DNA of 40,151 nucleotides from Crenothrix polyspora (GTDB lineage Bacteria > Pseudomonadota > Gammaproteobacteria > Methylococcales > Methylomonadaceae): NCBI GenBank assembly GCA_945877505.1, contig CAMDWT010000017.1, forward strand, positions 1 to 40,151, read 5' to 3'. The position numbers and the translations under genes were made by a program. Of the stretch, positions 1 to 40,151 are shown one piece after another; position 1 is the first letter of the stretch; every line of letters starts with the position of its first letter. The notes under the pieces were generated by a model. The model ran no database searches. It saw only the letters and a list, made by a program, of their open reading frames with translations, and had not been told where the DNA came from.

Positions 1-437
1 GAAGCTGCAATTTGAACAGGCTCACCCAAGGCAAGCGAGTAAAAGTCTGATGCGGCTATTGTTGCATCAATACCATCCACTTTATTGGTGACTAAAAGAA
101 TTGGTTTATCTAATTTTCTTAATCCATCGGCGATAACTTTATCTGACGCGCTTAATCCTTCTCGCGCATCGACCATAAACAAGACGACATCCGCTTCTTC
201 CAAGGCAATTTGCACTTGCTTTCTCGAGAAGCTCTCAATGCCTTCTGCATCATCGGCAATCCCGCCAGTATCAACTACTAAACAAGGACGATCGCCGTGC
301 TTAACACGACCATATTGCCTATCTCTCGTTAAGCCGGGGAAATCAGCGACCAGAGCATCCCTGCTCCGTGTTAAATAATTAAACAATGTGGACTTACCAA
401 CATTGGGGCGCCCTACTAGGGCTATTACAGGTAACAT
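1..437 (-). CDS. der: Ribosome biogenesis GTPase Der (EngA), N-terminal part
   Basis: Der is a tandem-domain GTPase needed for 50S ribosomal subunit maturation in the cytoplasm. The gene runs off the left edge, so only the first 145 residues, most of the first G domain, are visible. The protein begins [16 protein letters not shown], giving the G1 P-loop at residues 9-16; a DTGG G3 motif and an NKVD G4 motif follow in order. The start is the ATG at 437. It lies three bases after the end of bamB and is the last visible gene of the hisS-yfgM-bamB-der run, an order known from many gammaproteobacteria. The identification is firm; the second G domain and KH-like domain are outside the window. Confidence 0.96.
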
Positions 438-440
438 AAA

Positions 441-1634
441 TTAAGGTGCCAAGGTTTTTAAAGCGGCAAGCGTGCCGTCTTTTGCATAAATATAAACGGT
501 ATTATCTACCACGACAGGCTTAGCATCTATTGCACTATCGGCCACTTTTATACGGCCTAATTGCCTTCCATCAGTGGAAGACAGCCAATGCACATAGCCT
601 TCAAAATCACCTACCACGACATAATTGTCATATACAGTTGGGGCAGTCAATTTTCTTTGATGCAAATCTTTTTGCTTCCATAATGACGAACCGGTACGTT
701 GTTCGAGTTGCCAAACATCATCTGCTGAGTCGGATAAATACAGATTTCTAAAATCATGACTCATGCCCGTGTACGATGAAATTGTTTCATTGCGCCACAA
801 CACATCACCATCCACTTCTGAAATAGCCGCCGCTCCACCATGATAACTAGCGATATAAACAACACCAGAGACCTCTATGGGATCAACATCTAAATCGACG
901 AGTCTTTCAACTTCAGAACGTCCTTTGGGGATAGCCACGCTGGTTTCCCAGACATACTTACCGTCAGTTAACCTTAATGACATTAATTTACCATTATCAT
1001 AACCTTCGATAACATTATCACCTACTACAACGGGTGTACCAACACCTCGAACACTCAATGCAGGTGCGTTATGCTCATAATTCCAAAGCTTGCCACCGTT
1101 CTTTTCATTAAGTGCGATAATTTCACCATCGGTCGTTCTTACAACAACAATACCCTTTGCAATTACTGGTACAGATAGTACTTCACTGGACACCCTTGAC
1201 TTCCAAAGCGGTTCGCCATTTTCACCATTAAAAGCCGCGACTTCAGCATCGCTGGATCCTAATATAACCGATCCCTCACCCAAACCAGGACCCGCCGAAA
1301 AATGAATATCCGTCTTTTTTTCCCATATCAATCGACCTGACATCAAGTCTCTTGCTTGAAGAAGACCCTCTCTATCCGCAACCAATATTTTACCGAAGCC
1401 AATAACGGGTATCAGCTTTAAAGACTGTTCGTCTGACCCAACGCCAACTGACTCACTCCAGAGCGTTTCAATTTTAATTTCTGGGGTATATTCAACCAAT
1501 ACAGCAGGAGGATCAGAATTGTCTTCCCCTCCTAAAAAATAATTAGATATACCGGAAACAGACTCATTAATCGTATCAAATGTAGAACAACCCGCCAAAA
1601 GAAGGCAGCCGCTTAAAAGCGTAATTAGGCGCAT
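441..1634 (-). CDS. bamB: Outer-membrane assembly lipoprotein BamB
   Basis: BamB is the beta-propeller lipoprotein of the BAM complex, which folds outer-membrane beta-barrel proteins. The 397-residue product has a short hydrophobic signal with lipobox LLAGC, making Cys16 the predicted lipidated residue. The rest consists of repeated PQQ-like propeller blades with recurrent patterns such as ALNEKNGGKLW and AAFNGENGEPLW, followed by a C-terminal LAALKTL. Length is close to the E. coli protein (392). Its ATG shares its A with the TAA stop of yfgM, so translational coupling is likely. Der follows after three bases. Nothing unusual is seen. Confidence 0.95.
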   Translation of the reverse strand: MRLITLLSGCLLLAGCSTFDTINESVSGISNYFLGGEDNSDPPAVLVEYTPEIKIETLWSESVGVGSDEQSLKLIPVIGFGKILVADREGLLQARDLMSGRLIWEKKTDIHFSAGPGLGEGSVILGSSDAEVAAFNGENGEPLWKSRVSSEVLSVPVIAKGIVVVRTTDGEIIALNEKNGGKLWNYEHNAPALSVRGVGTPVVVGDNVIEGYDNGKLMSLRLTDGKYVWETSVAIPKGRSEVERLVDLDVDPIEVSGVVYIASYHGGAAAISEVDGDVLWRNETISSYTGMSHDFRNLYLSDSADDVWQLEQRTGSSLWKQKDLHQRKLTAPTVYDNYVVVGDFEGYVHWLSSTDGRQLGRIKVADSAIDAKPVVVDNTVYIYAKDGTLAALKTLAP

Positions 1635-2296
1635 TATTTTCCAGAATCACTATTTTGAGCTGCCACTTTTTCAAGAGCAGTCAAATCATCTATTTTAATT
1701 TGTAACAAAGGTGATTTATAACCATTTTCTAAGGCTTTTTGATATGACGTTCTAGCTTGATCTAGACGATCAAGCGCCACATATAAATCACCCACTAACT
1801 CATCATAATTACCTGAGAAACTGGAAGATGTGGCCGGATCAACGTCATTAATTAACGCTAGCCCTTGCTCATATTCACCGTTAGCCAACATTAATCGAAC
1901 CAATCTTATTTTGGCTACATTGCTTAACTCTTTATTTGATTCTAAAGATATAGTAGTCAACAATGTTTTTGCTTTATTCAAATCGCCTTGCTGAACTTTA
2001 AGTTTCGCCAGCAACAATGCGCTATATGCACTATATTCTGTTTTTGCATATTGCTCTTGTATGCGCTCTGCTATTTTCTCTGCGCTATCTTTCTTGTCAG
2101 TACTAATCGCTTGAATTAATTGTCCATACAATGCTGAGGCTTGTTCTGCCTGAGCCTTTTTATGTCCTTGCCAATAATTCCAGCCTAAAATGATCGCAAC
2201 ACCCACAATCAGACCTATAATTGTCGATTGTCCATTTTCTTTCCACCATCTTTTTAGTGCGTCAAGTTGCTCTTCTTCTGTCTCGTAAAATTCCAC
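1634..2296 (-). CDS. yfgM: YfgM-family inner-membrane TPR protein (ancillary SecYEG factor)
   Basis: YfgM is anchored in the inner membrane by one segment and in E. coli associates with PpiD and the SecYEG translocon. The 220-residue product starts with a charged amphipathic stretch (EEEQLDALKRWWKENG), has one membrane segment at about residues 23-42, and continues as TPR-like helical repeats with Leu/Ala periodicity, as in the family. The start is GTG at 2296, because the conserved MEFYETEEEQ beginning fits and no ATG lies nearby. It sits between hisS (97 bases upstream) and bamB (one-base overlap), which is its standard context. Confidence 0.9.
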   Translation of the reverse strand: MEFYETEEEQLDALKRWWKENGQSTIIGLIVGVAIILGWNYWQGHKKAQAEQASALYGQLIQAISTDKKDSAEKIAERIQEQYAKTEYSAYSALLLAKLKVQQGDLNKAKTLLTTISLESNKELSNVAKIRLVRLMLANGEYEQGLALINDVDPATSSSFSGNYDELVGDLYVALDRLDQARTSYQKALENGYKSPLLQIKIDDLTALEKVAAQNSDSGK

Positions 2297-2393
2297 TTGC
2301 TTTCTCTTGTTTGTATTTAAAAAATTGGTAGTGTACGTTTAGTGAATTTAGCAAAAATAAATGCAGTTATTACGCCAAGCTGCTAATTTCAAT

Positions 2394-3692
2394 TTAAGTC
2401 GATAAAGACTCATTATTCTGCTTTAAAAATTCTTGGAAAAACATAACCGCATGCTCTTGTGTAAGCGTTTTTTGGCCTTGCTCATCGCGTAACGATTTAA
2501 TACTCAGCTCTCCACGACTCACTTCATCATCACCCAAAATAATAGCGTATTCGGCACCTATTTTATCAGCTTTTTTAAACTGACTTTTAAAACTACCTCC
2601 ACCACAATTGACTTGCAACTTTAAGCCAGGCACTTCATTTCGAATAATCTCAGCAAACCTTAAACCTTCTCGCTCAGCGGCGTCACCGACGCGTATCATA
2701 AAAACGTCAACGGCTCTTGTTGAGGGAATATTCCCAGCCACTTCAATTAAAGCAAGCATCCGTTCGATACCCATTGCAAAACCTACTGCATAATTTGGTT
2801 TTCCACCTAACTGCTCAATCAGGCCGTCGTAACGCCCACCGGCACAAACAGTGCCTTGTGAACCTAGTTCATCGGTAACCCATTCAAAAACCGTTTTACT
2901 GTAATAATCCAAACCTCGAACTAATCGCGTGTTAACCTCGTAACTTACGCCAAGATCCTCTAATGTTGTAGTTAATGCTTTAAAATGCGCCAAACTTTCT
3001 TCACCGAGATATGCCATTAACTCAGGCGCATTAGCAACCAACTGTTGCATAGCGGGATTTTTAGTATCTAAAATGCGTAAAGGATTGCTTGCTAGACGAC
3101 GTAAACTATCTTCATCCAACTCATTTAGATGCGCTTGAAAATAATCAACCAATGTTCCACGATAAACCAATCTTTCTGCAATCGTACCCAAAGAATTAAG
3201 CTGTAATCGCACTTTATCGCGAATACCTAATTTCTTCCATAATCGATCCATTATCAGAATCAACTCAGCATCAATATCTGAGCCTGGCATTCCGTATGTC
3301 TCAACACCCAATTGTATAAATTGACGATATCGCCCTTTTTGTGGGCGCTCATGGCGATACATAGGGCCGTAATACCATAATCTATGCACTTGATTATGTA
3401 ACAAGCCATGCTCCAAACATGCCCTTAGACATCCTGCCGTACCTTCTGGTCGCAACGTTAATGAATCTCCGTTACGATCCTCAAAAGTATACATTTCTTT
3501 TTCAACTATATCGGTTACTTCACCAATTGAGCGTTTAAAAAGCTCTGTTTTTTCGACTATAGGCAACCGGATTTCACTATAACCATAGGCACCTAGGACC
3601 TCTCTTAACATCTTCTCTGCGTATTGCCATAAAGGCGTTTGATCTGGAAGCACATCGTGCATTCCGCGTATCGCTTGTATATTGTTTGCCAT
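2394..3692 (-). CDS. hisS: Histidyl-tRNA synthetase
   Basis: HisRS is a class II aminoacyl-tRNA synthetase that charges tRNA-His with histidine in the cytoplasm. The 432-residue protein shows class II motif 2 ([14 protein letters not shown] and [18 protein letters not shown]), the histidine-specific loop [15 protein letters not shown], motif 3 ([10 protein letters not shown]) and a C-terminal anticodon-binding domain. It starts [16 protein letters not shown], the usual N terminus. It lies 29 bases downstream of pilF; the common neighbours ispG and rodZ are not in this gap. No truncation or missing catalytic residue is visible. Confidence 0.97.
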
Positions 3693-3702
3693 ATTTAATT
3701 CG

Positions 3703-3731
3703 TTTTGTAGGGGTTAAAACATTAACCCTTA
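3703..3731 (+). repeat. REP-like GTAG palindrome at the pilF 3' end
   Basis: The sequence TTTTGTAGGGGTTAA begins the element. GGGTTAA at 3711-3717 pairs with TTAACCC at 3722-3728 around a four-base loop, and the pilF stop codon (3722-3724) is inside the right arm. The 5' block TTGTAGGGG recurs in the elements near 7084 and 18312. A GTAG tetranucleotide before a palindrome is typical of REP sequences linked to RAYT transposases. Family membership is inference from three copies. Confidence 0.4.
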
Positions 3732-4498
3732 AAATCTTTACCCTCTACAATTTGTTTTGCTTCACCTGAGAAAGGAAATTTTTCTAACAATAAATCCTGG
3801 TATTCTTTAGCCAGCGATAAATTTCCTAAGGCTCGTTCGGTTTGCATACCAAACCATAAAGTGCCAGCCGTATGAGGGGCAATAGTTAAGTAACGTTGTA
3901 AATAAGCTTTTGCTGCCACATACTCAGCATTCTGGTAGCTTATTTTTTGCATTTCCAATAATGCTGGTGCGTATGCCTCATTAAGCGATAATGCTTGTTT
4001 AAAATACAATTTAGCGGTCTGCTTCTGCCCCATTGCATATTGGCAACGACCTGCATTTGTTAAAGCTAACCATTGCCTATCATTCAATTGCGTTGAGATG
4101 GCCTGCGTTAAAAACACCATTCCTTGCTGATATTCACCCCTATCACACAAAAAACGGCCATAATTATTTTGCACACTCCAATCATTTGGCGACAAATCTA
4201 GAGCTATCTGATACTGCGCTTTGGCTTGCTTATAATCATTTAATTTTTCATATAAAAACGCTGAAGCATTATGGACTTGAGTGTTATTAGGATCTTTATT
4301 TTCTGCCAGCTGTAAATTCTCTTTAGCTATTTCCAACTTACCTAAGTCCAAATAACGCACACCGAGCTGTAAATAAATATTGGCCGCATCATCATTATTG
4401 CCATCTTTGTTATTAGATGAGGCGCAAGAAATCAATGCAATCGCCACGACTAATCCACTACAAAAATTCTTACAGGCCCTTAGAGTCTTAAGCAACAC
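3722..4498 (-). CDS. pilF: Type IV pilus biogenesis TPR lipoprotein PilF/PilW
   Basis: PilF (PilW) is an outer-membrane TPR lipoprotein (pilotin) that helps the PilQ secretin localise and multimerise for type IV pili. The 258-residue product has a signal segment with lipobox LISC, giving lipidated Cys25, followed by about six TPR motifs (for example [20 protein letters not shown] and [18 protein letters not shown]). This order, rlmN then pilF, is standard in gammaproteobacteria. The start is GTG at 4498 and overlaps the rlmN 3' end by 11 bases, so translational coupling is likely. Its stop codon lies in a REP-like palindrome. Confidence 0.88.
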
Positions 4499-5600
4499 TC
4501 TCTAAACCCACTACCTTTAACTTAAGATGCCTACGGCTTTTATCTTCTACTTGTCCAACCAATTGCCCACAAGCAGCATCAATGTCTTCGCCGCGCGTTT
4601 TTCTGATTGTTGTTACAATTCCCGCATCATTTAATAGCACTTTAAAACGATTCATTACTTCCTTACTAGAACACTTATAGGCATTATTAGGGAACGGATT
4701 AAAGGGTATTAAGTTGATTTTTGCTGGAACGGTCTTTAATAATTTGATTAGTCCACGGGCATCATCCATAGAATCATTAATGCCATCAAGCATCACATAT
4801 TCAAAGGTTACTGTGCGTCTCGGAGCAATTTTTGCATTATCTTTGCAGGCTTCCATTAACTCCTTTAATGGATATTTTTTATTAATAGGAACGAGTTCGT
4901 TCCTTAGTTCATCTGTAACCGCATGCAATGAAACAGCAAGACTCACATCACAAACTTGTGTTAATCGATACATAGCCGGCACAACGCCGGAGGTACTAAT
5001 AGTTACTCTACGCTTGGAAAGTCCAAAGGTAAAATCATCCATCATTAAATTCATGGCCGCAACCACGTTATCAAAATTAAGCAAGGGTTCACCCATACCC
5101 ATCATGACAACATTTGTAATCTTTTTTGTTGTACCTAAACGCTTTTGCGCAACAATAACTTGACCAATAATTTCTGCGGTCGTGAGGTTTCGATTAAAGC
5201 CCTGTTGAGCAGTAGAGCAAAAGGTGCACGCTAAGGCACAGCCTATTTGCGATGATACGCATAAAGTTCCACGTCCCTCTTCAGGGATAAAAACCGTTTC
5301 GATTCGGTTACCGCAACTAGTTTGCAAAGCCCACTTACAAGTGCCATCACTAGCAATTTGCTCAACTACAATTTCAGGCGTTGCCAAATAACAATTTTCA
5401 TTTAGGTAAGCTCGCAATGACTTACTTAAATTTGTCATAAGATCGAAATCTTCAACACCTTCCTGATAAATCCACTTAAGTAATTGGGTGGCTCGGAAAG
5501 GTTTTTCACCTAAATCGACAAAAAAGGTCGCAAGACCTTTTCTGTCATAATCAAGCAGATTGAATTTTTTTAACTTAGCGAGTTCTTGCACAGATTTCAT
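4488..5600 (-). CDS. rlmN: Dual-specificity 23S rRNA/tRNA m2A methyltransferase RlmN
   Basis: RlmN is a radical SAM enzyme that methylates C2 of A2503 in 23S rRNA and A37 of some tRNAs. The 370-residue protein has the iron-sulfur cluster cysteines Cys121, Cys125 and Cys128 (CALACTFC), the GEPLLN motif, and the C-terminal DIDAACGQL cysteine that carries the methyl intermediate. The only plausible start is ATG at 5600, which lies inside ndk and gives a 26-base overlap; this is a notably long overlap for two housekeeping genes. It is followed by pilF with an 11-base overlap. Confidence 0.96.
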
Positions 5601-6006
5601 TGTCTGAGAAAAAGAAAGCGATCTCTCTTTTTGCAGTTTCTAAAGCATCTGATCCATGTACTGCATTTTCATCAATACTGGCAGCAAAATCTGCACGAAT
5701 AGTGCCTGCAGCTGCTTCTTTTGGATTAGTCGCGCCCATTATTTCGCGATGTTTAAGAACCGCATTTTCGCCCTCTAATACTTGCATGATCACAGGACCT
5801 GAAACCATAAATGAAATCAAATCTTTGAAAAATCCGCGTTCACTATGCTCTGCATAAAAACCTTCAGCCTGAGCTTGTGTTAAGTGCAACATTTTTGCCG
5901 CAACAATTTTTAAATCATTTTTTTCAAAACGACTATAAATTTCACCGATAACATTTTTTGCGACAGCATCAGGTTTAATAATTGAGAAAGTGCGTTCTAT
6001 TGCCAT
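5575..6006 (-). CDS. ndk: Nucleoside diphosphate kinase
   Basis: Ndk transfers the gamma phosphate from NTPs to NDPs through a phosphohistidine and balances nucleotide pools. The protein is 143 residues, the same as in E. coli. The catalytic His117 is in NAVHGSD, preceded by [18 protein letters not shown]. It starts [15 protein letters not shown] with ATG at 6006 and a GGAG ribosome site 13 bases upstream. It heads the run ndk-rlmN-pilF-hisS-yfgM-bamB-der. A TATAAT -10 and an inverted repeat lie just upstream. Confidence 0.97.
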
Positions 6007-6053
6007 TATTTTTTAAAACTCCAAGTTAACATTAAATAAATTTTTAATTACTT

Positions 6054-6059
6054 ATTATA
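6054..6059 (-). promoter_or_regulatory. Likely -10 element of ndk
   Basis: On the minus strand a perfect TATAAT lies 48 bases before the ndk ATG. No good TTGACA-like -35 is present at 16-18 bases, so activation or a weak -35 is possible. Confidence 0.4.
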
Positions 6060-6090
6060 CTCGATCATCACACCATTGTAGATAATCGAG
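6060..6090. promoter_or_regulatory. Inverted repeat next to the ndk -10 (operator-like)
   Basis: CTCGATCATC at 6060-6069 and GATAATCGAG at 6081-6090 pair at nine of ten positions around an 11-base spacer. The repeat directly abuts the TATAAT on the upstream side and covers where the -35 would lie. It is not followed by a T-run in either direction, so it is not a typical terminator. Operator function is inference. Confidence 0.35.
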
Positions 6091-6101
6091 ACTTCGTACT
6101 T

Positions 6102-7028
6102 TTAAGGTCTTCGATCTATTTCTGCGCCTTCCTTAACAGGTATCATAAGATCTTCGGCACTAATCCCCAATAATAAAGCCATGGGGCTTGCAATAAAAAT
6201 AGATGAATACGTACCAAAAAACACACCAAACAACAGCACGATAGAAAAGTTATGAATAATTTCGCCACCCAGAAAAAACAGCGAAACTAATACTAAAATA
6301 ACTGTTAAAGACGTCATTATCGTTCGACTTAAGGTAACATTTACCGAAATATTCATTATTTCTTCGGTCGATTTATTTCTTAATAAACGGAAGTTTTCCC
6401 TGATACGGTCATACACCACAATCGTATCATTCAAAGAATAACCAATCAGCGCAAGTACAGCGGCCAATACCGTTAAATCAAACTCCAACCCTAAGATTGA
6501 AAACAATCCCAAGGTTACAATAACATCATGAATGGTTGCTATTACGGCTCCAGTTGAGAATTTCCATTCAAAACGCCACGCTATATAAATTAAAATACCT
6601 AATGTTGAGTACAATAATGCCAAAAAACCATCTTCGGCTAAATCATCACCCACCTGAGGCCCTACAAACTCAACACGTCGAACGCTAGCTGGCTCTGCCG
6701 TTGTTTTGTTAATGGCCTCTAACACCTTTGAACTTAAATCCGCGCTACTGACACCTTCATGCGGCTTTAAGCGAATTAATACGTCTTTTGCAGTACCGAA
6801 ATTCTGCACAGTGGCATCATCAAAACCTTGAGCATCTAACGTATTTCTCAGTACCGTTAAATCAGCAGCCTTTTGATAACCAACCTCAATTAAAGTACCA
6901 CCGGTAAAATCGATACCCATTTGCAATCCACGGACAGCAAGCGACCCCATCGAGATAATCATGAGCACACCAGAAAATATCAGTGCAATATTTCGATTAC
7001 CTATAAAATTTATATTTGTTGTCTTCAT
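6102..7028 (-). CDS. secF: Protein translocase subunit SecF
   Basis: SecF works with SecD in the inner membrane to drive late steps of Sec-dependent export with the proton motive force. The 308-residue protein has an N-terminal membrane segment, the DFTGGTLIEV motif of the first periplasmic domain, and five further membrane segments in the C-terminal half, including GYSLNDTIVVYDRIREN, a hallmark of SecF. It follows secD by 89 bases, in the order tgt-yajC-secD-secF. Length agrees with the family. Confidence 0.96.
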   Translation of the reverse strand: MKTTNINFIGNRNIALIFSGVLMIISMGSLAVRGLQMGIDFTGGTLIEVGYQKAADLTVLRNTLDAQGFDDATVQNFGTAKDVLIRLKPHEGVSSADLSSKVLEAINKTTAEPASVRRVEFVGPQVGDDLAEDGFLALLYSTLGILIYIAWRFEWKFSTGAVIATIHDVIVTLGLFSILGLEFDLTVLAAVLALIGYSLNDTIVVYDRIRENFRLLRNKSTEEIMNISVNVTLSRTIMTSLTVILVLVSLFFLGGEIIHNFSIVLLFGVFFGTYSSIFIASPMALLLGISAEDLMIPVKEGAEIDRRP

Positions 7029-7083
7029 ATTTTATTCTTCTAAAAGTAGGAACAAACCTTAGTATTTAACTTTTCCTCGAGCC

Positions 7084-7115
7084 TAGGGCAACCCAATGGG
7101 CAGCCCCTACAAAAA
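7084..7115 (-). repeat. REP-like GTAG palindrome between secD and secF
   Basis: Read on the minus strand the element begins TTTTTGTAGGGGCTGCCC. GGGC (7086-7089) pairs with GCCC (7103-7106) and CCC (7092-7094) with GGG (7098-7100), leaving a small internal loop and an AAT apex. The leading TTGTAGGGG matches the elements at 3703 and 18312. Its position between cotranscribed genes could also affect mRNA stability. Confidence 0.4.
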
Positions 7116-7117
7116 TC

Positions 7118-8965
7118 TTAAACAGATAATTTTTCGACTCTACGGTTACCGTATACCCAGTTAATAACCATGCGTGTTCCGGTTATTGCCGTAAACATGG
7201 ATGACAAAATCCCGATAATCAGTGTTACCGCAAAACCTTTAACTGAACCGGTACCAAAAGCAAACAATACGACCGCAACAACTAAATTGGTAAAATGTGA
7301 ATCAAGAATAGTTGCAAACGCTTTGTCATAACCAATAAAAATAGCCGCTTGAGGTGTGACACCATTTTTAAGCTCTTCTTTGATACGCTCAAAAATTAAC
7401 ACGTTAGCATCAACAGACATGCCCACGGTTAAAATAATACCGGCAATACCAGGCAAGGTTAACGTTGCCTGCAACATAGACAAAATTGCCACAACAATAA
7501 CCACGTTAAAGGCTAATGCAAAGTTTGCAATCATACCGAACAAGCGATAATAAACCGCCATAAACAACACAACCAAAGCAAAACCGACTACGAACGATAA
7601 CATTCCTTTATCAATATTGTCTTGACCAAGACTGGGTCCAACTGTACGTTCTTCAACAATATCTACCGGAGCAGCCAATGCGCCAGCCCTCAATAATAGC
7701 GACAAATTACGTGCTTCCTGCGGACTATCCAATCCAGTCGTTTGAAAACGTTTACTAAATACACCTTGAATGGTTGCAACGTTTATAACTTTTTCAACCT
7801 TCTCTTTATGGCGTATTTTTTGACCATTAACTGTTTTTGTTTCTACTTTATATTCAATAAAGACGACTGCCATCGGCTTTCCAACACTTACTTGTGTCGT
7901 TTTCGCCATTTTGGCGGCACCCACGCCATTTAATGAAATATTAACCGAAGGTCTACCGTCCTGATCTTGTCCAGAAGAAGAATCAACAATTTGATCGCCT
8001 GTCACAATAACGCGCCTATCCAATAAAATAGGGTTGCCACTTCTTTCATAATACAAGCGACTGCCGACGGGTACATGGCCCGTTATAGCTTGCTGAACAT
8101 CATGTTCAACATCAACTAATCGATACTCAAGCGTCGCGGTAGTTCCTAAAATCTCCTTAGCGCGCGTGGTGTCTTGTACACCAGGCAACTGAACCATGAT
8201 GCGATTATCACCCTGTTGCTGAATAACGGGTTCTGCAACCCCTAACTCATTCACTCGGTTACGTAACGTTGTCATGTTTTGTGCGACAGCAAATTTCTTA
8301 ATTTCGCGCACTTCTTTTTCAGAGACTTGCAACCAAACTTGATCCTGTGCTTCGGGTTCAGTAATTTCCAACGTACGGAAATCTTTATCTAAAAGCCCTA
8401 AAAGCACCGCCTTATCATCAGCAGATTTCAACGTAATTTTAATAAAGCCATTATCTTTAGAGACCGACTGATAACGCATTTTTGCGCTTCTTAATGCAAG
8501 CCTTAAATCATCGTTATAGCGTTCTTCAGCTTGTTTTACAGCGGCCTCCATATCCACTTCAAGCAAAAAATGGACCCCGCCCCGCAAATCAAGCCCCAAA
8601 TACATGGCTTGAGCACCTAAAGATCGCAACCACGCAGGCGTTGTAGGCGCCAAATTCAAAGCAACGGTATAGTTGCTACCCATACTATCTCTTAACAAGT
8701 CAGCCACTTTAAGCTGATCATCGGTATTATTAAAGCGTGCTAACACACGACCATCTTTAAACTCAAAAGCTTTGACCGGAACACCTACCGTTTTGATGGT
8801 ACCGTCAATCTGATTAGCCTGCTCTTGAGAAATAACAGCCGTTTGTGTCGAAGATATCTGAACTGACGGATCATCGCCGTATAAATTCGGCAATGAATAA
8901 ATGATTCCGACACCAAAAACAATCAGAATTAATAAATTTTTCCAAAGGGGGAAATGGTTTTGCAT
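7118..8965 (-). CDS. secD: Protein translocase subunit SecD
   Basis: SecD pairs with SecF to pull exported proteins into the periplasm using the proton gradient. The protein is 615 residues, as in E. coli. It has an N-terminal membrane segment (about residues 9-25), the LGLDLRGGVHFLLEVD signature, a large periplasmic region with two P1-type subdomains, and five C-terminal membrane segments containing GMSVDANVLIFERIKEE. It starts at ATG 8965, 73 bases after yajC. Nothing is missing or unusual. Confidence 0.97.
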   Translation of the reverse strand: MQNHFPLWKNLLILIVFGVGIIYSLPNLYGDDPSVQISSTQTAVISQEQANQIDGTIKTVGVPVKAFEFKDGRVLARFNNTDDQLKVADLLRDSMGSNYTVALNLAPTTPAWLRSLGAQAMYLGLDLRGGVHFLLEVDMEAAVKQAEERYNDDLRLALRSAKMRYQSVSKDNGFIKITLKSADDKAVLLGLLDKDFRTLEITEPEAQDQVWLQVSEKEVREIKKFAVAQNMTTLRNRVNELGVAEPVIQQQGDNRIMVQLPGVQDTTRAKEILGTTATLEYRLVDVEHDVQQAITGHVPVGSRLYYERSGNPILLDRRVIVTGDQIVDSSSGQDQDGRPSVNISLNGVGAAKMAKTTQVSVGKPMAVVFIEYKVETKTVNGQKIRHKEKVEKVINVATIQGVFSKRFQTTGLDSPQEARNLSLLLRAGALAAPVDIVEERTVGPSLGQDNIDKGMLSFVVGFALVVLFMAVYYRLFGMIANFALAFNVVIVVAILSMLQATLTLPGIAGIILTVGMSVDANVLIFERIKEELKNGVTPQAAIFIGYDKAFATILDSHFTNLVVAVVLFAFGTGSVKGFAVTLIIGILSSMFTAITGTRMVINWVYGNRRVEKLSV

Positions 8966-9038
8966 GTGTTATTCCAATAATTAAACCGTGCTTTTAGCTT
9001 AAATAGAAGCGAGGACTGATTTGTGACGCTCTATCGTA

Positions 9039-9386
9039 TTAAGCTTTAACAACTTTTTTTGTGATAGCTTTATAAGTTCCTTTTGGCATCATGCTTTCAA
9101 TGCTTTGACGCTGAACCTGAATAAAAATGTTATCTGCTATCTCAATTTTTACAAAATTATCATCCAGATCAGCCACTTTACCCAAAATACCGCCCGATGT
9201 TACTACTTCAACACCTTTGCTCATCGCCGCAATCATCTGTTTCTTTTCTTTAGTTCGCTTAGATTGAGGACGTAGAAACAAAAAGTAAAAAAACACCAAA
9301 ATACCCAGTGGAAATAGCATACCTTCTATGCCTGGTTGGGCAGCCGCAGGTGCTGCCGCTAACGCGTCAGATATAAAAAAACTCAT
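9039..9386 (-). CDS. yajC: Preprotein translocase accessory subunit YajC
   Basis: YajC is a small inner-membrane protein that co-purifies with SecDF. The 115-residue protein has a Gly/Ala-rich N terminus, one membrane segment at about residues 23-38 (MLFPLGILVFFYFLFL), the conserved RPQSKRTKEKK, and a soluble domain with VVTSGGILGKV. I place the start at the ATG at 9386 and not at an upstream TTG (9398), because GAGGAT lies immediately before this ATG at ribosome-site distance. It lies between tgt and secD, its standard place. Confidence 0.94.
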   Translation of the reverse strand: MSFFISDALAAAPAAAQPGIEGMLFPLGILVFFYFLFLRPQSKRTKEKKQMIAAMSKGVEVVTSGGILGKVADLDDNFVKIEIADNIFIQVQRQSIESMMPKGTYKAITKKVVKA

Positions 9387-9426
9387 GATTATCCTCAATT
9401 ATTATAGTAATTAGCAAAGTTCGTTA

Positions 9427-10838
<1,412 letters not shown>

Positions 10839-11489
10839 TTACAATTCGGATTTTGACGATAATTTATAACGTATATATTCAATAACTGCAGGCAATATTG
10901 AAACAATAACAATACCAAGCATAACCAGTGAAAAGTTATGTTTAACGAATTCTATATTGCCAAATAAATAGCCTCCCAGCATACAAATTGAAATCCAGCC
11001 GATGCCACCGATCACATTGTATTGCAGAAACCTTTTGTATCCCATATCGCCTATCCCAGCCACAAATGGGGCAAAGGTACGAATAATTGGCACAAACCTG
11101 GCAATAATAATCGTTTTTGCACCGTACTTTTCATAAAACTTATGGGTGCGCTCCACATGATCCCTATTCAAAAAACGAGTCTTCTCCTGTTTTGCTATTT
11201 TAGGACCAAAAAAACGACCTATTTCATAATTTACTGAATCGCCCAATACCGCAGCAATACATAACGTCACATATAATATACCAAGACTCAGATCGCCTTT
11301 AGCCACAAACGTACCCGCCGCAAAAAGTAGTGAATCTCCCGGTAAAAAAGGCAATATAACTAAACCTGTTTCACAAAATATAATAATAAATAATATTATG
11401 TAAGTGACATAGCCATAATTCTGAATTATCTCGCTGAGATATTTATCTAAATGTAAAAAAATATTAATGAATTGGGTGACATGTTCCAT
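10839..11489 (-). CDS. DedA-family inner-membrane protein
   Basis: DedA proteins are polytopic inner-membrane proteins; members act in envelope homeostasis and lipid-carrier flipping, and some need membrane potential. The 216-residue product shows the family motifs: CETGLVILPFLPGDSLLFAAG near residues 39-59, GDSVNYEIGRFFG, then ARFVPIIRTFAPFVAGIG and GGIGWISICMLGGYLFGN, with about five hydrophobic segments. It resembles the E. coli YqjA/YghB branch, which carries the same acidic and arginine residues. It appears to be a single transcription unit, set off from htpG by a strong terminator. The exact substrate cannot be told. Confidence 0.88.
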   Translation of the reverse strand: MEHVTQFINIFLHLDKYLSEIIQNYGYVTYIILFIIIFCETGLVILPFLPGDSLLFAAGTFVAKGDLSLGILYVTLCIAAVLGDSVNYEIGRFFGPKIAKQEKTRFLNRDHVERTHKFYEKYGAKTIIIARFVPIIRTFAPFVAGIGDMGYKRFLQYNVIGGIGWISICMLGGYLFGNIEFVKHNFSLVMLGIVIVSILPAVIEYIRYKLSSKSEL

Positions 11490-11577
11490 GACGTTTCCTA
11501 TTATTTCTCTCAGTTGTACCGTTATTCAATCTTTATCAAAGGTTTTTACAAAAAACCGACAACTGTTAACATCAGAC

Positions 11578-11609
11578 AAAAAAAAGGCTGGATGACTCCA
11601 GCCTTTTTT
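11578..11609 (-). terminator. Rho-independent terminator of htpG
   Basis: GGCTGGA (11586-11592) pairs perfectly with TCCAGCC (11597-11603) around the loop TGAC, flanked by A-run 11578-11585 and T-run 11604-11609. It begins 15 bases after the htpG stop and works on the minus strand; the symmetric flanks could also make it bidirectional. Confidence 0.92.
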
Positions 11610-11623
11610 ATTTATCCAAAGAT

Positions 11624-13570
11624 TTAGTTTAACAAACCTTGCAACAAACCATTTAACTTATGCACAAAAGCAGCGGGGTCATCTAACTGACCACCTTCAC
11701 TCAAAATAGCTTGATCAAACAAAATATGGGTTAAATCGGCAAAGCGAGTATCGTCCTGCTCGGTTTTCATCCTCACGACTAAAGGATGTGTTGGATTGAT
11801 TTCAAAAACCGGCTTTCTGCCGCCCATACCCATTAATTGCCCAGCATCTTTCATGATTCTTTCCATATTAAGACTCATGCCATAAACATCAGCAACCAAA
11901 CAAGCAGGTGACTCAGTTAAACGATGACTCAATCGCACATCGCTCACTTTATCTGCTAAAACGTCTTTAATCTGCGTCAGAATCGCTTCAAAATCTTTAT
12001 TAACTTCTTCCTGAGCGGTTTTGTCTTCTTCCTCTTCAAGAGCACCTAGATTCAAATCACCTTTGGCAACAGACTGTAAATGTTTACCTTCAAATTCATC
12101 TAAATTAGAAACCAACCATTCATCGATCCGATCTGATAACAATAAAACTTCAATGCCCTTCTTACGGAAAATCTCCAAATGTGGGCTGTTTTTTGCGGCA
12201 GAAAAACTGTCTGCAGTAACATAATAAATATTTTCCTGACCTTCTTTCATGCGAGCTATATAGTCGTCCAGACCTACATCCTGCTTATCAGTATCGGCAT
12301 GAGTCGACGCAAAACGCAATAATTTAGCAACACGCGCTTTATTTGCATGATCTTCAATCGGACCTTCTTTAATCACTGCGCCAAACTGAGCCCAAAAGGT
12401 TTCATATTTTTCAGGTTCATTTTTAGCCAGATTTTCCAACATACCCAGCACTTTTTTAACCGCACCTGTCTTAATAGCGCTGATTTGTTTACTTTGTTGC
12501 AGAATCTCTCTTGATACATTTAAAGGTAAAGAGTTTGCGTCAATAATCCCACGCACAAAACGCAAATAACGCGGCATCAACTGCTCGGCATCATCGGTAA
12601 TAAATACTTTACGGATATAAAGTTTTACACCATGCTTAGCATCTCTATCCCACATGTCAAAGGGTGCGCGTGAGGGGGTATAAAGCAACAAAGTATATTC
12701 ATTGCTGCCTTCAACCTTACTGTGCACATAAGCTAATGGATCTTGAAAATCATGTCCGACATGCTTGTAAAACTGATGATAATCTTCTTCAGAAATTTCT
12801 TGACGTGCTTTAGTCCATAATGCGGAAGCACTGTTTATGGTTTCTTCTTCAATGAGAGCAACCGGCTTAACTTCTTTAGCTTCTTCGTTTTCTTCTTCAT
12901 CTAAATCCATTTCTGGCATAACTTCTTTGTCCATAACAATAGGTAAAGAAATATGATCAGAAAATTTTCTAACAATAGAGCGTATACGATAACCATCCAA
13001 GAATTCAGTTTCTGCTTCTTTCAAATGCAAGACGATTTCTGTTCCTCGGGTTGCTTTTTCAACAGATTCCAGCGTGTAATCACCCTCACCGGCGGACTCC
13101 CAGCGAGTCGCTGCACCTTTGTCAGCGCCGGCTTTACGTGTGGTAAGCGTCACTTTATCGGCAACAATAAAGGCAGAGTAGAAACCCACACCAAATTGAC
13201 CAATGAGTTCACTATCTTTAGCTTGCTCACCCGTTAAGGCTTCAAAAAACTGTTTAGTACCTGATTTTGCAATAGTTCCAATATGCTCCTGGACTTCAGC
13301 ACGTGTCATACCGATACCATTATCGATGATACTGATGGTACGTTTCTCTTTATCAAATTCCAGACGAATTTTTAACTCACTATCGCCTTCATACAAACCA
13401 TCATTGGATAAGGCTTCAAAACGCAATTTATCAGCCGCATCGGAAGCGTTAGAAATTAACTCTCGTAAAAAAATCTCCTTGTTACTATACAAAGAGTGAA
13501 TCATTAAATGGAGCAGGTGCTTTACTTCAGTTTCAAAACCCAACGTTTCTTTTTTAGCGTCAACAGTCAC
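11624..13570 (-). CDS. htpG: Molecular chaperone HtpG (bacterial Hsp90)
   Basis: HtpG is the cytosolic Hsp90 chaperone, a homodimer with a GHKL-type ATPase domain that remodels client proteins after heat stress. The 648-residue protein has the N-terminal ATP motifs (LISNASDAADKLR, DNGIGM, GQFGVGFYSAF), the middle domain including NSLPLNVSREILQQ, and a C-terminal dimerisation domain. It is slightly longer than E. coli HtpG (624), with an acidic linker near residue 220 (MDLDEEENEEAKE). The start is GTG at 13570. It is monocistronic: a sigma-32-type promoter lies upstream and a strong terminator downstream. Confidence 0.97.
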   Translation of the reverse strand: MTVDAKKETLGFETEVKHLLHLMIHSLYSNKEIFLRELISNASDAADKLRFEALSNDGLYEGDSELKIRLEFDKEKRTISIIDNGIGMTRAEVQEHIGTIAKSGTKQFFEALTGEQAKDSELIGQFGVGFYSAFIVADKVTLTTRKAGADKGAATRWESAGEGDYTLESVEKATRGTEIVLHLKEAETEFLDGYRIRSIVRKFSDHISLPIVMDKEVMPEMDLDEEENEEAKEVKPVALIEEETINSASALWTKARQEISEEDYHQFYKHVGHDFQDPLAYVHSKVEGSNEYTLLLYTPSRAPFDMWDRDAKHGVKLYIRKVFITDDAEQLMPRYLRFVRGIIDANSLPLNVSREILQQSKQISAIKTGAVKKVLGMLENLAKNEPEKYETFWAQFGAVIKEGPIEDHANKARVAKLLRFASTHADTDKQDVGLDDYIARMKEGQENIYYVTADSFSAAKNSPHLEIFRKKGIEVLLLSDRIDEWLVSNLDEFEGKHLQSVAKGDLNLGALEEEEDKTAQEEVNKDFEAILTQIKDVLADKVSDVRLSHRLTESPACLVADVYGMSLNMERIMKDAGQLMGMGGRKPVFEINPTHPLVVRMKTEQDDTRFADLTHILFDQAILSEGGQLDDPAAFVHKLNGLLQGLLN

Positions 13571-13607
13571 GATATTATTCCTAAAATTATTAAAATGAAT
13601 GTCGACT

Positions 13608-13635
13608 ATGTGGGGGCGTATGATTTTTTTTCAAG
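13608..13635 (-). promoter_or_regulatory. Sigma-32 (heat-shock) promoter of htpG
   Basis: On the minus strand CTTGAA (13635-13630) is followed after 14 bases by CCCCACAT (13615-13608). This closely matches the RpoH consensus CTTGAA-N13/14-CCCCATNT. The predicted transcript start is about 30 bases before the htpG GTG. Confidence 0.8.
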
Positions 13636-13804
13636 GTGTTAATCAAAACTCATAGAAATGCCAAACGGGCTGAATGTCAGACAAATAAAACAACACCTAT
13701 TTGTAATGAGCCTTTTTACAAGCCATCAGCTTTGATTTTCTACTACCTTTCTAGCGAACTTTTGAATCAAAAACTAATATCTTTTAAAATACGCGCTTTA
13801 GCCT

Positions 13805-15091
13805 CTAGGATATTTCTCCGACCATATAATTTTCCTCGACCGTCATTAATTTTGTATTAATGGTTTGATTCTCAACCGACTCGTCATTATTTATGACGCT
13901 AGCGACTTTAAGATAATTTGGTGTATAACCAAATACACGCTGCCTTCCATCTTCTAACACTTCGCTATAACCTTCCCATAACACCGGAAAAGTATTGCTT
14001 AAATTATGCTGACAAAAAGCTTGTTTCATCTCATTAGCTAAGCTATGTAACTGCTGACTACGCTGTTTTTTTATTTCATTGGTCAATGGGTTTGGCAAAG
14101 TGGCCGCTTTTGTACCTTCACGGCTGGAATAGGTAAAAATATGTATATGTCCAAATCCGGTTTGTTTAATAAAGTTATAGCTGTCCTGCCATTCTTCTTC
14201 CGTTTCTCCCGGAAATCCTACAATAATATCTGTCGTAATATTAAAGTAAGGAATTTGTGCGCGTAATTGCTTAACGATAGCGGCAAACTCTTCTGTTTTA
14301 CAGCGTCGCGCCATTCTGCGTAAAACAGTATCTGAACCACTTTGCAAAGGTAAATGTAAATGGGGCATCAATCTAGGATTTTGGAACAACGTAAAGAAGT
14401 CTGCCGGCAATTCCCAAGGCTCTAATGAGCCAAGTCTAAGCCGTGGAATGGCTGTTTCAGATAAAATAGCTTTGATCAAATCAGACAAATTATTGCCTAA
14501 ATCACTACCATAACCGCCCAAATGCACACCCGTTAAGATAACTTCTGTAATACCTTGCTTATGAAGGGCATTGATTTCATCTATCACTGCTTGCACAGGA
14601 CGACTCACTTCGTCACCCCGTGCAACTGTCACAATGCAAAAAGTACAGCGATAACGACAACCATCTTGCACTTTAACAAATGCGCGTTGCCGCCCACGTG
14701 TAAATAAAGATATTTCTCCGGGCTCTGTAGACATAGCAGGCATTACTTCCATGTTAAGTTCTGCTAAAGCTTTCTCTACCAGTTGATCTTTATCCTTATT
14801 ACTCACGACCAAATCAACGCCCAACAAAGCCGCCGCTTCGTCTTGATTTAAAGTCGCATAACAGCCGCTCACGACCAGCTTTGCCTGCGGATTATCACGA
14901 TGTATCCGGCGTATTAATTGACGTGATTTTCTAGCCGCATCTTGTGTAACGGCACAAGAGTTAATCACAATCAAATGAGCCGCTTCTACTTGTCGTGTTA
15001 TTTGATGCCCGGATTTTTGAAACGCCTGCGCCCAGGTTTCTAATTCTGCTTCGTTAAGCCGGCAGCCGAGTGTTTTAAGGTGAACTTTCAT
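13805..15091 (-). CDS. mtaB: tRNA t6A37 methylthiotransferase MtaB
   Basis: MtaB converts t6A at tRNA position 37 to ms2t6A with two iron-sulfur clusters. The 428-residue protein has the N-terminal UPF0004 domain with Cys10, Cys46 and Cys77 binding the auxiliary cluster, the radical SAM motif Cys145-x3-Cys149-x2-Cys152 (CRYRCTFC), the family strings GFPGETEEEW and HIFTYSSREGT, and a C-terminal TRAM-like region. The beginning MKVHLKTLGCRLNEAE and the sequence VARGDEVSR separate it from MiaB and RimO. It lies three bases after the SpmA/SpmB-like gene. E. coli has no MtaB, so this gene marks a lineage difference. Confidence 0.92.
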   Translation of the reverse strand: MKVHLKTLGCRLNEAELETWAQAFQKSGHQITRQVEAAHLIVINSCAVTQDAARKSRQLIRRIHRDNPQAKLVVSGCYATLNQDEAAALLGVDLVVSNKDKDQLVEKALAELNMEVMPAMSTEPGEISLFTRGRQRAFVKVQDGCRYRCTFCIVTVARGDEVSRPVQAVIDEINALHKQGITEVILTGVHLGGYGSDLGNNLSDLIKAILSETAIPRLRLGSLEPWELPADFFTLFQNPRLMPHLHLPLQSGSDTVLRRMARRCKTEEFAAIVKQLRAQIPYFNITTDIIVGFPGETEEEWQDSYNFIKQTGFGHIHIFTYSSREGTKAATLPNPLTNEIKKQRSQQLHSLANEMKQAFCQHNLSNTFPVLWEGYSEVLEDGRQRVFGYTPNYLKVASVINNDESVENQTINTKLMTVEENYMVGEIS

Positions 15092-15094
15092 TAA

Positions 15095-16324
15095 TTATCC
15101 AAAGAACCAATACGCCACAAAAATTGCAGCGATAATACCTGCAAGATCAGCTATTATCCCACAGGTAACCGCATGGCGAATACGTTTGATACCCACTGAG
15201 CCAAAGTAAATAGCCAGCACATAAAAGGTAGTTTCTGTACTCCCTTGCACAATAGACGCTAAGCGCCCTGCAAAGGAATCCGCGCCATGTGTTTTCATGG
15301 CATCTATCATCATTGCTCTAGCCCCACTGCCACTAAAAGGTTTCATTAAGGCCGTCGGTAAGGCATCAACAAATCGATCATCCAGACTAAAATAATGTGC
15401 GGTAGCTCTTGCTAAATCTGTCAACAAATCCAATGCGCCACTCGCTCTAAACACGCCAATAGCAACCAGCATAGCCACTAAATAAGGGATGATTAAAACA
15501 GCGGTTTGAAAACCTTCCTTAGCACCCTCTATAAAAGCATCGTAAGCGTTAATTCCTTTGTACAGCGCTCCAAAAATAAAACTTATCACGAGAGAAAATA
15601 AAATAACGTTGCTTATAATAGATGATTGCTGAAGCATTTGTTCTTGCGGTAGGCTAGAAAAATACGCCAATAACCCACCAACGATGAATGTAAATCCACC
15701 CAAATAAGCCAGCACAACTTTATCCAGCAAATTAATTTTCTGTACCGCCGCCACTGCAAGCAAGCCAAACAGCGTAGACATATAGGTCGCAATTAAAATA
15801 GGGATAAAGACATCGGTAGGATTAGCCGCACCAAGTTGTGCACGGTAAGTAAAAATTGTTATCGGAAATAAGGTAACACCAGAGGTATTGATTACTAGAA
15901 ACAGTATTTGCGCATTGCTGGCGGTATCAGGCTTAGGATTAAGCGTTTGTAATTCCTGCATCGCTTTAATACCCATTGGCGTTGCCGCATTATCCAACCC
16001 CAATGCATTTGCAGAAATATTCATGACAATAGCCCCTAAAGCCGGATGTCCATTCGGTACTTCGGGCATTAAGCGGCTAAATAATGGCGTAAGGCCTTGC
16101 GTTAATAACTGAATAAATCCACTCTTTTCTCCAATCTTCATAATCCCCAGCCATAAAGCCAGCACCCCTGTTAAGCCTAGCGAAATCTCAAAAGCAGATT
16201 TTGATAAACTAAACATGGCCTCCATGAGTTGCGCAAAAACCTGCTGATCACCAAGAAAAATCAGTTTAAACAATGCGGTAAAAAAAGCAGACAAGAAAAA
16301 GCAAATCCAAATAATATTTAGCAC
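15095..16324 (-). CDS. SpmA-SpmB fusion, nucleoside-recognition (Gate) domain membrane protein
   Basis: The 409-residue protein is polytopic, with about ten hydrophobic segments. The N-terminal half matches SpmA (FEISLGLTGVLALWLGIMKI, NGHPALGAIVMNISANALGLDNAATPMG) and the C-terminal half SpmB (GAKEGFQTAVLIIPYLVAMLVAIGVFRASG, KPFSGSGARAMM, IVQGSTETTFYVLAIYFGSVGI). SpmA and SpmB are separate proteins in spore-formers; the fused form occurs in nonsporulating Gram-negatives and has an unknown role, possibly transport through the Gate domains. The start is GTG at 16324. It precedes mtaB by three bases, so the two are almost certainly cotranscribed. Confidence 0.85.
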   Translation of the reverse strand: MLNIIWICFFLSAFFTALFKLIFLGDQQVFAQLMEAMFSLSKSAFEISLGLTGVLALWLGIMKIGEKSGFIQLLTQGLTPLFSRLMPEVPNGHPALGAIVMNISANALGLDNAATPMGIKAMQELQTLNPKPDTASNAQILFLVINTSGVTLFPITIFTYRAQLGAANPTDVFIPILIATYMSTLFGLLAVAAVQKINLLDKVVLAYLGGFTFIVGGLLAYFSSLPQEQMLQQSSIISNVILFSLVISFIFGALYKGINAYDAFIEGAKEGFQTAVLIIPYLVAMLVAIGVFRASGALDLLTDLARATAHYFSLDDRFVDALPTALMKPFSGSGARAMMIDAMKTHGADSFAGRLASIVQGSTETTFYVLAIYFGSVGIKRIRHAVTCGIIADLAGIIAAIFVAYWFFG

Positions 16325-16433
16325 AGTAGACAGATAAGTAAGTAATTTTTAACTATTCTATTGCCTGAGAGGCGTCATTGTCTTTTTTTTAATGCTAAAC
16401 TGAACACTTATTCCATTAAATATACATAGTCCT

Positions 16434-17567
16434 TTGCCACCACTCAGCCTCTACATTCATATTCCCTGGTGTATTAAAAAATGTCCTTATTGTGATTTTA
16501 ATTCGCACGCCATTAAAACTGACACACCAGAAGCGGCTTATATTGATGCCTTGCTAAACGACTTAGCTATAGACCTGCAACGCTATGCTATTAACCGCCC
16601 CCTCAGCAGTATTTTTATTGGTGGAGGCACACCCAGCTTATTTTCGCCAGAATCTATTGACCGCTTATTACGCGGCATTGAACAACAAATTACCTTAAAA
16701 GATAAGCTTGAAATAACACTTGAGGCAAATCCAGGTACGTTTGAAAGCCATAAATTTGCAGAATTTAGAAACCTAGGCATTAACCGCTTATCGATAGGCA
16801 TTCAAACTTTTAATGATCAACTTCTAAAGAAACTGGGACGCGTACATTCAGCAAACGAAGCGATTATGGCCGCAGAAATTGCCCACCAAGCTGGTTTTGA
16901 AAACTTTAATCTAGATTTGATGTTTGGCTTACCCGACGCTAACCCTGATGACAGTATCAATGATATAAAAACGGCCATAAATTTAAAGCCTACCCATATT
17001 TCTTTTTATCAATTAACGTTAGAACCCAACACTTATTTTCACAAGTTTCCACCTCAATTACCCAATGACGAGTTTATTTTTAATACACAAAAAAACTGCC
17101 AGAAACTATTAGCTGATCAAGGTTATCAACACTATGAAGTGTCAGCCTATAGCCAACCCGATTTGCAATGCAGGCATAATGTGAACTATTGGCAATTTGG
17201 TGATTACCTAGGAATTGGTGCAGGTGCTCACGGTAAAATCACTCAAAGTTTACCTGACGTGATTACTCGAACGTTTAAACCTAAAAGTCCTGAACAGTAT
17301 TTAAAAAACACCCATAAAAATGGTGGCGCAGATAATATTTCTGTAAAAGAACTCCCCTTAGAATTCATCATGAACCATCTGCGCCTGAAAAAAGGCTTTA
17401 ACATCGACACTTATCAATCAAGAACCGGTTTAACGATAAGCACTCTGGAACCCGCCTTAACCAAATGCCTTAAAGAAGGGTTGCTAATACATCACGATAA
17501 ACATTATTATTGCTCAGAACAAGGCTGGAACTTTATGGACAACATTTTAGAAACATTCATACCTTAA
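16434..17567 (+). CDS. hemW: Radical SAM heme chaperone HemW
   Basis: HemW binds heme and delivers it to respiratory enzymes; it resembles coproporphyrinogen dehydrogenase HemN but lacks that activity. The 377-residue protein begins PPLSLYIHIPWC and has Cys13-x3-Cys17-x2-Cys20 followed by DFNSH, the FIGGGTPSLF motif, and HNVNYW. The single extra HemN cysteine (CPYCxC) is absent, with Phe in its place, as expected for HemW. The start is TTG at 16434; an in-frame stop at 16401 leaves no ATG alternative. It is divergent from the SpmA-SpmB gene and lies 98 bases before pyrE. Confidence 0.93.
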   Translation: MPPLSLYIHIPWCIKKCPYCDFNSHAIKTDTPEAAYIDALLNDLAIDLQRYAINRPLSSIFIGGGTPSLFSPESIDRLLRGIEQQITLKDKLEITLEANPGTFESHKFAEFRNLGINRLSIGIQTFNDQLLKKLGRVHSANEAIMAAEIAHQAGFENFNLDLMFGLPDANPDDSINDIKTAINLKPTHISFYQLTLEPNTYFHKFPPQLPNDEFIFNTQKNCQKLLADQGYQHYEVSAYSQPDLQCRHNVNYWQFGDYLGIGAGAHGKITQSLPDVITRTFKPKSPEQYLKNTHKNGGADNISVKELPLEFIMNHLRLKKGFNIDTYQSRTGLTISTLEPALTKCLKEGLLIHHDKHYYCSEQGWNFMDNILETFIP

Positions 17568-17665
17568 CGATTTACGTTGATAGCCAGATTTAGCTACGAT
17601 TATCGCAACTAAAGTCACGCTATTAAGAAACCAGCCCTACAACAACTTCATCTATCAATCTTATT

Positions 17666-18304
17666 ATGCTCAATTATAAAAAAGACTTTATTGCCTATGC
17701 GCTCGACTGTGGCGTCCTAAAATTCGGTGAATTTCATTTAAAATCCGGACGCACTAGCCCCTATTTTTTCAATACTGGTTTGTTCAATACCGGCGCTCAA
17801 CTTGGAAAACTCGGCCATTTTTATGCACAAGCCTTACTTCAATCATCGATTAACCCGGATATTCTTTATGGTCCCGCCTATAAAGGCATTCCCTTGGTTA
17901 GTGCAACATCAATTGCCTACGCACAAATAACCGGAAAAGATATTCCCTTTTCTTTTAACCGTAAAGAAGCTAAAGATCATGGTGAAGGTGGCAGTTTGGT
18001 CGGCGCTCCTTTACAAGGTAAGGTTATAATTCTGGACGACGTTATTACTGCAGGCACTTCCGTTAGAGAGTCCGTAGAAATCATCAACCATGCTGGCGCC
18101 ATACCTGCTGGTGTTTTGATTGCACTAGACCGGCAAGAAAAAGGCTTAAATGATTGCTCCGCTATTCAAGAAGTCGAGGAACGTTTTAACATGCCAGTGA
18201 TTGCCATCATCACCTTAGAAAATATTATCGATTATTTAAAAGCCGAAGCGAATAACGAACAACTTGATGCCATAAAAGACTATCAAAATCGTTACGGAAT
18301 TTGA
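17666..18304 (+). CDS. pyrE: Orotate phosphoribosyltransferase
   Basis: PyrE joins orotate to PRPP to give OMP in pyrimidine synthesis. The 212-residue protein shows the PRPP-binding motif VIILDDVITAGTS and the catalytic loop FNRKEAKDHGEGG, with the N-terminal FGEFHLKSGRTSPYFFNTG typical of the family. Length equals the E. coli enzyme (213). It is convergent with waaC, separated by only 32 bases that contain a REP-like palindrome. Confidence 0.97.
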   Translation: MLNYKKDFIAYALDCGVLKFGEFHLKSGRTSPYFFNTGLFNTGAQLGKLGHFYAQALLQSSINPDILYGPAYKGIPLVSATSIAYAQITGKDIPFSFNRKEAKDHGEGGSLVGAPLQGKVIILDDVITAGTSVRESVEIINHAGAIPAGVLIALDRQEKGLNDCSAIQEVEERFNMPVIAIITLENIIDYLKAEANNEQLDAIKDYQNRYGI

Positions 18305-18311
18305 TGATAAA

Positions 18312-18342
18312 ACGGTGGGAGTGGCTTCAACCACTCCTACAA
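18312..18342 (-). repeat. REP-like GTAG palindrome between pyrE and waaC
   Basis: GGAGTGG (18318-18324) pairs perfectly with CCACTCC (18331-18337) around CTTCAA. Read on the minus strand it starts TATTGTAGGAGTGG, sharing TTGTAGGRG with the elements at 3703 and 7084. The TAG of this block (18339-18337) is the waaC stop codon. It sits between two convergent genes, and could also help end both transcripts, though there is no T-run. Confidence 0.5.
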
Positions 18343-19329
18343 TAAGCTATGAGCCAACGTAATAATCTCATTCGCATCGATATCCTTGATGGAATAATCT
18401 TGTTTGTTTAGCTTATACGGATTAACAACTGATGACGACTTAACCACTTTATTAATAGCCGTTTCATAAGCCATTCTAACGGGTGTAGGACCAAAAATTG
18501 TAATCGAGGGTCTATTTAAAGCCCATGCCATGTGAGTTGGTCCCGTATCATTACCAATCAATAAGTCAGCTTTAGCAATAAGTGCTTTTAACCCATTCAA
18601 ATCCAGTCTAGGCATCACTTGAATATTATCGGCTTGCGTAGCCATCCAATCTGCTTTTTGCTTTTCTTGCTCGCTACCCCAAACGACCAAACAGTTTTGT
18701 TGCAAGCCTTTTGCTATTTTTACAAACTTATCGACGGGGTAATTTTTACTATCCCAACTTGAACCGATAACCAAGACAATATTTCTACGATCTTTTTTAA
18801 AAAATCCGTCAAGTGGAAGTTCTGTATGCGTAAAATACAAACAAGGTTTTTTAGTTAGTATTTGGTCTGAGGTGATCTCTAGACCTAGAGGACGGGATAA
18901 GATAAACGCATTCCTAACCACCGCATTCGTGTCAAAAGAACAGTTTAATTTTATATTATAGAACCACGAGGCCGTTTTTTCCCTAATTGAATTTGCATCA
19001 AATCCTGCAATACGTTTACCTAGTATTTTTGCAATAACGGCTGACTTAATGAGGCCTTGGGCATCAATAACTAAGTCATAATTATTATGTGCATAATGAC
19101 GAATGTCATTAATCTGCTGTAAAAAACCCCATTTGTTGGTTTTTAAAGACTTAAGATTAACGGTTAAAATCTGATTGATATCAGGATTATTTTCTAGTAC
19201 ACCGGCAAAACCTTTTTCAACTATCCAATCAATCTGAATAGATGCATCATAGGCTTTAATGAACTGCAAAGCGGCCATAGCATGAACAATATCACCGAGC
19301 GCAGATAGTTTAACAATAGCAATTTTCAA
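18337..19329 (-). CDS. waaC: LPS heptosyltransferase I (WaaC/RfaC)
   Basis: WaaC adds the first L-glycero-D-manno-heptose to Kdo of lipid A on the inner face of the inner membrane. The 330-residue GT9 protein begins MKIAIVKLSALGDIVHAMAAL, characteristic of WaaC, and has the donor-binding region LLIGNDTGPTHMAWAL with the family GNDTGP(T/M)H motif, followed by ITIFGPT. The start is TTG at 19329, 17 bases after waaF, with no nearby ATG. The stop codon is provided by the REP-like element, so the C terminus may have been trimmed or changed slightly by its insertion. Confidence 0.93.
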   Translation of the reverse strand: MKIAIVKLSALGDIVHAMAALQFIKAYDASIQIDWIVEKGFAGVLENNPDINQILTVNLKSLKTNKWGFLQQINDIRHYAHNNYDLVIDAQGLIKSAVIAKILGKRIAGFDANSIREKTASWFYNIKLNCSFDTNAVVRNAFILSRPLGLEITSDQILTKKPCLYFTHTELPLDGFFKKDRRNIVLVIGSSWDSKNYPVDKFVKIAKGLQQNCLVVWGSEQEKQKADWMATQADNIQVMPRLDLNGLKALIAKADLLIGNDTGPTHMAWALNRPSITIFGPTPVRMAYETAINKVVKSSSVVNPYKLNKQDYSIKDIDANEIITLAHSLL

Positions 19330-19346
19330 TGGACACCCGCTACCTG

Positions 19347-20351
19347 TTAAATAACATTAAGCACTTGTTCAGGTTTAATATCCTGCAAGCAACGGGTATG
19401 TCCCAAAGGACACTCACGCTTAAAACAAGGCGAACATTCCAGCTTTAAAGACATAATATGCGCCTTATTATTAAGCGGTGGCGTAAATCCAGGATCTGAT
19501 GAGCCATAAATTGCGATTATTTTCTTATCCAACGCGGCTGCAACATGCATTAACCCAGAATCATTAGTCACAACAACATCGACCAGCGACATTAAATCAA
19601 CCGCTTCAGCTAGTGACGTTTGACCTGTAAAATCAACACAAGCCCCTTCAACCTGATTATTAATTTGCTCAGCAATTACCTGATCTTTCGCTGAACCAAA
19701 CAACCAAATCTGAAAGCCTTGCGCTATTTTTACCTTAGCAACCTCGGCATAATAACTGGCCGGCCATCGCTTTGCCTCGCCATATTCAGCACCCGGACAT
19801 AAGGCCACTATTTTTTTAGAGCCGGTTAATTTAAACTTTTTAATAACGCTATTTTGCTGATCTTCGTTAATAACGATTCTAGGCGTCGGACAATCAGGCG
19901 GGATATTCGCCCTGCATGGCGCTAGACCTAAGGCAACAAAGCGTTGAACCGTCATGGTCATGACGCTTTTATCCAGTTTTCTGGCGTCATTAAGCAAACC
20001 CCAACGACATTCACCAATATAGCCTGTACGAATAGGAATATTAGCGACAAAGGGAATTAAAGCTGACTTCCAGGAATTGGGTAAGAGAATGGCTTGATCG
20101 TAATGATTGGCACGTAACTTCTTGCCTAGCTTAAGTCTGTCAAAAAATCCAAATTGACCATGCGATAAAGGCATTGCGATTGCCTTATTCACTTCGGGCA
20201 TTCTTTCCAACAAGGCTAATGACCATGAAGGTGCAAGCACATCTATTTGACAATCTGGCAGGGATTTTTTTAAGGTGATAAAAAGGCTTTGCGCCATCAC
20301 CATGTCGCCAACCCATGATGGACCGACGACAAGAATTCTGGATAATTTCAA
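19347..20351 (-). CDS. waaF: LPS heptosyltransferase II (WaaF/RfaF)
   Basis: WaaF adds the second heptose of the LPS inner core. The 334-residue GT9 protein starts MKLSRILVVGPSWVGDMVMAQSL, the WaaF hallmark, then has ALCPGAEYGEAKRWPASYYAEV and VVTNDSGLMHVAAALDKKIIAIYG for ADP-heptose binding, and a C-terminal Cys cluster (LECSPCFKRECPLGHTRC) usual in the family. The start is TTG at 20351; an ATG at nearly the same place is out of frame. It follows ilvE after 36 bases; the order glnE-ilvE-waaF-waaC is also seen in Pseudomonas. Confidence 0.94.
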   Translation of the reverse strand: MKLSRILVVGPSWVGDMVMAQSLFITLKKSLPDCQIDVLAPSWSLALLERMPEVNKAIAMPLSHGQFGFFDRLKLGKKLRANHYDQAILLPNSWKSALIPFVANIPIRTGYIGECRWGLLNDARKLDKSVMTMTVQRFVALGLAPCRANIPPDCPTPRIVINEDQQNSVIKKFKLTGSKKIVALCPGAEYGEAKRWPASYYAEVAKVKIAQGFQIWLFGSAKDQVIAEQINNQVEGACVDFTGQTSLAEAVDLMSLVDVVVTNDSGLMHVAAALDKKIIAIYGSSDPGFTPPLNNKAHIMSLKLECSPCFKRECPLGHTRCLQDIKPEQVLNVI

Positions 20352-20387
20352 CGCATTAATCCTGTGGAAACCGTTTGCCCACGAAAA

Positions 20388-21311
20388 CTAATTAACGTAA
20401 GTTAACCAATCAGCATGGTCATCTCTACGTCCATGCACATAATCAAAGTATAAAGACTGTAATTTTTCGGTGATTACACCACGACTTCCACTACCAATCT
20501 TACGGTTATCTAATTCCCTGATAGGGGTTACTTCTGCAGCTGAGCCGGTAAAAAAGGCTTCATCAGCGACATAAATTTCATCACGCGTAATACGTTTTTC
20601 GATAACTTCAAAACCTTGCTCTCTAGCAATAGTCATTACCGTATCGCGAGTAATACCTTCAAGAGCGGAAGTAGTTTCTGGTGTATAAATCTTACCATTA
20701 CGGACAACAAACAAATTTTCTGCACTACCTTCCGCAGCAAAACCCTCATGATCCAACATCAACGCTTCATCGTAGCCGTTCGACAAGGCTTCTTGCAGCG
20801 CTAAAATGGAATTAATGTAATTACCATTCGCTTTAGCTTTACACATAGTACTGTTGTGATGATTACGCGTGTAGGAAGAAGTACGAATACGAATACCCTG
20901 TTCAATACTTTCCGCACCCAAATAAGCTCCCCAGGGCCAAGCAGCCACCATAACATGAACTTTTAGATTATCAGCGCGTAGCCCCATACCTTCAGAGCCA
21001 TAAAAACACATGCTACGAATATAGGCGCTATCTAAGTTATTTTTGGCAACGGCATCACGATGAGCCTGATTCATTACATCCTTAGTAAACGGCATTGCCA
21101 TATTCATAATATGCGCAGAACGAAACAGCCGATCAGTATGCTCCTGCATTCTAAAAATAGCGGCACCTTTTTCTGAGTGATAAGCTCTAATACCTTCAAA
21201 CACACCCAAGCCATAATGCAAGGTATGCGTTAAGACGTGGACTTTCGCTTCACGCCATTCAACCCATGAGCCGTCCAGCCAAATTACGCCATCTCTATCG
21301 TCCATTGTCAT
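20388..21311 (-). CDS. ilvE: Branched-chain amino acid aminotransferase
   Basis: IlvE performs the last step of valine, leucine and isoleucine synthesis with pyridoxal phosphate. The 307-residue protein is a class IV aminotransferase: it starts DRDGVIWLDGSWVEWREAKV, has HTLHYGLGVFEGIRAY, the PLP lysine region CKAKANGNYINS, and EGSAENLFVV and EVTPIRELDNRKIG. The start is ATG at 21311 with GGGGAA eight bases upstream; a second ATG two codons on is possible. It lies between glnE and waaF. Confidence 0.96.
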   Translation of the reverse strand: MTMDDRDGVIWLDGSWVEWREAKVHVLTHTLHYGLGVFEGIRAYHSEKGAAIFRMQEHTDRLFRSAHIMNMAMPFTKDVMNQAHRDAVAKNNLDSAYIRSMCFYGSEGMGLRADNLKVHVMVAAWPWGAYLGAESIEQGIRIRTSSYTRNHHNSTMCKAKANGNYINSILALQEALSNGYDEALMLDHEGFAAEGSAENLFVVRNGKIYTPETTSALEGITRDTVMTIAREQGFEVIEKRITRDEIYVADEAFFTGSAAEVTPIRELDNRKIGSGSRGVITEKLQSLYFDYVHGRRDDHADWLTYVN

Positions 21312-21490
21312 CTTTTGTTCCCCGAATCAATATTTATAGTATCTGCAATCACAACCAATCAGCGCAACGCATGGATAGATCAATTAACTATAAATTGTAC
21401 TATAAACTCATGATTAGAAGTACCTCCTTAATGACTTTAACACCGCACTTTAACTTATACATCCTCAATTTAAGCCCATCTCACTATTAT

Positions 21491-24361
21491 TTACCTCATA
21501 AAATCATGCCATATTTGCTCAACCTGCCTACTTAGGTCAGCCACTTCATCTTGATTAATCATCGCTTTTTCTCCCTGTAAAACTTGCTTATGCCCATAAT
21601 CACGATAGGTACAATAAGCCACTTTCAGTATTTCTGATTGCGCTTTTGAAATAAAATGAGTTGCCTGCAAGCCTTCAAGCAACCGAATATTATCAGTATA
21701 AGTTGTTAGCTCAGGATTCTTTGCCGTCTGTGCTAAAACACCAAACTGTACGATAAACTCTATATCAGCAATGCCGCCCTTACTGTGTTTTAAATCAAAT
21801 TGCATTAACGCCTTACTTACTAGAGCATTGCGCATTTTTTTGCGCATTTCACGCACTTCAACTTTTAATAACTCAATATTCCTTGGAAGACTTAAAACTC
21901 GTTTTCGTATCGCCTCATAAATTATTTTTATACGCACATCACCGGCAATAAAACGCCCTCTGACTAAAGCTTGATGCTCCCAAGTCCACGCTTGATTTTT
22001 TAAATAATCTTCATAAGCATTAATATGCGTTATCAATAAACCAGAATCACCACTAGGACGCAGTCGCATATCAACCTCATACAGCACCCCGGATAACATT
22101 TTTGTATCCAAAATATGTCGAATTTTTAACCCCAAACGCCCATAAAATTGCGCACAGGAAATGGGTTTATCACCATCAGTTAAGGCATTGCCATCGACAC
22201 AATCATACAAAAAAACCATATCCAGATCTGAACCATACCCTAACTCAAGCCCGCCTAACTTACCAAAACCAATAATTGCAAAATCTTTAGGTTGATTATC
22301 GCTACCAGGTGGAAACCCATGCTTTTCAGTTAGCATTAACCAAGCTCTCTTAAGCACCTGACCGACAATACTTTCGGCAATATACGTTAAATAGTCACTG
22401 ACAATCATAATGGGAATAACCCCCATAATATCGGCGGCAGCTACACGCAACAGATTAAGCTGTTTAAATTGCCTTAAGGTAATCATTAATTGCTCAAGAT
22501 CTTGCACTTCAATAGCGTCTAATAACACGCTTAACTGTGTATCAAGATCTTCTTTTTTTAGTGGTTCAAATAACGATCGTGTATCCAACAATTCATCAAA
22601 CAACACAGGGTATAAAGATAAGTAATCACAAATCCATGGACTAGCTGATGCTAATCGCAATAATTGAGTTAAAGCGTTTGGATTTTCAGCTAATAATGAC
22701 AAATATACGTTTCTGCCAGCAACCGCTTCAAATAAAGCGAGTAAACGTTTTAACGTTTCGTCAGGATTTTTAAGTGACTGCATTGCCTCTATTAATTGAG
22801 GCATTAAGCGATCAAGAACTTTTGCACCTTTTGTGGTTAAACGTCTAATTGACGCCGAATTTTTAAATTCTTTGATGGCAGCCAAGCTGTCGACTGCTTG
22901 CTGAAAACCATAGCTTTTTAAACTCTCCTCTAATTCAGCCTCATCTGTCGAGCCCATCCAAATTTGCTGACTTTGCTGATGGTTAACTTCTTGCCTTGAA
23001 AGTGAAAAAACCTGCTCAAATACCGCATGCACTTGAAACCTGACTTCATCTAACTGACTTTTAAAACTATTCCAATCAGCATAATCCAATGAATACGCGA
23101 GTACTTGCTGAACTACATCGGACACAGGTAAATCATGCGTTTGCCGGTCTTGATATTGCTGAATATGATTTTCTACTCTTCGCAAAAAACAATAAGATTG
23201 CGTTAATTGCTGAGCATCATTAGGCGTTAATAAGTTAAGCTCACCTAAAATTTGTAGCACATCCAAAATGCCTCGTGTTTGCAAGGTCTTTTCATTCCCG
23301 CCACGAATCAACTGAAAAGCCTGTCCAATAAACTCACACTCCCTTATTCCACCAGGGCCCAGCTTAATATTGTCCATGCGATCTTTGCGCTTCAACTCTT
23401 GCGTAATTTGGGCCTTTAAAGACCTTAATTCTTCAAAGGCGCCATAATCCAAATAGCGCCTATAAACAAAGGCTTTTAACATTGCCATCAGTTGCGCCCC
23501 AGCAGTGAAATCACCGGCGACCTGACGTGCTTTAATCATCGCATAACGTTCCCATTCACGCGCCTGCGTCTGATAATAGTTCTCCATGCCCTCAAACGTC
23601 ATAATAATTGGACCACTATCACCAAAAGGTCTTAGTCGTATATCGGTGCGAAACACAAAACCATCGACGGTAATCTCATCCAATACTTTGACCAAGCTTT
23701 GACACAAGCGAGTAAAAAACTCACTGTAGCTGGTTTCTTTTCTATCAGACAATTGGCCATTTTCTGGGTAGGCAAATATCAGATCAATATCGGAAGAATA
23801 ATTAAGCTCATAAGCACCCAATTTGCCCATACCCAAGATAACTATTTGTTGCGGATTACCGTCAGCTAGAACAGGAGTACCGCGTTTTTCAAAGGCTTGC
23901 TTGTACAGAAAAGCTAGGGCAAATTGAATACAGGTATCAGCCAACCATGACACTTCCACCAAAGTTTCTGATAACGGCGCCCAACCCGCTAGATCACGCC
24001 AAGCAATTCGTGTCATTTCTCGTCGCCGAAACCATCGAAGTTTTTGCATAAGTTCAACTTCTGTTTCAATGCTGACAGCACCCAATTTACGCGTGTAACT
24101 ACTTTCTTCATAAACCGTTAGTAAATCACCACTTTCGACCAAATCAATCAATAGTTCAGGATTTCGCAGGCAGCTTTCAGTAACAAATAAGCTAGAGCAC
24201 CATACTTTCACTATGGAGGCAATAATCTCAGGTGTGGCTTGAAATTCAAGTGCAAGCTCAGCCAACTGCAGCTCCCACTGCTGGAGGGAAGCTGTTACCG
24301 TGCTCTGCAAATCGTCGGGAAGTTTAGCTAACTCAACTTTAAGGCTATTGATAAAAGTCAT
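21491..24361 (-). CDS. glnE: Glutamine synthetase adenylyltransferase/deadenylase
   Basis: GlnE attaches and removes AMP on glutamine synthetase in response to PII and glutamine, so it controls nitrogen assimilation. The 956-residue protein (E. coli 946) has two nucleotidyltransferase domains: GMGKLGAYELNYSSDIDL near residue 174 (deadenylylation) and GFGKLGGLELGYGSDLDM near residue 694 (adenylylation), each with its Asp-x-Asp metal pair, and the linker KLGPGGIRECEFIGQ. Both active sites appear complete. It is the first gene of the glnE-ilvE-waaF-waaC run, 179 bases before ilvE. Confidence 0.97.
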   Translation of the reverse strand: MTFINSLKVELAKLPDDLQSTVTASLQQWELQLAELALEFQATPEIIASIVKVWCSSLFVTESCLRNPELLIDLVESGDLLTVYEESSYTRKLGAVSIETEVELMQKLRWFRRREMTRIAWRDLAGWAPLSETLVEVSWLADTCIQFALAFLYKQAFEKRGTPVLADGNPQQIVILGMGKLGAYELNYSSDIDLIFAYPENGQLSDRKETSYSEFFTRLCQSLVKVLDEITVDGFVFRTDIRLRPFGDSGPIIMTFEGMENYYQTQAREWERYAMIKARQVAGDFTAGAQLMAMLKAFVYRRYLDYGAFEELRSLKAQITQELKRKDRMDNIKLGPGGIRECEFIGQAFQLIRGGNEKTLQTRGILDVLQILGELNLLTPNDAQQLTQSYCFLRRVENHIQQYQDRQTHDLPVSDVVQQVLAYSLDYADWNSFKSQLDEVRFQVHAVFEQVFSLSRQEVNHQQSQQIWMGSTDEAELEESLKSYGFQQAVDSLAAIKEFKNSASIRRLTTKGAKVLDRLMPQLIEAMQSLKNPDETLKRLLALFEAVAGRNVYLSLLAENPNALTQLLRLASASPWICDYLSLYPVLFDELLDTRSLFEPLKKEDLDTQLSVLLDAIEVQDLEQLMITLRQFKQLNLLRVAAADIMGVIPIMIVSDYLTYIAESIVGQVLKRAWLMLTEKHGFPPGSDNQPKDFAIIGFGKLGGLELGYGSDLDMVFLYDCVDGNALTDGDKPISCAQFYGRLGLKIRHILDTKMLSGVLYEVDMRLRPSGDSGLLITHINAYEDYLKNQAWTWEHQALVRGRFIAGDVRIKIIYEAIRKRVLSLPRNIELLKVEVREMRKKMRNALVSKALMQFDLKHSKGGIADIEFIVQFGVLAQTAKNPELTTYTDNIRLLEGLQATHFISKAQSEILKVAYCTYRDYGHKQVLQGEKAMINQDEVADLSRQVEQIWHDFMR

Positions 24362-24685
24362 AACACATACACTAATTTTAAAAAGTTATTATATACAGCA
24401 GAGGCTTTCCAAGAACATGGATACATTATCTCATTGGCATTAAAAAAGAAAAAAACCTGCCCGTTAACGTTATCTTTTGCTTTATACATTCAAGTAATCC
24501 TATGTTTATCCTTTTGAGATTTATCGCTAAAAACTGTTAAGTACATTATGGAGGGTAACAGGCAACTTACGTTGTTTTAAATCAAGAACAATTAATTAAG
24601 TCTGCTTATACTTAAACTAATGCTTGCAGTATCCAGTTGTCATATAATGATACGCTTAGTTTTTATGATTATACTTGGAGTTACA
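24362..24685. other. Intergenic region upstream of SRPBCC gene
   Basis: These 324 bases separate divergent glnE and the SRPBCC gene. Apart from the TATAAT at 24643-24648 I see no gene, repeat or strong hairpin. The glnE promoter should lie near 24380-24450 but was not identified. Confidence 0.4.
24643..24648 (+). promoter_or_regulatory. Likely -10 box of the SRPBCC gene
   Basis: A perfect TATAAT lies 38 bases before the ATG at 24686. A TTGCAG 14 bases upstream is too close for a normal -35. Its position downstream of the alternative start at 24620 supports the shorter reading frame. Confidence 0.45.
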
Positions 24686-25249
24686 ATGAGAAAAATTACG
24701 TTACTGACATCAATTTTATTCTTTTTATTTACAGCAATTGCTAATGCGCATGGCCCTGTGCGTCAAAAATCTGAAGAACAAATAACTATTAATGCACCCG
24801 CCGAAAAAGTGTGGGCTCTCATAAAAAATTACGGTGACCTATCATGGCATCCGGATGTTTTCAATACCACTTCGGAAGGTGGCAATAAAAAAGGCGAGAT
24901 ACGCGTTTTAACTTTAAAAGATGGTGGCACTATCACCGAAGAGTTAAAAAAATATGATGAGGCAAAAATGTCTTATGCCTACAAAATCACTGAAATGAGT
25001 ACCGCAAAAACAATCACTCATGCGGGTGTTGAAGAAAAAGTTCCTGCACTACCTGTTGATAATTATTCAGCGAGTATAGAAGTAGAAGCTAAGGGTGATA
25101 CGTCTGTCGTTTCATGGACAGCTGGCTATTACCGTGCTTACACCAACAATAATCCACCCGTAGAAATGAATGAAGAAACCGCTAATGCTGCTGTAGGCGC
25201 GGTGTTAAAAACGGGCTTGTTAAACCTTAAAGCTCTCGCTGAAAAATAA
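24686..25249 (+). CDS. Exported SRPBCC-fold (polyketide cyclase-like) protein
   Basis: The 187-residue protein has a signal peptide (MRKITLLTSILFFLFTAIANA, cleavage after residue 21) and a START/SRPBCC-type domain: EEQITINAPAEKVWALIKNYGDLSWHP is the classic first strand-helix, followed by EELKKYDEAKMSYAYKI and a C-terminal helix NAAVGAVLKTGLLNLKAL. The family binds hydrophobic small molecules; the ligand here is unknown. I start at ATG 24686, not at 24620, because of GGAG six bases upstream, the exact signal peptide, and a TATAAT between the two starts. The YVTN propeller gene follows after 11 bases, so they probably act together in the periplasm. Confidence 0.8.
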   Translation: MRKITLLTSILFFLFTAIANAHGPVRQKSEEQITINAPAEKVWALIKNYGDLSWHPDVFNTTSEGGNKKGEIRVLTLKDGGTITEELKKYDEAKMSYAYKITEMSTAKTITHAGVEEKVPALPVDNYSASIEVEAKGDTSVVSWTAGYYRAYTNNNPPVEMNEETANAAVGAVLKTGLLNLKALAEK

Positions 25250-25260
25250 GGCTTGGATCG

Positions 25261-26220
25261 GTGTTTTTTATTAAATACCCAGTTGTAGCGATAACCTTCG
25301 CTGCAACTGTTTTTAGCTCATCCCTGCTTGCTGCCCCGTTTGCTTATATCAGCAACCAACTTGATGACAGTCTTTCTATTATTGATACTGCTCAAGGTAA
25401 AGTCGTCGATACAATCAGTGTTATCGGCAAGCCAGCAGGTGTTGCAGTGACCCCAGCAGGCGATAAGGTTTATATTAGTACACCTGAAAGTCACGGCTTT
25501 TCGGTATTCGATGTAAAAAAACACGAAGTAATCGCCAAGGTTCCGGTAAGTGATGGGGCTTTAGGTATTGCTGTCGGGACCGACGGCAAACGTATTTATG
25601 TCGCAGATTGGTACAATCATAATGTTGATGTTATTGATGCAAATAACTACAAACTTATAAAAACCATTCCCGTTGGACAGTCGCCCTCAGGTTTAGTAGT
25701 AAGTCCCGATAATCATTGGCTATACGTTGCTAACCGCCTGAGTAATTCGGTTTCCAAAGTTAATCTAGATGATTTAACCGTGACAAAAACGACTTTAGTC
25801 GGTTCTCATCCTTTTGGACTCACTATTGATAGCAGAGGCGAACGCATTTATATTGCAAATGTCCAAAGTGATAATGTGACTGTTATAGAAACTAAGCGTA
25901 TGCTTGTCATAGCGACCGTGAAAGTTAATATGCTCCCTTATGCCGCCACCTTAGCGCTTAATGACAAACGTTTATTTGTAACCAATCAGGATGATGGCTC
26001 TGTATCTGTTATTGATACGGACACCCTAAAAGAAGTTGGATTGATTGAAGTAGGTACTAAACCTGAAGGTATTAGTACGCATCCCGATGATCGACATATT
26101 TACGTCGCTAATTGGTTTGATAATACCGTAACCGTAATTGATGGCAAAACCTTACAAGTAGTTGATACCATTAAAACCGGCAAAGGTAGTCGTGCTTTTG
26201 GACTATTTATTGGCAAATGA
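25261..26220 (+). CDS. Exported seven-bladed YVTN beta-propeller protein
   Basis: The 319-residue product has a signal peptide with probable cleavage after Ala25 (LLAA-PF). Seven blades can be counted by their conserved strand starts: AYISNQLDD, VYISTPESH, IYVADWYNH, LYVANRLSN, IYIANVQSD, LFVTNQDDG and IYVANWFDN, each followed by SVxVID-type and VGxxPxG-type strings, so the propeller seems complete. Such YVTN proteins are usually periplasmic binding or scaffold modules; some accompany PQQ-dependent dehydrogenases, but none is in this window. The start is GTG at 25261. It forms a unit with the SRPBCC gene. Confidence 0.82.
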   Translation: MFFIKYPVVAITFAATVFSSSLLAAPFAYISNQLDDSLSIIDTAQGKVVDTISVIGKPAGVAVTPAGDKVYISTPESHGFSVFDVKKHEVIAKVPVSDGALGIAVGTDGKRIYVADWYNHNVDVIDANNYKLIKTIPVGQSPSGLVVSPDNHWLYVANRLSNSVSKVNLDDLTVTKTTLVGSHPFGLTIDSRGERIYIANVQSDNVTVIETKRMLVIATVKVNMLPYAATLALNDKRLFVTNQDDGSVSVIDTDTLKEVGLIEVGTKPEGISTHPDDRHIYVANWFDNTVTVIDGKTLQVVDTIKTGKGSRAFGLFIGK

Positions 26221-26340
26221 TCGACAATAAAATCATTGCCCCTATTCAATCTCTAAAGGTATAACCCTTAAATCAGCTTTGCTTATGTAGTAAATCATTA
26301 TGATAAACTGCTAATTGAAAAATAATTATTTGAGAATAAA

Positions 26341-26631
26341 ATGGCTGAAACTGTAGATGAATTGACCGTTACCTATGAAGATGGTGGAGTAGAAACGGTT
26401 AAAGAATTAGATAAAAAAGTATTGACTAAAGGTGCATGGGCGACCGTTATGTATCGTTATCAAGATTGGAATCGTGCTAAAGAAGAATATGGTCCTGATA
26501 AATACACTATTCGTCGCTATCAAAAACGTAATGGTGAATATCAGCAAAAATCTAAATTCAATATCTCCAGTAAAGATCAGGCAAAAAGCATTATTGCTGC
26601 ACTGGAAGATTGGGTAAGTTTAGATGATTAA
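26341..26631 (+). CDS. Small conserved protein, possibly PC4-like
   Basis: I do not recognise a named function. The 96-residue cytosolic protein has an acidic N terminus, then KGAWATVMYRYQDW at 30-43 and YTIRRYQKRNGEYQQKSKF at 55-73, and ends with a helix AKSIIAALEDWV. The last two parts recall the C-terminal domain of transcriptional coactivator PC4 (a strand IREY, a glycine turn, basic residues, then a helix), which binds single-stranded DNA; this is a pattern-level suggestion only. Codon use and a coherent amino-acid pattern support a real gene. It stands alone between the YVTN and transporter genes. Confidence 0.7.
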   Translation: MAETVDELTVTYEDGGVETVKELDKKVLTKGAWATVMYRYQDWNRAKEEYGPDKYTIRRYQKRNGEYQQKSKFNISSKDQAKSIIAALEDWVSLDD

Positions 26632-26784
26632 TGCCCATTAAATTAATGTATTTTTAAGATTGTTTTTCAATGGCACTACCCCTATAAATCATGTAGATAA
26701 TAAAGAACCAAGATACAGGTGAGTAAAATAAGATCATGCTGTGTTTGATGTAGTTATTTCACCATAATGAGGAGAGAATCACTT

Positions 26785-28479
26785 ATGCAAGCACAGAGTG
26801 GATTTTTTATTCAATTCTTAAGGTTGGCCACCCCTTTTTGGAAATCCGAAAACAAGATCGTTATCCGTCAACAATCGTTGGCTCTTATTGTTCTTACTAT
26901 TTTTCAAATGATGCTTGCTGTCGTCATTACAACATGGAGTTCCGCACTATTTAATGCCCTTGAAGAACATTCCATGTCAGGTTTGTTTAAGCAAATCGGC
27001 TATTTGATTTTAATTTTTGCCGCCAGCATCGCTGTCACGGCTATGCATATAAAAGTTAAACGGGATTTACAAATTGGCTGGCGAGCTTGGTTAACAGATC
27101 GAGTGATTGGCAAATGGATGACCAACGGCCGTCATTATCTTGTTTCTCATATACAAACAGTAGAACATGACAATCCTGATGGCCGTATCGCAGAAGACAT
27201 CCGAATTTCCATCGATGAAGCGATCAATCTCTGCCACTCTTTATTTTATAGCTTACTGCTCATCATCAGTTTTACAAAAATTCTTTGGGAACTTTCAGGC
27301 ACTATAAAGCTTGATGTTGGACTACTTCATCTACCAATATATGGTTATTTAGTCTGGGCTGCCCTTATTTACTCTGTGCTAGCGTCGGTACTGGGTTGGT
27401 GGGCAGGACGTCCTTTAACGCTCACAACGCATGCAATGCAAACCGTTGAAGCCAACTTCCGCTTTGGCTTAGCAAAAGTACGAGAAAATTCTCAGGCTAT
27501 TGCTCTCATTCATGGCGAAATCAACGAACAAAAACGCTTCAGCCATTTTTTCCAAGACATCATCAATGTGTTTGATCGTCAAACCGTCGCTTGGACAAGC
27601 ATTCTTCTTTTCAATTCGGGCTATGGCGTTTTATCAATGGCCTTTCCTATTTTGATCGTTTCGCCACGCTATATTATCGGCAGCATTACGCTAGGCGCCT
27701 TGATGCAATCAGCACAGGCTTTTCAGCAAATGTCTGGCGCGCTGTCTTGGCCAGTCAACAATATGGCAGGAATTGCCCAATGGCGCGCATCTGTTGAACG
27801 GGTTTTGGACCTAGTCAAAGCGCTAGAAGATCTAGAGCTAGAAATAGCACGCCCAGATCCACAGCGCATTCTTCTAGAAAAGCCTTTGCAATCTACCTTA
27901 TGCTTTCATGATCTTTGTATCTCTCAGCTCGATGGAACGGTTATTATTTGTGGCTTGAATGCCGAAATAAGATTGGGAGAACGTGTATTAATTGCGGGTG
28001 ATGCTCTTACTGGAGCCAGACTATTCAAGGCTATTGCTGGCCTATGGCCATGGGGCCGAGGCCGCATTGAATTGCCTGACAGCGAGCCTATGTTCTTCAT
28101 GCCACCTCGACCCTATCTACCCGACGATACCTTACGAAATGCCATTTGCTATCCATCGTCTTCTGAAGTATTTTCAGGCATATCCATTGAAGATTTACTT
28201 AAACTAGCAGGACTGGAACACTTAATCAGCGATCTTGATCAAGAAAATACTTGGGACAATGTGTTAACTCGTGATCAAGAGCAACGTTTAGGATTAGTAC
28301 GCTTATTATTATATCGACCCAAATGGATCCTTCTGCAAGAAGCTTTTGACTCCCTTGATCCTGATGGAGAGGCTTTAATGCTACGAATAATCTGCCAACA
28401 ATTACCGGATGCTGCCATACTAACTATTAGCAATCAACCTACAGCAAAAGCATTTCATAATCGCATTATCAACTTATGA
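26785..28479 (+). CDS. SbmA/YddA-like transporter with a degenerate ATPase domain
   Basis: The 564-residue protein is an ABC half-transporter of the ABC_membrane_2 type (E. coli YddA, SbmA, BacA relatives), which import peptides, bleomycin or vitamin B12 across the inner membrane. The N-terminal half has about six membrane segments and the family string NPDGRIAEDIRISIDEAI. The C-terminal nucleotide-binding domain is recognisable (IAGLWPWGRGRIELP, RPYLPDDTLRNAICYP) but its catalytic motifs are changed: Walker A reads GDALTGAR (405-412) with no Lys, the Q-loop Gln is Pro441, the signature is LTRDQEQR (494-501), Walker B has Gln518 in place of Asp, and the H-loop His is Asn550. I start at ATG 26785 since GGAGAG lies eight bases upstream. 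GH5 follows after 30 bases. Confidence 0.85.
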   Translation: MQAQSGFFIQFLRLATPFWKSENKIVIRQQSLALIVLTIFQMMLAVVITTWSSALFNALEEHSMSGLFKQIGYLILIFAASIAVTAMHIKVKRDLQIGWRAWLTDRVIGKWMTNGRHYLVSHIQTVEHDNPDGRIAEDIRISIDEAINLCHSLFYSLLLIISFTKILWELSGTIKLDVGLLHLPIYGYLVWAALIYSVLASVLGWWAGRPLTLTTHAMQTVEANFRFGLAKVRENSQAIALIHGEINEQKRFSHFFQDIINVFDRQTVAWTSILLFNSGYGVLSMAFPILIVSPRYIIGSITLGALMQSAQAFQQMSGALSWPVNNMAGIAQWRASVERVLDLVKALEDLELEIARPDPQRILLEKPLQSTLCFHDLCISQLDGTVIICGLNAEIRLGERVLIAGDALTGARLFKAIAGLWPWGRGRIELPDSEPMFFMPPRPYLPDDTLRNAICYPSSSEVFSGISIEDLLKLAGLEHLISDLDQENTWDNVLTRDQEQRLGLVRLLLYRPKWILLQEAFDSLDPDGEALMLRIICQQLPDAAILTISNQPTAKAFHNRIINL

Positions 28480-28509
28480 TTCCTCACTTTTAGAATAGGT
28501 GCACTTGAA

Positions 28510-29652
28510 ATGACAAAAAAATTGGACGCTAAATTTGGCAAGAAACTACGAGGTGTTAACTTAGGTGGCTGGCTCGTACTTGAAAAATGGATGACACCTA
28601 GTCTTTTTGAGGGACTTCAAGCAACCGATGAGACGTCCTATTGCGTTGAGCTTGGTAAGAGCGCTGAGGAACCTTTAAAAAATCATTGGAATACGTTTAT
28701 TACTTCCGAGGATTTTGCTTGGCTGGCTCAAACAGGCATCAATGCCGTTCGGATTCCGGTGGGGCATTGGATATTCGGCCCAGACTACCCCTATCATCCG
28801 GCTTATGGCACCGACACCCATCCCTTTGTTGAAGGTGGCATCGACATTCTTGATCGTGCCTTTGATTGGGCTGAGCGCTATGGTTTATCTGTTGTACTAG
28901 ATTTACATGCCGCTCCTGGCTGCCAGAATGGTTTTGATAATGGTGGGATACTGAATATTTGTGAATGGCACACAAAAGAAGAATACATTAATTATGCAGT
29001 GTTCCTATTGGAGAGATTGGCGAAACGTTACCATAACCGACCTTCTTTACATGCCATTGAGGTATTAAATGAACCTCGCTGGGATATTGACACTAGCCTG
29101 TTAAAAAAATATACCACAGATGCCTACCAACACATTCGAAACTACTGTCGCGCCGAAGACGTTGCCGTCATCTTTCATGATGGCTTTAGGCCATTTCGGG
29201 AATACAGTGATTTCTTATCGGAACCAACGTTTCATAATGTAATAATGGACATACATCGTTACCAGTGCTTTGTTCAGACTGATATTGACCTTGATATTTA
29301 TGGCCATATCCGTAATGCCGTTGTCGAATGGAAAAATGAAGCTGATGACATTATTGAAAACGGCCATTCAACTTATTTAGGGGAATGGAGCCTAGGCCTA
29401 CATTTAAAGTTTGTCGAACAATGGACTGAAGATCCCTCACAAAGGACTTTAGGTGTTATGGATAACTTCCAAAAATCACTCGCCTACCGAGCCTATGCTG
29501 CCGGACAATTGATGACCTTTGAAAAGTATTCAGGCTGGTTCTTCTGGAGTTATAAAACAGAATCCGCACCCGAATGGTGTTTTCGTGAATGTGTTAATCG
29601 AGGTTGGTTACCTGATAAGTTTGACAATGATAATATCGATATATTTTCGTAA
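28510..29652 (+). CDS. GH5 (exo-beta-1,3-glucanase-like) glycoside hydrolase, cytosolic
   Basis: The 380-residue protein matches the GH5 subfamily of fungal exo-beta-1,3-glucanases: RGVNLGGWLVLEKWMTPSLF (14-33), INAVRIPVGHW, LDLHAAPGCQNGFDNGG, the acid/base Glu188 in LNEPRW, and the nucleophile Glu292 in YLGEWS. Both catalytic Glu are present, so it should be active. No signal peptide or membrane segment is found, so the enzyme should be cytosolic. It has an AGGTG ribosome site at 28497-28501 and follows the SbmA-like gene by 30 bases, suggesting that the transporter brings in its substrate. The true substrate (beta-1,3-glucan oligosaccharide or a glucoside) cannot be told. Confidence 0.88.
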   Translation: MTKKLDAKFGKKLRGVNLGGWLVLEKWMTPSLFEGLQATDETSYCVELGKSAEEPLKNHWNTFITSEDFAWLAQTGINAVRIPVGHWIFGPDYPYHPAYGTDTHPFVEGGIDILDRAFDWAERYGLSVVLDLHAAPGCQNGFDNGGILNICEWHTKEEYINYAVFLLERLAKRYHNRPSLHAIEVLNEPRWDIDTSLLKKYTTDAYQHIRNYCRAEDVAVIFHDGFRPFREYSDFLSEPTFHNVIMDIHRYQCFVQTDIDLDIYGHIRNAVVEWKNEADDIIENGHSTYLGEWSLGLHLKFVEQWTEDPSQRTLGVMDNFQKSLAYRAYAAGQLMTFEKYSGWFFWSYKTESAPEWCFRECVNRGWLPDKFDNDNIDIFS

Positions 29653-29671
29653 ATCAACACGCAAAAATTAG

Positions 29672-30361
29672 CTAACTTTTACTAAAGATTAAATCCCAAA
29701 CACCGTGACCTAGCCTTATTCCTCGTTGCTCAAATTTTGTTAGCGGTCGATAAGCTGGGCATTGGCAATAGTCATTATCAGGACTGGTATTTTTTAAACT
29801 CGGTTCTTCCGATAAAACCTCCAACATAGCCTGAGCATAATTCTCCCAATCAGTTGCCGCATGAAAATACCCCCCCGATTTTAATTTTTTGAGTAATAAC
29901 GCTACAAAACTTGGCCTTACAATTCGTCTTTTGTGATGTTTCTTTTTATGCCACGGGTCAGGGAAGAATAAATGAACACCCGCCAAACTATGATCGGGTA
30001 TTTTATTTTCCAAAATCTCAATGGCATCATGGCAATAAATCCTGACATTGTTAATACCTTGCTCATTCAAAAGCATCAGCAAATGTCCAACTCCGGGCGT
30101 GTGAACTTCAATACCTATATAATCTTTATCTGGATTGGCGGCCGCCATTTTGGCTAAACTGTCACCATTACCAAAGCCTATTTCTATAAATAATGGGGCA
30201 TGACGCCCAAATACCAGAGTAAAATCATAATCCATATTAGGATCAAGACAAAAAGTATTCCAGTGATTATCCAGCGCCAATTGCTGACCAGGCGTCAGGC
30301 GACCTTGTCTGCGAATAAAACTACGAATTCTTTGTGGTAGAGATTGCTCAGAAACGGTCAT
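29672..30361 (-). CDS. trmB: tRNA (guanine-N7-)-methyltransferase TrmB
   Basis: TrmB methylates G46 of tRNA to m7G using SAM. The 229-residue protein has the SAM-binding motif FIEIGFGNGDSLAKMA, a second motif NVRIYCHDAIEIL, and the family motif HLFFPDPWHKKKHHKRR. An upstream ATG at 30418 would add 19 residues (MDDPCVWFFCG) with no family resemblance, so I start at ATG 30361, where MTVSEQSLPQRIRSFIRRQGR begins normally. It is convergent with the GH5 gene (19 bases apart) and lies 135 bases after thiSG. Confidence 0.92.
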   Translation of the reverse strand: MTVSEQSLPQRIRSFIRRQGRLTPGQQLALDNHWNTFCLDPNMDYDFTLVFGRHAPLFIEIGFGNGDSLAKMAAANPDKDYIGIEVHTPGVGHLLMLLNEQGINNVRIYCHDAIEILENKIPDHSLAGVHLFFPDPWHKKKHHKRRIVRPSFVALLLKKLKSGGYFHAATDWENYAQAMLEVLSEEPSLKNTSPDNDYCQCPAYRPLTKFEQRGIRLGHGVWDLIFSKS

Positions 30362-30496
30362 AATTAAAAATTGAAGGGGCGGTTGCCCACAAAAAAACCA
30401 AACACAAGGGTCGTCCAATAAGCTAAGTTGTTAAATGGCAACCTAGATATAGCAAAACGACTCATCACCTGTATATTTTTTATGGATAAATTACTT

Positions 30497-31474
30497 TTAC
30501 AAAAATAAACCATCAATGGGAGAGGATGCCGAAGCAAATCGTTTTCTAGCCATACGACCAGCCAAATAGGCTTCTCTGCCTGCTTCAATGCCTTTACGCA
30601 TTGCTGATGCCATGAGTATCGGATTTTTTGCTTCAGCAATAGCCGTGTTCATTAATACGCCAGCGCAACCCAACTCCATTGCAATAGCCGCATCGGAAGC
30701 TGTACCAACACCCGCATCGACTAAAATGGGCACATTAGCATTTTCGATGATTGTTAAAATATTGTAAGGATTTCTAATACCTAATCCTGAGCCAATAGGC
30801 GCCGCCAAAGGCATAACGGCTATACAGCCAATATCTTCAAGTCTTTTAGCTGCGATAGGGTCATCATTGGTATAGACCATAACATCAAAGCCATCTCTAA
30901 CCAATAATTCAGCGGCGATATACGTTTCCGCAACATCAGGAAATAATGTTCGTTGATCCGCTAAAACTTCTAACTTAACTAGCTTATGACCGCCCAGTAA
31001 TTCTCGGCCTAATCGGCAGGTTCTAACCGCATCTTCCGCCGTGTAACAACCGGCTGTGTTAGGTAGAATGGTATATTTGTCAGGCGAAATAACATCGAGT
31101 AAATTCGGCTCGCCCTGATTTTGACCAATGTTAGTCCGTCTAATAGCGACAGTGACAATTTGAGCGCCACTCGCTTCAATCGCTAAACGAGTTTCTTCCA
31201 AATCTTTGTATTTACCCGTACCCACTAACAATCTTGAATGATACGTCACGCCCGCTAACTGAAATGAATCTTCCTGACCGCCACCAATAGCATGCACTAT
31301 TTCCAGTCGATCTTCAGATGCTAAAACCTGAACATTGTATTGCTGGAAAGGCAGAATTTCTTTATTTAATTCAATGGCTATTTTTTTTCCCGTTAAGCCC
31401 ATACTTGATATGACATCAACAACATGAGTATTTTCGGGATATTCACGTGTTTCACCATTAACATAAACCTTCAT
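30497..31474 (-). CDS. thiG: ThiS-ThiG fusion: sulfur carrier/thiazole synthase
   Basis: The 325-residue protein joins two normally separate enzymes of thiamine thiazole synthesis. Residues 1-66 are ThiS ([13 protein letters not shown] to HAIGGG); 67-325 are ThiG, from [21 protein letters not shown], with the DXP imine lysine probably Lys167 (LVKLEVL), and the phosphate-binding [18 protein letters not shown]. ThiS must normally be adenylated and thiocarboxylated at a free C-terminal Gly; here the glycines at 64-66 are followed at once by QED. Either cleavage or another sulfur route is needed. It starts four bases inside the end of aroG. Fused ThiSG proteins are known from methanotrophic gammaproteobacteria. 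Confidence 0.93.
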
Positions 31475-32559
31475 GAATTCAAGTCCCCTTTAATCGGTAC
31501 ATTTCTTCGGCTTTGAACGGCTGAGGCCAAGCTTCTCAAAAGAGGAACCGTATCTTCCCAAGACAAACAGCCATCTGTAATACTTTGTCCATAAGTAAGC
31601 GCCTGCCCCTCAGTAACCTCTTGAGTACCTGCCACAAGATGACTTTCTAACATCACACCCATCACTCGATAGTCACCATTAGCTATCTGCCCACACACAT
31701 CGTGTCCGACAATCAATTGGCGCTGACATTGCTTTAAACTGTTGGCGTGACTGAAATCAATCATGATATTGGGTTTTAAATCGGCGCTAACCAAGCCTTC
31801 TGCTACTTGCTCGACACTGACAGCATCATAATTAGGTCTGCCATTGCCGCCTCTTAAAATGATATGTACATCTTCGTTACCCGTGGTTGAAAAGATGGCC
31901 GAATGACCTGCTTTAGTCAGCGATAAAAAATGATGTGGGCTCATGGCGGCCCTGATCGCATCGATGGCAATTTTAATCGTACCATCTGTCGAATTTTTAA
32001 ATCCGATTGGACACGACACACCCGAAGCTAATTCTCGATGACCTTGGCTTTCGGTTGTTCTAGCACCAATGGCGCCCCAAGCAATCAAGTCAGAAACGTA
32101 TTGTGGTGTAATTAAATCCAGATATTCAGTGGCTGCCGGCACACCCAAGGTGTTCACATCCAATAATAACTGCCTAGCAACACGCAAGCCTTTATTGATG
32201 TTAAAACTAGAATCAAGATCAGGGTCATTAATCAAACCTTTCCAGCCCACTGTCGTGCGTGGTTTCTCAAAATAAACCCTCATGACAATAACCAAATCGT
32301 CTTTTAATTCATCTTTAAGCGTTTTCAATAATCCAGCGTATTCCATGGCTGCTTTAGGGTCATGAATAGAACAAGGTCCTACCACAACTAGCAACCTATC
32401 ATCTTGTCCCGCTAAGAGCTTATGAATCTCATTTCTTGCCTGGAGAGTCGTTTGCGCGGCTCTTTCACTAATCGGCATTTCATCGTGAACTTGAGCGGGA
32501 GGAATAACTTCTTTAATCCCACAAATTCTCAAGTCATCAGTATTATATTTAGTTTGCAT
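31471..32559 (-). CDS. aroG: 3-deoxy-7-phosphoheptulonate (DAHP) synthase, AroG type
   Basis: DAHP synthase joins erythrose 4-phosphate and PEP, the first step of the shikimate pathway. The 362-residue class I enzyme matches E. coli AroG closely: [71 protein letters not shown], and [10 protein letters not shown]. The AroG-like N terminus suggests control by phenylalanine, though this is inference. A TTG four codons upstream (32571) is possible but the ATG at 32559 begins MQTKYNTDD and is preferred. It overlaps thiSG by four bases, so the two are one operon, an unusual pairing. Confidence 0.95.
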
Positions 32560-32643
32560 GCTAGCTACCAAGCTGTTGCTTTCACAAATGATCGTTAAAT
32601 TTGCCTATTTTAACTGTTTTCATAAGCTTCTTGTGAGTTTTTG

Positions 32644-33147
32644 CTAAAGAGACGCTTTAATGATCTTTTCAAGCGTTAAAAAACTATACGTAAAAGATAC
32701 CTGAGGATCATCCTTAATGTCCTCTCTAGAGACCTCAAGCCATTCATTAAAATCGATTTCCGGAAACAAGGTATCACCCTGAAAATCTCTATTTATCAGC
32801 GTGATATGAAGCGTGTCAGCCATGGGCATTATGGCTTTATAAAGATCAGAGCCACCCACAATAAAAACCTCACCAGCACTTTCACTTATCGTTTTCAGTG
32901 CCGTGGTAAGATCATTAAAAACTAAACACCCTTCCTGGCTATAACTTAAATTTCGACTGATAATAATGTTTGTTCGACCAGGCAGAGGCTTACCAATGGA
33001 TTCGTAAGTTTTTCTGCCCATCAAAATAGGCGAGCCCATGGTAATGTGTTTAAATCTTTTAAGATCCGCTGATAAATGCCAAGGCATTTTATTGTTCAGA
33101 CCAATAACTCGATTACTTGCCATAGCGACAATAAGTGATATTTTCAT
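32644..33147 (-). CDS. folA: Dihydrofolate reductase
   Basis: FolA reduces dihydrofolate to tetrahydrofolate with NADPH. The 167-residue protein has the Met20-type loop IGLNNKMPWHLSADLKRFK with catalytic Asp28, the NADPH strings GRKTYESIGKPLPGRTNIIISR and VFIVGGSDLYK, and C-terminal strands. Length is near that of E. coli (159). It is divergent from the asparaginase gene (58 bases) and separated from aroG by 84 bases. No oddity is seen. Confidence 0.96.
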   Translation of the reverse strand: MKISLIVAMASNRVIGLNNKMPWHLSADLKRFKHITMGSPILMGRKTYESIGKPLPGRTNIIISRNLSYSQEGCLVFNDLTTALKTISESAGEVFIVGGSDLYKAIMPMADTLHITLINRDFQGDTLFPEIDFNEWLEVSREDIKDDPQVSFTYSFLTLEKIIKASL

Positions 33148-33205
33148 TTTCTTGGATACAGTGCTTTGATATTCTTTACCGATTAATAAATTTGATTATC
33201 ATACT

Positions 33206-34243
33206 ATGAAAAATATTCTGGTTGTATTTACTGGTGGGACTATTGGCTCCACGACGAACGAGGGCACCATTAATACGGCCAACTCAGTTCCATTTAGATT
33301 AATTGAGCTTTTTCAAAAACAAGACAAAAATAATCAACCCGTTAATTTTACTACCCTCCAGCCCTTGCAGATTTTAAGCGAAAACCTAGCGCCCTGCGTC
33401 TGGCAAACCCTCATAAAAGCCATTGAAGATCAGAATATTGATGACTATGATGGCATCATTATAACGCACGGCACTGATACCCTAGCCTATACGTCGGCGG
33501 CCCTAAGCTTTTATTTTAACGCACTTAAAATACCCATGCTTTTAGTTGCTAGCGATTATCCTTTAGAAAATGAAAAGGCAAATGGGCTGATTAATTTTAA
33601 TTGTGCGGTTGAATTTATACGGGAACATATCCAGGCAGGTGTTTTTATACCTTACCGCAATCCTCAACAGAACGTTCAAATACACCGCGGCTCTCGCTTA
33701 ACCTGTTCGTTACAGTTAAGTGGAGATTTTTTTAGCGTCCAACACCATAATTTTGCTCACTATGATGGTGTAACCTTTGTACGCTTACATTTATCTACAC
33801 ACTTAAGTTCTCATGCTGGTAGCACCAGCAACACAAAGTACTCGAACCTAAAGGCTCAATTTTCGAATAAAATTTTAATGATAAAACCTTACCCAGGTCT
33901 TAATTATGATCATTTTAATCTCAATGATATTGATGCCGTTTTACATGATTTATATCACTCTGGCACTGCCTGTGCGTCCTCTCAATGGGGAGAAAACCAC
34001 TCTTTACTCAACTTTATAAATCGCTGTGCGCAAAAAAATATTAAGGTTTATCTGGCACCCTCGATTAAATCAACGAATGCTTATCAAAGCACCCGCGCTT
34101 TAATCGAACAAGGCGCTCAAATGATCTGGAATATGTCAATTGAAGCCGCCTATGTAAAATTAATGCTTGGCTATGGTAATTTCCTAGATGAATCGGAAAT
34201 CAGCGCCTTTATTGCGGCAGATATTGCCGGAGAGCATATTTAA
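33206..34243 (+). CDS. Asparaginase/glutaminase-family protein
   Basis: The 345-residue protein has the L-asparaginase family motifs FTGGTIGS with nucleophile-type Thr12 and IITHGTDTLAYTSAALSF with His88, Thr90 and Asp91. No signal peptide is seen, so it should be cytosolic, like AnsA. The position of the usual TGSQRP string holds VASDYPLENEKANGLINF, and the C-terminal half is only loosely similar, so it may differ in substrate; related proteins include glutaminases and archaeal Glu-tRNA amidotransferase subunits. Asparagine hydrolysis is the likeliest role. It is divergent from folA. Confidence 0.8.
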   Translation: MKNILVVFTGGTIGSTTNEGTINTANSVPFRLIELFQKQDKNNQPVNFTTLQPLQILSENLAPCVWQTLIKAIEDQNIDDYDGIIITHGTDTLAYTSAALSFYFNALKIPMLLVASDYPLENEKANGLINFNCAVEFIREHIQAGVFIPYRNPQQNVQIHRGSRLTCSLQLSGDFFSVQHHNFAHYDGVTFVRLHLSTHLSSHAGSTSNTKYSNLKAQFSNKILMIKPYPGLNYDHFNLNDIDAVLHDLYHSGTACASSQWGENHSLLNFINRCAQKNIKVYLAPSIKSTNAYQSTRALIEQGAQMIWNMSIEAAYVKLMLGYGNFLDESEISAFIAADIAGEHI

Positions 34244-34632
34244 ATTACTATGTCATTCAATCGATTAACCGATAACGCATAACATGAGACACCCAAATAA
34301 GCTACCTTTAAGGTGCGACAATCTGACGCGTGACGATTTGCCACATTTCTTTTACTAAAATTTAAAACTAAAATAGCTGCAACTCTTGAGATGCAAACTT
34401 CCTTCTCGGAAATTCAGAGCGTTATATCCTTCTTTTAATGTGGCCCTCATAAGCCACATTTTTTTTGCCTAAAATTTTCCTAAAATAAAAATCCCGTCAT
34501 CCCTGTTTTTTTAAGACTAAGATTAACGCCTGCGCCTGCTTTATTTAGCGAATTTTTTAGGCTAGTTATCATTTATGAATAGAAGAATTCAACAGACCTT
34601 GCCATAATGATCTTTTTTATACGTTTTCGGTT
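34244..34632 (+). ncRNA. Intergenic region with possible small RNA ending in an orphan terminator
   Basis: No coding sequence is supported in these 389 bases. A strong rho-independent terminator at 34437-34466 lies 194 bases after the asparaginase stop and 166 bases before coaBC. Just upstream are hairpins TGCAACTCTTGAGATGCA (near 34378) and TTCC-TTCTC-GGAA (34400-34412). Together they could form a small RNA of about 80-120 bases, or be the 3' UTR of the asparaginase mRNA. It does not match tmRNA, SRP RNA, RNase P or 6S RNA as I know them. No convincing own promoter was found. Confidence 0.3.
34437..34466 (+). terminator. Rho-independent terminator before coaBC
   Basis: AATGTGGC (34437-34444) pairs perfectly with GCCACATT (34453-34460) around an eight-base loop, and is followed by a run of T to 34466. 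It is on the plus strand and ends either asparaginase read-through or a separate small RNA. Confidence 0.85.
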
Positions 34633-35832
34633 ATGACTATTAACAAACATATTTTATTAGGTGTTAGTGGCGGCATTGCAGCTTATAAATCCGCCGAACT
34701 CGTTAGGCTCTTTAGAAAACAGGGCGCCGAAGTACGTGTTGTCATGACAAAATCAGCTACGCAGTTTATTAGCGCATTAACCTTTCAGGCACTTTCTGGA
34801 CATCCAGTACATACTGAATTGCTTGATGTTGAAACAGAAAATGCCATGAGCCATATCAGTTTGGCACGCTGGGCTGATTGCCTAATCATTGCCCCTGCAA
34901 CAGCCAATATTATTGCTAAATTAAGCCATGGTTTAGCTGACGACTTATTATCAACCCTTTATTTAGCCGCAACTTGTCCCGTTTATCTGGCGCCAGCAAT
35001 GAACCAAGCCATGTGGAACAAAGCCGTTACTTTCGAAAATATTGAACGACTCAAGAAACATGGCGTTAAAATTATTGGCCCTGAGCAAGGCGATCAAGCT
35101 TGTGGTGAAACCGGCTTTGGCCGCATGTCAGAACCTGTTGATATTTACAACCATTTAACCGATACAATAGAGCCTCAAACGCCCTGCCTACAAGGCATAA
35201 AGGTTTTAATCAGCGCAGGACCAACACGCGAACCCTTAGATCCAGTTCGTTACCTCACGAATCGAAGCTCTGGAAAAATGGGCTATGCCTTAGCAAAGGC
35301 AGCATTAAAAGCCGGCGCAGAAGTGACCTTAGTCAGCGGCCCCGTCGCATTAATATCGCCAGAAAATGCTCACTTAATTAAAGTGGAAACGGCTGAACAA
35401 ATGTATAAAGCGGTTCTATCTGAAGCAGTGAACCATGCTATTTATATTGGCGCAGCAGCAGTCGCTGATTATAGCCCTATCGTCATAAACTCCGAAAAAA
35501 TAAAAAAACAAGGAGAACAGACAACCATCCTCATGCAAAAATCCAAGGATATACTGGCAGAAGTTTCAGCACTCACCCCCCCGCCTTTCACCGTTGGTTT
35601 TGCTGCCGAAACACAAGATCTCGAGGCTTATGCCAGAGAAAAGTTAACACGAAAAAAATTAGATATGATTGCCGCAAACTGGGTAGGTAAAGAGCAAGGT
35701 GGCTTTGATAGCGAAGAAAATGCCTTACATGTTTATTGGGCAAAAGGAGACAAAACTTTGGCAATGACAGATAAAACAAAATTAGCAGAACAACTCATCC
35801 GTTTAATTGCCGAACGCTTCAACAACGAGTAA
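34633..35832 (+). CDS. coaBC: Phosphopantothenoylcysteine decarboxylase/synthetase CoaBC
   Basis: CoaBC performs two steps of coenzyme A synthesis: CoaB joins cysteine to phosphopantothenate using CTP, CoaC decarboxylates the product with FMN. The 399-residue protein (E. coli 406) has the CoaC motifs GVSGGIAAYKS, PATANIIAKLSHGLADDLL and APAMNQAMW, and the CoaB domain beginning about residue 190 with SAGPTREPLDPVRYLTNRSSG and GFAAETQD. Both domains look complete. It starts at ATG 34633. It is convergent with the methyltransferase gene, 11 bases apart. Confidence 0.97.
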   Translation: MTINKHILLGVSGGIAAYKSAELVRLFRKQGAEVRVVMTKSATQFISALTFQALSGHPVHTELLDVETENAMSHISLARWADCLIIAPATANIIAKLSHGLADDLLSTLYLAATCPVYLAPAMNQAMWNKAVTFENIERLKKHGVKIIGPEQGDQACGETGFGRMSEPVDIYNHLTDTIEPQTPCLQGIKVLISAGPTREPLDPVRYLTNRSSGKMGYALAKAALKAGAEVTLVSGPVALISPENAHLIKVETAEQMYKAVLSEAVNHAIYIGAAAVADYSPIVINSEKIKKQGEQTTILMQKSKDILAEVSALTPPPFTVGFAAETQDLEAYAREKLTRKKLDMIAANWVGKEQGGFDSEENALHVYWAKGDKTLAMTDKTKLAEQLIRLIAERFNNE

Positions 35833-35843
35833 ATTTAAAATTA

Positions 35844-36461
35844 TTATTTTCTAGCTTCAATTAATTTAATAATATCTCCACTACGTTCATCAACACGCAC
35901 CGAAGAAAAACCGCAGGCTTTAATATTTTTAATCGTATTTCTATTGATATTGGCACCCACTAAACCAACAAAGACAGGGTTAACAAAATTCATTATTTTT
36001 GCAACCATTGGTTTAGAACTCACGACATGCTCAAGCAATAAAACTTGGCCACCCGGCTTGCAAACTCGGTAAAGTTCTTTTAAACCTTTAAGGGGTAATG
36101 GTACAGAACAAAAAACAAAAGAACCTATAACGCTATCAAAACTATTATCAGCATACTGTAAAGATTGGACATCCATCAGACTAAGCTCGACAGCAATCGC
36201 TTTCCTCTCTTTTTTAAAACCCGCTTGTTTAAGCATAGCTGCACTAAAATCAACAGCCGTCATACGGACGTCTATAGGATAAAAATCGAAGTTTTTTCCT
36301 GTCCCAACACCAATCTCAAGCACATGATATCCTTCAAGTTTAGCCCATAATTTTTTGCGCCAATGTTTAAAAAAAAGGCCTTCCATTATGGCTTCTAGTG
36401 CTTCAAAATAAGGTGCAATTCGATCATACTTTTTTTTAATTGCTAAGCTATCTGATTTCAT
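35844..36461 (-). CDS. Class I SAM-dependent methyltransferase
   Basis: The 205-residue protein has the Rossmann SAM motif I VLEIGVGTGKN (47-57), the acidic loop TAVDFS, the motif SFDSVIGSFVFCSVP and the post-motif YRVCKPGGQVLLLEHV. The sequence pattern (KYDRIAPYFEALE start, LEHVVSSKP) resembles UbiE-like and phospholipid N-methyltransferase (PmtA) enzymes, but the acceptor cannot be told. It is divergent from ribA and convergent with coaBC, so the context does not help. Confidence 0.85.
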   Translation of the reverse strand: MKSDSLAIKKKYDRIAPYFEALEAIMEGLFFKHWRKKLWAKLEGYHVLEIGVGTGKNFDFYPIDVRMTAVDFSAAMLKQAGFKKERKAIAVELSLMDVQSLQYADNSFDSVIGSFVFCSVPLPLKGLKELYRVCKPGGQVLLLEHVVSSKPMVAKIMNFVNPVFVGLVGANINRNTIKNIKACGFSSVRVDERSGDIIKLIEARK

Positions 36462-36540
36462 AATTTTTTAACATCACTTTAAGTTTTTAAATATTACCGC
36501 TTCAACTGAAGCTTCATCAACATTATTATTGCCTGTCGTG

Positions 36541-36546
36541 TAAAAT
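36541..36546 (+). promoter_or_regulatory. Possible -10 box of ribA
   Basis: TAAAAT lies just before the first stem of the ribA leader and would place transcription start near 36553. No clear -35 is visible. Confidence 0.25.
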
Positions 36547-36552
36547 AGACAT

Positions 36553-36626
36553 GATCATAGCCTCTTAATCAACCGGATTAAGGTGATCGGTCAAACACCG
36601 CTTATCTTTCCGCCATAGATCGGAAA
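36553..36626 (+). promoter_or_regulatory. Structured 5' leader of ribA
   Basis: Three hairpins can be drawn in a row: GATCA/TGATC (36553-36557 with 36584-36588) enclosing CTTAATC/GATTAAG (36564-36570 with 36576-36582); CGGT/ACCG (36588-36591 with 36597-36600); and TTTCCG/CGGAAA (36607-36612 with 36621-36626). They end 24 bases before the ribA GTG. The conserved FMN riboswitch (RFN) sequence blocks are not seen. It may be a translational control element; this is inference. Confidence 0.4.
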
Positions 36627-36650
36627 CCGTATTTTGGATTTGTTATAGAC

Positions 36651-37256
36651 GTGAAAGCACAATTAGAAGATCTCGTACAGACAAGACTCCCGACAAAAAA
36701 CGGCGAGTTCATTCTGCATTATTATAGCAATACCCTTGATGATAAAGAGCATATGGCTCTGGTTAAGGGTGATATTACCCATAGAGAAAATGTTCCCGTA
36801 CGCATTCATTCCGAATGTTTTACCGGTGATGTTTTAGGCTCTAGACGTTGTGATTGTGGCGAACAATTGACCATGGCCATGCAACTTATTAATGAATTAG
36901 GTTACGGGGTTTTAATTTATTTACGTCAAGAAGGACGGGGAATAGGCTTGTTAAAAAAACTACAAGCCTATAATTTACAAGATAACGGTATGGATACCGT
37001 TGATGCTAATATTCACCTTGGACACCTAGCTGATGAGCGCGAATACAATATTGCCGGATTAATACTAGATAATCTGCAAGTCAAATCAATAAAGCTAATG
37101 ACCAACAACCCCGAAAAAATAGATGCTTTAAAAAAGCTGGGCATTAACGTCACTGGTCGCATCCCTATTGAGTCGGTGGCCCATGACGATAATGTCGGTT
37201 ATTTAAAAACTAAAGCAAAAAAGATGGCTCATATGCTCTTCGAACCTAAAAAATAG
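36651..37256 (+). CDS. ribA: GTP cyclohydrolase II
   Basis: RibA opens GTP to start riboflavin synthesis. The 201-residue protein (E. coli 196) has the zinc site CFTGDVLGSRRCDCGEQL, the catalytic loop LRQEGRGIGL and the GTP-binding string MTNNPEKIDALKKLGI. There is no RibB domain, so this is the stand-alone RibA type. The start is GTG at 36651; the next ATG would remove conserved N-terminal residues. A structured leader precedes it. It is divergent from the methyltransferase gene and convergent with the M20D gene. Confidence 0.96.
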   Translation: MKAQLEDLVQTRLPTKNGEFILHYYSNTLDDKEHMALVKGDITHRENVPVRIHSECFTGDVLGSRRCDCGEQLTMAMQLINELGYGVLIYLRQEGRGIGLLKKLQAYNLQDNGMDTVDANIHLGHLADEREYNIAGLILDNLQVKSIKLMTNNPEKIDALKKLGINVTGRIPIESVAHDDNVGYLKTKAKKMAHMLFEPKK

Positions 37257-37273
37257 GTCTACTTTTATCGCTT

Positions 37274-38446
37274 TTATATCAGCATCAACTCGACCAGTGC
37301 GACCCAATAAGCCGCTCCAACTGGCAATATCTCATCGTTAAAATCATAATGCGGATTATGAAGTAAACAACTATTTTCAGAAGAGCCGTTACCTATCCAA
37401 ATATAGCAACCTGGCTTTTCATGTAGCATAAAAGAAAAATCTTCTGCACCCATACTAGGTGTTGGCTGCTCATTAACACAAAGCTTTCCAGCCACTATCT
37501 GTGCGGCTTTTAAGGCCATAGCTGTTTCCACTTCGGTATTAAAAGTAACGGGATAACCCTCACTTTCCGGATTAAATTGGATATCAACAGCCACATCAAA
37601 TGCCGCGCAAATATTATTCACCAACTGAACTATTTTATCCGCAATCAGTGTCTTAACCTGCTTATCAAACGACCTAAATGTACCCCTTAATACCACGGAT
37701 TCGGGTATAGCATTCCATGTATTGCCTGCATGAATTTGAGTAATACTTACAACGGCACAATCAGCGGGATCGACGGTTCTACTGACAATCGTTTGAAGCG
37801 CATTAATCACTTGAGCAGTAACCACAATCGCATCATTACCCAAATGAGGTATCGCAGCATGGGTTGCTTTTCCAGTAATTGTGATTTCAAAACAATCAGA
37901 TGAAGCCATCATGGCGCCTGGTTTAACCGCAAAATGACCCACCGGAACATCTGGGAAATTGTGCATACCAAATACAAAATCTGCCGGGAACATTTCAAAT
38001 AATCCGTCATCTATCATTCGCTTAGCTCCCGCCTGTCCTTCTTCAGCGGGCTGAAAAATAAAATAAACGGTACCGTTAAAAGATCTATTTTCTGATAGGT
38101 ATTTAGCCGCACCCAACAACATTGCCGAGTGCCCATCATGCCCACAGGCATGCATTCTGCCATCGTGGCATGATTTATAAGAGAACGTGTTTTGTTCTTG
38201 TATCAACAAAGCATCCATATCGGCACGCAACGCTATTTTTTTGCTGCCATCACCAACAGATAGGGTCGCAACCACACCCGTTTCGCCAAGTCCCTGATGA
38301 ACTTGCAAACCAAAACTTGCCAGTTTATCAGCTATAAATTTGGCTGTTAGAACCTCTTCAAACGCCGTTTCGGGAAACTGATGGAGATGTTGCCGCCACT
38401 GACGCATATCGGCGTGTAACTGCTTAATATTATGTGCTAAGGTCAT
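37274..38446 (-). CDS. M20D-family amidohydrolase (hippurate hydrolase-like)
   Basis: The 390-residue protein belongs to the M20D peptidases that cleave N-acyl amino acids or small conjugates with two metals. Visible are HQFPETAFEE near residue 22, LRADMDAL, the metal motif MHACGHDGH (Cys101, His103, His106), FQPAEEGQAGA with Glu135-Glu136, MHNFPD, and the dimerisation-domain ITGKATHAAIPHLGNDA. It is cytosolic. It follows the ATP-grasp gene by 33 bases on the same strand, so the two are probably cotranscribed. The substrate cannot be determined from sequence. Confidence 0.9.
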   Translation of the reverse strand: MTLAHNIKQLHADMRQWRQHLHQFPETAFEEVLTAKFIADKLASFGLQVHQGLGETGVVATLSVGDGSKKIALRADMDALLIQEQNTFSYKSCHDGRMHACGHDGHSAMLLGAAKYLSENRSFNGTVYFIFQPAEEGQAGAKRMIDDGLFEMFPADFVFGMHNFPDVPVGHFAVKPGAMMASSDCFEITITGKATHAAIPHLGNDAIVVTAQVINALQTIVSRTVDPADCAVVSITQIHAGNTWNAIPESVVLRGTFRSFDKQVKTLIADKIVQLVNNICAAFDVAVDIQFNPESEGYPVTFNTEVETAMALKAAQIVAGKLCVNEQPTPSMGAEDFSFMLHEKPGCYIWIGNGSSENSCLLHNPHYDFNDEILPVGAAYWVALVELMLI

Positions 38447-38479
38447 ATAGGCGACATCGGTTTTGAGTTGGAAAAATGA

Positions 38480-39817
38480 CTATGCTATCTCTCTTTTAGG
38501 ATCTCGACAAGAAACGACTATAACTTGAGTAAAACCACCACCCAATGTACGAAAATTAGTCGTTTGTCCCTGATATAAACGAGCGCTAATTAATTGTGTT
38601 TCACCTTTATAGACATAATGACGCATATCAAGTTTAAAACGAACACGTTCAGCTTCCACATCCAGTTGTCGCTCACTCGGTTGAACGAGTGTTTGCGCGA
38701 CATAATCACCTTGTAAAATCTCTGCAAACACCTTCTTGGTCAGCTTATCGCCTCGATAGGTTGCTTTACTGCCATAACCTTTAGCTGGTTTAAAAAACAA
38801 CTTTTTACGCGATGCCCATAACGTATCAGCCTCACTCGAATTAACAAGTAAGGTATGCGCAATACCGTTCATCAATATCGCTCTGATTCCAGCATCAACT
38901 CCCCACTCAATTAAGGTGGCTTCATCCGTCAATAGTGCCAAGTTTCTTTTATCAGCATAAAGAGCATGAGCTCGAGGATTTGGCGTAACAACAACCCTCT
39001 TTTCATAGTAAGCCTCTAATAAGGGCTTATATAGCCCAGCTTCCAGAGAGAAATCCGTCAACCTGTTGTAAACAAGATCAATACGCTGATTTTCATACCA
39101 TAGCGCTTGATCACGATACCTAAGCTCAGAAGGGTCACAAATAACTGTTTGAATATTTCTTTTTTCAAATAGTCTTTTAAAGAGCAGAAATTCTGGCAAC
39201 ATATATTGAGCTTGTGGATTTTCATCAACAATAGCAATCGATTCTAAAGGGGCTTGGCCTCGCTCCGCTTGCCACTCTTCCAAAAACATTTGGATAAAAG
39301 TCTCTTCTGGGCAATGAATAGGCGCAAGGTCGCTTATATCTTCTACTAATGATGCCCCTGATAGATCAACACCTATTTTTTGTATACGAAAAACCATCGC
39401 ATTAAGTAATGCACCACCCGCATTAGTATTTATTTCAATTAATTTAGGCCCTTCTGGCGTTTGATGAAAGTCATAGCCAAAAAAGACGCTGTGCGCCTGA
39501 GGTATAAACTTAGCACTATCAGGCGCATAAGCAAGAACACGTTGTTGATAAGCCGGTATTTTTATAACACTTTCTATTGCTGAAATAATCTCACGTTGTG
39601 TGGCAATGGAGGCTTCTGTAACATAAATAACCGCATTAGAAAAAAGAGTCACCCGCTCAGCAAAAATCATTTTATATACATCAAAATTACCTTCCTCAAT
39701 CCATAAATCAGGACAGCTGACGACTTGATTAATGGGTAAATATTGAGAATGGCTATTAAGTAAATTTACCTTTTGTTCACATAAATTGAATGATCTTTGT
39801 TGCACAGATAATGTCAT
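38480..39817 (-). CDS. Uncharacterised ATP-grasp-like ligase
   Basis: The 445-residue protein has features of a permuted ATP-grasp enzyme: LIEINTNAGG at 126-135; LVYNRLTDFS at 248-257; TPNPRAHALYADKRNLALL at 278-296; the ATP lysine and glycine loop LFFKPAKGYGSKATYRGDK at 340-358; DYVAQ (371-375); and the metal-binding string FKLDMRHYVY and TNFRTLGGGF at the C terminus. This recalls the glutathionylspermidine synthetase group, but that enzyme's other domain is absent. Such enzymes join a carboxylate to an amine using ATP; the substrates are unknown. It lies 33 bases before an M20D amidohydrolase, suggesting one makes and the other breaks an amide bond. Confidence 0.75.
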   Translation of the reverse strand: MTLSVQQRSFNLCEQKVNLLNSHSQYLPINQVVSCPDLWIEEGNFDVYKMIFAERVTLFSNAVIYVTEASIATQREIISAIESVIKIPAYQQRVLAYAPDSAKFIPQAHSVFFGYDFHQTPEGPKLIEINTNAGGALLNAMVFRIQKIGVDLSGASLVEDISDLAPIHCPEETFIQMFLEEWQAERGQAPLESIAIVDENPQAQYMLPEFLLFKRLFEKRNIQTVICDPSELRYRDQALWYENQRIDLVYNRLTDFSLEAGLYKPLLEAYYEKRVVVTPNPRAHALYADKRNLALLTDEATLIEWGVDAGIRAILMNGIAHTLLVNSSEADTLWASRKKLFFKPAKGYGSKATYRGDKLTKKVFAEILQGDYVAQTLVQPSERQLDVEAERVRFKLDMRHYVYKGETQLISARLYQGQTTNFRTLGGGFTQVIVVSCRDPKREIA

Positions 39818-39924
39818 TTTGGTTAATTAATTACTATTAAGACGGGCGAAAAATCTGATTTAGAGACTAAAACTATAAAACTCTACCGTAACTTTATCGC
39901 TTGCATATTCAAATAAATGGGTTA

Positions 39925-39941
39925 ACAACAGCGCATGTTGT
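39925..39941. promoter_or_regulatory. Inverted repeat between ATP-grasp and P-type ATPase genes
   Basis: ACAACA (39925-39930) pairs with TGTTGT (39936-39941) around GCGCA. It lies midway in a divergent promoter region and could be an operator. A regulator cannot be named. Confidence 0.3.
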
Positions 39942-39948
39942 CAGTCTA

Positions 39949-39977
39949 TTGTCGTAAGATATTTAATTTGCTAGTAT
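39949..39977 (+). promoter_or_regulatory. Putative promoter of the P-type ATPase gene
   Basis: TTGTCG (39949-39954) is followed, after 17 bases, by TAGTAT (39972-39977); each matches sigma-70 consensus at four of six positions. The ATG is 30 bases downstream of the -10. Confidence 0.4.
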
Positions 39978-40007
39978 TGTAAACCCGTTAAATACTGTAC
40001 TAACCAA

Positions 40008-40151
40008 ATGACTGAGACTAAAAAAGTGTGTAATCTTTGCGGGCTGCCTCTTAAGAACGTTAGTTTTTCATTAAAAACCAACGAAGCTGACAAAATATTT
40101 TGTTGCGAGGGATGTAAAAGTATTTATCAGCTTTTAAATGAAGACGATAAC
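40008..40151 (+). CDS. Heavy-metal P-type ATPase, N-terminal part
   Basis: Only the first 48 residues are visible, running off the right edge: MTETKKVCNLCGLPLKN, then KIFCCEGCKSIYQLL. The CxxC pair (Cys8, Cys11) and CCEGC motif are those of the N-terminal metal-binding domain that precedes the transporter in CcoI/FixI-type copper ATPases, which supply copper to cbb3 oxidase. The start is ATG at 40008. The rest of the protein must be seen to confirm the family. Confidence 0.75.
   Translation, partial: MTETKKVCNLCGLPLKNVSFSLKTNEADKIFCCEGCKSIYQLLNEDDN

Follow-up and report, generated by a model that had tools for sequence, protein, structure and literature searches.

A YddA-type half-transporter of Crenothrix polyspora whose nucleotide-binding domain has lost its ATP-site motifs throughout a clade

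Organization of the locus

The window, i.e. the whole stretch of 40,151 nucleotides analysed here, is contig 17 in the genome of a methane-consuming bacterium (2.46 Mb, 99.75% complete); its relatives with names are Methylobacter and further MAGs of the Methylococcales. It carries a gene for a half-transporter composed of a transmembrane domain (TMD) and a nucleotide-binding domain (NBD), followed by a glycosidase gene.

26785..28479, + strand: YddA/ABCD-type half-transporter with a dead NBD, 564 aa (570 aa from the alternative start ATG 26767)
26785..27819, + strand: TMD, about residues 1-345, from Pfam matches and alignment to SbmA and YddA
27877..28476, + strand: pseudo-NBD, about residues 365-564, from residue alignment to Rv1819c and plant ABCD1
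28510..29652, + strand: GH5 exo-1,3-beta-glucanase-like gene (PF00150, E 1.6e-16; 8z2w, E 6.7e-61)

The reading frame of the transporter is intact, as the initial annotation had stated, and is open from ATG 26767 or ATG 26785 to a stop which ends at 28479. ATG 26785 is the likely start, since AGGAGAG, which resembles a ribosome-binding site, is situated immediately 5' of it and the frames of several orthologues (e.g. L003, L004 and L014-L017) start just one codon 5' of this methionine. In Pfam, the TMD matched ABC_membrane_2 (PF06472; 117 bits against a cut-off of 24.4, E 1.3e-33) and, more weakly, SbmA_BacA (PF05992; 69 bits, E 4.8e-19), over residues 38-272 and 38-341, respectively, in the numbering of the 570-aa form. 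No Pfam match to ABC_tran was found at E <= 1e-3. The top NCBIfam model was the peroxisomal fatty acyl transporter subfamily, for which the score of 131.5 bits is far below the cut-off of 918.9. A C-terminal NBD of ABC fold is present, and the alignment to the closest solved structure by sequence, Rv1819c (6tqe; E 9.5e-57, 196 bits), spans residues 69-567 and thus both TMD and NBD; ABCD proteins came next. ABCD1 and Rv1819c also ranked first (E about 1e-8) in a Foldseek search with an AlphaFold2 model of the NBD alone, which was used for fold only, as its mean pLDDT was 59.8 and most of the P-loop half (first 73 residues) was below 50. AlphaFold2 was also run on the full-length protein with 16 sequences; the resulting model, with a mean pLDDT of 48.4, served only for the listing of helices.

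Loss of ATP-site motifs

In a scan of the order that covered 251 genomes, 167 had matches at E <= 1e-30. From the matches that were fetched, a part of those listed, 94 distinct full-length sequences with more than 50% identity to the window protein were read. They were compared with 56 intact relatives, one of which is E. coli YddA (L136), and which have Gln, Gly, Asp, Glu and His at the respective motif sites in 56/56 cases. The altered motifs are given below in the numbering of the 564-aa form.

27997..28020, + strand: degenerate Walker A GDALTGAR, residues 405-412, from alignment to homologues
28105..28107, + strand: P441 in place of the Q-loop Gln (Pro in 93/94 and Ser in 1/94 homologues; Gln in 56/56 intact relatives)
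28264..28287, + strand: degenerate signature LTRDQEQR, residues 494-501 (Gly497 in 0/94 against 56/56 intact)
28324..28359, + strand: degenerate Walker B WILLQEAFDSLD, with Q518 in place of Asp and E519 kept (Asp518 in 0/94 against 56/56 intact)
28432..28434, + strand: N550 in place of the H-loop His (His in 12/94 against 56/56 intact)

All five motif changes described in the initial annotation (Walker A, P441, LTRDQEQR, Q518 and N550) are present. Its wording that every catalytic motif has been lost goes slightly too far, as the catalytic Glu beside Walker B (E519) is kept in 87 of the 94 homologues and in 56/56 intact relatives, the D-loop-like SLD is retained in the window protein and a few homologues still have the H-loop His. 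Similarly, the Lys of Walker A is gone as described, yet not by mere substitution. The alignment shows a one-residue deletion at the Lys, and Arg/Lys stands where GKST has its second Ser/Thr; position 412 is K or R in 92/94 homologues.

Distribution of the loss and selection on the NBD

The Walker A pattern G....GK[ST] was found in none of the 94 homologues and in all 56 intact relatives. The Q-loop Gln, the signature Gly and the Walker B Asp were each absent in 94/94 homologues, in which position 518 is occupied by Gln (78) or Glu (16). One homologue (L115) possesses a stray GKS, yet its Walker A is ISGKSSTGAMLF and it was counted in the dead clade. A pattern search of the genome contigs gave 16 loci, in close relatives only. 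The nearest intact relative in the alignment is 35.4% identical to the window protein, another one read afterwards (L197) is 35.7% identical, and none of the 57 intact YddA-type relatives compared exceeds 36%. The initial annotation had taken close homologues with intact motifs as a sign of recent local loss; among the homologues read, no intact one lies above 36% identity, and all five changes are common to the clade as a whole (0/94 with GK[ST]).

Median dN/dS (Nei-Gojobori, pairwise) was 0.093 for the NBD and 0.068 for the TMD over 82 pairs, which are non-independent and include a few distant ones. The NBD value is not about 1, and the NBD is under purifying selection. Together with the open frames and the clade-wide motif loss, it bears out the earlier view that this is not simple decay. 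NBD conservation was 0.495 in the dead clade and 0.502 in the intact relatives at 50-60% TMD identity, 0.639 against 0.762 at 70-80%, and 0.772 against 0.844 at 80-95%. The lower values of the dead NBD in the two higher bands indicate that some constraint has been relaxed, though constraint is strong. On sequence comparison, the loss of the ATP-site motifs is old and clade-wide, and it is neither chance nor local decay.

Part-decayed and NBD-less relatives

Three relatives, from another order of the class (L138, L139) and another class of the phylum (L167), are 46-47% identical to the window protein. All of them have a dead Walker A and a retained Q-loop Gln, while at Walker B they have E, D and Q and in the H-loop Y, F and H, respectively. 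Azospirillum plasmid records at 45-47% identity numbered 12 among the matches listed, and the four read have a dead Walker A, Glu in the Q-loop, Glu-Asp at Walker B and His or Ser in the H-loop. Seven homologues (L056, L076-L079, L080 and L143) possess no NBD, and no NBD remnants were found adjoining these seven genes. The gene of L056 sits in tandem ahead of a full copy. Six genomes with NBD-less homologues each hold one full-length dead copy too, and genome G396, also with an NBD-less homologue, yielded no match to such an NBD at E <= 1e-8.

A phylogenetic tree was constructed from the TMD columns of 81 rows, Azospirillum left out, by the quick mode of IQ-TREE. The dead, intermediate and NBD-less rows formed one group (SH-aLRT 99), and the clade lies among YddA-type proteins. 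The NBD-less state requires three changes, forced by starred branches, although long rows, which occur here, make the stars of a quick tree less trustworthy, and parsimony counts alone cannot separate gain from loss. By this tree, the NBD is dropped altogether on three branches. As the search started from a full-length dead protein, it could have overlooked NBD-less forms belonging to intact lineages. The initial annotation had suggested that the protein may be an intermediate, a proton-driven transporter with a dead ATPase retained as a structural or sensing part. The graded series around it, from intact through part-decayed and dead to absent NBD, supports the term as an evolutionary series but not a proton route of SbmA type.

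FastTree with 175 rows gave the same dead-clade group and also the same second group of YddA-type proteins with a dead NBD (deadB), which comprises 14 distinct sequences (L034-L039 and L041-L048) in the order-level family f4. In this group, the Q-loop Gln is changed to Glu in 14/14 and the catalytic Glu to Arg in 12/14, and Walker A is without GK[ST]. It is separate from the main dead clade on the tree, with L040 as its nearest intact relative, and genome G057 carries five copies. Near the NBD-less gene of L076, about 380 bp 3' of it, an IS21-like istA/istB pair was recognized by eye (5451-7800). The NBD-less gene of L076-L079, all from one genus, has a conserved neighbourhood of genes which, judged by eye, we take to resemble stress-related ones; next in the neighbourhoods of L077 and L078 is presumably a catalase-like gene, also by eye.

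Residues of the TMD and comparison with SbmA

The following TMD positions were compared between the clade and its relatives.

27046..27063, + strand: H88...K92 R93, invariant in the dead clade, from residue counts in the alignment
27193..27237, + strand: E137, D/E144 and H151, ionizable and seven apart in TM3, from residue counts in the alignment
27493..27495, + strand: Q237, at the place of the EAA-like loop acid (ABCD1 E291), from alignment

H88, K92 and R93 were each present in 94/94 members of the clade, 3/3 other intermediates, 4/4 Azospirillum proteins and 7/7 NBD-less homologues, and His at position 88 was found in 0/56 intact relatives. The dead clade has E137 in 94/94, D/E144 in 94/94 and H151 in 93/94, while the intact relatives are acidic at 137 in 53/56 and at 144 in 25/56 and have His at 151 in 1/56. 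H151 is kept in three of the four Azospirillum proteins (Leu in the other) and in three of the seven NBD-less ones (Tyr in the other four). Being seven apart in one predicted helix, E137, D/E144 and H151 may lie on a shared face. Position 237 is acidic in 56/56 intact relatives, 2/94 members of the clade, 2/3 other intermediates and 0/7 NBD-less homologues. It was matched to E291 of ABCD1 through the EAA-like motif, the motif and its role being described in PMC5536080 and PMC9683791. The side chain of E291 is reported to enter the NBD of the opposite protomer, and a change of E291 together with R518 lowered lipid transport and hardly affected ATPase activity (PMC9683791).

In SbmA, a ladder of six Glu residues (E193, E203, E269, E276, E287 and E378) is known, and the window protein matches two of them. 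The equivalents of E193 and E276 are Glu, while those of E203, E269, E287 and E378 are I, T, R and Q. The two kept residues are found in 94/94 homologues, and Glu occurs at the E378 position in 32/94. At the two kept positions, Glu is the commonest residue in the intact relatives too (43 and 47 of 56). YddA has three of the six in the alignment used, whereas PMC13316013 describes only the equivalents of E203 and E287 as missing from YddA, so column 269 is uncertain. By alignment only, the window protein has no TM0-like N-terminal extension, and the loop segments shortened in SbmA are retained.

The glutamate-ladder reading was therefore not borne out, with two of six Glu, both common in intact relatives. 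A kinship or mechanism specifically of SbmA type, as put forward in the initial annotation, is not supported by the stronger match to ABC_membrane_2 (117 against 69 bits), by Rv1819c as best solved structure or by the ladder. Ionizable residues of its own are invariant in the clade, and ion coupling could take another route through them.

The adjoining glycosidase gene

The GH5 gene starts 31 bp 3' of the transporter gene, and the two are likely in the same operon. The closest solved relatives of its product are exo-1,3-beta-glucanases, 8z2w being a glucan 1,3-beta-glucosidase. The NEP and GEW motifs are retained, and no signal peptide was seen by eye. A GH5 gene lies 3' of the transporter gene, on the same strand and within 700 bp, in 69/94 loci; no GH5 gene is so placed in 23, and two flanks were too short. 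Among 101 family genomes, 53 have GH5 and 51 of these also have a PF06472 protein (compared by eye), the exceptions being G127 and G176. The homologue in G127 (C1:1319523-1320446) matched from query residue 67, contains one internal stop and might be a remnant left when the transporter was lost. Among the GH5 matches, a stop was flagged in 18 of the 53 in the genomes (counted by eye) and found in 6 of 90 in the loci, where five have it at query residue 372-374, beyond the gene end; the L095 match, a short piece, has its stop at residue 27.

In Azospirillum, a GH1 beta-glucosidase gene is situated just upstream of the transporter gene in three of four loci (L203, L205 and L206), and the A. brasilense locus (L204) has no adjoining glycosidase. 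In G773 a GH1 beta-glucosidase gene is tail-to-tail with the transporter gene, while in G493, G378 and G396 no glycosidase adjoins the gene among the ORFs scanned. The NBD-less paralogues L076-L080 occur away from GH5 in the flanks examined. By this neighbourhood argument, the adjoining GH5 and GH1 genes suggest a beta-glucoside as substrate.

On the other side of the transporter gene, at 26341-26631 of the window, there is an ORF of 96 aa with no Pfam or NCBIfam match. Across four related loci (L052, L053, L055 and L063) its identity is 91-100%, far above that of its neighbours.

Proposed function and alternative explanations

Judging from the motifs, the transporter almost certainly hydrolyses no ATP, and it is highly probable that it has a selected function without ATP hydrolysis. 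The explanation that we favour, with reserve, is a non-ATP-driven beta-glucoside importer with a conserved non-catalytic pseudo-NBD, the energy source and the substrate being what we infer. By analogy with YddA/ABCD-type half-transporters, it would pair as a homodimer. The TMD would undergo alternating access with no ATP hydrolysed, transport being powered by an ion gradient or proceeding downhill, and the pseudo-NBD may act as a dimer brace or regulatory base. The gene neighbourhood suggests that a beta-glucoside, beta-gluco-oligosaccharide or glucosylated molecule would be imported and then be cleaved in the cytoplasm by the adjoining glycosidase, which is of GH5 type in the window and of GH1 type in several relatives. 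Chances are even that transport is ion-coupled and not purely facilitative, and slightly under even that the substrate is a glycoside. Loss of the coupling acid at 237 in 92/94 homologues counts for this importer, while the kept E519 and K/R412, which could still allow nucleotide binding, the partly relaxed NBD constraint, the loci with no adjoining GH5 and the variable H151 count against it.

It is unlikely that the deviant site still binds or uses nucleotide by means of the P-loop Lys/Arg shifted by one and the kept Glu. Such a site would agree with K/R412 (92/94), with E519 (87/94) and with the strong purifying selection on the NBD. It is difficult to reconcile with the joint loss of Q-loop Gln, Walker B Asp and signature Gly in 94/94, with the loss of the acid at 237 and with the seven homologues which miss the whole NBD.

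About as unlikely is a proton symporter of SbmA type, whose TMD would use the glutamate ladder with the dead NBD as a passenger. The weak PF05992 match and the Glu equivalents of E193 and E276 in 94/94, with Glu at the E378 place in 32/94 (Gln in the window), favour it. The window protein, however, has I, T and R at E203, E269 and E287, and SbmA is reported to be inactive or severely impaired on losing conserved ladder Glu residues (PMC13316013). The kept Glu residues are commonest in the intact ATP-driven relatives as well, the TM0 extension is absent and the loops shortened in SbmA are kept.

The tight GH5 linkage (69/94 loci) might hint that the protein is no longer a transporter but a channel, a scramblase or a membrane scaffold for the GH5 enzyme. 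We consider this improbable, as the TMD is conserved more strongly than the NBD (median dN/dS 0.068), the substrate-path helices and loops align to YddA throughout and the NBD-less paralogues L076-L080 are away from any GH5 in the flanks examined.

A heterodimer with an intact partner half, of the kind known from ABC exporters in which one site is degenerate, is very improbable. One-sided degenerate sites are common among known heterodimers (PMC7756269), G773 holds both the dead L167 and the intact L197, and G250 has the intact L196. The genome of the window, at its 99.75% completeness, holds exactly one PF06472 protein and thus no intact partner of this family. A PF06472 match occurs in 76 of 121 family genomes, 60 of the 76 have exactly one (counted by eye), and 58 of these 60 appear among the relatives matched in the scan of the order. 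A pseudogene or relaxed decay, which the somewhat relaxed NBD in the higher identity bands might favour, has a negligible chance against open frames and a median NBD dN/dS of 0.093 over 82 pairs.

Tentatively, and with the odds somewhat against it, this widespread clade can be considered a second, separate route from ABC to secondary transporter, in which the NBD would have died first, been kept structurally and later been dropped from certain lineages, with a new ionizable set (E137, D/E144, H151 and H88/K92/R93), unlike the SbmA ladder, in place of ATP coupling and with uptake of beta-glucosides for a partner glycosidase. The clade may show how an ATP-driven pump turns ATP-independent. A 2026 paper derives SbmA from NBD loss in a YddA-like ABC transporter, in part as what it calls speculation (PMC13316013). 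The supposed steps coexist in living bacteria, as intact, part-decayed, dead and absent NBDs with accompanying TMD changes, and the route from ATP drive to ATP independence can be tested directly in organisms that can be grown, e.g. Azospirillum. Annotation is also affected, as the Azospirillum records carry the label 'ABC transporter ATP-binding protein/permease' though Walker A is gone in the four read.

Comparison with known systems

No description of the clade was found in the literature among the open-licence papers covered. ATP hydrolysis is stated to be essential for BclA in PMC12003926, which also reports the distribution of SbmA and BclA; neither 'degenerat' nor 'NBD' was found in its text by term search. 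YddA/BclA proteins (E. coli P31826 type) share with the window protein the TMD family, the TMD-NBD order, the loops and a length of about 560-600 aa. All the ATP-site motifs are present in YddA and in the remaining intact relatives that were read, whereas the dead clade lost them and has H88, K92, R93 and H151. Rv1819c (6tqe) is the best solved match over TMD and NBD, but its NBD is intact.

SbmA/BacA (SLiPT) proteins have a distantly related TMD, and ATP hydrolysis is expected in neither. SbmA, proposed to descend from a YddA-like ancestor with the NBD lost (PMC13316013), has no NBD, an extra TM0, shortened coupling loops and a ladder of six Glu, while the window protein has a pseudo-NBD and two of the six. 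TAP, CydDC and TM287/288 likewise lose catalytic residues in an NBD. Exporters of this type retain one working site via the partner subunit (PMC7756269), whereas both sites of the window homodimer would be dead. LmrA-MD, from which the NBD was cut off, is an example of an ABC TMD working without NBD, and ethidium-proton symport has been reported for this membrane domain alone (PMC6155054); it is, however, a laboratory truncation in another ABC family.
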